In this document: piece after piece, positions 1-64,000 of the stretch
How positions within the stretch are numbered: position 1 is the stretch's first letter
Layout of the letters: each line of letters opens with the position of its first letter
Origin: Xanthobacteraceae bacterium
Lineage (GTDB): Bacteria; Pseudomonadota; Alphaproteobacteria; Rhizobiales; Xanthobacteraceae
Direction of reading: 5' to 3'
DNA length: 64,000 nt
NCBI GenBank assembly: GCA_004297465.1
Contig: SCUB01000001.1
Span: 434,001 to 498,000, forward strand
Translations under genes and position numbers: made by a program
Notes under the pieces: generated by a model
The model's database searches: none
Seen by the model: only the letters and a program-made list of their open reading frames with translations
Told to the model about the DNA's origin: nothing

Positions 1-726
1 CTTATGCGCGCGCACGAGGGCGAATGCGGGCCGCTGTGGCTGGTGACGGCCCATCAGACCGGCGGACATGGACGGCGGCAGCGGCCGTGGCTGGCGCCGC
101 GCGGCAATCTCGCCGCAAGCTTTCTCGAAGTCATGGACGTGACGCCGCCGGTCGCGGCGACGCTCGGCTTTGTCGCCGGGCTGTCGCTTGAGGCGGCGCT
201 GGGCGCGCTGTGCGCGCGCCAACCGGCGATGGGCCGGGCGCGCGGCCTGTTCCGGCTCAAATGGCCCAACGACGTGCTGGCCGGTACGGCCAAGCTGGCC
301 GGCATCCTGCTGGAAGCCGAGCGCATCGGCGCCGACGCGCTCGCCGTGGTGGTGGGAATCGGCGTCAACGTGGCGGCGGCGCCCGAAGGCCTGCCATATC
401 CGGCGACCTCGCTGGCCGATCTCGGCCTTCCCATTTCCGCCGAATCCCTGTTCATCGCGCTTGGCGAGGCCTGGACCGATCATGTCCGCATCTGGGACCG
501 GGGCCGCGGCGTCGATGAGATTCGTCGCCGCTGGCTGGAACGCGCCGCCGGCGTCGGCGAGCCGGTCGCGGTGCGCATGCCGGGCGGGACGGTGTCGGGC
601 ACCTTTGCTACCATCGACGACCAGGGCCGCCTGATCGTGACAACGGCGGAGGGCGGCCGCACCGCCATCAGCGCCGGCGACGTGCAGTTCGGTCCGGCCG
701 CGACCGCGGCGAAAGAGGGCGCCTGA
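1..726 (+). CDS. birA: Biotin--[acetyl-CoA-carboxylase] ligase, 5' end outside window
   Basis: This is the C-terminal part of a BirA-type biotin protein ligase, which forms biotinyl-AMP and attaches biotin to the carboxyl carrier protein of acetyl-CoA carboxylase in the cytoplasm. The reading frame is open to the first base of the window, so the true start lies upstream; the ATG at position 4 falls after the expected N-terminal part of the family. Visible family features are the biotin-binding loop (TGGHGRRQRPW, a variant of the usual GRGRRGR), followed by GNLAASF, the KWPNDVL segment and the GIGVNV strand, then a short SH3-like C-terminal domain. The stop codon overlaps the start of the RNase J gene (TGATG), which suggests translational coupling. 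No N-terminal helix-turn-helix is visible, but that part would be outside the window. Confidence 0.93.
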   Translation, partial: LMRAHEGECGPLWLVTAHQTGGHGRRQRPWLAPRGNLAASFLEVMDVTPPVAATLGFVAGLSLEAALGALCARQPAMGRARGLFRLKWPNDVLAGTAKLAGILLEAERIGADALAVVVGIGVNVAAAPEGLPYPATSLADLGLPISAESLFIALGEAWTDHVRIWDRGRGVDEIRRRWLERAAGVGEPVAVRMPGGTVSGTFATIDDQGRLIVTTAEGGRTAISAGDVQFGPAATAAKEGA

Positions 727-2396
727 TGGGCAGAAGCGAGGAACTGGTGTTCGGGCCGCTTGGCGGCGTCGGCGAGATCGGCATGAATCTCGCGCTCTAC
801 GGCATCGGGCGCGGCGGCAAGCGGCGCTGGATCGTGGTCGATTGCGGCGTCTCGTTCGGCGACGAGGAGCAGCTTCCGGGCATCGATCTCATCCTGCCCG
901 ACATCCGCTTTCTCGAAAGCGAGCGCAAGAATCTCGAAGCCATCGTGCTCACGCACGCGCACGAGGATCATTTCGGCGCGCTGATCGACCTGTGGCCGCG
1001 GCTCGGCGTGCCGGTCTATGCGACGCCGTTCAGCGCCGGCCTTCTGGAGGCCAAGTGCGCCGGCGAGCGCAACGCGCCGAAAATCCCGATCAAGGTCGTG
1101 CCGTGCGGCGGCCGCATCACGCTCGGTCCGTTCGGTGTCGAATTCATCCCGGTGTCGCATTCGATCCCCGAGGCGCACAGCCTCGCCATCACCACCTCGG
1201 CCGGCACCGTCATCCATACCGGCGACTGGAAGATCGATCCCACCCCGGTCGTCGGTCCGCCCACGGCGGAAGCACGCTTCCGCGCGCTCGGCGATGCCGG
1301 CGTGCTGGCGCTATTGTCGGATTCCACCAACGCCACGCGCGAGGGCCGCTCGCCCTCGGAGACCGAGGTGGCGCGCTCGCTCGCAGAACTGATCGCCGCG
1401 TCACCCGCCCGCGTCGCGGTGACCACGTTCGCCTCCAATGTCGGGCGCATCCGCGCCGTGGCCGATGCCGCCCGCGCCGCCGGGCGCGAGGTGGTGCTGG
1501 CCGGCCGCGCCATGGAGCGCATCGTCCAGGTGGCGCGCGAGACCGGCTATCTCGACGGCGTGCAGGAGTTCCGTGGCGCCGATCTCTATGCCCGCATTCC
1601 GCCGCGCAAGGTGCTGGCGCTGTGCACCGGCAGCCAGGGCGAGCCGCGCGCGGCGCTGGCGCGCATCGCCGAGGGCGATCATCCGCTGGTGAGCATGGGG
1701 CGGGGCGACAGCGTGATCTTCTCCTCGCGCACCATTCCCGGCAACGAGAAGGCGGTCGGACGTATCATGAACGGCCTGATCGCGCAGGGCATCGAGGTCA
1801 TCACCGACCGTACCCATCTCGTGCATGTGTCGGGCCATCCGCGCCGCGACGAATTGCGCGAGATGATCTCATGGGTGCGGCCGCGTCTGCTGGTGCCCCT
1901 TCACGGCGAGCCGCTGCATCTGTCCGAGCATGCCGCGCTCGGCCGTGCCGCCGGCGTGCCGGACATCATCACCTGCCGCAACGGCGATCTGGTGCATCTG
2001 GGACCGGGCAAGCCCGGCATCATCGACGAATTGCCGTCGGGCCGCCTGTTCAAGGATGGCTGGATTCTGGAGGAGGAGCGCGCCCGCGCCGTGGTTGAGC
2101 GCCGCAAGCTGGCGTTCGCCGGCTGCGCCTTCATCGCGCTGGCGCTGACCGCGAAAGGCGAGATGGTGGGCGACCCGGAAGTCGATCTGGTCGGCATCCC
2201 GGAAAAGGAACCGGCAGGCGAATTGATCGCCGACCTGGTTTATGATGCAGTTCTGGAGACGTTCGAGACTTTGCCGAAGCCGCGCCGGCGAGATCCCGAC
2301 GCGGTCGCGGAGTCGATCCGGCGGGCGGTGCGCGGGACGGTCGCGCAGGTCTGGGGCAAGAAGCCGATGTGCCATGTGCACGTGCTGACGGTGTGA
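726..2396 (+). CDS. rnj: Ribonuclease J
   Basis: This 556-residue protein is a metallo-beta-lactamase / beta-CASP ribonuclease of the RNase J family, which in alphaproteobacteria matures rRNA and degrades mRNA with 5'-to-3' exonuclease and endonuclease activity. The zinc-binding motif HAHEDH is at residues 77-82, a further metal ligand is at His145, and HTGDWK lies at about 164-169. The beta-CASP part carries SDSTNA and the later SGH segment, and the C-terminal domain is present. Length is normal for the family. The ATG shares one base with the birA stop. Gene order birA-rnj-mce is the usual rhizobial arrangement, so these genes probably form one operon downstream of the nuo genes (inference). 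Confidence 0.95.
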   Translation: MGRSEELVFGPLGGVGEIGMNLALYGIGRGGKRRWIVVDCGVSFGDEEQLPGIDLILPDIRFLESERKNLEAIVLTHAHEDHFGALIDLWPRLGVPVYATPFSAGLLEAKCAGERNAPKIPIKVVPCGGRITLGPFGVEFIPVSHSIPEAHSLAITTSAGTVIHTGDWKIDPTPVVGPPTAEARFRALGDAGVLALLSDSTNATREGRSPSETEVARSLAELIAASPARVAVTTFASNVGRIRAVADAARAAGREVVLAGRAMERIVQVARETGYLDGVQEFRGADLYARIPPRKVLALCTGSQGEPRAALARIAEGDHPLVSMGRGDSVIFSSRTIPGNEKAVGRIMNGLIAQGIEVITDRTHLVHVSGHPRRDELREMISWVRPRLLVPLHGEPLHLSEHAALGRAAGVPDIITCRNGDLVHLGPGKPGIIDELPSGRLFKDGWILEEERARAVVERRKLAFAGCAFIALALTAKGEMVGDPEVDLVGIPEKEPAGELIADLVYDAVLETFETLPKPRRRDPDAVAESIRRAVRGTVAQVWGKKPMCHVHVLTV

Positions 2397-2415
2397 GCGG
2401 GACGCGGGAGGTGTC

Positions 2416-2820
2416 ATGATCGGACGGCTGAACCATGTCGCCATCGCGGTGCGCGACGCCGCCGCGGCCGCGCGCATCTACAGTGGCGCGTTCGGCGCCG
2501 AGGTGTCCGGCGCGCTGCCGTTGCCCGAGCATGGCGTGACCACGGTGTTCGTCACGCTGCCCAACACCAAGATCGAGTTCATCGAGCCGCTGGGCGAGGC
2601 GTCTCCGATCGCAAGGTTCCTTGAGCGCAACGCCGATGGCGGCATCCATCACGTCTGCTACGAGGTTGACGACATCATCGCCGCGCGCGAGACGCTCAAG
2701 GCTGCGGGCGCGCGCGTGATCGGCAGCGGCGAGCCGAGGATCGGGGCCCATGGCAAGCCGGTGCTGTTCTTCCATCCCAAGGACTTTTCCGGCGCGCTGG
2801 TCGAAATCGAGCAGGTGTAA
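2416..2820 (+). CDS. mce: Methylmalonyl-CoA epimerase
   Basis: This 134-residue protein belongs to the vicinal oxygen chelate superfamily and matches methylmalonyl-CoA epimerase. That enzyme interconverts the (R) and (S) forms of methylmalonyl-CoA in propionate and branched-chain catabolism. Two beta-alpha-beta-beta-beta modules are visible. Metal ligand candidates are His in LNHVAIAV near residue 6, Glu in KIEFIEP, His in GGIHHVCYEV, and Glu in ALVEIEQV at the C-terminus. A GGGAGGTGTC Shine-Dalgarno sequence precedes the ATG. It sits 19 bases after rnj and 21 bases before the DUF1467 gene, consistent with one transcript. Confidence 0.9.
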   Translation: MIGRLNHVAIAVRDAAAAARIYSGAFGAEVSGALPLPEHGVTTVFVTLPNTKIEFIEPLGEASPIARFLERNADGGIHHVCYEVDDIIAARETLKAAGARVIGSGEPRIGAHGKPVLFFHPKDFSGALVEIEQV

Positions 2821-2841
2821 GCGGATGAGGACTGTGCGCCG

Positions 2842-3111
2842 ATGACGCTGATATCGGCCCTCGCCATCTATTTCGTGCTGTGGTGGGTGACGCTGTTCGC
2901 CGTGCTGCCGTTCGGCGTCAGAAGCCAGGCCGAGGCCGGCGAGGGCGAGGCGGGAACCGATCCCGGCGCGCCGGTTGCCCATCGCATCGGGTCGAAATTC
3001 CTCTGGACCACGCTGATATCGGCGCTGCTCTACGGCCTCGGTGCGTGGGCCTATGGCCGGGGCTATCTCGGCATCGAACGCCTGACCCGCCTGTTCGGCT
3101 TTCCGTTCTGA
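2842..3111 (+). CDS. DUF1467 family small membrane protein
   Basis: An 89-residue protein with two predicted membrane segments, at about residues 3-24 and 54-72, joined by an acidic Gly/Glu-rich loop of about 25 residues. The N-terminal stretch with the WWVTLFAVLPFGVR pattern is the hallmark of the DUF1467 family. That family is found almost only in alphaproteobacteria and typically lies between the methylmalonyl-CoA epimerase gene and proS, as here. No biochemical function is established for the family. It is the last gene of the birA-rnj-mce cluster. Confidence 0.85.
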   Translation: MTLISALAIYFVLWWVTLFAVLPFGVRSQAEAGEGEAGTDPGAPVAHRIGSKFLWTTLISALLYGLGAWAYGRGYLGIERLTRLFGFPF

Positions 3112-3134
3112 AAAAGCGAAAGACAAAAAGAAAA

Positions 3135-3155
3135 AGCAGGGGTGATGCCCCTGCT
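3135..3155 (-). terminator. Stem-loop terminator, T-tract on the minus side
   Basis: A perfect inverted repeat AGCAGGGG-TGATG-CCCCTGCT gives an 8-bp stem with a 5-base loop. Read on the plus strand it is followed by GAAAAGACC, which has no T-run. Read on the minus strand it is followed by a long T-rich tract (TTTTTCTTTTTG), the classic intrinsic terminator form. It may therefore stop leftward transcription, with only weak stopping of the mce-DUF1467 transcript. Confidence 0.6.
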
Positions 3156-3905
3156 GAAAAGACCGTTTCGCGTCCCCTGATACCCTCAAAGCGATTTGAT
3201 TTATGCTTGGTTGATCGAGGTGGCGCAGCTTTTGCGCGCCTGGGGCTCCTCCCGAGACTTGGACCATCAGGTCATGCTGCACGGTCAGGAGCAGCGCCTT
3301 CGACCTGTGAAGGGAAACGCTAGCCGATTATTTTTTCATTGTCACGACGTTTGAAAACGGCCGGCCGCACGCGATACGCATTTGGAAAATTCTTTCTTTC
3401 GGTTTCGGTTTTCCCATGCAATCAGCCGCGTGGCTGAGCCGGAGAATGGCTCGCATGGGCGGATGGTGCCCGGTGTCGCAGCCTGATCGGTCAACCCTGC
3501 CGCGGATCACCGCTCACAAGGTGGCCAAAGATGATGGTTGGGCGTGGGCGAGGTGATTGCCGGCATCCACCAGCGGTTGCGTTTAAGCAATTTCGGTTGC
3601 GCCATGCTGGCGGCCGCAATCCGATGAAATAATTGCTGAAATACGTGAGAATCGCTTGCTATACCTGAAAGTCAGGCGGGGGAGCGTCAGACAAAATCCG
3701 TCGTTTTCAGGTGTCCGCCGCTGGCGCATGCCGGACAGGCTATTCGGCCGCGACGGAAATAAGGATTCACAGCCGTTTTCACCCGGATGGCTGGTGGCCG
3801 GCTGGCGAAGTAAGGATACTGCAACGCTGCCCTTCAAGGCCTGATTCAACCGAATCGATCAGGCGCGTTTTTCATCTTTGTTCGAGCAAGCACCCGAGAG
3901 TTCAC
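3156..3905. other. 750-base gene-poor spacer before proS
   Basis: No recognisable gene was found. The G+C content is visibly lower than in the flanking genes, and the segment contains short open frames on both strands (for example a leftward 60-codon frame at 3328-3510 and an 88-codon frame at 3583-3849) with no motif, no credible ribosome binding site and no family resemblance. It should contain the proS promoter. A decayed gene or an untranslated RNA cannot be excluded. Confidence 0.5.
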
Positions 3906-5228
3906 ATGCGATTGTCGCGCTTCTTTCTTCCCATCCTCAAGGAAACGCCGAAAGAGGCCGAGATCGCCTCGCACCGGTTGATGTTGCGCGCCGGCATGAT
4001 GCGGCAGGAGGGGGCGGGCATCTACGCGCTATTGCCGCTCGGCCTGCGCGTGCTCAACAAGATCTGCGCCATCATCCGCGAGGAGCAGAACCGCGCCGGC
4101 GCCATCGAACTCCTGATGCCGACCATCCAGTCCGCCGAGTTGTGGCGCGAAAGCGGCCGCTACGACGACTACGGCAAGGAGATGCTGCGCATCAAGGACC
4201 GCCACGACCGCGAGATGCTGTTCGGTCCGACCAACGAGGAGATGATCACGGAAATCTTCCGCGCCTATGTGCGCTCCTACCGCGATCTGCCGCTCAACCT
4301 CTATCATCTGCAGTGGAAGTTCCGCGACGAAGTGCGCCCGCGCTTCGGCCTGATGCGCGGCCGTGAATTCCTGATGAAGGACGCCTATTCGTTCGACGTC
4401 GACGCCGCCGGCGCGCGCCATGCCTATAACCGCATGTTCGTCGCCTACCTGCGCACCTTCGCGCGCATGGGGCTGAGGTCGATCCCGATGGTCGCCGATA
4501 CCGGTCCGATCGGCGGCAACCTCAGTCACGAGTTCATCGTGCTCGCCAACACCGGCGAGAGCGAGGTGTTCTGCCATCGCGACTACCTCGATTTCGAGGT
4601 GCCGGGCGAGGGTGTCAATTTCGACGACCGCATGGAACTGCAGGGTCTCGTCGACGGCTGGACCTCGCTCTATGCCGCGACTTCCGAGAAGCACGATTGC
4701 GAGGCCTTCCGGGGACTGCCGCAGGACCGCCAGGTGTCCGCGCGCGGCATCGAGGTCGGCCATATCTTCTATTTCGGCACCAAGTATTCCGAGCCGATGC
4801 GCGCGGTGGTGGCCGGTCCCGACGGCGCCGAGCATCCGGTGCACATGGGGTCCTACGGCATCGGCCCGACGCGGCTGATCGGCGCGCTGATCGAGGCGTT
4901 CCATGACGACGACGGCATCAAGTGGCCGGAGGCGGTGGCGCCGTTCAGCGTCGCCATCCTCAATCTGAAGCAGGGCGCGACCGATACCGATGCCGCCTGC
5001 GAACAGCTTTACCGCGCTCTTTCCGCCAAGGGCGTCGACGTGCTGTACGACGACACCGAGGGGCGACCCGGCGCCAAGTTCGCCACCGCCGACCTGATCG
5101 GCGTGCCGTGGCAGGTGCTGGTGGGACCGAAGGGGCTGGCCGAAGGCAAGGTGGAGCTCAAGCGCCGCAGCACCGGCGCGCGCGAACTGCTCACGCCCGC
5201 CGACGCGCTGGCGCGTCTGACCGCCTGA
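3906..5228 (+). CDS. proS: Prolyl-tRNA synthetase, short alphaproteobacterial type
   Basis: Class II aminoacyl-tRNA synthetase that charges tRNA-Pro. The 440-residue length and the uninterrupted core show the short form that lacks the editing insertion domain of the E. coli enzyme, as is normal in alphaproteobacteria. Motif 1 lies near residues 45-75, motif 2 around [17 protein letters not shown] (about residues 139-155), and motif 3 around [14 protein letters not shown]. The anticodon-binding domain occupies the last 100 residues. The frame is open further upstream, but the ATG at 3906 gives the conserved family start [15 protein letters not shown], so I chose it. The gene is monocistronic or leads into lolCD. 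Confidence 0.95.
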
Positions 5229-5276
5229 ATCGGGAGCGCTAGATGCGTCAGGGGCGGGTTTGTTGTGGGAAACGCG

Positions 5277-5297
5277 GGGGCGGCATGAATCCGCCCC
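5277..5297. terminator. Possible stem-loop after proS
   Basis: Inverted repeat GGGGCGG-CATGAAT-CCGCCCC (7-bp stem, 7-base loop) lies between proS and lolC. It has no T-tract on either side, so it is a weak or factor-assisted terminator at best, or an RNA stability element. Confidence 0.35.
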
Positions 5298-5334
5298 AAT
5301 CGTGTGAAAACCGGGCCGGGGGGATACCTACCAT

Positions 5335-6603
5335 ATGAGCAAGCCGGTTCAGACCTACCCTTTCGCTCCGTTCGAGTGGATGCTGTCGCTGCGCTACCTG
5401 AGGGCGCGGCGCAAGGAAGGATTCATCTCGGTCATCGCCGGCTTCTCGTTCCTCGGCATCATGCTCGGGGTGGCGACGCTGATCATCGTGATGGCGGTGA
5501 TGAACGGGTTCCGCAAGGAACTGCTCGACAAGATCCTCGGCCTCAACGGCCACCTGCTGATCCAGCCGCTGGAATCGCCGCTGACCGACTGGAAGGCGGT
5601 GTCCGAGCGGATCAGCAAGCTGTCCGGCATCCGGCTCGCCGCCGCCATCGTCGACGGGCAGGCGCTGGCGTCCTCGCCGTTCAATGCCTCGGGCGTGCTG
5701 GTGCGCGGCATCCGCGCCGAGGACCTCATGAAACTCTCCTCGATCGCCAAGAACATCAAGCAGGGCACGCTCGAAGGCTTCGATGACGGGCAGGGCGTGG
5801 CGATCGGCCGGCGGCTCGCCGATCAGCTGTCGCTGCGCACCGGCGACACCCTGACGCTGGTGGCGCCGCGCGGCGCGGTGACGCCGATGGGCACCACGCC
5901 GCGCATCAAGCCCTACAAGATCGCCGCGGTGTTCGAGATCGGCATGTCGGAATACGACGCCTCGTTCGTGTTCATGCCGCTGGCCGAGGCGCAGGCTTAT
6001 TTCAACCGCGCCAACGACGTCACCGCCATCGAGGTCTACACCACCAATCCCGACCGCATCGACGTGTTTCGAAAGAACGTCACCGAGGCCGCCGGCCGGC
6101 CGGTGTTCCTGGTCGACTGGCGACAGCGCAACGCCACTTTCTTCAACGCGCTCCAGGTCGAGCGCAACGTGATGTTCCTCATCCTCACGCTGATCGTGCT
6201 GGTGGCGGCGCTCAACATCATTTCCGGCCTGATCATGCTGGTGAAGGACAAGGGCAGCGACATCGCCATCCTGCGCACCATGGGTGCGGCCCAGGGCGCG
6301 ATCCTGCGCGTGTTCCTCATCACGGGTGCCGCGATCGGCGTGGTCGGCACCATTGTCGGCTTCCTTGTCGGCCTGATCGTGTGCCTCAACATCGAAACGA
6401 TCCGGCAATTCCTGTCCTGGGTCACCAACACCCAGCTGTTCTCGCCGGAACTGTACTTCCTGTCGCGGCTGCCGGCCGACATGGATGTCGGCGAAACCGC
6501 GGCGGTGGTCATCATGGCGCTGGCGCTGTCATTCCTCGCCACTCTGTATCCGTCGTGGCGCGCCGCCCGCCTCGATCCGGTCGAGGCGCTGCGTTATGAA
6601 TGA
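5335..6603 (+). CDS. lolC: Lipoprotein-releasing ABC transporter permease LolC/E type
   Basis: A 422-residue inner membrane permease that, with LolD, extracts outer-membrane lipoproteins from the inner membrane and hands them to LolA. The N-terminus has the family signature [27 protein letters not shown] broken here into its parts: [12 protein letters not shown] and [14 protein letters not shown]. The first membrane helix spans about residues 33-55, followed by a periplasmic domain of about 220 residues. Three C-terminal helices occupy roughly 275-300, 320-345 and 380-405, and the terminal segment is [11 protein letters not shown]. Alphaproteobacteria usually have this single permease rather than separate LolC and LolE. 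The stop overlaps the lolD start. Confidence 0.93.
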
Positions 6604-7309
6604 GACGGGCACCATGAATGAAGCGGGTGGCGATCCGATCATCTACCTGCATCAGGTCGAGCGTCATTACCGGCAGGGCACCGGCGCGCTGGCCATCCTC
6701 GAAGGCGCCGATCTCGCGCTGTGGCCGGGCCAGTCGGTGGCGCTGGTGGCGCCCTCGGGCGCCGGCAAATCGACGCTCCTGCATCTGGCCGGACTGTTGG
6801 AGCATCCCGACGGCGGCGAGGTCTATATCGATGGCATGGCGACGACGGCGCTCTCGGATGCCGAACGCACCCATATCCGCCGCGTCGAGATCGGCTTCGT
6901 CTACCAGTCGCACCGGCTGCTGCCGGAATTCTCGGCGCTGGAAAACGTCATGCTGCCGCAGATGATCCGCGGCCTCAAGCGCGCGGAAGCGATCCGCCGC
7001 GCCGAGGAAATCCTGTCCTATCTGGGTCTGCGCGACCGGCTGGTGCACCGGCCGGCCGAACTGTCGGGGGGCGAGCAGCAACGCGTCGCCATCGCCCGCG
7101 CGGTCGCCAACGCGCCGCGCGTGCTCTTGGCCGACGAGCCGACCGGCAATCTCGATCCCCACACCGCCGAGCATGTGTTCTCCGCGCTTACCCAGCTCGT
7201 GCACGCCACCGGCGTCGCCATGCTGATCGCCACGCACAACATGGAACTGGCCGCGCGCATGGATCGCCGCGTCACCATTCGCGAGCAGAAGATCGTCGAA
7301 CTGGATTAA
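6596..7309 (+). CDS. lolD: Lipoprotein-releasing ABC transporter ATP-binding protein
   Basis: ATPase subunit of the Lol exporter, 237 residues. Walker A is APSGAGKST, the ABC signature is [14 protein letters not shown], Walker B is [12 protein letters not shown], and the switch histidine is in ATHN. I chose the ATG at 6596 because it overlaps the lolC stop (ATGAATGA), giving translational coupling; the ATG at 6614 is an alternative. The frame is open further upstream inside lolC but that part has no family similarity. It works with the preceding permease in the inner membrane. Confidence 0.94.
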
Positions 7310-7330
7310 GCAGGTGCCCGGAGCCGGGCC

Positions 7331-7370
7331 GCGCGAAGCGAGGCGTGACCGCTTCGCGCCATCACGCCTC
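7331..7370 (+). other. Overlapping inverted repeats after lolD
   Basis: Two interleaved inverted repeats follow lolD. GCGCGAAGCG (7331-7340) pairs with CGCTTCGCGC (7350-7359). GAGGCGTGA (7340-7348), which lies in the loop of the first, pairs with TCACGCCTC (7362-7370). The two stems are mutually exclusive if both form fully. There is no T-tract. It may be the 3' end of the lolCD transcript or a structured RNA. Confidence 0.45.
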
Positions 7371-7462
7371 GCAAATCTTGTTCAGGGGGTCGACCTGTTC
7401 AGGGTTGGAGATCTACCTCAATCCAGGGTTCAATCAGGACCTTGCCCCGATCATCCAGCCAC

Positions 7463-7741
7463 TCAATGATTTCGCCGACTGTGCATGCGGGCAGGCCGCA
7501 TGGCTGGCTCGTTGCTGTATTCGGGGTTCTGAAAGCATGTCGCGCTTTCCCCCGTGATCGCCGCCTCGCACTGGTTCCACGTCACGAAGGAACATGTTGG
7601 AGACGCGGTATCACCACCTCCGTTGGCGCACCACGGATAAACGGTTTCGCTCCGAGCCGGAGAGGCGGAGAAACCAAAGGCAACGGCCAATCCCAGCGCG
7701 ATGGCGCCAGGCGCAATGAAAGAGATCAGCTTCGACTTCAT
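7463..7741 (-). CDS. DUF3551 family small secreted protein
   Basis: A 92-residue protein with a signal peptide (Lys-rich start, hydrophobic core IALGLAVAFGF, cleavage after SPARS or nearby). The short mature part holds YPWCANGG, SFVTWNQCEAA and CFQNPEY, the Cys/Trp pattern of the DUF3551 family seen mainly in Bradyrhizobium and relatives. Four cysteines could make two disulfides. I chose the start at 7741 because AAGGAG lies eight bases upstream; an in-frame ATG at 7774 would prepend eleven charged residues before the signal peptide. The function of the family is unknown. A paralogue lies upstream at 7957-8241. Confidence 0.75.
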   Translation of the reverse strand: MKSKLISFIAPGAIALGLAVAFGFSASPARSETVYPWCANGGGDTASPTCSFVTWNQCEAAITGESATCFQNPEYSNEPAMRPARMHSRRNH

Positions 7742-7881
7742 GAGATGCTCCTTTCTTTCTGCTGCTTGTTCCAATCAGAACAATTCGCAGCACGGAGGGT
7801 GCCGGAGCCTAGCAGCGTGAATCTGATGTGACAGACACAACGCCGTGAGATGGAATCACCAAGATGTGTCATCACAAGAAC

Positions 7882-7939
7882 GATCGATCATATCGATCTT
7901 TCAAATGATCATGGCGATCCATCGATCATGTCGATCTTT
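7882..7939. repeat. GATC cluster with 17-base direct repeat
   Basis: Seven GATC tetranucleotides occur between 7882 and 7936. Within them CGATCATATCGATCTTT (7885-7901) is repeated as CGATCATGTCGATCTTT (7923-7939), one mismatch, 38 bases apart. The segment lies between the two DUF3551 genes, upstream of the first. It may be a pair of operator sites, but this is inference. Confidence 0.6.
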
Positions 7940-7956
7940 GACGCGGCGGGAAAAAA

Positions 7957-8241
7957 TCAATACCGCCGCTGGTATCGACTTCTGCGCTGGCCCGGCGTCG
8001 GCGGCAGATACATCGGATTTTCGTAGCAGTAGCCGATGTTGGGCGAGGCCGTTGCCATGCACTGCGCGCGGCTGACAAATCCGCAATTGGTGCCGCCATC
8101 GCCGTCGCTGCCGCCATATATGATGCACCACGGATAGATCACCTCGGCGCGCGCGGGTGTAGCGGTGAGATCGCCGGCGCAGAGGAGTCCGGCCGCGACG
8201 GCGAGCGGAGCGAGGCGCAGGAATTGGGATGTCGATCGCAT
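7957..8241 (-). CDS. DUF3551 family small secreted protein, second copy
   Basis: A 94-residue secreted protein with a clear signal peptide (MRSTSQF, hydrophobic LAPLAVAAGLLC, Ala-X-Ala site near TPARAEV). The mature part has YPWCIIYGG, TNCGFVSRAQCMA and GYCYENPMY, a good match to the DUF3551 consensus, including the NCGF element that the first copy has lost. The C-terminus is Arg-rich. GAGAGG lies upstream of the ATG. It is about 215 bases upstream of the other DUF3551 gene on the same strand, so the two probably arose by tandem duplication and then diverged. Function unknown; export to the periplasm or outside is inferred from the signal peptide. Confidence 0.82.
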   Translation of the reverse strand: MRSTSQFLRLAPLAVAAGLLCAGDLTATPARAEVIYPWCIIYGGSDGDGGTNCGFVSRAQCMATASPNIGYCYENPMYLPPTPGQRRSRYQRRY

Positions 8242-8420
8242 GGCTGGAACCTCTCGTGTGATTCATTCGCGCCGACCATAGCAACGGACGGCATGGCCCA
8301 ACTACACAACGCAGTCATCGCTGGAAAGATCGCTGGGGGTAAGCCTGGCCTTGTCCCGGCTTCCCGCCAGGCGGACGTGATCAGCCGGCCATCGCTCTTT
8401 CAGAGGTCTCCAGCGAGGTC

Positions 8421-8448
8421 TTGACAAATAGAACAAATAAGGAACAAT
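8421..8448 (+). promoter_or_regulatory. SOS-type promoter with LexA box
   Basis: A consensus -35 hexamer TTGACA lies at 8421-8426 and a -10-like AACAAT at 8443-8448 with a 16-base spacer. The alphaproteobacterial LexA box GAAC-AAATAAG-GAAC (GTTC-N7-GTTC on the other strand) occupies 8431-8445, between and overlapping the two hexamers, exactly where a repressor would block RNA polymerase. A second half site, GTTC at 8449-8452, makes GAACAATGTTC. The same box type occurs upstream of lexA in this window. Confidence 0.8.
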
Positions 8449-8477
8449 GTTCTCTCTACGTTCCTTGGGAGGGAGCC

Positions 8478-8576
8478 ATGCTCAAGACGCTGATTGAAGA
8501 AGTCGCCTCGCTGATGTCCGTCGTGCTGTTCGTGAGCATGGTGGCGATCTGGGCGCAGGTATTTTCCACGCTTTAG
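8478..8576 (+). CDS. 32-residue membrane peptide under LexA-box promoter
   Basis: The frame encodes MLKTLIEEVASLMSVVLFVS followed by MVAIWAQVFSTL. The first eight residues are charged and amphipathic, and residues 9-28 form one hydrophobic helix long enough to span the membrane, with a single Trp. A strong Shine-Dalgarno (GGGAGGG) ends five bases before the ATG. The start is about 30 bases downstream of the -10 of an SOS promoter. A stem-loop follows the stop. This is the architecture of SOS-induced single-span peptides such as SidA of Caulobacter crescentus, which blocks division through FtsW/FtsN. Sequence identity to SidA is not claimed. Expression, membrane insertion and a division role are all inferred. 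Confidence 0.68.
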   Translation: MLKTLIEEVASLMSVVLFVSMVAIWAQVFSTL

Positions 8577-8598
8577 GTATTTTCTTTGCGATGCGGGG

Positions 8599-8627
8599 CC
8601 CATGCGCCTGGGGAAAGGGCGCATGGG
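8599..8627 (+). terminator. Stem-loop after the SOS peptide gene
   Basis: CCCATGCGCC (8599-8608) pairs with GGCGCATGGG (8618-8627), a perfect 10-bp stem with a 9-base loop, 22 bases after the stop codon of the 32-residue peptide. There is no U-tract directly after it, so termination may be partial. Confidence 0.45.
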
Positions 8628-8745
8628 GGAGCTTGCCGCCTTGTCCGGGCGGCGCGGATCGTGATTGTCTAGCCCGGCGCCCGCGGCGGATCCCGCCGAG
8701 TCGGATCGTCGCCGGCGCTGGGGCGTCATGCAACAGGGCAATGAG

Positions 8746-8769
8746 GGCCGGCCCCAAGGGGTGCCGGCC
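8746..8769 (+). terminator. Stem-loop terminator upstream of dnaE
   Basis: GGCCGGC-CCC-AA-GGG-GT-GCCGGCC forms a long GC-rich stem with a two-base bulge, followed by TGTTTG. It lies 73 bases before the dnaE start and probably separates the SOS peptide transcript from dnaE. Confidence 0.5.
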
Positions 8770-8842
8770 TGTTTGCCGTTTAACGCCGATGGAGCCGCGG
8801 CCCCGCGGGCCATCGTCACCGGATGAAGGAAAGGAGAGCGCA

Positions 8843-11800
8843 ATGGCCGTAGCGGGTGCGTCGCCGGGATTTGTGCACCTCCACGTCCATTCATCCTTCT
8901 CGCTGCTGGAGGGGGCGCTGACCATTGCGCGGCTCGCGGAATTGGCCAAGGCCGACCGCCAGCCGGCGCTGGCGCTCACCGACACCGACAACCTGTTCGG
9001 CGCGCTGGAATTTTCCGAGAAGATGGCGGGAAGCGGCATCCAGCCGATCATCGGCTGCGCGCTGGCGGTCGATTTCGGCGATCAGGAGGCCGGCGGTCCG
9101 CGCGGGGCTATCCCGGCGCCGCCGCCACGGCTGGTGCTGCTGGCGCCGAGCGAGGCCGGCTATCGCAGTCTGATGCGGCTCAATTCCCGCGCCTTCCTCG
9201 AAACCCCGCCGCACGAGCGGCCCCATCTCAAGGCGGCCTGGCTCGAGGGCGAGGCGGAGCACCTCATCGCCCTGACCGGCGGGCCCGACGGGCCGCTGGC
9301 GGCCGCCTTTGCCGTCAACCAGGCGGCGCTCGCCGCCGGCCGGGCCGAGCTGCTGGCGCGCCTGTTCGGCGACCGGCTCTATGTCGAGCTGCAGCGCCAC
9401 GGCGTCGAGGCGGAACGGCTGGCCGAACCGGCGCTGATCGACCTCGCCTACGCCAGGGGCCTGCCGCTGGTCGCCACCAACGAGCCGTACTTCGCCACCG
9501 CCGACGATTACGAGGCGCACGACGCGCTGATCTGCATCGCCGAGGGCCGGCTGATCGCCGATGCCGAGCGCCGGCAGCTGACGCCCGAGCATCGCTTCAA
9601 GACCCGCGCCGAAATGGCGGTGCTGTTCGCCGACCTGCCCGAGGCGCTGGCCTCGACGGTCGAGATCGCGCGGCGCTGCTCCCATCGCCCGACCACGCGC
9701 AAGCCGATCCTGCCGCGGTTCACGGTGGGAGGCAGCGCCAGCGTCGCCGATGCCGAAGCCGCCGAGGCCGCGGAATTGCAGGCCCAGGCCGAAGAGGGGC
9801 TGGCCCAGCGCCTGGCGGCCAACGGTCTTGCCCCCGGCGTCAGCGAGGAGGCCTACCGCGAGCGTCTCGGTTTCGAGCTCGGCGTCATCGGGCGCATGAA
9901 GTATCCGGGCTACTTCCTGATCGTCGCCGACTTCATCAAGTGGGCGAAGTCGCAAGGCATTCCGGTCGGGCCGGGCCGCGGTTCGGGCGCCGGCTCGCTG
10001 GTCGCCTATTCGCTGACCATCACCGATCTCGACCCGATCCGGTTCGGCCTGCTGTTCGAGCGCTTCCTCAATCCGGACCGCGTCTCGATGCCGGACTTCG
10101 ACATCGACTTCTGCCAGGACCGCCGCGACGAGGTGATCCGCTATGTGCAGGAGCGCTACGGCCGCGACCAGGTGGCGCAGATCATCACCTTCGGCACCTT
10201 GCAGGCGCGCGGCGTGCTGCGCGACGTCGGCCGCGTGCTGCAGATGCCCTATGGCCAGGTCGACAAGCTGACCAAGCTGGTGCCGCAGAACCCGACCGCG
10301 CCGGTCACGCTGGCCGCCGCCATCAAGGGCGAGCCGAAGCTGCAGGCGTTCCGCGACAGCGATCCGGTCACCGCGCGCGCCTTCGACATCGCGCAGAAGC
10401 TAGAAGGCCTGACGCGCCACGCCTCGACCCATGCCGCCGGCATCGTGATCGGCGACCGGCCGCTCAACGAGCTGGTGCCGCTTTATCGCGATCCGAAATC
10501 CGACATGCCGGTGACCCAGTTCAACATGAAGTGGGTGGAGCCTGCCGGTCTCGTCAAGTTCGACTTCCTCGGCCTCAAGACGCTGACCGTGCTCGATGTC
10601 GCCGCCAAGCTGGTGCGCCGCCGCGGCATCGGCCTCGACATCGCGACGCTGCCGCTCGACGACGCGCCGACCTACGCCATGCTGGCGCGCGGCGAGACCG
10701 TCGGCGTGTTCCAGGTGGAAAGCCAGGGCATGCGGCGGGCGCTGGCCGATATGCGGCCCGACCGTTTCGAGGACATCATCGCGCTGGTCGCGCTGTACCG
10801 GCCCGGGCCCATGGCCAACATCCCGACCTATTGCGCGCGCAAGCACGGCGACGAGGCGCCGGAATACATCCATCCGCAGCTCGAACCGATCCTGCGCGAA
10901 ACCTTCGGCGTCATCATCTACCAGGAGCAGGTGATGCAGATCGCTCAGGTGCTGGCCGGCTACTCGCTCGGCGAGGCCGACCTGCTGCGCCGCGCCATGG
11001 GCAAGAAGATCCACAAGGAGATGCAGGACCAGCGCGCGCGCTTCGTCGAGGGCGCGGTCGGGCGCGGCGTCGCGCGCTCCCAGGCCGACGAGATCTTCGA
11101 TCTGCTCGCCAAGTTCGCCGACTACGGCTTCAACAAGAGTCACGCCGCGGCCTATGCGCTGGTCGCCTATCAGACCGCCTACATGAAGGCGCATTACCCG
11201 GCGGAATTCCTCGCCGCGTCGATGACGCTCGACATGAACAACACCGACAAGCTCTCCGAGTTCCGTGCCGAGGCGCAGCGGCTCGGCATTCGCGTCGAGC
11301 CGCCCTCGGTCAACACCTCGGACGTGACATTCGAGGTCAGCGGCGCCTCGATCCATTATGCGCTGGCCGCGATCAAGGGCGTCGGCGCGCAGGCCATGAC
11401 GCTGCTGGTCGCGGCGCGCGGCGCCGCGCCGTTCCGCGATCTCGCGGATTTTGCCCGTCGCGTCAGCCCGCGCGCGCTCAACAAGCGGGTGATCGAGCGC
11501 CTCGCGGCGGCGGGCGCGTTCGATGGCCTCGAACCCAACCGCGCGCGCGCATTCGCCGGCGCCGACGCCATCCTCGCCGAGGCGCAGCGCGCCCATGAAT
11601 CGGCAACGCTCGGGCAGAACGAACTGTTCGGCGGCGGCACGGACGCCGGGCACGCCATGCTGGCGCTGCCTTCGGTCGAGCCGTGGCTGCCGGGCGAGCG
11701 GCTGCAGCACGAATACGATGCCATCGGCTTTTTCCTGAGCGGCCATCCGCTCGACGATTACGGGCCGACGCTCAAGCGGCTGCGGGTGCAGTCATGGGCC

Positions 11801-12337
11801 GAGTTCTGCCGCGCGGTGAAGAACGGCGCCACCGCGGGCCGCGTCGCCGCCACCGTGGTGTCGCGCACCGAGCGGCGCACCAAGACCGGCAACAAGATGG
11901 GTATCCTCGGGCTGTCGGATCCGACCGGCCATTTCGAGGCGGTGATCTTTTCCGAAGGACTGGCGCAGTTCCGCGACCTGCTGGAGCCGGGCATGGCGGC
12001 GCTGGTGCAGCTCGGCGCCGAGATGCAGGGCGACGAGGTGCGCGCCCGCATCAACGCGGTCGAGGCGCTCGATGCGGTCGCCGCCCGCACCCCGGCCAGC
12101 CTGCGCGTCTTCCTGCGCGACGACAAGCCGCTCGACAGCGTGGCGAAACGGCTCGAAAGCGTGCGCGCGGCCAGCGGGCGCGGCGGCGAGGCGGCCGCCG
12201 GCACCGTCACCATGGTGATGATGGTCGACCTCGAAACCGAAGTCGACGTCCGCCTGCCGGGGCAGTTCAGGGTCACGCCGCAGACCGCCGGGGCCATCAA
12301 GGCGGTGCCCGGTGTGGTGATGGTCGAGATGATCTGA
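8843..12337 (+). CDS. dnaE: DNA polymerase III alpha subunit (DnaE1)
   Basis: Replicative polymerase, 1164 residues from the ATG at 8843, which has AAGGAAAGGAGAG just upstream. Longer in-frame starts are possible but add an unconserved Gly/Arg-rich leader. The N-terminal PHP domain begins with HLHVHSSFSLLEG. The polymerase palm has GPGRGSGAGSLVAY near residue 375 and the catalytic PDFDIDFCQDRRDEVI near residue 417. The finger region with HASTHAAGIVIG and the helix-hairpin-helix (RALNKRVIERLAAAGAFD) follow, then an OB-fold domain near residue 1000. The order shows DnaE1 rather than the error-prone DnaE2. It lies directly downstream of an SOS promoter region, so read-through is worth testing. 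Confidence 0.96.
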   Translation: MAVAGASPGFVHLHVHSSFSLLEGALTIARLAELAKADRQPALALTDTDNLFGALEFSEKMAGSGIQPIIGCALAVDFGDQEAGGPRGAIPAPPPRLVLLAPSEAGYRSLMRLNSRAFLETPPHERPHLKAAWLEGEAEHLIALTGGPDGPLAAAFAVNQAALAAGRAELLARLFGDRLYVELQRHGVEAERLAEPALIDLAYARGLPLVATNEPYFATADDYEAHDALICIAEGRLIADAERRQLTPEHRFKTRAEMAVLFADLPEALASTVEIARRCSHRPTTRKPILPRFTVGGSASVADAEAAEAAELQAQAEEGLAQRLAANGLAPGVSEEAYRERLGFELGVIGRMKYPGYFLIVADFIKWAKSQGIPVGPGRGSGAGSLVAYSLTITDLDPIRFGLLFERFLNPDRVSMPDFDIDFCQDRRDEVIRYVQERYGRDQVAQIITFGTLQARGVLRDVGRVLQMPYGQVDKLTKLVPQNPTAPVTLAAAIKGEPKLQAFRDSDPVTARAFDIAQKLEGLTRHASTHAAGIVIGDRPLNELVPLYRDPKSDMPVTQFNMKWVEPAGLVKFDFLGLKTLTVLDVAAKLVRRRGIGLDIATLPLDDAPTYAMLARGETVGVFQVESQGMRRALADMRPDRFEDIIALVALYRPGPMANIPTYCARKHGDEAPEYIHPQLEPILRETFGVIIYQEQVMQIAQVLAGYSLGEADLLRRAMGKKIHKEMQDQRARFVEGAVGRGVARSQADEIFDLLAKFADYGFNKSHAAAYALVAYQTAYMKAHYPAEFLAASMTLDMNNTDKLSEFRAEAQRLGIRVEPPSVNTSDVTFEVSGASIHYALAAIKGVGAQAMTLLVAARGAAPFRDLADFARRVSPRALNKRVIERLAAAGAFDGLEPNRARAFAGADAILAEAQRAHESATLGQNELFGGGTDAGHAMLALPSVEPWLPGERLQHEYDAIGFFLSGHPLDDYGPTLKRLRVQSWAEFCRAVKNGATAGRVAATVVSRTERRTKTGNKMGILGLSDPTGHFEAVIFSEGLAQFRDLLEPGMAALVQLGAEMQGDEVRARINAVEALDAVAARTPASLRVFLRDDKPLDSVAKRLESVRAASGRGGEAAAGTVTMVMMVDLETEVDVRLPGQFRVTPQTAGAIKAVPGVVMVEMI

Positions 12338-12377
12338 CAAACTGGGTTCGGCGGCGCATCGCGGGGATCGCCGGCGG

Positions 12378-14999
12378 ATGGTGGCGATGACCGGCGGCAA
12401 GAGACAACCAGTCAGTCCGGAGGCTGCCGTTCCTGCCGCGCCTCACGCGGGGCGTGCCGTGCCGGAAGACATCCCGTGGCGCGGCCTTACCGAAGCCGAG
12501 GCAAGGACGCGGCTCACCCGCGACGGCGCCAATGATTTGCCGGATGCCGGCCGGCGCAGCCTTGTCGGCATCGTCGGCGAGGTGCTGCGCGAACCGATGC
12601 TGGCGCTGCTCCTTGCGGGCGGCGCGATCTATCTCGTGTTGGGCGTTATGCGCGACGCGGCGGTGCTGATCATGTTCGCCATGCTTTCCGTGATCATCAC
12701 CGTGGTGCAGGAAGCACGCACCGAACGCGTGCTTGAGGCGCTGCGCGATCTGAGCAGCCCGCGCGCGGAAGTGATCCGCGATGGCAGGCGCCGGCGCATC
12801 GCCGGGCGCGAGGTGGTGCGCGGCGACATTGTCGTGCTGGCGGAAGGCGACCGCGTGCCGGCCGACGCCATCGTGCGGGCGTGCCACGATCTGAAGGTCG
12901 ATGAATCGTTGCTGACCGGCGAATCCGCCGCCGTGCACAAGACGGCGAGCGCCGCGCCGGAACCGGGCGGCGTCAGGCCCGGCGGCGACGGCGGCTTCAT
13001 GATCTATTCGGGCACGCTGATCGTGCGCGGCCAGGGCGTGGCCGAAACGGTGGCGACCGGCGTCCGTACCGAAATCGGCAGGATCGGCATCTCGCTGCGC
13101 ACGCTGGAGCGCGAGCCGCCGCGGCTGCGCCACCAGACGGTCCGTCTGGTGCGCCTGATGGCGGTGATGGGAGTGACGGTCAGTGTCGCTGCCGGCGGTC
13201 TTTATGGCTGGCTGCGCGGATCGTGGCTCGATGCCGCGCTTGGCGGCATCGCGCTTGGCATGTCGATGCTACCGGAGGAATTGCCGGTCATCCTGACCGT
13301 GTTCACCGCCATGGGCGCGTGGCGCATCTCACGCGTGCGGGTGCTGACGCGGCGCGCCGCCGCGATCGAAACGCTGGGTTCGGCCACCGTGCTGTGCACC
13401 GACAAGACCGGCACGCTGACCCAGAACCGCATGCGCGTCGCCGAAGTCTGGGTGCCCGGCTGCGGCGCCGTGGGGACGCAGGATGCGGCCGCGCTTCCGC
13501 TCAACGCGGCGTACCGCAATCTCGCGGCGTTGGGCCGGCTCGCCTCCTCGCCGCATCCGTTCGATCCGATGGAGCAGGCGTTCCACGATTTCGCGGGACG
13601 GCTTGAGGCGGAAAGCCTTCCGCCCGCCGATCTCGTGCGCCATTATCCGCTGCGGCCGCAACTGCCGGCGGTTGTGCAGGTGTGGCGCGGCGCGGATCCG
13701 GCGGATGCGTGCACGGTCGCCGCCAAGGGGGCGCCCGAAGCCATCGCCGATCTTTGCCGCCTCGACGCCGCGGCGCGCGGCGCCATGCTGGCTGAAGTCG
13801 ACCGCATGGCGGCGGGCGGCATGCGCGTGCTCGGTCTGGCGCGCGCGCGCGCGGCGGCCGACGGCCTGCCCGGGACCGCGAATGGTTTCGCGTTCGAATT
13901 CGCCGGCCTTGCCGGCCTGTCCGATCCGTTGCGCGCCGGGGTGCCGGAAGCGATCCGGCAATGCCGCCGGGCCGGCATCCGCGTCGTGATGATCACCGGC
14001 GATTATCCCGAAACCGCGCGTGCCATCGCGCGCGAGGCGGGGCTTGCCGCCGACCGGGCGGTGAGCGGCGCGCAGATCGACCGGATGTCCGATCCGGCGC
14101 TGGCCGAGTGCCTGCGCACGGCGTCCGTCTTCGCGCGCATCCTGCCCGAGCAGAAATCGCGCATCATCGCCGCGCTCAAGGCCGACGGCGAGATCGTGGC
14201 GATGACCGGCGACGGCGTCAACGATGCGCCCTCGCTCAAGGCCGCCCATATCGGCATCGCCATGGGCGGGCGCGGCACCGACGTGGCGCGCGAGGCGGCC
14301 TCGATCGTGCTGCTCGACGACGATTTCGGCTCCATCGTCGCCGCCATCGCGCTGGGGCGACGCATCTACGACAACATCCGCAAGGCCATCGGCTTCGTGC
14401 TTGCCGTGCATGTGCCGGTCGCGGGAATGGCGCTGCTGCCGCTGGTGTTCGGCCTGCCCGTGATCCTGATGCCGGTGCATATCGCGTTTCTGGAGATGGT
14501 GATCGATCCGGTCTGCTCGCTGGTGTTCGAGGCGGAACGCAGCGAGGACGACGTCATGGCCCGGCCGCCGCGGCCGCCGGAACAGCCGCTGGTCAGGGGC
14601 GCGCTGACGGCGTGGTGCCTGACGCAGGGGCTGGTGGCGTTCGCGCTGGTCGGAGGCATCTTCCTGTTCGCCGCCACGCAGGGGCTGGCCGAGAACGAGG
14701 TCAGGGCGCTGACGTTCTTCTCGCTGGTGACGGCCATCGTCGCCCTCATCCTGGTCAACCGGTCGTTCGGCATGGCGCTGTCGCGCGCGCTCGACTGGCG
14801 CAATCCGGCGCTTGCCGTGGTGCTGGTCGTCGTGACGGCGGTGCTGCTGACGAGCCTGCTATGGCCCTGGGCGCGCGAGTTGTTCCGGTTCGGCCCCCTG
14901 CACGGGCACGACGCGGCCATCGTGCTGGCCACCGGGGCGAGCGTGCTCGTCGGACTCGAAGGCCTCAAGCTTTTCTGGCGCAAGCATCTCGCCGGATAG
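12378..14999 (+). CDS. Cation-translocating P-type ATPase, specificity unknown
   Basis: An 873-residue P2-type ATPase with an N-terminal cation-ATPase domain. Visible motifs are the actuator loop LLTGES near residue 180, PEELP in membrane helix 4 near 298, the phosphorylation motif [11 protein letters not shown] near 341, TGDYPETA, and the hinge [11 protein letters not shown] near 610. About ten membrane helices are expected, in the inner membrane. Compared with the SERCA calcium pump, helix 4 keeps the Glu, but the helix 5 Asn/Glu pair is replaced in HVPVAG and the helix 6 NxxTD is EMVID here, so calcium transport should not be assumed. It separates dnaE from rpsB, which are usually close in this group, so it is probably an accessory insertion. 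Confidence 0.88.
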
Positions 15000-15112
15000 G
15001 CCTTTTCCGGCTCCGACGGCTTGCGCCGGGCCCGGGGCGGGGCTATAAGCGCGCCCATCACACACGGGAACATGGCTTTACCAGCCGTCCGGTGGCAGCC
15101 GGGCCGCGAGGC

Positions 15113-15130
15113 GATATTCAGCCGAATATC
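15113..15130 (+). promoter_or_regulatory. Hairpin in rpsB leader
   Basis: GATATTC-AGCC-GAATATC is a perfect 7-bp stem with a tetraloop, 54 bases before the rpsB start. It is AT-rich in a GC-rich neighbourhood. rpsB-tsf operons are known to be feedback-regulated through their leader in several bacteria, so this is a candidate S2-responsive element or operator. Confidence 0.4.
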
Positions 15131-15184
15131 CCTTCAGGTCCGTTCCGCCCACACGTTCCCGGAGGACATAACCGGAGAAGATCC

Positions 15185-16177
15185 ATGGCGCTTCCTGAAT
15201 TCTCGATGCGCCAGCTGCTTGAAGCTGGCGTTCACTTTGGCCACCAGGCCCACCGCTGGAACCCGAAGATGGCGGAGTACATCTTCGGCGTCCGCAACAA
15301 CATCCACATCATCGACCTTGCCCAGACCGTTCCGATGCTGCACCGCGCGCTGCAGACCATCAGCGACACGGTGGCCCGCGGCGGCCGCGTGCTGTTCGTC
15401 GGCACCAAGCGTCAGGCCCAGGACGCGGTGAAGGATGCCGCCAAGCGTTCGGCGCAGTACTACGTCAACTCGCGCTGGCTCGGCGGCACGCTGACCAACT
15501 GGAAGACCATTTCCGGTTCGATCAAGCGCCTGCGCCACCTTGAAGAGGTGCTGTCCGGCGGCGAGGCCAACGCCTACACCAAGAAGGAGCGCCTGACGCT
15601 GCAGCGCGAGCGCGACAAGCTCGACCGCGCGCTCGGCGGCATCAAGGACATGGGCGGTCTGCCCGACCTGATCTTCATGATCGACACCAACAAGGAAGAC
15701 ATCGCCATCCAGGAGGCCCAGCGCCTCAAGATCCCGGTGGCGGCCATCGTCGACACCAACTGCGATCCCAAGGGCATCACCTACCTGGTGCCCGGCAATG
15801 ACGACGCCAGCCGCGCCATCAGCCTGTATTGCGACCTCGTCGCCAGGGCTGTGATCGACGGCATCTCCCGCGCCCAGGGCGAGATGGGGATCGACATCGG
15901 CGCCACGGCGGCTCCGGTCGCCGACGTGCCGGCCGCCAAGGGCGCCGTGTTCCAGGGCCTGCCGGGACCGCGCGGCGTCGCCGACGATCTCAAGAAGCTG
16001 TCCGGCGTGTCCGGCGCCATCGAGAAGAAGCTGAACAATCTCGGCATCTTCCATTTCTGGCAGATCGCCGAACTCAATGCCGACGCCAGCCATCATGTCG
16101 GCGAGGAGGTCGGGCTGCCGGGCCGCGTCGAGGGCTGGATCGCCCAGGCCAAGAGCCTGACCGCGGAAGCCGAATAA
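15185..16177 (+). CDS. rpsB: 30S ribosomal protein S2
   Basis: Ribosomal protein S2, starting [21 protein letters not shown] with GGAGAAGA upstream. The conserved core ([12 protein letters not shown], the coiled-coil [18 protein letters not shown], and [15 protein letters not shown]) covers about residues 1-230. The 330-residue length exceeds the E. coli protein by about 90 residues. The extra C-terminal domain ([20 protein letters not shown] and FWQIAELN) is the helical extension typical of Rhizobiales S2. It is followed by tsf, as in most bacteria. The frame is open far upstream, but the family start is at 15185. Confidence 0.96.
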
Positions 16178-16188
16178 GCATCGCGATC

Positions 16189-16215
16189 CCGTGGCCGGAT
16201 CTGTTCCGGCCACGG
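16189..16215 (+). other. Stem-loop between rpsB and tsf
   Basis: CCGTGGCCGGA-TCTGT-TCCGGCCACGG is a perfect 11-bp stem with a 5-base loop, 11 bases after the rpsB stop. No T-tract follows, so it probably acts as an attenuator, a processing site or a 3' stabiliser that separates rpsB and tsf mRNA levels. Confidence 0.6.
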
Positions 16216-16356
16216 CCTTCCAGGGCGGCGGCAGCTTGCCGCCCCGCCATGAAACCTACACACGACGATTTTCCCGAACGCGGGGCATTCCGCGCGGTCT
16301 TGCCTTAGAGAGCGGCACGGCGCGACGGCTCCGCAATAGCCAGAGGACCGACAACC

Positions 16357-17280
16357 ATGGCAGCGATTACCGCCTCTCAGGTGAAAGACCTTCGCGACAA
16401 GACCGGCGCGGGCATGATGGATTGCAAGCAGGCGCTCAACGAGACCAGCGGCGACATGGAGGCCGCGGTCGACTGGCTGCGCAAGAAGGGTCTGTCGAAG
16501 GCCGCCAAGAAGGCCGGCCGCGTCGCCGCCGAGGGCCTGATCGGCGTCACGGTGGCCGGTACCAGGGGCGTGGTGGTCGAGGTCAACTCGGAGACCGACT
16601 TCGTCGCCCGCAACGACCAGTTCCAGGGCCTGGTGAAGATGATCGGCCAGGTTGCGCTCGACGCCGGCAGCAATGTCGAGGCCATCAAGGCGGCCAAGGT
16701 CGGCGGCGCGACCGTCGAGCACGCCATTTCCGAAGCCATCGCCACCATCGGCGAGAACATGTCGCTGCGCCGCGCGGCCGGCGTTGCGGTCGGCAGCGGC
16801 GTGGTGGCGAGCTATGTCCACAACGCGGTCACCGACGGCCTCGGCAAGATCGGCGTCATCGTCGGGCTGGAATCGACCGGCAAGGCCGATGAGCTGGCCG
16901 CGCTCGGCCGCCAGATCGCCATGCATGTGGCGGCCTCCAATCCGCAGGCGCTCGACGCCGCCGGCCTCGATCCGGCGGTGGTGGCGCGCGAGAAGGACGT
17001 GCTGGCCGACAAGTACAGGCAGCAGGGCAAGCCCGCTAACGTGATCGAGAAGATCGTCGAGTCCGGCCTCAAGACCTACTACAAGGAGGTCTGCCTCATC
17101 GAGCAGGCCTTCATCCACGATGGCGGCAAGTCGGTCGGCCAGGCTGTGAAGGATGCCGAGGGCAAGGTCGGCGCGCCGGTGAAAATCGCCGGCTTTGTGC
17201 GCTATGCTCTGGGCGAGGGAATCGAAAAGCAGGAGTCCGACTTCGCGGCGGAAGTCGCCGCGGCGGCCGGGCAGGGCTGA
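16357..17280 (+). CDS. tsf: Translation elongation factor Ts
   Basis: EF-Ts, the nucleotide exchange factor for EF-Tu, 307 residues. The N-terminal UBA-like domain has [19 protein letters not shown] and the core carries the conserved [11 protein letters not shown] motif near residue 80. The C-terminal dimerisation and coiled segments follow, ending in a short Ala-rich tail. Length is normal for alphaproteobacteria. The 180-base gap to rpsB contains the 11-bp stem-loop. Confidence 0.96.
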
Positions 17281-17330
17281 TCGGTCCCCGCCGCCTGCGT
17301 GCCGTTGGCCGTCGGCGTCAATCAGGCCAG

Positions 17331-18059
17331 ATGGGTGAGCGAATGGGTGAGCCGGCCTACAGACGCGTGGTGGTGAAACTCTCCGGCGAGGCCTTCGCCG
17401 GCTCCCAGGCCTTCGGCATCGACCAGCCGACCATCGACCGCATCGCCGCCGACCTGATCGCGACGCGAAAGCTCGGCGTCGAACTCGGCGTGGTGGTGGG
17501 CGGCGGCAACATCTTCCGCGGCGTCGAGGTGTCGGGACGCGGCGTGTCGCGCACCACCGGCGACACCATGGGCATGCTGGCGACGGTCATGAACTGCCTC
17601 GCGCTGGAAGCAGCGCTGGAGCGTCAGGGCCAGCCGGCGCGGGTCTTGTCGGCGCTGGCCATGCCCGAGGTGTGCGAACAGTTCTCGCGCGGGCGCGCGC
17701 TCAAGCACATCGCGCAAGGGCGCATCGCACTGTTCGCGGCCGGCACCGGCAACCCGTATTTCACCACCGACACCACGGCGGTGCTGCGCGCCGCCGAGAT
17801 CGAGGCCGAGGCGGTGCTCAAGGCCACCAATGTCGACGGCGTCTACAGCGCCGATCCGAAGAAGGAAGCCTCGGCGCGCCGGTTCGACCGCCTCACCCAC
17901 GCCGAGGCGCTGGCCGGCGGCTACAAAGTGATGGACGCCACGGCCTTCGCGCTTGCCCGTGAAACCGCGATGCCTATCATCGTGTTCTCGATCGCGGAGG
18001 CGGGCGCGATCGCCAATGTACTCGTCGGCAAGGGGCGCGCGACGGTCGTTGGAAACTGA
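17331..18059 (+). CDS. pyrH: Uridylate kinase
   Basis: Bacterial UMP kinase of the amino acid kinase fold, 242 residues, hexameric and cytoplasmic, making UDP from UMP. Motifs are [12 protein letters not shown] at the phosphate loop, [11 protein letters not shown] near residue 60, [12 protein letters not shown] near 140 and [11 protein letters not shown] near 163. The start is ambiguous: ATGGGTGAG occurs twice, at 17331 and 17343, giving [10 protein letters not shown] at the N-terminus. I list the first. It follows tsf and precedes frr, the standard order. Confidence 0.95.
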
Positions 18060-18131
18060 GCGCGGCTTACGGATTCTGACGGGGGGCTGATCCACGGCCC
18101 TTGCGCGGGGAAAGCGGAAAGGGGCGGAACA

Positions 18132-18704
18132 ATGTCGTCCGGGAATGCAGGAAATTTCGATCTGAACGAACTCAAGCGCCGGATGCAGGGCGCGGTGGCC
18201 TCGCTCAAGCATGAGCTCGGCGGCCTGCGCACCGGTCGCGCCTCGGCCTCGATGCTCGAGCCGGTGCAGGTGGATGCCTACGGCACTCACATGCCGCTCG
18301 CGCAGCTTGCCACCATCAGCGTGCCGGAGCCGCGCCTCCTGTCGGTGCAGATCTGGGACAAATCGATGGTCCACGCCGTGGAAAAGGCCATCGTGTCGTC
18401 CAACCTCGGGCTGTCGCCGGCGACCGAGGGGCAGGTGATCCGCCTGCGCGTCCCCGAACTCAACGAGGAACGTCGCAAGGAACTGGTCAAGGTCGCGCAT
18501 AAATACGCCGAGGCGCAGCGCGTGGCGGTGCGCCATGTGCGCCGCGACGGGCTCGACATGCTCAAGAAGCTCGAGAAGGATCACAAGATCTCCGAGGACG
18601 ACCACAAGCGCCACGCCGAAGAGGTGCAGAAGGCGACCGACGCCATCATTGTCGAGGTCGACAGGCTGCTGGCGACGAAGGAAAAGGAAATCCTGACCGT
18701 CTGA
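18132..18704 (+). CDS. frr: Ribosome recycling factor
   Basis: RRF, 190 residues, which with EF-G splits the post-termination ribosome. The three-helix-bundle signature is intact: [22 protein letters not shown] near residue 35, [18 protein letters not shown], and the C-terminal helices with EERRKELVK and VRHVRRDG. The N-terminus is a few residues longer than in E. coli. It is preceded by AAAGCGGAAAGGGGCGG, with AAAGGGGCGG as the likely ribosome binding site. Confidence 0.95.
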
Positions 18705-18773
18705 CCTTCGCACGGCGTGCGGATCGCGCTAGGGGGAATCGAACGGGCGGCAACAGGCCATGGAGTAGGATAG

Positions 18774-19514
<741 letters not shown>

Positions 19515-19522
19515 CGGCGCCG

Positions 19523-20371
19523 ATGTCAGACGCCACGCCCGCAACGACGCCCGAGCCGCGCGGCCTGAAATCCAACCTCGCGCTGCGGGTGATGGCGGCG
19601 CTGGTGCTGGCGCCGCTGGCGCTCGGCGCGGCCTGGGCCGGCGGGCTGTGGTGGCAGTTGCTCGCGGTCGCGGTCGGCGTCGGGCTGTTCGCCGAATGGG
19701 CGAACATCATCGGCCTTGGGCGCGCGCCGGTTCTTGGCGTCGGCATCGCCGGCATCGCAATCGCCGGCGCCTGCCTCGTCGCCGGCCGTGCCGGCTGGGT
19801 TGCGCCGGCCGGTCTCGTCACGCTGGCCGCGCTTGTTGCGATTGCGCCCGCCGGCAAGCGGGCGTGGAGCGCGGGCGGATTCGTCTACGCGCTGGCAGCC
19901 CTCGTCGCCGCCGTGATCCTGCGCGGCGATCCGCAATTCGGGCTCGCCGCGCTGTTGTTCGTGTTCGCGATCGTGTGGGCGACCGATATACTCGGCTACT
20001 TCGTCGGCCGCGGCGTCGGCGGCCCCAGGCTGTGGCCGCGCGTCAGCCCGAAGAAGACATGGTCGGGCGCGCTCGGAGGCCTTGCCGGCAGCGCCGTGGC
20101 GGCGGCGGGATTTGCGCTGGGCGGCCATGGAGCGGGGCTGCCGCTCGTCGCCATCGCACTGGCGCTCTCGGTGGTGTCGCAGGCCGGCGACCTGTTCGAA
20201 TCCGCGGTCAAGCGTCGCTTCGGCGTCAAGGATTCGAGCCACATCATCCCCGGCCATGGCGGGTTGATGGACCGGCTCGACGGCTTCATCGCGGTGGTGG
20301 CGGCGGCGGCGATCATCGGCGTGGCGCGCGGCGGCGTCGAAGCCGCGGCGCGCGGACTGATGCAGTGGTGA
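19523..20371 (+). CDS. cdsA: Phosphatidate cytidylyltransferase
   Basis: CDP-diacylglycerol synthase, 282 residues, an integral inner membrane enzyme with about eight helices at the branch point of phospholipid synthesis. The C-terminal family signature is visible: [18 protein letters not shown] followed by LMDRLDG, near residues 230-255. An upstream motif [12 protein letters not shown] near 175 is also conserved. The ATG at 19523 is listed; a GTG at 19511, overlapping the uppS stop as GTGA, is an equally possible start and would add four residues. Confidence 0.93.
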
Positions 20372-20402
20372 GCGTGACAATCGCGGAGCGGGAGTAGGGA
20401 TC

Positions 20403-21641
20403 ATGAGTGCGGTGCCGCTGCGCCTGTCCGATGCCGAACGTCGCCCGATGGCGGCGACCGCGCCGCGCAGCGTCACCATCCTCGGCGCCACCGGCTCGAT
20501 CGGTTCGAGCACCATCGACCTTTTGCGCCGCGAGCGCGACCGCTTCCGCGTCGAGGCCCTGACCGCGCATGGCAACGTGCAGCTTCTGGTCCAGCTTGCG
20601 CGCGAGTTCGGCGCGCGGTTCGCGGGCGTGGCCGACGAGGCGCGCTATGCCGAACTCAAGGACGCGCTGGCGGGCACCGGGATCGCCGTCGGCGCCGGCG
20701 AGGCGGCGATGATCGAGGCGGCCGAGCGCCCGGCCGACTGGGTGATGGCGGCGATGAGCGGGGCGGCGGGCCTCAAGCCCGCGCTGGCCGCGGCCGAACG
20801 CGGCGCGGTGATCGCGCTCGCCAACAAGGAATGCCTGGTGTGCGCCGGCGACGTCTTCATGCGCCGCGCCGCGCAGGCCGGCGCCCGCGTGCTGCCGGTC
20901 GATTCCGAGCACAACGCGCTGTTCCAGGCGCTGAGCGCCGGGCGCGGCGAGGAGGTGGTGCGCGTCATCCTCACCGCCTCGGGCGGGCCGTTCCGCACCT
21001 GGACGCGCGAAGCCATCGAGCGCGCCACGCCCGAAGAGGCGCTGCGCCATCCCAACTGGACCATGGGGCGCAAGATCACCATCGATTCCGCGACCATGAT
21101 GAACAAGGGGCTGGAAATCATCGAGGCCCACCATCTGTTCGGCTTCGCCGGCGACAGGATCGACGTGCTGGTGCATCCGCAATCGATCGTGCACGGGCTG
21201 GTCGAATATGCCGACCGCTCGGTGATCGCGCAGATGGGAAGCCCCGACATGCGCACGCCGATCGCCCATTGCCTGGCCTGGCCCGAGCGCATCGCGGGGC
21301 CCGCGGCCTCGCTCGATCTGGCGCGGCTCGGCCAACTCACCTTCGAGGCTCCCGATCCGGAGCGGTTTCCGGCGCTGCGTCTGGCGCGCCAGGCGCTCGA
21401 CGCCGGCGGCGCGCTGCAGACGGTGTTCAATGCCGCCAACGAGATCGCGGTCGCGGCCTTTCTCGACCACAGGCTCGCCTTCGGCGGCATCGCGCGGCTG
21501 GTCGAGGCGACCATGGCGGCGTTCGCGCGGCAGGCGGGGACGGGCACGCCGGCCACCGCCGACGAGGCGCTCGCCGTTGACCATACCGCGCGAAAAATGG
21601 CTGCTGCCCTCTTGCCTCAAATTGCCGTAAAGGCATCCTAA
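20403..21641 (+). CDS. dxr: 1-deoxy-D-xylulose 5-phosphate reductoisomerase
   Basis: DXR converts DXP to 2-C-methyl-D-erythritol 4-phosphate with NADPH, in the MEP isoprenoid pathway. It is 412 residues. The Rossmann motif is [18 protein letters not shown] near residue 27; the substrate and metal region is [12 protein letters not shown] and [12 protein letters not shown] near 160-175. The SGGPFRTW flap near 200 and [18 protein letters not shown] near 220 are intact. An extra 20 residues precede the usual start; ATG 20448 would give a shorter form beginning [13 protein letters not shown]. The MEP pathway product feeds UppS encoded two genes upstream. Confidence 0.95.
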
Positions 21642-21684
21642 CTGTTTGGGGGAAGGCGCCGCGGTCCGCGGCTGCGAGGGATGT

Positions 21685-22836
21685 ATGCTCAGTCATTTTG
21701 CCAGCAATATCAGTGCCCTGGGTTGGGGATTCGTCGGCTATGCGGTCCCCTTCCTGTTCGTGCTGACGCTGGTGGTGTTCTTCCATGAACTCGGCCACTT
21801 CCTGGTCGCGCGGCTCGCCGGCGTCAGGGTGTTAACCTTTTCGATCGGGTTCGGCCCGGAACTGGCCGGTTTCAACGACCGCCACGGCACCCGCTGGCGG
21901 CTCTCGGCCATTCCCCTGGGCGGCTATGTGAAATTCTTCGGCGACGAGGGCGAGGCGAGCACGCCCGACGCCACGACGCTCGACGCCATGACCGCCGAGG
22001 AGCGCAAGGTCGCGTTCCACCACCAGAAGGTCGGTCCGCGCGCGGCCATCGTCGCCGCCGGCCCGATCGCCAATTTCATTCTGGCGATCGTGATTTTCGC
22101 CAGCCTGTTCGCGATCTTCGGCAAGCCGAGCACCAGCGCGCGGGTCGATGCCATTCAGCCGGACAGCGCCGCGGCCGCGGCCGGGTTCCAGCCGGGCGAC
22201 GTCATCACCACCATCGACGGACGCGCCATCGAGAGTTTCTCCGACATGCAGCGCGCCGTTGGCACCCGCGCCGGCCAGGAACTGGTGTTCACGGTGCGGC
22301 GCGGCGAGGCCGACGTAATGCTGCGCGCCACGCCGGCGCTCAAGGAGGTGAAGGACAATTTCGGCAACGTCCACAAGCTCGGCGTGCTCGGCATCAGCCG
22401 CTCCGCCTCGGCCGGCGAGGCCAACACCCAGCCGGTCAATCCGGGGGCGGCGGTCTGGCTCGGGGTCAAGGAAACCTGGTTCGTGGTCGACCGCACGCTG
22501 TCCTACATCGGCGGCGTTGTCGTCGGCAGGGAAGCGGCCGACCAGGTCGGCGGACCGATCCGCATCGCCCAGATCTCGGGCCAGGTGGCGACCGTCGGGC
22601 TGACCGCGCTCTTGCATCTGGCGGCGGTTCTGTCGGTTTCCATCGGACTTCTGAACCTGTTTCCGGTGCCGCTGCTCGATGGCGGCCACCTTATGTTCTA
22701 CGCCATCGAGGCGGCGCGCGGCCGGCCGTTGTCGGAGCGCGCCCAGGAAGTCGGATTCCGCATCGGGCTGGCCTTGGTCCTGATGCTGATGGTGTTCGCA
22801 ACCTATAATGATATCATTCACTTAGCCGGATCCTGA
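21685..22836 (+). CDS. rseP: RIP metalloprotease RseP (site-2 protease)
   Basis: Intramembrane zinc protease, 383 residues, that cleaves anti-sigma factors and signal peptide remnants. The HExxH motif is FFHELGH near residue 33 in the first helix. A PDZ domain covers about residues 125-210 (AAAAGFQPGDVITTIDGRAI), and the second catalytic motif NLFPVPLLDGGHLMFY is near 330. I chose the ATG at 21685 (MLSHF), which follows GAGGGATGT; an in-frame TTG at 21646 gives a longer leader. Gene order dxr-rseP-bamA is conserved in proteobacteria. Confidence 0.94.
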   Translation: MLSHFASNISALGWGFVGYAVPFLFVLTLVVFFHELGHFLVARLAGVRVLTFSIGFGPELAGFNDRHGTRWRLSAIPLGGYVKFFGDEGEASTPDATTLDAMTAEERKVAFHHQKVGPRAAIVAAGPIANFILAIVIFASLFAIFGKPSTSARVDAIQPDSAAAAAGFQPGDVITTIDGRAIESFSDMQRAVGTRAGQELVFTVRRGEADVMLRATPALKEVKDNFGNVHKLGVLGISRSASAGEANTQPVNPGAAVWLGVKETWFVVDRTLSYIGGVVVGREAADQVGGPIRIAQISGQVATVGLTALLHLAAVLSVSIGLLNLFPVPLLDGGHLMFYAIEAARGRPLSERAQEVGFRIGLALVLMLMVFATYNDIIHLAGS

Positions 22837-22895
22837 ACAGGTCGGGATGAAAGCCGTGTCGGATTGGCCACGGCGGCGGCAGAAATTCGTTGTGC

Positions 22896-22923
22896 GATGC
22901 CAATGAGCGTTTGCCTTGGCATC
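22896..22923. other. Inverted repeat between rseP and bamA
   Basis: GATGCCAA (22896-22903) and TTGGCATC (22916-22923) are perfect 8-base inverted arms with a 12-base spacer. No T-tract follows. It may be an operator for envelope-stress control of bamA or a weak terminator of rseP. Confidence 0.4.
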
Positions 22924-23012
22924 GAAATTGGCTAAAACCGATGCGGAATCTGGGAATCTGTCCGCTGTGCTTGGGGCGCGGCGGGCGGTATTAAAGTAAG
23001 GGCGCTTCGCGC

Positions 23013-25511
23013 ATGAAAGTTGGACTGAGGGGTTTGCGGGGAGGCTTCATCGCCGCCCTGATGGTGATCGGTCTGCCGGTGGTTACGCCGGTGGCGTCAT
23101 CGGTTGTCGGGGATTCCTTCATCGTCGCCACGGCGCGGGCCCAGTCGGCCGGCTCGATCGTGGTCGAGGGCAACCGCCGCATCGAGGCGGATACCGTCCG
23201 CTCCTATTTCAAGCCCGGACCGTCCGGCCGCATCGACAGCTACAGCGTCGATTCCGCCTACAAGGCGCTGTACGAGACCGGCCTGTTCCAGGACATTAAG
23301 ATCAGCACCGCCGGTGGCCGCATCGTCGTGTCGGTGATCGAGAATCCGGTCATCAACCGCGTCGCCTTCGAGGGCAACAAGAAGGTCAAGGACGAGCAGC
23401 TGCAGTCCGAGATTCAGTCCAAGGCGCGCGGCACGCTGTCGAAGCCGATGGTGCAGTCGGACACCGCGCGCATCGTTGAAATCTATCGCCGCAGCGGACG
23501 TTTCGACGTGCGCGTCGAGCCCAAGATCATCGAGCAGCCGAACAACCGCGTCGATCTCGTGTTCGAGGTCAACGAAGGCGGCAAGACCGGCATCAAGAAC
23601 ATCGATTTCGTCGGCAACCGCGCGTTCTCCTCGTACCGTCTCAAGGACGTGATCAAGACGCGCGAGACCAATCTGCTCAGCTTCCTCGGCAGCGCCGACA
23701 TCTATGATCCGGACCGCATCGAAGCCGATCGCGACCTGATCCGCCGCTACTACCTCAAGAACGGCTACGCCGACGTCCGCGTCGTCGCGGCGATGACTGA
23801 ATACGATCCCGCGAAGAAGGGCTTCCTGGTCACGTTCACGATCGAGGAGGGCGAGCAGTACCGCGTCGCCTCCGTCGACATCCAGTCCAGCGTTCCCGCG
23901 CTCGACACCAACGCGCTGCGCTCGTTCCTGCGTGTCGGCCAGGGCTCGGTCTACAACGCCGAGTCGGTCGAGAAGACCGTCGAGGACATGTCGATCGAGG
24001 CCGCCAAGCGCGGCTTCGCCTTCGTCTCGGTGCGTCCGCGCGGCGAGCGCAATTTCGAGAGCCACACCGTCGCGCTGGTGTTCGTGGTCGAGGAAGGCTC
24101 GCGCGTCTACATCGAGCGCATCAACGTGCGCGGCAACACGCGTACCCGCGATTATGTCATCCGCCGCGAGTTCGACGTCGCGGAAGGCGACGCCTACAAC
24201 CGCGCGCTGGTCGATCGCGCCGAGCGCCGCCTCAAGAACCTCGACTTCTTCAAGAGTGTGAAGATCGCGCCGGAGCCGGGCTCGTCGCCCGACCGCGTGG
24301 TGCTCAACGTCGACGTCGAGGAAAAGTCCACCGGCGATTTCGGCGTCAGCGGCGGCTATTCGACCGCCGACGGCTTCATGGCCGAACTGACCGTGCAGGA
24401 GCGCAACCTGCTCGGCCGCGGCCTGCAAGGCCGCGCCTCGATCCAGTACGGCCAGCGCGCCCGCGGCTACAACCTGAGCTTGGTCGAGCCGTATCTCATG
24501 GGCTACCGGCTCGCGCTCGGTCTCGACCTCTACCAGCGCCAGCAGCTTGCCTCGTCCACGGTGTCCTACGACACCGACACCATCGGTGTCGGCGCGCGGC
24601 TCGGCATCAGCCTGCGCGAGGATCTTTCCTTGCAGGCGCGCTATTCGATCTACCGGCAGGAGATCACGCTGCCGGACTACCTGAACAACTGTATTTCGCC
24701 CGACGTGAATCTCAACTCGACACTGACCAATCCGACGACCGGCCTGCCGTACGGCCTTGGCGCCCACTCCCCCGGCGCGGTCGTGCCCGGCGACTCGTGC
24801 TACGGCGACGGCGAAACCTCGCTGCCGGCGCGCATCGCGCTCGCCAACGGCCCGGCGATCACCTCGCTGGTCGGCTACACGCTGGCCTACAACGTGCTCG
24901 ACAACAACAAGAACCCGACCTCCGGCCTCTACGCCGAGCTCAAGCAGGATTTCGCCGGCGTCGGCGGCGACGTTCAGTTCATCCGGACCACGGCGGATTC
25001 GCGGTTCTATTATCCGGTCGTGAGCGACATTGTCGGCATGCTGCGCGTCCAGGGCGGTCACGTCACCGGTTGGGGCAGCGGCGACCTGCGCATGCTCGAC
25101 CATTTCCAGCTGGGCCCGAACCTGGTGCGCGGCTTCGCCGTGTCCGGCATCGGTCCGCGCGACGTCACGCCGGGCTCGCTCACCAACGATGCGCTCGGCG
25201 GCACCATGTACTGGGGCGCCACGGCGGAACTGCAGATGCCGTTCTGGTTCCTGCCCAAGGAGATCGGTCTCAGGGGCGCGGTCTACGCCGATGCCGGATC
25301 GCTGTGGAACTACAAGGGACCGACGAGTTGGTCGGTCACCGGCGAGACGGTTACCGTCGACGACTCCAACGTCATCCGTTCCTCGGTCGGCGTCGGCCTG
25401 ATCTGGGACTCGCCGTTCGGACCGCTGCGCTTCGATTACGCGGTGCCGATGACCAAGGGTCCGTATGATCGCGAGCAGCGGTTCCGCTTCGGAGGCGGAG
25501 CGAGTTTCTGA
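23013..25511 (+). CDS. bamA: Outer membrane protein assembly factor BamA
   Basis: Essential Omp85 protein, 832 residues, that inserts beta-barrel proteins into the outer membrane. A signal peptide is followed by Ala-Arg-Ala near residue 43. Five POTRA domains follow, starting with IVVEGNRRIEADTV and ending near residue 430. The 16-strand barrel then runs to the C-terminal phenylalanine in FRFGGGASF. The lid-lock VRGF motif is present (LVRGFAVSGIGPRD). Loop segment 24680-24840 is long and rich in Asn/Thr/Pro, with two Cys residues (NNCISPD and GDSCYGD) that could form a surface disulfide. Confidence 0.96.
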   Translation: MKVGLRGLRGGFIAALMVIGLPVVTPVASSVVGDSFIVATARAQSAGSIVVEGNRRIEADTVRSYFKPGPSGRIDSYSVDSAYKALYETGLFQDIKISTAGGRIVVSVIENPVINRVAFEGNKKVKDEQLQSEIQSKARGTLSKPMVQSDTARIVEIYRRSGRFDVRVEPKIIEQPNNRVDLVFEVNEGGKTGIKNIDFVGNRAFSSYRLKDVIKTRETNLLSFLGSADIYDPDRIEADRDLIRRYYLKNGYADVRVVAAMTEYDPAKKGFLVTFTIEEGEQYRVASVDIQSSVPALDTNALRSFLRVGQGSVYNAESVEKTVEDMSIEAAKRGFAFVSVRPRGERNFESHTVALVFVVEEGSRVYIERINVRGNTRTRDYVIRREFDVAEGDAYNRALVDRAERRLKNLDFFKSVKIAPEPGSSPDRVVLNVDVEEKSTGDFGVSGGYSTADGFMAELTVQERNLLGRGLQGRASIQYGQRARGYNLSLVEPYLMGYRLALGLDLYQRQQLASSTVSYDTDTIGVGARLGISLREDLSLQARYSIYRQEITLPDYLNNCISPDVNLNSTLTNPTTGLPYGLGAHSPGAVVPGDSCYGDGETSLPARIALANGPAITSLVGYTLAYNVLDNNKNPTSGLYAELKQDFAGVGGDVQFIRTTADSRFYYPVVSDIVGMLRVQGGHVTGWGSGDLRMLDHFQLGPNLVRGFAVSGIGPRDVTPGSLTNDALGGTMYWGATAELQMPFWFLPKEIGLRGAVYADAGSLWNYKGPTSWSVTGETVTVDDSNVIRSSVGVGLIWDSPFGPLRFDYAVPMTKGPYDREQRFRFGGGASF

Positions 25512-25544
25512 TCCGGGCCACGAGCCCGGATCGCGGCGGGTGGC

Positions 25545-26626
25545 ATGGCTGATCTATCGTTCTTCACCGCATCTGCATCGCTGGCGCTCGCGGACATCGC
25601 GGCGCTGGCCAAGGCGGAGCTTGTCGATCCGGCCCGCGCCGGCGAGCGCATCAGCGGCGTCGCCGGACTGGTCGAGGCCGGCCCGCGCGACCTGATCTTC
25701 TTCGACAACGTCAAGTATGGCGACCAGTTGCCCGGCACGCGCGCCGGGGCCTGCCTGGTGACCGAACGCCTGCAGGGCAGCCTGCCGCCGCATGTCGCGG
25801 TGTTGCGCTGCCGCGATCCCTATCGCGCCTTCGTGGCAGTGGCGCGCCAGCTGTTTCCGTCCTCGCTGCGGCCGCAGGCCGGGTTCGACAGCGAGGGCAT
25901 CGCGCCCGGCGCCATCGTTCACGCCAGCGCGCGGCTGGAAGCGGGCGTCAGCGTCGACCCCGGCGCGGTGATCGGTCCCGGCGCCGAGATCGGAGCCGGC
26001 ACGCGCATCGGCTCGGGCGCGGTGATCGGCCCGAAGGTCCGCATCGGCCGCGATTGCAGCATCGGCCAGGGCGCCAGCGTGATCTGCACCCTGATCGGCA
26101 ACCGCGTCACCGTGCATCCCGGCTGCCGCATCGGCCAGGACGGCTTCGGCTACCTGATGGGCGCCAACGGCCACCTCAAGGTGCCGCAGATCGGCCGCGT
26201 CATCATCCAGGACGATGTCGAGATCGGCGCCAACACCTGCATCGACCGCGGCGCCATCCGCGACACGGTGATCGGCGAGGGCACCAAGATCGACAACCTG
26301 GTGCAGATCGGCCACAACGTCGTGATCGGCCGCCATTGCGTCATCGTCGCCTTTTCCGGCCTGTCGGGCAGTTCGACGCTTGAGGACGGCGTGGTGCTCG
26401 GCGCGCGCGTCGGCCTCAACAATCACATCACGATCGGCGAGGGCGCGCAGATCGCCGCCACCAGCAATGTGCACGGCGACGTGCCGGCCGGCGCGCGCTG
26501 GGGCGGTTCGCCAGCCAAGCCGATCAAGCAGTGGTTCCGTGAGGTGGTCGTGCTGGAGCGACTCGGCAAGGAAACCCAGCGCGAGAACGGCGCCAAGGCC
26601 GGCCGCAAGGAAAAGGATGAGGGCTG

Positions 26627-26627
<1 letters not shown>
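25545..26627 (+). CDS. lpxD: UDP-3-O-(3-hydroxymyristoyl)glucosamine N-acyltransferase
   Basis: Third step of lipid A synthesis, 360 residues, soluble trimer. The N-terminal uridine-binding domain covers about residues 1-105 and is followed by a left-handed beta helix of hexapeptide repeats ([19 protein letters not shown] and onwards). The catalytic His is in QIGHNVVIG near 250. The C-terminal helix carries [16 protein letters not shown]. Its stop overlaps the fabZ start by one base. Acyl chains come from the same operon's hydroxyacyl-ACP pool. Confidence 0.95.
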
Positions 26628-27082
<455 letters not shown>

Positions 27083-27096
27083 CGGGGCGGAACATC

Positions 27097-27903
27097 ATGA
27101 GCGGCATTGATTCCACGGCGCGCGTCGAGAAGGGCGCGGTGATCGGCAAGGATGTGCTGATCGGCCCATATTGCGTGGTCGGCGCCAACGTCACGCTCGG
27201 CGACGGCTGCCGGCTCCTTTCCCACGTCAGCGTCACCGGCCACACCACGATCGGCGCGCGCACCACGGTCTATCCGTTCGCCTCGCTGGGCGGGCCGCCG
27301 CAGTCGCTCAGCTACAAGGGCGAGCCCACCCGCCTCGAGATCGGCGAGGACTGCATCATCCGTGAAGGCGTCACCATGAATTGCGGCACCGCCGGTGGTA
27401 TCGGCGTGACGCGCGTCGGCGACCGCGGCTTCTTCATGGCCTACAGCCACGTCGCCCACGACTGCACGGTCGGCAACGACGTGATCTTCGCCAACAGCGC
27501 CACGCTGGCCGGCCATGTTGAGGTCGGCGACTTCGTGTTCATCGGCGGGCTTTCCGCGGTGCATCAGTTCACCCGCGTCGGCACCCAGGCCATGGTCGGC
27601 GGGCTGACGGCGGTGCGCGGCGACGTCATTCCGTTCGGCGTGGTCAATGCCGTCAGCGGCACGCTCGAAGGCCTCAACGTGGTGGGCATGCGGCGGCGCA
27701 AGTTCACGCGCGAGCGGCTGCACGCGGTGCGGGCGTTCTTCCGCAAGCTGTTCCACGGCCCCGGCGCGTTCGCCGACCGCCTTGCCGAGATCGAGCCCGA
27801 CAGCGCGCGCGATCCGGCCATCGCCGAGATCACCGCCTTCATCCGCGCCGCCGACAAGCGCCCCATCGCCATGCCGGGGACCGCGGCGCCGCCGGCGGAT
27901 TGA
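27097..27903 (+). CDS. lpxA: UDP-N-acetylglucosamine acyltransferase
   Basis: First step of lipid A synthesis, 268 residues, hexapeptide-repeat trimer. The N-terminus is STARVEKGAVIGKDVLIGPYC split over the first coils; the catalytic His is in AYSHVAHDC near residue 120. The fatty acyl ruler region and the C-terminal helical domain (RRRKFTRERLHAVRAFFRKL) are intact. Start ATG 27097 follows GGGGCGGAAC. Longer in-frame reading inside fabZ lacks similarity. Confidence 0.95.
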   Translation: MSGIDSTARVEKGAVIGKDVLIGPYCVVGANVTLGDGCRLLSHVSVTGHTTIGARTTVYPFASLGGPPQSLSYKGEPTRLEIGEDCIIREGVTMNCGTAGGIGVTRVGDRGFFMAYSHVAHDCTVGNDVIFANSATLAGHVEVGDFVFIGGLSAVHQFTRVGTQAMVGGLTAVRGDVIPFGVVNAVSGTLEGLNVVGMRRRKFTRERLHAVRAFFRKLFHGPGAFADRLAEIEPDSARDPAIAEITAFIRAADKRPIAMPGTAAPPAD

Positions 27904-27914
27904 CCCGGGACCCG

Positions 27915-28790
27915 ATGAGCCCGCTCGCCACCAGCGATCCTGGCGCCGCCGTCGGCATCATCTGCGGCGGCGGCGTGTTGCCGTTCGCCGTCGCCGATGC
28001 GCTCATGCATCGCGGCCGCCAGCCGGTGCTGTTCGCGATCCGGGGCGCGGCGGAGCCCGCGCGCGTCGCCGCCTATCCGCATCACTGGATCGCGCTCGGG
28101 CAGTTCGGCCGCTTCATGCGCCTGGCGCGCGGGGCCGGCTGCCGCGATATCGTCTGCGTCGGCGCGCTGGTGCGGCCGGCGCTGCGCGAGGTACGGCTCG
28201 ACTGGCTGACGCTGCGCGAGTTGCCGAAGATCATGGCCGCGTTCCGCGGCGGCGACGATCATCTGCTGTCCGCCATCGGCGAGGGTTTCGAGCGCCATGG
28301 ATTCCATCTCGCCGACATCCGTTCGCTGGCGCCCGAGGTGATGCTGCCGCAAGGGGCGCTGAGCCGCCGCGAGCCCGACGCGGCGGCGCTTGCCGACATC
28401 GCGTTCGGTCTTGAGGCCCTCGACGCCATGAGCGCCTTCGATGTCGGTCAGGCGCTGGTGGTGATCGGCCGCCACATCGTCGCGGTCGAGGACATCGAGG
28501 GCACCGACGGCCTGCTCGCGCGCGTGGCGCGGTTGCGCGCCGAAGGACGGTTGCGCGCACCCGTGGGCTCCGGCGTGCTGGTGAAAGCGCCGAAGGCCAG
28601 GCAGGACATGCGGCTCGATCTGCCGACGCTGGGGCCGCGCACCATCGCCGGCGTGGCCGCCGCGGGCCTTGCCGGCATCGCCGTGATCGCCGGAAACACC
28701 CTGATGGCCGAGCCGGAGCGCATGGTGGCCGAGGCCGACCGCGAGGGTCTGTTCGTCGTCGGTCTGCCGCCGCGGGAGGCGGCGACGTGA
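27915..28790 (+). CDS. lpxI: UDP-2,3-diacylglucosamine diphosphatase LpxI
   Basis: LpxI replaces LpxH in alphaproteobacteria and cleaves UDP-2,3-diacylglucosamine to lipid X and UMP. It is 291 residues, with an N-terminal Rossmann-like domain (GIICGGGVLPFAVADA) and a C-terminal catalytic domain including EDIEGTDGLLARV and the metal-binding KAPKARQDMRLDLPTLG. ATG 27915 is listed; TTG 27900, overlapping the lpxA stop, is an alternative. It overlaps lpxB by four bases (GTGA). Confidence 0.94.
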   Translation: MSPLATSDPGAAVGIICGGGVLPFAVADALMHRGRQPVLFAIRGAAEPARVAAYPHHWIALGQFGRFMRLARGAGCRDIVCVGALVRPALREVRLDWLTLRELPKIMAAFRGGDDHLLSAIGEGFERHGFHLADIRSLAPEVMLPQGALSRREPDAAALADIAFGLEALDAMSAFDVGQALVVIGRHIVAVEDIEGTDGLLARVARLRAEGRLRAPVGSGVLVKAPKARQDMRLDLPTLGPRTIAGVAAAGLAGIAVIAGNTLMAEPERMVAEADREGLFVVGLPPREAAT

Positions 28791-29986
28791 CGGCGCCCGC
28801 GTCCGGCGCGCTTCGCATCTTCATCATCGCCACCGAGGCGTCGGGCGACCGGCTGGGCGCGGCCCTGATGCGCGAACTGCGCGCCCGCCATGGCGCGGTT
28901 GAGTTCGAAGGCGTCGGCGGCCAGGCCATGGCGGCCGAGGGGCTGACCTCGCCGTTCGCCGTCGAGGAACTGTCGATCATCGGCTTTGCCGCCATCCTGC
29001 GTAACCTGCCGCAATTGCTGCGGCGCATCCGCGAGACGGCGGCCGCCGCGCTGGCGTTCAGGCCCGACGTGCTGGTGCTGGTGGACGGCCCGGAATTCAC
29101 TCACCGCGTGGCGCGGCGCGTGCGCAGGCGGGATCCCGCCATTCCGATCGTCGATTACGTGTCGCCCACGGTATGGGCGTGGCGGCCGTGGCGCGCGCGC
29201 GCCATGCGCGGCTATGTCGATCAGGTGCTGGCGGTGCTGCCGTTCGAACCGGAGGTGCACCGCAAGCTGGGCGGGCCGCCGTGCCTTTACGTCGGCCATC
29301 CGCTGGTCGAACAGCTCGGCGTGCTGCGGCCCGATGCCCGCGAGGCGGAACGGCGCGCCGCATCGCCGCCGCTGATCGTGGTGCTGCCGGGCAGCCGCCG
29401 CGGCGAATTGCGGCGGCTGATGCCGGTGTTTGGCGCGACCCTGCAACGGCTCGCCGCGACAGGCGTCGCGTTCGACCTGGTGCTGCCGACGCTGCCGCAT
29501 CTGGCAACAGCGGTCACGGCGATGACGGCCGCATGGCCGGTCAGGCCGCGCATCGTCAGCGACGAGGCCGGCAAGCTCGCGGCGTTTCGTATCGCGCGCG
29601 CGGCGCTGGTCAAGTCCGGCACCGTGACATTGGAACTGGCGCTGGCCGGGGTGCCGATGGTGGCGGCCTATCAGGTGTCACGATCGGAAGAATGGATTGC
29701 GCGGCGGCTGATCAGCGTGTCCACGGTCATCCTGGCCAATCTGGTGATTGGCGAGAACGTCGTACCGGAATTTCTCCAACGCGACTGCGTACCCGAGAAA
29801 CTGGCGCCCGCGCTGGCTGCGCTTCTGTCCGAGGGACCAGCGCGCCGCCGCCAGGTCGAGGCCTTTGCCCGGCTCGACGCCATCATGGGCGTCGCCGGTG
29901 AACCGCCCGCCGCCCGCGCCGCCACGGCTGTCGCCGCCGCGGCGCACCGCATTGCGCATAGCCAGCATGTCCGCTCCCGCCTATGA
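28787..29986 (+). CDS. lpxB: Lipid-A-disaccharide synthase
   Basis: Membrane-associated glycosyltransferase (GT19), 399 residues, joining UDP-diacylglucosamine and lipid X. Visible are ATEASGDRLGAALMREL near residue 15, EGVGGQAMAAEG, VDGPEFTHRVA, YVSPTVWAWRPWRA, LPFEPEV, YVGHPLVE, and LPGSRRGELRRLMPVF near 200, and a C-terminal domain with KSGTVTLELALAGVPMVAAY. The GTG start overlaps the lpxI stop as GTGA. The first visible break in this operon comes after it. Confidence 0.95.
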   Translation: MTAPASGALRIFIIATEASGDRLGAALMRELRARHGAVEFEGVGGQAMAAEGLTSPFAVEELSIIGFAAILRNLPQLLRRIRETAAAALAFRPDVLVLVDGPEFTHRVARRVRRRDPAIPIVDYVSPTVWAWRPWRARAMRGYVDQVLAVLPFEPEVHRKLGGPPCLYVGHPLVEQLGVLRPDAREAERRAASPPLIVVLPGSRRGELRRLMPVFGATLQRLAATGVAFDLVLPTLPHLATAVTAMTAAWPVRPRIVSDEAGKLAAFRIARAALVKSGTVTLELALAGVPMVAAYQVSRSEEWIARRLISVSTVILANLVIGENVVPEFLQRDCVPEKLAPALAALLSEGPARRRQVEAFARLDAIMGVAGEPPAARAATAVAAAAHRIAHSQHVRSRL

Positions 29987-30016
29987 TGATGTCCCGCCAA
30001 TGAGCATAACGTCCCG

Positions 30017-31051
30017 ATGAGTCCGAAGCCCGTTTCCCCGTCGTCGCTGATCCGTGCCGCCATCACCGGCGTCGAGGGTTATGTGCCCGACGACATCCTC
30101 ACCAACGCCGATCTCGCCCGCATCGTCGACACCAGCGATGCCTGGATCACCGAGCGCACCGGCATCAAGGAGCGCCGCGTGCTGGCCGCGGGCAAGGGCC
30201 CCTCGCACATGGCGGCGGAAGCGGTGCGCGGCCTGCTGGCCAAGACCGCCACCGACCCCAAAGAGGTCGATCTGGTGATCGTCGCCACCACCACGCCGGA
30301 TTATCCGCTGCCGGCCACCGCGGCGCTGGTGTGCGAGATGACCGGCATCCCGCATGTCGGCGCCTTCGATCTGCAGGGCGCGTGCTCCGGCTTCCTGTAC
30401 GGACTGTCGATCGCCTCGCAGTTCGTCGCCACCGGCAAGTGCCGCAAGGCGATCGTGATCGGCGCCGAGAAGATGACCTCGATCGCCGACTACACCGATC
30501 GCGCCACCTGCGTGCTGTTCGGCGACGGCGCGGGCGCGGTGATGCTGGAGCCTTCTCCAAGCGGTTATGGCGTGATCGACACGGTGATGCACTCCGACGG
30601 CGCCGGCATGCCGCATATCCAGATCAAGGCCGGCGGCAGCCGCGCGCCGGCCTCGGAGGACACCGTGGCCAGGCGGCAGCATTATTTCTATCAGGAGGGC
30701 GCGGTCGTCTATAAGCACGCCGTGGCGCGGCTCGCCGAGGTCGGCAACGAGATCGTCGCGCGCAACGAGTTGACGCCCTCCGAGATCGACTGGGTGGTGC
30801 CGCATCAGGCCAACCGCCGCATCATCGAGGCCACCGCCGAGCGCCTCGGCGTGCCGATGGAGCGGGTGATGATGAATATCGCGCGATACGGCAACACCTC
30901 GGCGGCGACCATTCCGCTGTGCCTGTGGGATTATGAATCGCAGCTCAAGGCCGGGCAGAAACTGGTGATGGTGGCGTTCGGCGGCGGTTTCACCTGGGCC
31001 GGCGCCTATGTCACCTGGGCCTATGACGGCGCGGCGAAAAGCCGGAAATAG
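30017..31051 (+). CDS. fabH: 3-oxoacyl-ACP synthase III, Bacteroidota-like
   Basis: KAS III condenses acetyl-CoA with malonyl-ACP to start fatty acid synthesis. The protein has 344 residues. The catalytic triad is Cys123 (GACSGFLYG), His263 (VPHQAN) and Asn293 (YGNTSAAT). Several segments look like Bacteroidota FabH rather than the usual proteobacterial form: TDRATCVLFGDGAGAV, YFYQEGAVVYKHAVARLA, IPLCLWDYESQLKAG and AFGGGFTWAGAYVTWAYDG. The gene sits 30 bases after lpxB with no strong Shine-Dalgarno, and ends in a bidirectional terminator. In this group lpxB is usually followed by gltA, and the housekeeping fabH lies in a plsX-fabH locus elsewhere. A horizontally acquired second KAS III is inferred. 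Confidence 0.88.
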   Translation: MSPKPVSPSSLIRAAITGVEGYVPDDILTNADLARIVDTSDAWITERTGIKERRVLAAGKGPSHMAAEAVRGLLAKTATDPKEVDLVIVATTTPDYPLPATAALVCEMTGIPHVGAFDLQGACSGFLYGLSIASQFVATGKCRKAIVIGAEKMTSIADYTDRATCVLFGDGAGAVMLEPSPSGYGVIDTVMHSDGAGMPHIQIKAGGSRAPASEDTVARRQHYFYQEGAVVYKHAVARLAEVGNEIVARNELTPSEIDWVVPHQANRRIIEATAERLGVPMERVMMNIARYGNTSAATIPLCLWDYESQLKAGQKLVMVAFGGGFTWAGAYVTWAYDGAAKSRK

Positions 31052-31082
31052 CGCGGCCGTTTTTCACATTCCGATCAAAACA

Positions 31083-31112
31083 AAACGGCCGGCACGCGCG
31101 TGCCGGCCGTTT
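31083..31112. terminator. Bidirectional terminator between fabH and gltA
   Basis: AAACGGCCGGCACG pairs with CGTGCCGGCCGTTT, a perfect GC-rich stem with T-rich flanks on both strands (TTTGTTTATCC rightward, TTTTGTTTTGATC leftward). It lies between the convergent fabH and gltA genes and fits an intrinsic terminator used in both directions. Confidence 0.9.
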
Positions 31113-31166
31113 GTTTATCCAAGCTTGATCCGCGGAAAAGCGGCTCCCGCGTTTCCGGATCGTGCT

Positions 31167-32471
31167 TTACTTGCGCTTGGCGATATCGGTGTAGTCGCGG
31201 CGCGGCGCGCCGGTGAACAGCTGGCGCGGGCGGCCGATGCGCTGCTCCGGATCCTCGATCATCTCGCGCCACTGGCCGATCCAGCCGACGGTGCGGGCGA
31301 GCGCGAACAGCACGGTGAACATCGAGGTCGGGAAGCCCATCGCCTTGAGCGTGATGCCCGAATAGAAGTCGATGTTCGGATAGAGTTTCTTCTCGACGAA
31401 GTAGTCGTCATGCAGCGCGATGCGCTCGAGCTCCATCGCCACCTGCAGCAGCGGATCGTTCTTGTGGCCGACCTCGGCAAGCACATCGTGGCAGGTCTTC
31501 TGCATGATCTTGGCGCGCGGATCGTAGTTCTTGTAGACGCGGTGTCCGAAGCCCATCAGCCGGAACGAGTCGTTCTTGTCCTTGGCGCGGCGGATGAATT
31601 CCGGAATGCGGTCGACCGAGCCGATCTCCATCAGCATCTGCAGCGCGGCCTCGTTGGCGCCGCCATGGGCCGGACCCCACAGGCAGGCGATGCCGGCGGC
31701 GATGCAGGCGAACGGGTTGGCGCCCGAGGAGCCGGCGAGCCGCACCGTCGAGGTCGAGGCGTTCTGCTCATGGTCGGCATGCAGGATGAAGATGCGGTCG
31801 AGCGCGCGCGCCAGCACCGGATTGAGCTTGTATTCCTCGCACGGCACCGAGAAGCACATGCGCAGGAAGTTCGAGGCGTAATCGAGCTCGTTCTTCGGAT
31901 AAACGAACGGCTGGCCGATCGAGTACTTGTAGACCATCGCCGCCAGCGTCGGGATCTTGGCGATCATGCGCATCGAGGCGACCATGCGCTGATGCGGGTC
32001 CGAGATGTCGGTGGAGTCGTGGTAGAACGCCGACAGCGCGCCGACGCAGGCCACCATCACCGCCATCGGATGCGCGTCGCGGCGGAAGCCCTGGAAGAAG
32101 CGCGCCATCTGCTCGTGCACCATGGTGTGGCGCGTGATGCGGTAGTCGAAGTCGCTCTTCTGCGTCTTGTTCGGCAGCTCGCCGTACAGCAGCAGGTAGC
32201 AGGTTTCGAGGAAGTCGCCGTGCTCGGCGAGCTGCTCGATCGGATAGCCGCGATAGAGCAGGATGCCCTGGTCGCCGTCGATGTAGGTGATCTTGGACTC
32301 GCAGCTCGCCGTCGAGGTGAAGCCGGGGTCGTAGGTGAACATCCCGGTCTGGCCGTAGAGCTTGCTGATGTCGACGACTTCGGGGCCGATCGAGCCGCCG
32401 AGCACGGGAAATTCCCAGCTCTTGTCGCCAACGGTCAGTTTCGCGTTCTTGCCGGTCTTTCTCGCATCCAT
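31167..32471 (-). CDS. gltA: Citrate synthase (type II)
   Basis: Hexameric type II citrate synthase, 434 residues, the entry point of acetyl-CoA into the TCA cycle. Active site residues lie in [10 protein letters not shown] (His near residue 265), [13 protein letters not shown] (His near 305) and the [15 protein letters not shown] segment; the catalytic Asp is in PNIDFYSG. I chose the start at 32471 (MDARKTGK), which follows GGGGATCC; an in-frame ATG nine codons upstream gives a longer N-terminus. The gene lies on the minus strand next to gltX. Confidence 0.95.
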
Positions 32472-32653
32472 GGTGGATCCCCGCGTCCAAGCGTACAATT
32501 GATGAAGATAGACGGCCCGGAGATCCGCGCCTTCGCCTGGCTGGCGGCAGCCTCTCCCCCCGGGCGGTAGGAAAGTCGCCAGATGCCTAGCTTATTGCCG
32601 TGTGCATCGCAAGATGGCCAGGAACACGGGCGCCGGCGGCCTTGGGCAAGGTC

Positions 32654-34072
32654 TCAGGCGGCCTGATCGGCAAGCCGCGCCAGGCATTCCTGCTGGCCCA
32701 GCACCGCCAACACGTCGAAGATGCCGGGCGAGGTGGTCCGTCCCGTCAGCGCGGCGCGCAGGGGTTGCGCGACGCTGCCGAGCTTGATGCCATGGGTTTC
32801 GGCAAACTCCCGCACCGCGGCCTCGGTGGCCGCCGCGCTCCACGGCGTGACCGACTTGAACCGGTCGTGGAGCTGCCCGATCAGTTGCCGGGCCTCCGGC
32901 GTCAGCAGGGCGGCGGCCTTGGCGTCGATGCCCAGCGGGCGGTCGGCGAAGATGAAATTCGCGCCATCGGCCAGCTCGACCATGGTCTTGGCGCGCTCCT
33001 TGAGGCCGGGCATCGCCTGCAGGAGCTGCGCACGCGTGACTTCAGTCAACTTATTCGCGATGCGGTCGCCGCCGGGAATGTGCGGCAGCATCGCCTCCAG
33101 CGCCACGACCAGCTCGCGGTCGTCGGCCTGGCGCAGATAAATGCCGTTGAGGTTTTCCAGCTTGGCGAAATCGAAGCGCGCGGCCGAGCGGCCGATCGCC
33201 GGCAGGTCGAACGCCGCGATCATTTCCTCGGTGGAGAACACCTCCTGGTCGCCATGGCTCCAGCCAAGCCGCACCAGATAATTGCGCAGCGCCGCCGGCA
33301 GGTAGCCCATGGCGCGGTAGGCGTCGACGCCGAGCGCGCCATGACGCTTGGACAGCTTCGAGCCGTCCGGTCCGTGGATCAGCGGGATGTGCGCCATCAC
33401 CGGCACGCTCCAGCCCAGCGCCTCGTAGATCTGCTTCTGGCGCGCGGCGTTGGTGAGATGATCGTCGCCACGGATGATGTGGCTGACGTTCATGTCGTGG
33501 TCGTCGACGACGACGGCGAGCATGTAGGTTGGCGAGCCGTCGGAGCGCAAGAGCACCAGATCGTCGAGGTTCTCGTTCTGCCATTCCACGCGGCCCTGCA
33601 CCTGGTCCTCGATCACGGTCGAGCCGGTCAGCGGGGCCTTGAGGCGGATCACCGGATTGACGCCGGCGGGCGCCTCGGACGGATCGCGGTCGCGCCAGCG
33701 GCCGTCGTAGCGCATCGGGCGGCCCTCGGCGCGCGCCAGCGCGCGCATCGCCTCCAGTTCCTGCTGGCTGGCGTAGCAGCGATAGGCGCGACCTTCGGCA
33801 AGCAGTTGCTCGGCCACCTCGCGGTGCCGTGCGGCGCGCGCGTACTGGTAGATCACCTCGCCGTCCCATTCGAGGCCGAGCCATTTCAGGCCGTCGAGAA
33901 TCGCGTCGATGGCGGCCTGGGTCGAGCGCTCGCGGTCGGTGTCCTCGATCCGCAGCAGCATCTTGCCGCCGCGTCCTCGTGCGTAGAGCCAGTTGAACAG
34001 CGCCGTGCGCGCGCCCCCGATGTGGAGGAAGCCGGTCGGCGAGGGAGCAAAGCGTGTGACGATGTCTGACAT
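32654..34072 (-). CDS. gltX: Glutamyl-tRNA synthetase
   Basis: Class I synthetase, 472 residues. The HIGH motif is in [20 protein letters not shown], and the KMSKS-like loop is SKLSKRHG near residue 245. The anticodon-binding helical domain completes the protein. The ATG at 34072 matches the family start [12 protein letters not shown]; the open frame continues 155 codons upstream without similarity. Alphaproteobacteria often have two GltX-like enzymes, one serving tRNA-Gln; which one this is cannot be decided here. Confidence 0.94.
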
Positions 34073-34156
34073 TCGGAACCGTATGGGAATGGCGTGCAGG
34101 CGCGGCTCGTGTAGCATGGCTGTCGGGCCGGGTGGAAGCGGGCGGGGGCCAGCCGT

Positions 34157-36478
34157 TTGACAGCCAGCAAGGCAAAAGCGCGCAGCCGCGCCGGGACGCT
34201 GCCTGAGCCTGGGGCCGTCACGGCGCGCCCTTTTGAACGTCCGTGGGCCGGGTCTCTTGCCCCCCTGATCGAGTACCTCGGCGCCCTGGCGCGCGCCGAG
34301 GCTGGCGCGGGACGGCTCTTGCCATGGGTGCCGGTCGCGTTCGGCGCCGGCATCGCGCTCTATTTCGCCGCCGGCCACGAGCCGGTCGACTGGGTGACGG
34401 TGGTGACCGCGCTGGGACTGGCCTCTGCCGCGGTGGCGGCGCGGCACCGTCCCGCGCTGTTTCCGGCGCTCGCGCTCGTGGCCGCGCTCGCCGCCGGGTT
34501 TGCCACCGCCACGATGCGCGCGGCGCGGCTCGCCCATCCGGTGCTGGCGCAGCCGGTGTCAGCCGCCACGCTGTCGGGTTTCGTCGAGACGCGCGAACTG
34601 CGCGAGCGCACCGACCGCTTCGTGCTGCGCGTGACAAAGATGGAGGCGGCGCGCGGCATTGCCTTGGAGCGGGTGCGGCTCTCCGTGCGCAAGGGCGCTG
34701 CGCCCGATGTCGGCAGCTTCGTCGAGCTTAAAGCACGCCTGTCGCCGCCGACGCAGCCGCTGAGGCCCGGTAGCTACGATTTCGCCCGCGACCTCTACTT
34801 CCAGGGCATCGGCGGCACCGGCTTCGTGCTCGGCAGGATCACGACGGCGGCTGCCCCCGAAGGCGGAGGCCCGTGGCTGCGCTATGCCGCGACGCTGCAG
34901 GACATCCGCGACGCGGCCGACGCGCGCATCGGCGCGGTGGTCAAGGGCGACGCGCGCGCCATCGCCACCGCGCTGATCACCGGCCGCCGCGACGCGCTGA
35001 CGGCGCCGGTCAACGACGCGCTGTTCATCTCCGGGCTCGGCCATGTGCTGTCGATCTCCGGCTATCACATGGCGCTGGTGGCGGGTGTGGTGTTCTTCGC
35101 CGCGCGCGCGCTTTTCGCGCTGTCGGGACGGCTGGCGGGTTCGCGCCCGATCAAGAAATGGGCGGCGCTGGTGGCGCTCGCGGCGGCCGCGTTCTATCTC
35201 GCGCTGTCGGGCGCCGAGGTGGCGACGCAGCGCTCGTTCCTGATGACGGCGCTGGTGCTGGTCGGCGTCATGGTGGACCGCCGCGCCATCACCTTCCGCA
35301 CGTTGGCGATCGCCGCGCTCGCGGTGCTGGCGCTCGCGCCGGAATCGCTGGTGCATCCCAGCTTCCAGATGTCGTTCGCCGCAACGCTGGGACTGGTGGC
35401 GCTGATTGAGCAGGGCATGCCGAAGCTGTTTTCGCTGCCGCGCGAGGGCCCGGCCTCGGCGCTGGCGGCCTGGGGCGGGCGCGAGGTCACGGCGCTGACG
35501 ATGGCCTCCCTGATCGCGGGCTTCGCCACCATGCCGTATGCGGCGTTCCACTTCCACCGCATCACCCCCTACGGCGTCATCGCCAACCTCGCCGCCATGC
35601 CGGTGGTGAGCGGCTGGGTGATGCCGGCCGGCATCCTCGGCCTCGTGGCGATGCCGTTCGGTCTCGACGGCGTGTTCTGGCGCCTGATGGAATGGGGCAT
35701 CGACTGGATGGTGGCGGTATCGCGGTTCGTCGCAGGCCTGCCGGGCGCGGTCGGCCGCGTGCCGGCGTTCGGCATCGGGCCGCTGATCGCGATGACGTTC
35801 GGCATGATCGTCATGGGCCTTCTGAAATCGGCGCTGCGCTGGAGCGGCGCCGCGGTGATCGCGCTCGGCGCGGTGTGGGCGGCGCTCGCGACGCAGCCGG
35901 ACATCCTCGTTGCCGCCAACGGCCAGGCGGCGGCGGTGCGCGGTGCCGACGGGAGGCTGCGCGTCATGCTCAACGGCAAGGATACGTTTGCGTTGCGCGA
36001 GTGGCTCGCGGGCGACGGCGATACGCGAACCGTCGCCGATCCGTCGCTGACCGAAGGCGTGCGCTGTGACGAACTCGGCTGCGTCGCTCCGGTGAGGGAA
36101 GGCGGAACGGTGGCGCTGGCGCGTACGGTCGCGGCGCTTGCCGACGACTGCGCGCGCGCCGCTGTCGCGATCATGGCGTGGCAGGCGCCATCCGATTGCG
36201 CGGCGCATGTCGTGTCGGCGGCCGAAACGGACAGAAGCGCGGCGGCGCTGTGGCGCACCGCGCACGGGTTTCGTCTGGAAACGGCGGCCGCCGGGTACGA
36301 CCGGCCATGGATCAGGCGGCCGGAGATCAGGCGGCCGGACACCGCGCCTGAAGCCAAGCCGTCAAACCGCACCGTCGAGGCCAAGCCGCCAAACGGTTCG
36401 GCCGCAGCCAGGCCGCCGAACCGCCACTCCGCCGTTCCCGACGCGACGCCGGACGAGGCCAGTCTCGATCCCGACTGA
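34157..36478 (+). CDS. comEC: ComEC/Rec2 family DNA-uptake channel protein
   Basis: A 773-residue polytopic membrane protein. The N-terminal DUF4131 region (about residues 60-210) has two membrane helices and an OB-like domain with [19 protein letters not shown]. The competence core follows, with [18 protein letters not shown] near residue 298 and [19 protein letters not shown] near 405. The C-terminal metallo-beta-lactamase domain of Gram-positive ComEC is absent, as is common in alphaproteobacteria. The last 60 residues are a Pro/Arg/Lys-rich tail with repeats of [10 protein letters not shown] and KPSN/KPPN/RPPN type. The start is a TTG at 34157 and is uncertain. The gene is divergent from gltX and convergent with lexA. 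Confidence 0.87.
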
Positions 36479-36490
36479 CCCCACGCCCTT

Positions 36491-37189
36491 TCAGTAGCGG
36501 CGGATCAGGCCGATCAGCTTGCCCTGGATGCGGACGCGATTGGGCGGCAGGATGCGCACCTCGTAGGCGGCGTTGGCGGGTTCGAGCGCGATCGATGCGC
36601 CGCGGCGGCGGAATCGCTTGAGCGTCGCCTCCTCGTTGTCGATCAGCGCCACCACGATGTCGCCGGTCTGGGCGGCGTCGCCGCGCTGGATCAGCGCCAT
36701 GTCGCCGTCGAGGATGCCGGCCTCCACCATGGAATCGCCGCGCACTTCAAGGGCGTAATGGTCGCCGCTCGCCAGCATCTCCGGTGGTACGTTGATGGTG
36801 TGGCTGCGGGTCTGGATCGCCTCGATCGGGGTGCCGGCGGCGATGCGGCCCATCACCGGCACCGTGACCGGGCGGCCGCCTTCATCCTCCGCGGGGGTAC
36901 GCACCCTGCCGAGGTTGCCTTCGATGATGCTGGGGGTGAATCCGCGGCGCGGACCCGCGAACGCCGGGGCCGACTGCTCGGGCAGCTTGATGACCTCGAT
37001 GGCGCGGGCGCGGTTGGGCAGGCGGCGGATGAAGCCGCGCTCCTCCAGCGCCGTGATCAGGCGGTGAATGCCGGATTTCGAGCGCAGGTCGAGCGCGTCC
37101 TTCATCTCGTCGAAGGACGGCGGCACGCCGGATTCCTTCAGGCGTTCATGGATGAAGCGCAGGAGCTCGAGTTGCTTGCGAGTCAGCAT
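36491..37189 (-). CDS. lexA: SOS repressor LexA
   Basis: Repressor-protease of the SOS regulon, 232 residues. The winged helix-turn-helix includes [20 protein letters not shown] at residues 23-42. The self-cleavage site is Ala118-Gly119 in MGRIAAGTP, and the Ser/Lys dyad is Ser153 in RGDSMVEAG and Lys191 in EATLKRF. I chose the start at 37189 ([10 protein letters not shown]), the conserved family start; an upstream in-frame ATG at 37252 would overlap the operator region. It is expected to repress itself through the boxes at 37253-37282 and the promoter at 8421-8448. Confidence 0.96.
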
Positions 37190-37252
37190 GGCGGCGTTGT
37201 CCCCCGAACTTGCAATTCCAATCCACGTTGGCCGTGAATCGAAACAAATCAT

Positions 37253-37282
37253 GAACGAACACTATATGTTCCATATGTGTTC
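37253..37282 (-). promoter_or_regulatory. Tandem LexA half-sites upstream of lexA
   Basis: GTTC-CATATGT-GTTC at 37268-37282 is a canonical alphaproteobacterial SOS box. GAAC-ACTATAT-GTTC at 37257-37271 overlaps it with the same 7-base spacing, and one more GAAC is at 37253-37256. Four half-sites within 30 bases lie 64-93 bases upstream of the lexA start, consistent with autoregulation. Confidence 0.88.
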
Positions 37283-37321
37283 CGCAAGCTCTTAATTTGA
37301 GGTCAACAAAATGCTCGCCCG

Positions 37322-38530
37322 TCACAACGGCAGCTTAAGGATGACGCAGCGCGAGCCGGCTGCTGCTGCGGGGGCCTGCGGCGGGCGGACGATCAGCGCG
37401 CCGGCGTTGGACAGGCTGCGCAGCAGCGAACTGTCCTGGCTGCCGACCGGGGTTGCCACCGGCAGGCCGTCGGGGCCGTTGGTCAGCGTGGCGCGCATGT
37501 AGTCCTGGCGCGAATCGTTGGCCGGCAGCTCGACGGCGAGGATCGCCGTCTCGGTGGCGAGCGGCTCGGTGCGGCCCGACAGCGCGCGGATCAGCGGCAC
37601 ACCGAACAGGAAGCCGCAGATGTAGGACGACACCGGGTTGCCGGGCAGGCCGAGCACGCGCATGGCGCCGAGCCGGCCGTTCATCACCGGCTTGCCGGGG
37701 CGGATCGCGACCTTCCAGAACGCGATCTCGACGCCTTCGGCCTTGAGCGCCGCCTGCACCATGTCGTGGTCGCCGACCGAGGCGCCGCCGGTGGTGACCA
37801 GCATATTGGCGCCGCCGTCGCGGGCGCGGCGGATCGCGGCCCGCGTTTCTTCCAGCCGGTCGCCGACCATGCCGAGGTCGATCACCTCGGCGCCTTCGCC
37901 CTCCGCCATCGCCCGCAGCGCGTAGCCGTTGGAACAGACGATCTGGCCGGGGCCGGGATCGCCGCCGGGCGCGACCAGTTCATCACCGGTGGCTAGCAGC
38001 GCCACCTTCGGCCGGCGATGCACCGGCAACGCCGGATGATTCATGGCCGCGGCCAGCGCGAGATCGCGGCCGGTGAGGCGGCGGCCCTTGCGCAACAGCA
38101 CGTCGTCGGCGCGGAAATCGGTGCCGGCCGGGCGGATGTGGCGGCCGGGCCGGGCCGGTTCGCCGATGACCACCACGTCGCCCTCGCGGGTGGTATCCTC
38201 CTGGATGATGATGGCGTCGGCGCCGTCCGGCACCACGCCGCCGGTGAAGATGCGCGCGGCCTCGCCTTCGCGCAGCGCGCGGTCGAACGGGCGTCCCGCC
38301 GCCACTTCGCCGATCACGGTGAGGCGAGTGGGAACGGTGGTGACGTCGGCGGCGCGCACCGCGTAGCCGTCCATCGCCGACATCGCCGCCGGCGGCTGGG
38401 TGCGCAGCGCGGTCAGGTCGCGCGCCAGCACGCGGCCGTGCGCGGCCTCCAGCGCGACCATCTCCTCGGGCAGCGGCGCGATGTCCGCGAGCACGGTGGC
38501 GAGCGCTTCGGCAACCGGCATCAGGGCCAT
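37322..38530 (-). CDS. moeA: Molybdopterin molybdenumtransferase MoeA
   Basis: Inserts molybdate into adenylylated molybdopterin; 402 residues, cytoplasmic. The N-terminal region has AMSAMDGYAVRAADV near residue 52, then GRIFTGG-like EAARIFTGGVVPDGADAIIIQED split over 90-112. The MoCF domain shows VALLATGDELV, LVTTGGASVGDHDMV near 250 and VLGLPGNPVSS near 315. It lies 12 bases downstream of moaC in a trpD-trpC-moaC-moeA run. Confidence 0.95.
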   Translation of the reverse strand: MALMPVAEALATVLADIAPLPEEMVALEAAHGRVLARDLTALRTQPPAAMSAMDGYAVRAADVTTVPTRLTVIGEVAAGRPFDRALREGEAARIFTGGVVPDGADAIIIQEDTTREGDVVVIGEPARPGRHIRPAGTDFRADDVLLRKGRRLTGRDLALAAAMNHPALPVHRRPKVALLATGDELVAPGGDPGPGQIVCSNGYALRAMAEGEGAEVIDLGMVGDRLEETRAAIRRARDGGANMLVTTGGASVGDHDMVQAALKAEGVEIAFWKVAIRPGKPVMNGRLGAMRVLGLPGNPVSSYICGFLFGVPLIRALSGRTEPLATETAILAVELPANDSRQDYMRATLTNGPDGLPVATPVGSQDSSLLRSLSNAGALIVRPPQAPAAAAGSRCVILKLPL

Positions 38531-38542
38531 TGCGTGATCTCC

Positions 38543-39070
38543 TCAGTTCTTTTTTTGCCGCGCGGCGGGGGCGCGATAGTGGCCGGACTTGCCGCCCTTC
38601 TTCTCGATCAGGCGGATGCCGTCGATGACGACGCCGCGCTCCACCGCCTTGATCATGTCGTAGACGGTCAGGCAGGCCACCGACACGGCGGCGAGCGCCT
38701 CCATCTCGACGCCGGTCGGGCCGGTGACCTTGACGGTGGCGCGCACGCGGCAGCCGGGAAGCCTGGCGTCGGGCTCGACATCGACGGTGACCTTGGACAG
38801 CGCCAGCGGATGGCACAGCGGGATCAGTTCGTGGGTGCGCTTGGCGGCCATGATGCCGGCGATGCGCGCGGTGCCGAGCACGTCGCCCTTGGCGGCGTCG
38901 CCCCTGACGATGAGGCCGAGCGTCGACTTCGCCATGATGACGCGGCCCTCGGCGACCGCCGTGCGCTCGGTCGCGGGCTTGGCGGAGACGTCGACCATGC
39001 GCGCCTCGCCCTTGCGGCCGATATGGGTGAGGGCGGGCTTGGCGGATTTGGCGGCGGGCTTGCGGGGCAT
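38543..39070 (-). CDS. moaC: Cyclic pyranopterin monophosphate synthase MoaC
   Basis: Second half of the first step of molybdenum cofactor synthesis; 175 residues. The active site motifs are [18 protein letters not shown] near residue 77 and [20 protein letters not shown] near 120, ending in [12 protein letters not shown]. The first 15 residues (Lys/Pro/Ala-rich) precede the conserved [15 protein letters not shown]. Only three bases separate it from trpC upstream, so it is translated from the trp transcript. Confidence 0.95.
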
Positions 39071-39073
39071 GGC

Positions 39074-39874
39074 TTATACCGGGCTGCGCGCCAGGAGGGC
39101 GCGGGTGGCGGCGGCGACATCGGCCCGTCGCATCAGGCTTTCGCCGACCAGGAAGGTGTTGATCCCGCAGCGCGACAGCCGCGCCAGGTCTGCCGGCGTG
39201 AAGATGCCGCTCTCGCCCACCGCGACGCGGTCGGCCGGAATATGCGGGGCGAGCTGTTCGCTGGTGGCAAGCGTGGTCTCGAACGTGCGCAGGTTGCGGT
39301 TGTTGACGCCGATGAGCGGCGAGCGCAGCCGCAGCGCGCGGTCCAGTTCGGCGCGGTCATGCACCTCGATCAGCACGTCCATGCCGAGGGTGAGCGCGGC
39401 GTCCTCGATCTCGGCGGCGGCGGCATCGTCGAGCGCCGCCATGATGATGAGGATGCAGTCGGCGCCGAACGCGCGCGCCTCGACCGCCTGATAGGGATCG
39501 TAGAGGAAGTCCTTGCGCAGCGCCGGCAGCTTCACCGCGCCGCGCGCCGCCGCAAGATAGTCGAGATGGCCCTGGAACGAGGGGGCGTCGGTGAGCACCG
39601 AGAGGCAGGCGGCGCCGCCTGTCTCATAGGCGCGCGCCAGCGCCGGCGGATCGAAGTCGGCGCGGATCAGGCCCTTCGAGGGACTGGCCTTCTTGATCTC
39701 GGCGATCAGCGCGTAGTCGCCGCGCGCCAGCCTGTCGCGGATCGCACGGGCGAAGCCGCGCGGCGCGGGCGTGGCTTTGGCGTCGGCCTCGAGCGCGGAG
39801 AGCGGGCGCGCGCGCTTGGCGGCGGCGATCTCGTCGCGCTTGTAAGCCTCGATCCGGGTCAAAATATCGGCCAC
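39074..39874 (-). CDS. trpC: Indole-3-glycerol phosphate synthase
   Basis: Tryptophan synthesis enzyme with a beta/alpha barrel, 266 residues. Catalytic residues are visible in [13 protein letters not shown] near residue 57, [14 protein letters not shown] near 117, VLIEVHD near 165, [12 protein letters not shown] near 188 and VGESGIF near 217. It is a stand-alone TrpC, not fused to TrpF. It lies 34 bases after trpD. The gene set trpD-trpC-moaC-moeA-lexA is typical for Rhizobiales. Confidence 0.96.
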
Positions 39875-39908
39875 GACGCCTGCTTTCTTCTTACGGCCTG
39901 CGCGCGCT

Positions 39909-40922
<1,014 letters not shown>

Positions 40923-40971
40923 GAAAACCTGCCCGTGACCCCGTATCCCGGCGATTGGCCGGTCTTAGACG

Positions 40972-41022
40972 CGGGGGGAAGGGGGGTCAAGGCGGGCGGC
41001 GGCGTCGCGACGGTTCCCCCCG
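40972..41022 (-). other. Long-loop inverted repeat between ppiD and trpD
   Basis: CGGGGGGAA (40972-40980) and TTCCCCCCG (41014-41022) are perfect 9-base arms separated by 33 bases, lying between the ppiD stop and the trpD start. It could terminate ppiD transcription or attenuate the trp genes, but there is no T-tract and no visible leader peptide with Trp codons. Confidence 0.35.
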
Positions 41023-41033
41023 GGCCGGCGCCG

Positions 41034-42986
41034 TCAGTTGTTGGCGGCGCCGCCGGTGGCCTGGATGAAAGCGGTCTGGTTGATGCTGGTGCCGATGTCG
41101 CTCTGGACCTGCGCCACGTATTCACCCAGCACCTCGTCGGTCAGCGCCCGCTTGAGGTTCTCCGTCGCGGTCTTGGCCTCGCGGGATTCGAGATCGACCG
41201 GCGGCACGACGATGTCGGTGACGCGGAGTACGAACCGCTCGGTGGCCTTCGCCCCCTGCACGTCGGCGGCGGCATCCTTGGCGGCCTTGAACGCGGCATC
41301 GACGACGCTCTCGGGGATGTTCTGCGGGGCGCTGCCGCCTCGCTTGAGGCCGGAAGCGGTCTCGACCTTGAGCCCGTCGGCCATGGCAAGCTCGCCGAGC
41401 CTGGCGCCGCCGGCAAGCTTCTTCGTCATCTCCTCGGCCTTGGCGCGCAGCCGTTGGCCGACCTGATCGTCATGCCAGCGCGCCATGACCTGGTCCTTGA
41501 CCTCGTCGAGCGCGCGCTCGCGCGACGGGGTCACCCCCAGCACCTCGAACCAGACATAGCCGTTGCGCAGCTGCAAGGGATCGTTCTCGACGCCGACGTC
41601 GCTGGCGAAGGCCGGCGCCATCACATCGATGCCGGCGGGCAGGCCCGCGACCGGCTTGCCGTCGGGACCGCGGCCCGAGCGGTCGGCCGCCTCGATGACC
41701 ACCGCCTTGAGGCCGAGCTTCTGGGCAGCATCCGCGATCGCAATGCCGCCGCCGCGCTCGTCCTCCATCTTGTTGTGGAGATCCTGGATGGTGCCGCGTG
41801 CGCGCTCGCCGGCGATCTCGCGCTTGATGGCGTCGGCCATGCTCTCATAGGTCGGCTTGCTGCCGGGCTCGATCTTCGTGACGCGCACGAGCACGGTGCC
41901 GAAGCGGCCGGCGACCGGCTGGCTGACCTCGTTGAGGCCGAGCGCGAAGGCGGCGTCGGCTACCGCGGAATCGACGATGCCGGACTTGGCAACGAGTCCG
42001 AGATTGGTATCGGACGGCTTGAGGTTGCGCTCCTTGGCGAGGTCGTCGAACGACAGCCCGCCGGAGAGCCGCTCGTTGGAGACGTCATCGGATGACCGCC
42101 CGCCGGAAATGCGCGCGCGCGCGGCGCGCGCCTCATCCATGGACGGGAACACGATCTGCTCCACCTCGCGCCGCTCCGGCGTGGTGAATCGCTCCTGCCG
42201 CTCGGCGAACGCCTTTTTGGTGTCCTCGTCCGACACCGTGTTCCATTTGGCGATCTCGTCGGGAATCGCGGTCACGACGGCGATCTTGCGGTATTCGGGC
42301 GCGCGGAACAGCGGCTTGCGATCCTCGAAGAAGCGCGCCAGCGCCTCCGGCCCCGGGTCCTCGATGGCGCCGGCCTGGGCGGTATCGAGATGGACGAACT
42401 CGATCGCGCGCTGCTCGCTCTGGAGCCGCAGCAGCGCCTCGACCAGGGTCCTGGACGGGCTGGCGGCGCCAGCGATCGTGCCCGTGATCTGGCGGCGCAG
42501 CGACAGGCGGCGCTGCTCGCTCACATAGCGCTGCTCGGAATAGCCGGCCTGACGGATGAGCTGGGTGAAGCGCGACGGATCGAAGGTGCCGGTGATGCCG
42601 CGGAAGTTCGGATCCTGCATGATGGAGTTCGACACCGCGGCGTCGGTGATGCCCAGTCCCATGCGGCGGACGTTCTCATCGAGCGCGGCTTCGGCGACGA
42701 CCTGCGCCAGCACCTGGCGGTCGAGGCCGAAGGCGCGCGCCTGTTCGCTGTTGAGCGGCCGGCCGAGCTGGCGGCCGATCTGCTGCAGCCGCTCGGTATA
42801 GGTCTGGCGGAACTGCTCGACGCTGATCTCGGTGCGGCCGATGCGCGCCAGCGTCGATTGGCCGAAGCCGCGGAAGATGTCGGCGATGCCCCAGACGCCG
42901 AAGCTGATGATCAGCACGCCCATGACCGTGCCCATGATGGCCTTGCCGAGCCAGTTGGATGAGGCTTTGCGGATTCCCCGGAGCAT
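41034..42986 (-). CDS. ppiD: SurA N-terminal / PpiD-type peptidyl-prolyl isomerase
   Basis: A 650-residue periplasmic folding factor anchored by one N-terminal membrane helix (about residues 15-37, AIMGTVMGVLIISFGVWGIA). A SurA-like chaperone domain covers roughly 40-210. A parvulin isomerase domain starts near 265 (REVEQIVFP) and ends near 370, followed by a second parvulin-like region and a C-terminal chaperone part. Inside the parvulin domain, ISGGRSSDDVSNER is followed directly by LSGGLSFDDLAKER, which looks like an in-frame duplication. It probably assists outer membrane protein folding along with BamA. It is divergent from tpiA. Confidence 0.9.
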   Translation of the reverse strand: MLRGIRKASSNWLGKAIMGTVMGVLIISFGVWGIADIFRGFGQSTLARIGRTEISVEQFRQTYTERLQQIGRQLGRPLNSEQARAFGLDRQVLAQVVAEAALDENVRRMGLGITDAAVSNSIMQDPNFRGITGTFDPSRFTQLIRQAGYSEQRYVSEQRRLSLRRQITGTIAGAASPSRTLVEALLRLQSEQRAIEFVHLDTAQAGAIEDPGPEALARFFEDRKPLFRAPEYRKIAVVTAIPDEIAKWNTVSDEDTKKAFAERQERFTTPERREVEQIVFPSMDEARAARARISGGRSSDDVSNERLSGGLSFDDLAKERNLKPSDTNLGLVAKSGIVDSAVADAAFALGLNEVSQPVAGRFGTVLVRVTKIEPGSKPTYESMADAIKREIAGERARGTIQDLHNKMEDERGGGIAIADAAQKLGLKAVVIEAADRSGRGPDGKPVAGLPAGIDVMAPAFASDVGVENDPLQLRNGYVWFEVLGVTPSRERALDEVKDQVMARWHDDQVGQRLRAKAEEMTKKLAGGARLGELAMADGLKVETASGLKRGGSAPQNIPESVVDAAFKAAKDAAADVQGAKATERFVLRVTDIVVPPVDLESREAKTATENLKRALTDEVLGEYVAQVQSDIGTSINQTAFIQATGGAANN

Positions 42987-43253
42987 GAGGGTCAGACGCC
43001 TTTGCTGATGGAGTGAAAAACGGCCTGCCGGATGTGCGGGAAAATCGCGGCGCGCACAAGCCGAATGGCGGGAAAAAGCTTAAGACAGGAAAAAGATCAT
43101 AAAATGGCCCGAAGGCCGCCGCAACCCGCGCCTCTGGGGAGAGGGCGGCCGGATGCACTGGCGCGCCGGCGCTCCCTCTGCTACGCGCAATGCCGATATA
43201 ACCCCATCCCGTTGCGGAAATTCTTCCGCGCCTCACCATAAAAGAGTTCTCCG

Positions 43254-44015
43254 ATGCCGACGACCGCGTCGCGCCCGCTGATCGCGGGCAACTGGAAAAT
43301 GAACGGCCTGACGGCTTCCATCGCCGAACTCGAGGCCATGATCGCCGGCGCCGGTCCCCTTGCCGGGCGCGTCGACCTGCTGGTCTGCCCGCCGGCCACG
43401 CTGGTGGCGGCGTTCGCGGCGCGCGCCGGGAGCGCGGCGGTCGCGATCGGCGCCCAGGATTGCCATGCCAAGGCTTCCGGTGCCCATACTGGCGACCTGT
43501 CGGCCGAGATGCTCAAGGATGCCGGCGCGCGTTTCGTCATCGTCGGCCATTCGGAACGCCGCGCCGATCACGGCGAAACCGATATGACGGTGCGCGCCAA
43601 GGCGGAAGCCGCGCGCCGCGCCGGCCTTGTCGCCATCGTCTGCGTCGGCGAAACGCGGAGCCAGCGTGACGCCGGCAAGACCCTCGACGTGATCGCCGGC
43701 CAGCTCGCCGGCTCGCTCCCCGACGGCGCCACCGCCGAAAACCTCGTGGTGGCCTACGAGCCGGTGTGGGCGATCGGCACCGGCCTGACCCCGACCACGG
43801 CCGACGTCGCCGCGGTCCATGCCTCGATCCGGGCCGCGCTCGCCAAACGCTTCCCCGGCGAAGGCGAGGCGATCCGCATCCTCTATGGTGGTTCGGTGAA
43901 GCCCTCGAATGCCGCCGAGCTGATGGCGGTGCCGCATGTCAACGGCGCGCTGGTCGGTGGCGCCAGCCTCAAGGCGGCCGACTTCCTGGCCATCGCCGCT
44001 GCCTGCCGAGCCTAG
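43254..44015 (+). CDS. tpiA: Triosephosphate isomerase
   Basis: Glycolytic isomerase, 253 residues. The catalytic Lys is in [10 protein letters not shown] near residue 15, the catalytic His in [10 protein letters not shown] near 97, and the Glu in [13 protein letters not shown] near 168. The phosphate loop is LYGGSVKP near 209. It is divergent from ppiD, with a 267-base promoter-bearing spacer that holds an A-rich segment with two GGAAAAAG copies near 43070-43100. Confidence 0.96.
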
Positions 44016-44077
44016 CCCCCACTTCGTCTTTGCCGGCTGTAAACTTGACCCGGCAATCCAGCTTGTAAAAAAGATGG

Positions 44078-44100
44078 ATGCGCGGGTCGAGCCCGCGCAT
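44078..44100. repeat. Palindromic intergenic element after tpiA
   Basis: ATGCGCGGG-TCGAG-CCCGCGCAT is a perfect 9-bp stem. Together with flanking text (AAGATGG before, GACGAGG after) it matches the palindromic intergenic element that I recall as very common in Bradyrhizobium-type genomes. No second copy was noticed in this window. It may double as the tpiA terminator. The rest of 44016-44156 holds no gene. Confidence 0.5.
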
Positions 44101-44156
44101 GACGAGGGAGAGACTTCGTCATAGCAAGGCTTGATCCCTCACTTTGTCAGGGCGGC

Positions 44157-44336
44157 CTAGCAGCAGGGCGGCAGGATCGGTTCGGGCCTTACCGGCGCGG
44201 CCGCCTGCGGTGCGCCGGGGGCGGCCTGTCCCTTTTCCCGGCCGGCGGCTTCGTCGCGCGCGGCCGCCCGCCACTGACGCAGGCGGGCCAGCAGGCGGCG
44301 CAACGTGGGCTTGCGAGGGGCGCGGGTCTGGCTCAT
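44157..44336 (-). CDS. Small basic hypothetical protein
   Basis: A 59-residue frame starting MSQTRAPRKPTLRRLLARLR, with an Arg-rich amphipathic helix, an Ala/Gly/Pro-rich linker and a Cys-Cys C-terminus. It begins at 44336; a longer in-frame start at 44405 gives 82 residues. No family is recognised. It is antisense in orientation to tpiA and secG. The case rests on length and on the coherent basic N-terminus only, so it could be spurious. Confidence 0.35.
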   Translation of the reverse strand: MSQTRAPRKPTLRRLLARLRQWRAAARDEAAGREKGQAAPGAPQAAAPVRPEPILPPCC

Positions 44337-44624
44337 GCAGGCACATCCTGATCGTCGCCGGTAGGTTTCCCTGCCTGGGCATACCCCCGCATTGACAGAA
44401 ATCAAGTTTTCCAGGGCTACATTTTTCCCGGGCTAAAAGAAGGAAAAATAAGCAATTCAAACAATGGGGGTGGCGGCGGTGGAAATCGCTGTCCGGATCG
44501 TGTAGAGACGCCAGCGAAACAACGGATATGGCGTTCGGCGCGAAGCCCCGCGAGATGGACGAAGCCTTGCCGCCCTTCAGGGGCGCGGCCCATGCCGGAC
44601 CAGACAGAAACGGAACTTGCACCG

Positions 44625-44993
44625 ATGCAAACGGTCCTCATCGTCATCCACCTCATGATCGTGACCGCCCTGATCGGGGTCGTGCTGCTGCAGCGGTCGG
44701 AAGGCGGCGGCCTGGGCGCCGGGGGTGGCGGCGGTGGCGGTGGCTTCCTCAGCAGCCGCGGCACCGCCAACATGCTGACACGCACCACAGCGTTCCTTGC
44801 GGTCGGGTTCTTCGTCACCAGCCTTGTGCTGTCGTGGATGGCCGGATTCGAACGCAAGCCGGCTTCGATCATCAACGCGCCGGCGCCGGCCTCGCAACAG
44901 GCTCCCGCCGGCGACAACGGCCGCAACCTGCTCGATACGCTGCGCGGCCAGGACCAGGCTCCGGCGACGCCACAGGTGCCGCGCTCGCAGTGA
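44625..44993 (+). CDS. secG: Preprotein translocase subunit SecG
   Basis: Small accessory subunit of the SecYEG channel, 122 residues from the ATG at 44625. Two membrane helices (about residues 2-22 and 54-76) flank the conserved loop VVLLQRSEGGGLGAGG, here extended into an unbroken run of glycines, then FLSSRGTANMLTRTTAFLA. The C-terminus is a Pro/Ala/Gln-rich cytoplasmic tail. An in-frame ATG at 44592 would add eleven residues before the usual MQTVLIVIHLM start; neither has a strong ribosome binding site. Confidence 0.9.
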   Translation: MQTVLIVIHLMIVTALIGVVLLQRSEGGGLGAGGGGGGGGFLSSRGTANMLTRTTAFLAVGFFVTSLVLSWMAGFERKPASIINAPAPASQQAPAGDNGRNLLDTLRGQDQAPATPQVPRSQ

Positions 44994-45071
44994 ACGCAAC
45001 CTACGGCGTTCTTCCGACCAGTCTTCTGAAGCCTCCGCCCTATCCGCAGGGCGCGTGATCAGCGCGAGCCT

Positions 45072-45950
45072 ATGAAGCCGATTTTTTTCGTTCACGAGGG
45101 TCGGCAATCCTATTTTCGGGAATGCGTGCGCGCGGCGGCGCGCTTTGCCCATGTCCAGGTGCTCGATTACGGGCAGCTTGCGCGGTGCGCCGACTTTGCC
45201 ACGCTGCGCGGCGTCTATGTGCACCTGTCCGGCAAGCCGCAGCGCTACGAACTCGACTGGTGTCTCGGCCGCTACTTCCTGCTGCGCGATCATTTCCATC
45301 GCGAGGACATTGATGGCGGCTGGCTGCTCGACAGCGATTTCCTGTTGCTGGCGCCGTTGCCGGAAAGCACGGCGCTGCCTCCCGGCACGCGGTGCGCGCT
45401 GTCGTTTTCGCCGCTCGAAAATCCGCTCGAACAGCATGCCTCGAGCCATTGCGCCTATTGGACGCGCGAAGCGCTGGAATCGTTCTGCGCCTTCATTCTG
45501 ATGATCTACCGCGACAATTCCGCGTCGCTGGTTACGCTCGATAAAGAGCGCCGCGCGGCAGGCATCCGCAGCGCCATCAGCGACATGATCCTGCTCGGCC
45601 TGTGGGCGCGCGGGGCGGAGCGTGTGTTCGACCTGTTCGATTTTGTCGGGGCCGGCCTGATCGACCATAATTTGCGCATGGACATGCAGCCGCGCGGCAC
45701 CCGTCTCAGGATGATGTTCGGCGCCAAGAAGCTCATACAGCGTCACGGCCGGGTGTTCGCGACCGCCTCCGACGGCCAGTTGATCGCGGTGTGCGGGCTG
45801 CATTTCCAGGGCGGCGCCAAGATGCTGATGGCGGACGTGGCGGCCGGACGCTGGCTCGCCTTCACCGCCAAGGCGGCGGCCCGCGCCGGCTACGACTGGC
45901 TGCGGCTGCGCCTGCGCAAGCTAAAGAAGAAGTTCAACGTATCACCCTAA
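45072..45950 (+). CDS. Putative glycosyltransferase-like protein
   Basis: A 292-residue protein without signal peptide. It starts MKPIFFVHEGRQSYF, followed near residues 58-90 by a segment (ELDWCLGRYFLLRDHF, then WLLDSDFLLLAPL) that resembles uncharacterised GT-A-type sugar transferases, where the DSD would be the metal and nucleotide-sugar motif. The C-terminus is basic and may touch the membrane (RLRLRKLKKKFNV). It lies between secG and pyrG, which are usually adjacent in this group, so it looks like an insertion. Family assignment comes from pattern recall only; substrate and role are unknown. Confidence 0.55.
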   Translation: MKPIFFVHEGRQSYFRECVRAAARFAHVQVLDYGQLARCADFATLRGVYVHLSGKPQRYELDWCLGRYFLLRDHFHREDIDGGWLLDSDFLLLAPLPESTALPPGTRCALSFSPLENPLEQHASSHCAYWTREALESFCAFILMIYRDNSASLVTLDKERRAAGIRSAISDMILLGLWARGAERVFDLFDFVGAGLIDHNLRMDMQPRGTRLRMMFGAKKLIQRHGRVFATASDGQLIAVCGLHFQGGAKMLMADVAAGRWLAFTAKAAARAGYDWLRLRLRKLKKKFNVSP

Positions 45951-45974
45951 TAAATTGAAATCCTGGGAGAGTAC

Positions 45975-47710
<1,736 letters not shown>

Positions 47711-47721
47711 GGCATCTTGCG

Positions 47722-48594
47722 ATGTCCCGTGGTCTTGACCATGCCGTGCATGCGGTGCGCGACCTCGACCGGGGCGCGGAACTCTATCGCCGCCTGGGCT
47801 TCACGGTCGGCGCGCGCAACCGCCATCCCTGGGGCACGCACAACCACATCGTGCAGGTGGCGGGCGGCTTCATCGAGATCCTGACGCTGGCCGAGCCGGA
47901 ACGGCTTGGGGCCGACGGACTGTCGCGTGAGTTCGGCGTCTTCCACCAAAACTTTCTCGCGCGCGGCGAGGGGTTGTCGTTCCTCGTGCTTGAAAGCGCC
48001 GATGCGGCCGCCGACGCCGCGGCGTTCGCGCGCGAGGGCATCGCCTGTTCGCCGGTGCTGGATTTTTCGCGCGAGGCGACCCGCGCCGACGGCACGGGCG
48101 TGACGGTGGGATTTTCGCTGGCGCTGGCGCGCGATCCGCTGTCGCCGGCGGTCGGCTTCGCGGCGTGCCGCCAGCTCAAGCCGGAGAACTTCTGGAACGC
48201 GGCGCTGCAATCCCACGCCAACACCGCTTGCGGCCTCGCTGGCGCGGTGCTGATCGCGGAGAACCCGACCGACCATCACGCCTTCCTGTCGTCGTTCAGC
48301 GGCGTGCGCGCGCTGCATGCGACGTCGAGCGGGGTCAGCGCCGTGACCGCGCGCGGCGCGATCGAGATCATGGACCCGACCGCGTTCCGCGATCATTTCG
48401 GCGTTGCCCACGATGTGGTCGGGGCGGGCCTGCGCTTTGCCGCGCTGCGCATCGGCGTCGCCGATCCGGCACGGGCCGCGGCCTGTTTCGCGGCGGGCGG
48501 CATCGAGGCGGCGAACCAGCGCGGCCGCCTGGTGGTCGCGCCGTCGATTGCGCTTGGTGCAACGCTGGTATTCGAGCAGGCTACCGGCGGTTGA
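47722..48594 (+). CDS. VOC / glyoxalase-like domain protein
   Basis: A 290-residue protein with two vicinal-oxygen-chelate modules. The first starts LDHAVHAVRDLDRGAELYRRLGF and has NRHPWGTHNHIVQV; the second is less conserved. It resembles the Glyoxalase_3 (PF13468) family. Its substrate is unknown. It is placed between pyrG and kdsA, as in other Rhizobiales. The start ATG 47722 is 11 bases after pyrG; the frame is open inside pyrG but without similarity. Confidence 0.8.
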   Translation: MSRGLDHAVHAVRDLDRGAELYRRLGFTVGARNRHPWGTHNHIVQVAGGFIEILTLAEPERLGADGLSREFGVFHQNFLARGEGLSFLVLESADAAADAAAFAREGIACSPVLDFSREATRADGTGVTVGFSLALARDPLSPAVGFAACRQLKPENFWNAALQSHANTACGLAGAVLIAENPTDHHAFLSSFSGVRALHATSSGVSAVTARGAIEIMDPTAFRDHFGVAHDVVGAGLRFAALRIGVADPARAAACFAAGGIEAANQRGRLVVAPSIALGATLVFEQATGG

Positions 48595-48648
48595 CCGTGC
48601 CCGTCGCCGCCGTGCATGGTGACGCGAAAGGGGCCCCGTTTGACATCG

Positions 48649-49503
48649 ATGCCATCCACCACACCCATCGCCGCCAACGCGGTCGTTGCCGCAGGCGACG
48701 TGCGCTTCGGCAATGACCTGCCGCTGGCGCTGATCGCGGGGCCGTGCCAGCTCGAAAGCCGCGACCACGCGATCGAGGTCGCCTCGGCGCTCAAGGAGAT
48801 CGCGGCGCGGGTCGGCGTCGGCCTTGTGTTCAAGACCAGCTTCGACAAGGCCAACCGCACCTCGGCCGGGGCGCAACGCGGCATCGGACTCGATGCGGCG
48901 CTGCCGGTGTTTGCCGAGATCCGCTCCCGGCTCGGGCTGCCGGTGCTCACCGACGTTCACGAGGCCGAGCAGTGCGCGCGCGCGGCTGAAGCGGTCGACG
49001 TGCTGCAGATCCCGGCCTTCCTGTGCCGCCAGACCGATCTCCTGCTGGCGGCGGCGGCGACCGGAAAGGTCGTCAACGTCAAGAAGGGCCAGTTCCTCGC
49101 GCCGTGGGACATGGCCAATGTCGTCGCCAAGCTGACGGGTGCGGGCAACAGCAACGTGCTGGTGACCGAGCGCGGCGCCTCGTTCGGCTACAACACGCTG
49201 ATCTCCGACATGCGCGCGCTGCCGATTCTGGCGCGCACCACCGGCGCGCCGGTGATCTTCGACGCCACCCATTCGGTGCAGCAGCCCGGCGGCAGGGGCA
49301 CCGCCTCGGGCGGCGAGCGCGAGTTCGTGCCGGTGCTGGCGCGCGCCGCGGTCGCGGTCGGCGTCGCCGGCGTGTTCATCGAGACCCATCCCGATCCCGA
49401 CCGCGCGCCTTCCGATGGTCCCAACATGGTGCCGCTGGCCGCGATGGAGCCGCTGTTGCGGACCCTGGCCGCGTTCGACGCGCTGGCCAAGGGCCGGGGC
49501 TAG
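48649..49503 (+). CDS. kdsA: 3-deoxy-8-phosphooctulonate synthase
   Basis: Makes KDO 8-phosphate from arabinose 5-phosphate and PEP for the lipopolysaccharide inner core; 284 residues. Motifs are LIAGPCQLESRDHA near residue 32, FKTSFDKANRTS near 63, LTDVHE near 103, IPAFLCRQTDLL near 122, VNVKKGQFLAPWDM and FDATHSVQQPGG near 205. The start is uncertain: ATG 48649 gives a short leader, TTG 48640 and ATG 48616 are possible. It links with the lpx genes in building LPS. Confidence 0.94.
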   Translation: MPSTTPIAANAVVAAGDVRFGNDLPLALIAGPCQLESRDHAIEVASALKEIAARVGVGLVFKTSFDKANRTSAGAQRGIGLDAALPVFAEIRSRLGLPVLTDVHEAEQCARAAEAVDVLQIPAFLCRQTDLLLAAAATGKVVNVKKGQFLAPWDMANVVAKLTGAGNSNVLVTERGASFGYNTLISDMRALPILARTTGAPVIFDATHSVQQPGGRGTASGGEREFVPVLARAAVAVGVAGVFIETHPDPDRAPSDGPNMVPLAAMEPLLRTLAAFDALAKGRG

Positions 49504-49577
49504 GGCACGGTGGATCAGACTCCGCGCTTCGTCCCTCCACGTTAGTTCTCCTTTTCCGCTCCAACGTCCGGATTTTC

Positions 49578-50756
49578 ATGTCCAAGACTCTGACCGCCAT
49601 TCTGACCACCGTCTCGGTCTGCACGTTCGCCGCCTCTCTCTCGATCCGCGCGCTCGATCCGGTGCTGCTGCAGATCGCCGGTGACTTCACCGTGAACATC
49701 CAAACCGCCGCGATGCTGTCGTCGGCGTTCGCCTTCACCTATGCGGCGGTACAGCCGGCGATGGGCGCCACCGCCGACATGCTTGGCAAGACGCGGCTGA
49801 TCACGTTCTGCCTCGCCGTCCTGGTCGGCGGCATGGTTCTCGGCGCGCTGGCGCCGAGCTTCCAGATGCTGATGGTGTCCCGCATCGTCTGCGGAGCCTC
49901 GGCCGGCGGCGTGTTTCCGATCGCGCTGGCGTTCACCGGCGATCTCGTGCCGGTGCAGGAGCGTCAGGTGGCGATCGGACGCCTGATCGGCGCGGCGATG
50001 GGCGGCAATCTGTGCGGGGCCGCCGTCGGCGGGGTGATCGGCGAATACGGCAACTGGCGCGGCGTGTTCATGGTGCTGGCAGCGGTGGTGCTGGCGAGCT
50101 TCATCGCCGCACTGCTGGTGTTCCGCGGGCTCAAGCGGCCCGACACTCCCAAGCCCGACCTGCGCACGCTCAAGGCCGGCTACGCCTCGATCTTCGCCAA
50201 CCCCAACGCCATGATCTGCTTTTCGGCGGTGTGCATCGAGGGCATCCTGATCTTCGGCCTGTTGCCGTTCATCGCGGCGCTGCTCGCCGGCTGGGGCGAG
50301 CCGCGCCTGTCGATCGCCGGCATCGTCATCGGCGGCTTCGCGTTCGGCGGCGTGATCTATTCGGTCATCGTCGCGCGGCTGCTGCCGCTCCTCGGCGAGC
50401 GCGGCATGATGATCGGCGGCGGCGTGGTGATGGCGGCTCAGCTTGCCGCTGTTGCGTTCGGGCTGTCATGGCCGGTGATGCTGATGCTGTTCGTGCTGCT
50501 CGGCATCGGCTTTTACATGCTGCACGGCTCGATCCAGCTTTACGCCACCGAGTTGTCGACGCAGGCGCGCGCCTCGGCGGTGGCGCTGCATGCGTTCTCG
50601 TTCTTCGTCGGCCACGCGCTGGGGCCGGTTGCCTACGGCTTCAGCCTGCCGCATCTGGGCACCGTGGCGACGCTGCTCGGCGCCGCCATCGCCGTGGCGC
50701 TGCTGGGGCTGGCGTGCGCGCTGCTCTTGCGGCCGCGCGTCGCGGAGCCGGTCTAG
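49578..50756 (+). CDS. MFS transporter
   Basis: A 392-residue major facilitator with about twelve membrane helices in the inner membrane. The loop between helices 2 and 3 has GATADMLGKTRLITFCLAV, an MFS motif A variant. A second half begins near residue 205. It resembles proteobacterial efflux proteins related to drug or sugar efflux (DHA1-like), but substrate cannot be read from the sequence. The upstream spacer from kdsA is 74 bases. It is convergent with queF, the stops being one base apart. Confidence 0.82.
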   Translation: MSKTLTAILTTVSVCTFAASLSIRALDPVLLQIAGDFTVNIQTAAMLSSAFAFTYAAVQPAMGATADMLGKTRLITFCLAVLVGGMVLGALAPSFQMLMVSRIVCGASAGGVFPIALAFTGDLVPVQERQVAIGRLIGAAMGGNLCGAAVGGVIGEYGNWRGVFMVLAAVVLASFIAALLVFRGLKRPDTPKPDLRTLKAGYASIFANPNAMICFSAVCIEGILIFGLLPFIAALLAGWGEPRLSIAGIVIGGFAFGGVIYSVIVARLLPLLGERGMMIGGGVVMAAQLAAVAFGLSWPVMLMLFVLLGIGFYMLHGSIQLYATELSTQARASAVALHAFSFFVGHALGPVAYGFSLPHLGTVATLLGAAIAVALLGLACALLLRPRVAEPV

Positions 50757-50757
50757 C

Positions 50758-51210
50758 CTAACCGCGTCCGCGATAGGGCGACACGCCCTGGTCCGGCACC
50801 CAGACATCCTTGGGCAGCCGTCCGGTCTGCCAGAACACGTCGATCGGGATGCCGCCGCGCGGATACCAGTAGCCGCCGATGCGCAGCCATTTCGGCTTGA
50901 TGAGCGTGGCAAGGCGCTGGCCGACGCTGATGGTGCAGTCCTCGTGGAAGCCGCCATGGTTGCGGAAGCTGGCGAGATAGAGTTTCAGCGACTTCGATTC
51001 GACCAGCCAGCGCCCCGGCACGTAGTCGATCACCAGATGGGCGAAATCCGGCTGGCCGGTGATCGGGCACAGCGTCGTGAATTCCGGCGCGGTGAAACGG
51101 GCGAGATAATTGGTTTCGGGATGCGGATTGGGCACGCGGTCGAGTTGGGCGCGTGCCGGAGAGGCCGGCAACGCCGCCGGACGGCCGAGCTGGAGCGGTT
51201 TGCGAGCCAT
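50758..51210 (-). CDS. queF: NADPH-dependent 7-cyano-7-deazaguanine reductase
   Basis: Reduces preQ0 to preQ1 in queuosine synthesis; 150 residues, the short unimodular YkvM type. The nucleophile is Cys48 in [13 protein letters not shown], with Asp55; the QueF motif [20 protein letters not shown] spans residues 71-90. I chose the start at 51210 ([10 protein letters not shown]), which follows AGGATGCCTCC; the frame opens upstream without similarity. Confidence 0.95.
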
Positions 51211-51320
51211 GGAGGCATCCTTTGGCAAACTTGGACAGGTTCCGGAAACGGCTCTAGGCACTTTCGGGATGGCCGGCAACCGGATAGTTTCGGCCGCCTT
51301 CGGGCACTGAGGAGAAAGCG

Positions 51321-51674
51321 ATGAGGCGCGGAACCGTCCTGTTTGCATGCGCCATGCTTCTCGCCGGCCTTGTCCCTTCGTGGGCGCATTCCGTGCTGCG
51401 CCGCTCCAGTCCGGCGGACGGCGCGGTGCTCGCTCAGCCGCCCGCAGAAATCCGCCTGACCTTCAACGAGGCCATCGAGACGCGGTTCTCGGTGGTCGAG
51501 GTCAGCGGTCCGGGCGGCAAGGTCGCGGCCGGCGCGCTGCGCGCCGACAAACAGAACGAGATCGCGGTCGGGCTGCCGGCCTTGCCGCCGGGCCGCTATG
51601 ACGTGCGCTGGCGCGTCATCTCGGTGGATTCGCACAAGGTGCAGGGCCGGCTGTTTTTCGAGGTCCGCCCATGA
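51321..51674 (+). CDS. copC: CopC/YobA-type copper resistance protein
   Basis: A 117-residue periplasmic protein. A signal peptide ends at SWAHS, so the mature protein begins with His, the usual Cu(II) ligand. The CopC fold shows [22 protein letters not shown] split into its two strands, and [21 protein letters not shown] with the second His. Met-rich Cu(I) site residues are missing, so it is a Cu(II)-only type. GAGGAGAAAGCG precedes the ATG. It is paired with copD. Confidence 0.9.
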
Positions 51675-51687
51675 TCGATATCCGCCC

Positions 51688-52539
51688 GTGATCGACGATC
51701 CCGTCCTTGTCGTGGCGCGTGCCGCGCACTTCGCCGCGTTGGCGGCGCTGGTTGGCATCCCGCTGTTCCGGCGCTGCGTCGCGGACGTGACGGTGGACTG
51801 GCTCGGTGTCGCGGCGGCGCTGGCGTGGGGGTCGGCGCTCGTCTGGTTCCTCGCCGTTGCCGCCGGGATTGGCGAGGGCTGGGCGGACGCGTTCGACCCG
51901 TCGCATGTGGCGGCGGTGGCGCTCTTTTCGGAATTCGGCCGGGTCTGGCTGGCACGTATCGCCGTGCTGACCGCGCTGTTAGCGCTCGGCATGCGCGCCT
52001 CGCATGAGAGATTGCGGCTGGGGCTGGGTCTTGCGGCGGCCGCGAGTCTTGCGCTGACCGGCCATGCCACCGTCGGCGGCGCGGGGATGAGCGAATTCGG
52101 CGGGCGGCTGGTGCATGGCATGGCCGACGCGGTGCATGCGATGTGCGCCACCGGCTGGTTGGGCGGACTGGTCGCGCTCGGCCTTACGGCGCGTCGGGCG
52201 AATGGCGCGGCGCTGGCCGACGCCCTGCCGCGATTCTCCCGGCTCGGCTATGTGCTGGTGGCGGGCATCCTGGTGAGCGGGTGCGTCAACGCCGCCATGC
52301 TGATCGAGACGCCGCGCGGCCTCGTGACGACGGATTACGGGCGCCTGCTGCTGGCCAAGCTCGCGCTCGTTGCCGCCATGCTGGGGCTGGCCCTGGTCAA
52401 CCGCCTGCTGCTGACCCCACGCATCCAGCGCGCCGCGGCGTCGCGGCTGTTCGGCTGGACCGTGACGGCTGAAACAGGGCTTGGGGCGGCCGTGCTGGCG
52501 ACCGTCGCGGTGCTGGGCACCCTGCAGCCGCATACCTGA
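51688..52539 (+). CDS. copD: CopD domain copper transport membrane protein
   Basis: A 283-residue inner membrane protein with about eight helices, the CopD family, thought to import copper that CopC binds. Conserved His and Glu/Asp features include ARAAHFAALAALVG, LTGHATVGG, VHGMADAVHAMCATGWLGG and RFSRLGYVLVAGILVSG. The start is a GTG at 51688 (VIDDPVLVVARAAHF). The junction with copC holds a 15-base imperfect direct repeat, 17 bases apart, so the start context is duplicated. Confidence 0.87.
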   Translation: MIDDPVLVVARAAHFAALAALVGIPLFRRCVADVTVDWLGVAAALAWGSALVWFLAVAAGIGEGWADAFDPSHVAAVALFSEFGRVWLARIAVLTALLALGMRASHERLRLGLGLAAAASLALTGHATVGGAGMSEFGGRLVHGMADAVHAMCATGWLGGLVALGLTARRANGAALADALPRFSRLGYVLVAGILVSGCVNAAMLIETPRGLVTTDYGRLLLAKLALVAAMLGLALVNRLLLTPRIQRAAASRLFGWTVTAETGLGAAVLATVAVLGTLQPHT

Positions 52540-53928
<1,389 letters not shown>

Positions 53929-53948
53929 GAATTTTCCGGCGAGGGGTC

Positions 53949-54401
53949 GTGTCCGAACCGACTGTCGAAATCTGCCAGATACCGCCGACCTTCGAGTCGC
54001 TCGGACTCGTGGCCGATCTGTTATCGGAATTCGACAGCTTCGATCACTTTGAATTCGGGCCGCTGACGCGCGCGCTTTCCGCCCAGATCACGAATCGCCA
54101 TCATGTCTGCGCCTTTCGCGGCAAACGGCTGGTCGGTTATTGCGGGCTGTTGCCGGTGCGCCTGGTGGGTGCGCAGGCGTGGCTCAGGAATCACGGGCCA
54201 CTCGAACCCGCGTCTTCCGGAACAGCGGATGCAATCGCCTTGACGGTTGTCGCGGTACGCGAGGCCGGTATCCTGCGGCCGCTCATCCGCTACTGCCGGC
54301 GCGGATTTTCGGACCTGCCGGTATTTTTCAAGCGCAGTTATGGCGACGGGCAGCGCCGAGCGCGCAAGAGCGTAGTCTACAATCGTACCTTCCGCGCCTG
54401 A
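53949..54401 (+). CDS. HlyC/GNAT-like hypothetical protein
   Basis: A 150-residue protein starting at GTG 53949 behind GAGGGG. It has FESLGLVADLLSEF, a segment HHVCAFRGKRLVGYCGLLPV resembling the core strand of toxin-activating lysine acyltransferases (HlyC: an N-terminal LG.V.WL, then a V.YC.W strand), and a C-terminal FFKRSYGDG-RRARKSVVYN. That pattern is shared with alphaproteobacterial HlyC-like proteins of unknown target, as far as I recall. No RTX toxin gene is nearby. It lies between eno and an outer membrane protein, and the coding sequence looks slightly less GC-rich than its neighbours. Confidence 0.5.
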   Translation: MSEPTVEICQIPPTFESLGLVADLLSEFDSFDHFEFGPLTRALSAQITNRHHVCAFRGKRLVGYCGLLPVRLVGAQAWLRNHGPLEPASSGTADAIALTVVAVREAGILRPLIRYCRRGFSDLPVFFKRSYGDGQRRARKSVVYNRTFRA

Positions 54402-54540
54402 TCTTGCGATGAAATGGCGACATGTGTTGCCCCATAGCCGCAATCGCGCATTTCTTGATTTGGAGCAAGATTCGCGCTTGTTTTGAATAGGAATGAATCA
54501 TAACGAAGTGAACTGGAATAAAAAATACTGAGTATTTCCG

Positions 54541-56079
54541 ATGCGCCGTCGTTCATGGTTGGGAGGGGCTTCCGCCGTCGTGCTGGCGATGGCGATGATG
54601 TCTCCCGCGAACGCGCAACCTGCCGCCGGCCACAGCCCATTCGACTGGAGCGGAAGCTATGTCGCGGGTTCGCTCGGCGGCGCGGCGTTCGGCGACATGG
54701 CCGCAACCGGTGTCAATGACAAGTTCGGCGTGCTCGGCAGGAAGTCGCAGAGCGGTCTGATGCTGTCGGCCGAATATGGCCGGCTGATCGATGCGCAGTA
54801 CGATCTTCGGCTGGCTTTGCGCTCGGCATCGATGCCCGAACACATCATCGACGCCGCCGCTGGCGGCGGCCTGTCCTACGGCAAGACCAGGCTCGGCTAT
54901 GAGACGCTCGACGCCGAGATCGGGCGTCGCCTGCAATTGTCCGATCCGCTGGCCTTGCGCGTATTCGCCGGCGTGCGTGCCATTCACGCCCGCGACCGGA
55001 TCGAGGAGATCGCGCTCGGCTTTTTCAGCGTTGGCCAGAAGGCGACGGCGGAAAGCTGGGGCGCGGGACCACGCGCTGGTCTGGAGTTCTCATGGCGGCT
55101 GGGCGGGCAGCCGGTGTTTCTGACCGGCGGCGTCGACGGTTCCGTGCTGTTCGGCCGCGCCAATCAGGAGTGGGTGTTCGACACCTTCGGCGGCACTCCA
55201 CCATTCTTCGTGCTGAATTCATCCAACCCCGCGACCATGTACACGCTCGGCGGCAAACTCGGCGTCACCTGGTTCGCAAGCCCCGGAACCTCATTTACCG
55301 TCGGCTATCAGGCAGAACAGGTCTGGAACCTGCGGCAGGCATTTTCCGATATCGACGCAGGCGACGTCGGAGCCATTGACGGGCGCGGCCACAATCTGGT
55401 GCACGGTCCGTTCGCCCGGGTTGCCGTATATTTCCAGCCGGCAGCAAAGCCCGCGCCAATCGTCGGAATGCCGACCACATGGACCGGCCTGCGGGTGGGC
55501 GCGGATGCGGGCATGGGCTTTGTCACCGCGGAGGCCGGCAACGCTACGCTCGCCACGCTGTCATCGACGAACACATTTACCGGCGCGGGCAATCTTGACG
55601 GCGGTGTGGCCGGGTTGCATGCCGGCTACGATGTGCAGTTCGGCCCGCTGCTGACGGGCATAGAAGGGGACATTGCCTGGAGCGGCATAACAGGCACCGG
55701 CAGGATTTCCACGAGCCAGGCGGTTACCTTCGATGTCGGCTGGCTTGCCACGTTGCGCGGCCGTGCCGGCTGGGTGCACGAAAACGCGCTGGTTTACCTG
55801 ACCGGCGGCGCGGCGTGGTCTTCGGTGGCCGGCAATCTGCTGATTGCGGGAACCTCGGTCGCCAGCCAGCGGAATGGATATCAGGGATGGGTCGCGGGCG
55901 GCGGTCTCGAATACCGCTTCGCGCCGCTATGGAGCGCGCGCGCCGAATATCTCCACTACGATCTCGGTTCGCAGCTGTTCACCCTGGCGACGCCTGACGC
56001 GACTTATTCGGCCGACATGGGTCTGAAGGTTGACGTCATTCGCATGGGGCTAACCCGGACCTTCGCCGCGCTTCCCTGA
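54541..56079 (+). CDS. Outer membrane protein with two beta-barrel domains
   Basis: A 512-residue protein. A signal peptide ends near residue 27 (MSPANAQ). The first barrel, about residues 35-300, resembles the Lpg1974 family (SWGAGPRAGLEFSWRLGG, and a barrel of alternating strands). The second, about 315-510, resembles the Omp25/Omp31 type of rhizobial porin-like proteins (TWTGLRVGADAGMGF, GIEGDIAWSG, LRGRAGWVHENALVYLTGGA) and ends in Leu-Pro rather than the usual aromatic residue. Both halves look complete. The upstream 54402-54540 segment is AT-rich and should hold its promoter. Function unknown. Confidence 0.75.
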   Translation: MRRRSWLGGASAVVLAMAMMSPANAQPAAGHSPFDWSGSYVAGSLGGAAFGDMAATGVNDKFGVLGRKSQSGLMLSAEYGRLIDAQYDLRLALRSASMPEHIIDAAAGGGLSYGKTRLGYETLDAEIGRRLQLSDPLALRVFAGVRAIHARDRIEEIALGFFSVGQKATAESWGAGPRAGLEFSWRLGGQPVFLTGGVDGSVLFGRANQEWVFDTFGGTPPFFVLNSSNPATMYTLGGKLGVTWFASPGTSFTVGYQAEQVWNLRQAFSDIDAGDVGAIDGRGHNLVHGPFARVAVYFQPAAKPAPIVGMPTTWTGLRVGADAGMGFVTAEAGNATLATLSSTNTFTGAGNLDGGVAGLHAGYDVQFGPLLTGIEGDIAWSGITGTGRISTSQAVTFDVGWLATLRGRAGWVHENALVYLTGGAAWSSVAGNLLIAGTSVASQRNGYQGWVAGGGLEYRFAPLWSARAEYLHYDLGSQLFTLATPDATYSADMGLKVDVIRMGLTRTFAALP

Positions 56080-56114
56080 AGCGGCGCATGCAATGGCCCG
56101 GTGGCGCGGCCACT

Positions 56115-56132
56115 TGAATGCAATTGCATTCA
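56115..56132. promoter_or_regulatory. Perfect 18-base palindrome, candidate operator
   Basis: TGAATGCAATTGCATTCA reads the same on both strands. It lies 46 bases before the flavin reductase gene and 36 bases after the outer membrane protein stop. Its size and symmetry fit a dimeric repressor site such as MarR or TetR type. No regulator gene is adjacent. Confidence 0.6.
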
Positions 56133-56177
56133 TCACCAGATGGCGGGTGTTGTCCTAATTGATCGGGAAAACACCCC

Positions 56178-56732
56178 ATGACCGCCTCCTATAATATTGC
56201 CGTCATCACGGGCAGCCTGCGCAAGGAAGCTTTTTCCCGCAGGCTCGCCATGGCCGCCATCAAGCTGGCCCCCGGCCATAAGTTCGACGTGGTGCCGATC
56301 GGCGACCTGCCGCTATTCAATCAGGATCTGGAACAGACGCCGCCGGCGCCGTGGACGACGTTCCGCGACCGCGTCAGGCCAGCCGACGCCGTGCTGTTCG
56401 TCACGCCGGAATACAACCGCTCGATGCCGGGCGTGCTCAAGAACGCCATCGATGTCGGCTCGCGGCCTTACGGCCAGAGCGTCTGGAACGGCAAGCCCGG
56501 CGCTGTGATCGGCACCTCGCCGGGCGCGATGGGCGGCTTCGGCGCCAACCACCATCTGCGCCAGAGCCTGACCTTCCTCAACGTGCCGGTACTGCAGCAG
56601 CCGGAAGCCTATCTCGGCCGGATTGGTGGCGCATTCGACGATCACGGCGAACTGACCGACGAGTCGGTGCGCAAGTTCCTGACCGGCTTCATGGAAGCCT
56701 TCATCGCCTGGATCGGCCAGCAGAAAAAATAG
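56178..56732 (+). CDS. NADPH-dependent FMN reductase (ChrR/YieF type)
   Basis: A 184-residue flavodoxin-fold oxidoreductase that reduces quinones, chromate or azo compounds with FMN. The FMN phosphate loop is TGSLRKEAFSRRLA near residue 12, and LFVTPEYNRSMPGVLKNAID near residue 75 is the family signature, followed by KPGAVIGTSPGAMGG. The palindrome at 56115-56132 is its probable operator. Substrate is not predictable from sequence. Confidence 0.88.
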   Translation: MTASYNIAVITGSLRKEAFSRRLAMAAIKLAPGHKFDVVPIGDLPLFNQDLEQTPPAPWTTFRDRVRPADAVLFVTPEYNRSMPGVLKNAIDVGSRPYGQSVWNGKPGAVIGTSPGAMGGFGANHHLRQSLTFLNVPVLQQPEAYLGRIGGAFDDHGELTDESVRKFLTGFMEAFIAWIGQQKK

Positions 56733-56760
56733 CGCGGCGGAAGGGGCGTTCCGGCACGCA

Positions 56761-56775
56761 TTAAGCAGGCCTTAA
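56761..56775 (+). promoter_or_regulatory. CtrA-like box upstream of ftsB
   Basis: TTAA-GCAGGCC-TTAA matches the core of the CtrA recognition sequence TTAA-N7-TTAAC (last base T here). It lies 24-38 bases before the ftsB start. CtrA is the cell-cycle master regulator of alphaproteobacteria, and a division gene is a plausible target. Confidence 0.5.
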
Positions 56776-56798
56776 TCCTCCGCCGCCATCGTGACGGC

Positions 56799-57110
56799 AT
56801 GGTTTCCCGCACCCGCCTCAGATCGATTCTGACCGGCCTCGCGCTCTATCTGATCGCGGCGCTGATGATCGGCTATTTCGGCATCAATGCCTATACCGGG
56901 AAGTATGGCCTGAACGCGCGCGAGCGGCTCGATCAGGAAGCCGCCAATCTCACCACCGAAGTCACCCGCCTGAAAACCGAGCACGCCATCTGGGAGCGGC
57001 GAGTCGCGCTGCTTCGTTCCGACAGCATCGATCCCGACATGCTCGACGAGCGTGCCCGCGCGCAACTTAATTACGCCCACCAGCGCGATCTCGTGCGCAT
57101 TCTTCCATAA
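56799..57110 (+). CDS. ftsB: Septum formation initiator FtsB/DivIC
   Basis: A 103-residue single-span division protein. A membrane helix runs over about residues 11-29, followed by a coiled coil (RLDQEAANLTTEVTRLKTEH region, residues 43-75) and a short C-terminal domain. It is expected to join FtsL and FtsQ in the divisome. It lies between the accessory block and pdhA; eno-ftsB-pdhA is the usual rhizobial order without the insertion. A CtrA-like box lies upstream. Confidence 0.88.
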   Translation: MVSRTRLRSILTGLALYLIAALMIGYFGINAYTGKYGLNARERLDQEAANLTTEVTRLKTEHAIWERRVALLRSDSIDPDMLDERARAQLNYAHQRDLVRILP

Positions 57111-57251
57111 CGCGGCGGAAATCTTTTCTTATTGCATCGCAGCAGGTTAGGCCATGCGTGGAAGCCGGTTGTGCTTTCTCGCGTCATGAAATTGCGCTAA
57201 GTGTGCGAGGCAGCTTTTCACGCGCCACTTTTCATTCGCAGCGGAATTTCC

Positions 57252-58283
57252 ATGGCAACGAACAAGAAAAGCGCCGCCCGCGCACCGGCTCCCGCCTCTG
57301 AACAAACTCCCGCCGCCGTTCCCGCCTTCACCAGGGAGGAGGAACTCGCCGCCTACCGCCAGATGCTGCTGATCCGCCGCTTCGAGGAGAAGGCCGGCCA
57401 GCTCTACGGCATGGGTCTGATCGGCGGCTTCTGCCATCTCTACATCGGGCAGGAAGCGGTGGTCGTCGGCATGCAGATGGCGCTCAAGGACGGCGACCAG
57501 ATCATCACCGGCTACCGCGATCACGGCCACATGCTGGCCAGCGGCATGGACGCCAGCGGCGTCATGGCGGAACTGACCGGCCGGCGCGGCGGCTATTCCA
57601 AGGGCAAGGGCGGCTCCATGCACATGTTCAGCATGGCGAAGAATTTCTTCGGCGGTCATGGCATCGTCGGCGCGCAGGTGGCGCTCGGCACCGGGCTGGG
57701 CTTTGCCAACCAATACCGCGGTAACGACGCCGTGGCGGTGGCCTATTTCGGCGACGGCGCCGCCAATCAGGGCCAAGTCTATGAAAGCTTCAATATGGCC
57801 GAGCTCTGGAAGCTGCCGGTCATCTACGTCATCGAGAACAACCGCTACGCCATGGGCACGGCGGTGACGCGCGCCTCGGCGCAGGCGGACTTCTCCAGGC
57901 GCGGCGTGTCGTTCAACATCCCCGGCGAACAGGTCGACGGCATGGATGTGCGCGCGGTCAGGGCGGCCGGTGATCGCGCCACGAAATGGTGCCGCGAGGG
58001 CAACGGGCCCATCATCCTCGAGATGCAGACCTATCGCTATCGCGGCCACTCGATGTCCGACCCGGCGAAATACCGTTCGCGCGAGGAGGTCGAGAAGGTT
58101 CGCCACGAGCAGGATCCGATCGAGCAGGTGCGCGCGCGGCTGCTCGAAAAGAAATGGGTCGGCGAGGACGATCTGAAGAAAATCGACGCCGAGGTGCGTG
58201 ACATCGTCAACCGTTCGGCTGATTTCGCCAGCAGCGACCCCGAGCCCGATCCCGCCGAACTCTACACCGACGTCTATCGCTGA
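57252..58283 (+). CDS. pdhA: Pyruvate dehydrogenase E1 component, alpha subunit
   Basis: 343 residues, E1-alpha of the PDH complex, using thiamine diphosphate. The N-terminal 30 residues are Ala/Pro-rich, then [35 protein letters not shown] is conserved, and the ThDP motif is [20 protein letters not shown] ending in ENNRYAMGT. The phosphorylation-loop-like [15 protein letters not shown] is intact. ATG 57252 is the start; a longer in-frame start at 57201 lacks similarity. Confidence 0.96.
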
Positions 58284-58341
58284 TCGGGCGCGAGCGCCGC
58301 CTTCTCGCCGCACCGACCTCGAAGGGAATTCCGGAGCGACC

Positions 58342-59718
58342 ATGCCAATCCAAGTTCTCATGCCCGCGCTCTCGCCCACCATGGAGAAGGGCAACCTCGC
58401 CAAGTGGCTCAAGCAGGAGGGCGATGCGGTCAAGTCCGGCGACGTCATCGCCGAGATCGAGACCGACAAGGCGACCATGGAGGTCGAGGCGGTCGACGAG
58501 GGCACGCTCGGCAAGATTCTGGTTCCGGCCGGCACCACGGATGTCGCGGTCAACACGCCGATCGCGGTCATCCTCGGCAACGGCGAGAATGCCGCCGATC
58601 TCGGCACGGCGGCCGCGCCCGCGGCGCCGCCCAGCGAGGCCAAGGCGCCGTCCAGCGAGGCCAAGGCGGCGCCGGCTCCACAAACGGAAGCACCCGCGAT
58701 TGCCGCTCCCGAACCCGAGGTGCCGCCCGGCACCGAAATGGTCACGCTGACCGTGCGCGAGGCCTTGCGCGACGCCATGGCCGAGGAGATGCGTCGCGAC
58801 GACGACGTGTTCGTGATGGGCGAGGAAGTCGCCGAGTATCAGGGCGCCTACAAGGTGACGCAGGGCCTGTTGCAGGAATTCGGGCCGAAGCGCGTCATCG
58901 ACACGCCGATCACCGAACACGGCTTTGCCGGCGTCGGCGTCGGCGCGGCGCTCGCCGGCCTGAAGCCGGTCGTCGAGTTCATGACCTTCAACTTCGCCAT
59001 GCAGGCGATCGACCACATCATCAATTCGGCGGCCAAGACGCTGTACATGTCCGGCGGACAGATGGGCTGTTCGATCGTGTTCCGCGGTCCCAACGGCGCG
59101 GCGGCGCGCGTCGCCGCCCAGCACAGCCAGGATTATTCGGCGTGGTACTCGCACGTTCCAGGCCTCAAGGTGGTCGCGCCCTACAGCGCCGCCGACGCCA
59201 AGGGGCTGCTGAAAGCGGCGATCCGCGATCCCAACCCGGTGATCTTCCTCGAAAACGAGATTCTCTACGGCACCTCCGGCGAGGTGCCAAGGCTCGACGA
59301 TTACGTGGTGCCGATCGGCAAGGCGCGCATCGCGTGCGCCGGCCAGCACGTCACGGTGGTGGCATGGTCGAACGGCATGACCTACGCGCTGCGCGCCGCC
59401 GATGAACTGGCCAAGGAAGGCATCGAGGCCGAGGTCATCGACCTGCGCACGCTGCGGCCGATGGACACCGCCACCATCGTCACCTCGGTGCGGAAGACCA
59501 ACCGCCTCGTCACCGTCGAGGAGGGCTGGCCGCAGTCGGGCGTCGGCGCCGAGATCGCGGCGCGGGTGATGGAGCAGGCGTTCGACTATCTCGATGCGCC
59601 GGTGACGCGCGTGTCGGGCAAGGACGTGCCGATGCCGTATGCCGCCAATCTCGAAAAGCTGGCGCTGCCCTCGGTCGCCGACGTGATCGCGGCGGTCAAG
59701 GCCGTGCTGTACCGCTAG
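58342..59718 (+). CDS. pdhB: Pyruvate dehydrogenase E1 component, beta subunit, with lipoyl domain
   Basis: 458 residues, with an N-terminal lipoyl domain (residues 1-80; lipoylated Lys in [10 protein letters not shown] near 43) and a Pro/Ala linker, then the E1-beta core starting near 130 ([14 protein letters not shown]). A lipoyl domain on E1-beta is typical of alphaproteobacteria such as Zymomonas and rhizobia. [18 protein letters not shown] and [10 protein letters not shown] are core motifs. GAATTCCGGAGCG precedes the ATG. Its lipoyl domain is nearly identical in DNA to that of pdhC. Confidence 0.96.
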
Positions 59719-59734
59719 TCTTTGAGGGCGTCCC

Positions 59735-61063
59735 ATGCCGATCAACATCCTGATGCCCGCGCTGTCGCCGACGATGGAGAAGGGCAACCTCGCCAAGTGG
59801 CTCAAGAAGGAAGGCGACGCGGTGAAAGCCGGCGACGTCATCGCCGAGATCGAGACCGACAAGGCGACCATGGAGGTCGAGGCGATCGACGACGGCGTGC
59901 TGGCGAAGATCCTGGTGCCGGCCGGCACCGCCGACGTTCCGGTCAACCAGTTGATTGCCGTGCTTGCCGGGGAGGGCGAGGACGCCAAGGCGGCGGCGAG
60001 CGCGCCGGCTGCGGTGCCTCCGCCGCCCGCCGCGGCCAAGGCCGAAATGCCCGCCGCGGCCAAGGCCGAAGCGCCCGCCAAGGCGGCGCCATCTGCTTCG
60101 CCCGCACCCGGTCACGTGCCGGTTGGTTCGCCCGAACGCGTGTTCTCCTCGCCGCTGGCGCGGCGGCTCGCCAAGGAATTCGGTATCGATGTTTCGCGCA
60201 TCAACGGCAGCGGCCCGCATGGCCGCGTGGTCGCCCGCGACATCGAGGGCGCCAAAACCGGGCAGGGCATGAAGCCCGCCGCCGCGCCCGGCGCGGCTCC
60301 CGTGTCGGCGCCGCCGGCCGGTCCCAGCGACGCGCAGATCCGCGCGCTGTTTGCCGAAGGTTCCTACGAGGTGGTGCCGCACGACACCATGCGCCGGGTG
60401 ATCGCGCAGCGCCTGACGCAATCCAAGCAGACCATCCCGCATTTCTACCTCACGCTCGACTGCGACCTGACGAAGCTGATGGCGGCGCGCGAGGACATCA
60501 ACGCCGCCGCGCCCAAGGGCGCCGACGGCAAGCCCGCCTACAAGCTCTCGGTCAACGACTTCGTCATCAAGGCGCTGGCGCTGGCGCTGCAGCGCGTGCC
60601 CGCCGCCAACGCCACCTGGACCGAAGCGGGCATGCTGCTGCACAAGACGTCCGACGTCGGCGTCGCGGTCGCCATTCCCGGTGGCCTGATCACGCCGGTG
60701 GTGCGCAACGCCCACGCCAAGCCGCTCGCGGTGATCTCCGCCGAGATGAAGGATTTTGCCGCCCGCGCGCGCGCCCGCAAGCTCAAGCCGGAGGAGTATC
60801 AGGGCGGCACCACGGCGGTCTCCAATCTCGGCATGTACGGCATCAAGGACTTCTGCGCCGTCATCAACCCGCCGCACGCCACCATCCTCGCGGTCGGCGC
60901 CGGCGAGGAGCGCGCGGTGGTGCGCAACGGCCGGATCGAGGCCGCGTCGGTGATGTCGGTGACGCTCTCCACCGATCACCGCGCCGTCGACGGCGCGCTC
61001 GGCGCCGAACTCCTGGCGGCGTTCAAGGCGCTGATCGAGAACCCGGTGCTGATGGCGGTGTGA
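59735..61063 (+). CDS. pdhC: Dihydrolipoamide acetyltransferase (E2)
   Basis: 442 residues, with one lipoyl domain (1-80), an Ala/Pro/Lys linker, an E3/E1-binding domain near 130-165 (SSPLARRLAKEFGIDVSRIN followed by GSGPHGRV), and the acyltransferase core from about 210. The catalytic His and Asp lie in STDHRAVDGA near residue 413. It is the structural core of the PDH complex, 16 bases downstream of pdhB. Confidence 0.96.
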   Translation: MPINILMPALSPTMEKGNLAKWLKKEGDAVKAGDVIAEIETDKATMEVEAIDDGVLAKILVPAGTADVPVNQLIAVLAGEGEDAKAAASAPAAVPPPPAAAKAEMPAAAKAEAPAKAAPSASPAPGHVPVGSPERVFSSPLARRLAKEFGIDVSRINGSGPHGRVVARDIEGAKTGQGMKPAAAPGAAPVSAPPAGPSDAQIRALFAEGSYEVVPHDTMRRVIAQRLTQSKQTIPHFYLTLDCDLTKLMAAREDINAAAPKGADGKPAYKLSVNDFVIKALALALQRVPAANATWTEAGMLLHKTSDVGVAVAIPGGLITPVVRNAHAKPLAVISAEMKDFAARARARKLKPEEYQGGTTAVSNLGMYGIKDFCAVINPPHATILAVGAGEERAVVRNGRIEAASVMSVTLSTDHRAVDGALGAELLAAFKALIENPVLMAV

Positions 61064-61565
61064 GGGTATTCCCGGCCGTCCTTTCCCGCAGTCCTTGATC
61101 CAGCGCAAAGCGCTTTTGCCACGCTGGGCTAACCTTTCTTCCGATGGGTCATCCGGAGGGACGACGCGGGAAGGCCATCAGGCCGTCCACGTTACCGGCA
61201 AGACTTCATCGCGAAGGCATGCGTGAACAGCGCCTCCGATGAAGTGATCCGTGCCATGCTGCGCTCCTGAGGGGGGTCGCGCGGTGTGATGGAGCGGCCG
61301 GGCATGTCCCGGCCGTTCGCTTTTGCGGTCCTGCTTTTTCAGCCGGGCCATGATCGCGAGGGCTGCCCGCGGCGGATGTTCGTTTTTCGTCGCCTTGCGT
61401 TCGCTCCAGTGCATCGCGCTGAAACAATTGCTCTTTAAAGCATGGGGGATGGCGTCAAGCCGTTTGGCGGCGGTCGTAATACGCGCTAGTTATTGTGTTT
61501 AAGGAATCTGGTTGCCTCCCGCCGCCGTGCCGTTCCACGGCCTCTCACAACTGCCCTCACACTCC
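61064..61565. other. 500-base spacer between pdhC and lpdA
   Basis: No gene is recognised; leftward frames around 61178-61427 show no family pattern. It contains a terminator-like hairpin at 61295-61315 and ends with AT-rich sequence near 61420-61500 that probably holds the lpdA promoter. The hairpin implies that pdhABC and lpdA are separate transcripts. Confidence 0.55.
61295..61315 (+). terminator. Stem-loop terminator after pdhC
   Basis: CGGCCGGG-CATGT-CCCGGCCG is a perfect 8-bp stem followed by TTCGCTTTTGC, a good intrinsic terminator form. It lies 230 bases after pdhC, which leaves room for a 3' UTR or a small RNA. Confidence 0.65.
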
Positions 61566-62996
<1,431 letters not shown>

Positions 62997-63029
62997 AGAC
63001 CGCGCAGACAGGATTTCCGCTACGCTTTG

Positions 63030-63059
63030 ACGCCGCTTCGTTAATAAACGGGGCGGCGT
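63030..63059 (+). terminator. Stem-loop after lpdA
   Basis: ACGCCGCTTCGTT and AACGGGGCGGCGT pair over 13 bp with two G-U pairs in the middle, loop AATA. It follows lpdA by 34 bases and is followed by TTCATTCG. Likely terminator of lpdA. Confidence 0.6.
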
Positions 63060-63108
63060 TCATTCGTGTCCATGCGATTTATCCGAAAGCGGATTTGAGG
63101 AGGGTGCC

Positions 63109-63387
63109 GTGAATCAGGCGCAGGCGTTTTTCAGCCACCCGGGTGTCAGCTTTCTGGCCTTGCTGGTGATCGGAGCCATCGCCGGCTGGGTCGCCGAGCG
63201 GGTCACCGAATCCAGACATGGCATTCTGACCAACATCCTCGTCGGCATCGCCGGCGCCTTCATCGGCGGCAAGCTGGCCGAGGTGTTCGACATCGCCGTG
63301 TTCGGGTTCTGGCGCACGCTGGTGTCGGCGATCGTCGGTGCCATCCTGCTGCTGTTCGTGTGGCGGGCCTTGCGCGGCAGGATGTAA
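63109..63387 (+). CDS. GlsB/YeaQ/YmgE family membrane protein
   Basis: A 92-residue protein with three membrane helices, GTG start at 63109 behind GAGGAGGG. It has the family pattern IGAIAGWVAERVTESRHGILTNILVGIAGAFIGG in pieces: AGWVAE, GILTNILVGIAGAFIGG and LFVWRALRGR. The family is labelled transglycosylase-associated, but no function is proven. It often lies near lytic transglycosylase or lipA genes downstream of lpd in rhizobia. Confidence 0.8.
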   Translation: MNQAQAFFSHPGVSFLALLVIGAIAGWVAERVTESRHGILTNILVGIAGAFIGGKLAEVFDIAVFGFWRTLVSAIVGAILLLFVWRALRGRM

Positions 63388-63938
63388 GCCCCCTCGCGAG
63401 CGCGGCCTGCGTCGGTCCCGATGGCGCTTGTCGTCGGGTCGCGCCGAATTTCGGAAACCGTAAAAAGCGGGTTCGATCCTCAGCCGGATGCCGGCGGGGT
63501 CGCGCCCGCTCGCGTTTTTGCCGCCACAGAATGTGTCCACGGCGCAACAGTTCTTGAAGATTTAACCCTCGACCTACGAAGCGCTTGCGCGCGCCCCGAT
63601 TTAGCCACACGCCTCAACGAATGGCTGTGACATGGACGACACGGGGGGACGAATGACCCCGCCTTGTCCGAAAACTTACAGCGTCCCGATGACCGGACGC
63701 CGTAAACAGGCAGACGAGAGGACAGGGATGACGGCAGTGGGGGGACAGGCGGCGCAGACCGCATGGGCGACCGCTCCCGGGATGCCGTTTGCATCAGCTT
63801 CCGTCGGCTGCCGCCAACCTCTCGCACATGTGAGCAAGGACGAGGGTCGCCATCTTGAAGCGGCCAAACTCGGCGTAAAGGCTGAACTGGCCTATGCAGG
63901 CAGGGCAAGCGGGTGGCGTGAAATGCGGTGTGATGCGG
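63388..63938. other. 550-base spacer with one stem-loop
   Basis: No gene is recognised; the open frames on both strands look random. The stem-loop at 63676-63705 (TTAC-A-GCGTCC, 8-base loop, GGACGC-C-GTAA, one mismatch) is the only obvious structure. It may be part of the leader of the gene that begins at 63939. Confidence 0.5.
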
Positions 63939-64000
63939 ATGTCTAGCCGACCTGTTGCAAGCCTGCTGATGCCCTGCGTGATCGCCGTCATGGCGATGCT
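63939..64000 (+). CDS. Start of a secreted protein gene, 3' end outside window
   Basis: The frame encodes MSSRPVASLLMPCVIAVMAM and runs off the window. Positively charged start plus a long hydrophobic stretch is a signal peptide or membrane anchor. From the position after lpdA and glsB, a lytic transglycosylase is the usual neighbour in rhizobia, but the visible part does not prove it. Confidence 0.45.
   Translation, partial: MSSRPVASLLMPCVIAVMAM

Follow-up and report, generated by a model that had tools for sequence, protein, structure and literature searches.

Genomic Context and Promoter of the Locus

The window, that is, the whole 64-kb stretch of DNA that was analyzed, contains the genes lolE (5335–6603) and lolD (in an ORF extending to 7309), two neighboring genes on the other strand with family matches to DUF3551 (PF12071; 7463–7774 and 7957–8241, − strand), a 32-codon ORF on the + strand (MLKTLIEEVASLMSVVLFVSMVAIWAQVFSTL; 8478–8576) and dnaE, in this order. 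The latter, coding for the DNA polymerase III alpha subunit (8843–12337, + strand), was recognized by its match to NF004226 (1481 bits, cut-off 1002) and starts 266 bases after the short frame. Between 7870 and 7940 GATC occurs seven times, a density that no other 70-base stretch of the window exceeds (10-base steps), and TCGATCATNTCGATCTTT is found twice in this region, at 7884 and 7922.

Upstream of the peptide the layout is TTGACA / GAACAAATAAGGAAC / AAT / GTTCTCTCTACGTTC / GGAGG / ATG. The −35 element TTGACA, already proposed in the initial annotation, was found at 8421–8426 (+ strand) by a promoter scan and by the alignment of 22 promoters (that of the window and those of 21 of the other 29 peptide loci). 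The GAAC-N7-GAAC LexA box of that annotation, GAACAAATAAGGAAC, was located between the −35 and −10 elements, at 8431–8445 (+ strand); a second box, inverted and reading GTTCTCTCTACGTTC on the + strand (8449–8463, − strand), had been overlooked. This box is separated from the first by 3 bp and overlaps the candidate −10 element. Both boxes were identified by pattern search and by conservation. As −10 element, AATGTT (8446–8451, with a 19-base spacer after the −35) was putatively assigned, given that [AT]ATGTT is the prevailing reading of these columns in the alignment of 22 promoters, whereas the promoter scan, in which 10 of 12 promoter positions matched at the peptide site, favored AACAAT (8443–8448). 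The Shine-Dalgarno sequence announced previously corresponds, by reading, to GGAGG (8468–8472, + strand), with the start codon 5 bases later.

Conservation of the LexA Boxes

The pattern GAACN7GAAC, searched in both strands, was found at five sites in the window, compared with 1.3–1.4 expected, and none of 100 shuffles contained as many. The genome has 24 GAACN7GAACA sites, and by their coordinates boxes 1 and 2 form the sole pair less than 100 bp apart. The peptide was recovered at 30 loci, genome G004 contributing two, and 28 of the loci (all except L014 and L038) carry a strict box ahead of the start codon. Strict box 2, closer to the start codon than box 1, was present in 24 loci (exceptions L025, L027, L033, L035, L036, and L038), and both strict boxes in 23. 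The 22 aligned promoters show no variation in TTGAC, in GAAC or in the second GAA. The predicted control by LexA is thus well supported by the conservation of the boxes.

Since about 97% of the SOS promoters of Caulobacter are reported with a single box, according to the available excerpt of PMC12700426, the double operator is unusual. Two LexA operators facing each other should give tight repression, an arrangement that would fit a harmful or toxic product.

The presumed repressor is encoded in the same window: lexA (36497–37189, − strand; TIGR00498, over the cut-off) has its own box upstream, GTTCCATATGTGTTC (37268–37282, + strand, pattern search). This gene and its box had also been overlooked, and in a genome of 3.12 Mb lexA and the peptide lie within one 64-kb window. 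Boxes of the same type precede not only lexA but also ssb, recN, a gene resembling DNA polymerase IV and a radical-SAM gene (PA0069) in this genome; the strict boxes of these other four lie between 32 and about 170 bases ahead of the frames. The family matches of the PA0069 radical SAM and ssb frames were over the cut-off; those of the recN and DNA polymerase IV frames, both cut by the end of the region, were under it. Many of the other strict sites are probably due to chance, because they lie inside long frames.

Constraint and Predicted Structure of the Peptide

The peptide was found in 28 of the 61 genomes searched: in 26 of the 37 of the same family (its own included) and in two of the 24 of the same order, the two matches outside the family having E values of 0.002 and 0.89. 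For the analysis of substitutions, 25 same-family sequences were used, leaving out L025 (of other length) and L037 (second copy from one genome). All of the 300 pairs showed pN < pS, the median dN/dS was 0.20 (246 unsaturated pairs), and the pairwise difference by codon position was 0.34, 0.14, and 0.55. The AlphaFold model consists of a single helix covering residues 2–31 (pLDDT 97) and gives little information beyond helicity. With 32 residues and this helix, the product resembles SidA, which has about 29 residues and one membrane helix; its hydropathy suggests a location in the membrane. The 32-codon frame put forward in the initial annotation, with its one predicted membrane helix, is therefore sustained. 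It persists in relatives under purifying selection, its conservation gives good support for the translation of a hydrophobic, helical product, and the observation of a promoter followed by a peptide is confirmed.

No match to the window peptide was obtained in Pfam and none above a cut-off in NCBIfam, so that "undescribed" was the right word for it as far as these curated libraries go. A match to a Plasmodium domain in the curated-family search (12.9 bits, under its cut-off) was discarded as chance. In genome G004, whose assembly is fragmented, the same peptide appears on two small contigs (L024 and L037) with slightly different promoters, which represent either gene copies or a mixed assembly.

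Distribution Upstream of dnaE

The comparison of synteny suggested at the outset showed that 28 of the 30 peptide loci (exceptions L029 and L038) have dnaE as the next gene in the same orientation; L038 is probably not a member, because it has no box. An order-level profile search gave E ≤ 0.1 in 52 of 150 genomes, with some matches being weak or within longer frames. When 27 of these loci were rechecked (L100–L127 without L125, which has no frame; some come from genomes already present in the 61-genome search), 25 contained a peptide of this design, L119 and L122 failing as peptide loci. In all 25 dnaE comes next, on the same strand, and 21 carried a strict box.

A strict rule was also applied, requiring a strict box followed within 80 bases by a hydrophobic frame of 24–46 codons; this rule overlooks imperfect boxes. 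Another 26 regions were taken mainly from genomes that had given no profile match, and seven of them were still positive by this rule (G030, whose contig begins 267 bases upstream, was left out). At the level of the class, dnaE was located in 374 of 387 genomes, and 90 upstream regions were examined, consisting of the 30 loci returned and 60 more, mostly from different families, hand-picked among the better-scoring matches listed. The strict rule was positive in 17 of the 90, the window included, and negative in 73, against a mean of 0.2 and a maximum of 1 in 20 set shuffles and a single positive on the reverse strand. A class-wide search with the profile of the window group gave out-of-order matches with E values of 0.002–0.1, mostly inside longer frames, which were treated as noise.

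Additionally, 80 named records were fetched by means of CtrA, 50 of them were taken and dnaE was found in 48. A LexA-type box with a short hydrophobic peptide was present before dnaE in 42 of these 48 regions (32 by the strict rule and 10, with near-consensus boxes, by inspection), with no positives in 20 set shuffles or on the reverse strand. The positive regions include those of Rhizobium, Bradyrhizobium, Methylobacterium, Phenylobacterium, and Marinicaulis, among others; peptides of the window type were seen in Afipia, Bradyrhizobium, Rhodopseudomonas, and an unclassified Xanthobacteraceae bacterium, which suggests that the window comes from a Hyphomicrobiales member of Xanthobacteraceae/Bradyrhizobiaceae type. 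The spaced motif E/D-x3-[LF]-x-S-x3-F is carried by some, not all, of the 42. The six negative regions belong to a Bradyrhizobiaceae MAG, Hyphomicrobium, Mesorhizobium, Brevundimonas bacteroides, Brevundimonas SSC2, and Hyphomonadaceae PRO2. In Brevundimonas SSC2 (L325) the box is kept before dnaE and the peptide frame looks broken, possibly by a recent loss of the peptide.

Within the family of the window, eight genomes for which 800 bases upstream of dnaE were available (L328–L335) had neither box nor peptide there, so the peptide is dispensable; in two further genomes of the family dnaE itself was not found. Box and peptide seem to come and go together, the unit being lost or moved as a whole.

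Relationship to SidA of Caulobacter

SidA is described in the available excerpts of PMC4211646 as a 29-residue, SOS-induced inhibitor of division located in the inner membrane, which acts on FtsW, with FtsI and FtsN involved. Its gene corresponds to CCNA_02004 (excerpt of PMC10769358), and dnaE of Caulobacter to CC1926 (a table of PMC1839093, also excerpted). In Caulobacter hibisci and in the strains D5, AP07, and BK020 a 29-residue frame was found before dnaE, with one and the same sequence in hibisci and D5, and with its stop about 18–35 bases before the in-frame start of dnaE. This Caulobacter frame matched NF033228, the NCBIfam family of the cell division inhibitor SidA, with 72.4 bits (cut-off 35); since such a frame directly precedes dnaE, SidA sits before dnaE. 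All 19 Caulobacterales peptides of the SidA-side set matched NF033228 at E ≤ 10 (the score being printed for the first one). In the genus Caulobacter a SidA match was detected in 60 of the 61 genomes sampled, one of the 60 covering residues 1–18 only, and dnaE directly followed it in 29 of 30 loci, the frame of the other not being parsed.

The window peptide shares with SidA a LexA-type promoter, judged at the sequence level, a length of around 30 residues, one hydrophobic helix, the same-strand slot directly upstream of dnaE, and the spacing of an acidic residue, L, S, and F: E8, L12, S14, and F18 in the window correspond to E7, L11, S13, and F17 in SidA and to D7, F11, S13, and F17 in the Rhizobiaceae. 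The two differ in length (32 versus 29 residues) and in the distance to dnaE (266 bases versus about 18–35 in the four Caulobacter sensu stricto genomes), and the window has two strict facing boxes, whereas by reading the relatives in Caulobacter have tandem near-consensus sites. The curated NF033228, with its 35-bit cut-off, gave no match to the window peptide; therefore, this peptide is named here a SidA-like positional ortholog and not a curated SidA. The same family matched 3 of the 28 members of the window group, weakly (best E 0.024), and none of the 15 of the intermediate group.

Profile–profile comparisons, carried out after removing one shared sequence, gave E values of 1.4e-10 for the window group against other Hyphomicrobiales and of 2.4e-6 for the latter against SidA, with none of 100 column shuffles as good in either case, and of 5.2e-4 for the window group directly against SidA, with one of 100 as good. 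In an earlier run of this direct comparison, made before that sequence was removed, the score was equaled by 3 of 150 segment shuffles and by none of 150 full ones. Against the SidA profile the window peptide itself scored 11.9 bits, equaled by 2 of 3000 residue shuffles; the median of its group was only 4.4 bits, a value reached by about 3% of shuffles. A decoy test with this profile was unusable, as the six "decoys" scoring at least as high as the window peptide were real dnaE-upstream peptides from other genomes. The window group thus appears to be linked to SidA mainly via intermediate groups. The likeness is probably due to common descent, because SidA fills the same slot before dnaE in Caulobacter. 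The parallel with SidA drawn in the initial annotation goes further than stated there, extending to the slot before dnaE, and the analogy proposed should probably give way to common descent. Its interpretation as a whole is partly supported.

Proposed Function and Alternative Explanations

We consider it likely that the locus is a SidA-like SOS gene, LexA-repressed and induced by damage, that acts as a brake on late division and most likely shares its ancestral gene with SidA. In this model, LexA bound to the two operators, from behind the −35 to past the −10, would silence the peptide gene. DNA damage would activate RecA, the self-cleavage of LexA would follow and the 32-residue peptide would be made; this would insert into the inner membrane as one helix and stall the late divisome until repair. 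That the late divisome is held inactive would be expected by descent from SidA. We infer the function as division brake and any target such as FtsW/FtsN, and the conserved polar residues E8 and S14 suggest a specific partner.

The linkage to dnaE, kept across many families, and the gaps of only tens of bases in Caulobacter, Phenylobacterium, and Robiginitomaculum could also mean that the peptide serves dnaE, regulating the replicative polymerase gene or acting as its leader under SOS control (by attenuation or translational coupling), and is no division brake. We regard this as improbable: the constraint acts at the amino-acid level, on a hydrophobic peptide carrying a spaced motif, something a leader would not need, the gap in the window amounts to 266 bases, and SidA, which occupies the same slot in Caulobacter, arrests division when made from a plasmid (excerpts of PMC4211646). 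The explanation that the SOS promoter in fact serves dnaE and that the frame behind it arose by chance, to which the shortness of the frame and the absence of a curated family above its cut-off might lend some weight, is in practice refuted by the dN/dS of 0.20, by pN < pS in 300 of 300 pairs and by the retention of the frame in 26 of 37 same-family genomes, and retains practically no probability.

Two further explanations were weighed. DinQ of E. coli, a toxic, SOS-regulated single-transmembrane peptide of the inner membrane (excerpts of PMC3567139), offers a precedent for a general membrane-toxic product that harms the membrane and slows growth without binding the divisome, and the double operator would suit such toxicity; the positional and profile link to SidA and the partner suggested by E8 and S14 argue against it, which makes it unlikely. 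Small, unrelated SOS peptides might also have arisen repeatedly beside dnaE, the likeness to SidA being that of any short membrane helix. The sequences are indeed very short, the direct profile match between the window group and SidA is modest and some slots hold peptides without the motif, e.g., L079. However, slot, strand and box are alike, the spacing E/D-x3-[LF]-x-S-x3-F is common to the window, Rhizobiaceae, and Caulobacter groups, and graded intermediates exist within the order, so that such convergence has a small chance of being correct.

Comparison with Other Small Membrane Proteins and Significance

SOS-induced membrane inhibitors of division are already known as a kind. DidA of Caulobacter has 71 residues, and YneA of Bacillus and SosA of Staphylococcus are larger than the window peptide, with a membrane segment plus another domain. 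Compared by description, YneA and SosA resemble the proposed brake as SOS-induced division inhibitors, FtsW being given as the YneA target in the excerpts available, and differ in belonging to Firmicutes. DidA, again by description, is alike in its small size, its membrane location and its inhibition of division through the FtsW/I/N complex, and differs in being SOS-independent, induced by DriD without LexA (excerpts of PMC4211646). DinQ is likewise similar by description, as an SOS-regulated inner-membrane peptide with a single transmembrane segment, and differs as a toxic peptide for which antisense RNAs are described (excerpts of PMC3567139).

The SOS division inhibitors of different bacteria have been called unrelated genes (PMC4211646, excerpts). 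In the partly available literature, no report was found of SidA outside Caulobacter or beside dnaE, and an earlier mention in the 2011 SidA or 2008 Caulobacter SOS regulon papers is possible. As far as this literature shows, it is new that SidA-like peptides extend across the Hyphomicrobiales and into other families, that they stand before dnaE, and that the promoter in the window's family has a double operator. NF033228 readily finds the Caulobacterales peptides given to it and those of other groups weakly or not at all, and the SidA-like brake may have a much wider distribution than the family name now in use implies. If the peptides upstream of dnaE are SidA-like, a single ancestral damage checkpoint is common to many Hyphomicrobiales and Caulobacterales, and it could be traced through its location and promoter in cases missed by sequence search. 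This would provide a concrete gene for rhizobial models, and raises the new question of the reason for keeping a division brake beside the replicative polymerase gene.

A broader idea, tentative and on balance doubtful, is that Caulobacterales and Hyphomicrobiales inherited a LexA-controlled sidA-dnaE module from a common ancestor, and that this module perhaps goes back further within the Alphaproteobacteria. One damage-induced transcript would then both brake division and raise the replicative polymerase, and the sidA-like peptides might be the SOS division inhibitors that have been missing in rhizobia and related bacteria.

Transcription Toward dnaE

The stem-loop that the initial annotation placed after the stop codon is present (8599–8627, + strand), with a stem of 11 bp instead of the 10 bp stated (8599–8609 with 8617–8627) and a loop of 7 bases. 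The folding of 8577–8660 had a z of −1.77 versus shuffles, and the terminator scan found no terminator-like site on the + strand in 7800–9200. A role as terminator is thus unsupported, and for lack of a T run the structure is not a canonical one. Since no canonical terminator was found before dnaE, some SOS transcripts may enter this gene, and the read-through suggested initially is plausible. In many relatives the peptide and dnaE are separated by tens of bases; at L072, L282, L305, L312, L314, and L320 this is the distance from the peptide stop to the dnaE start, and because the gap is so small dnaE may sit there in an SOS-controlled operon.
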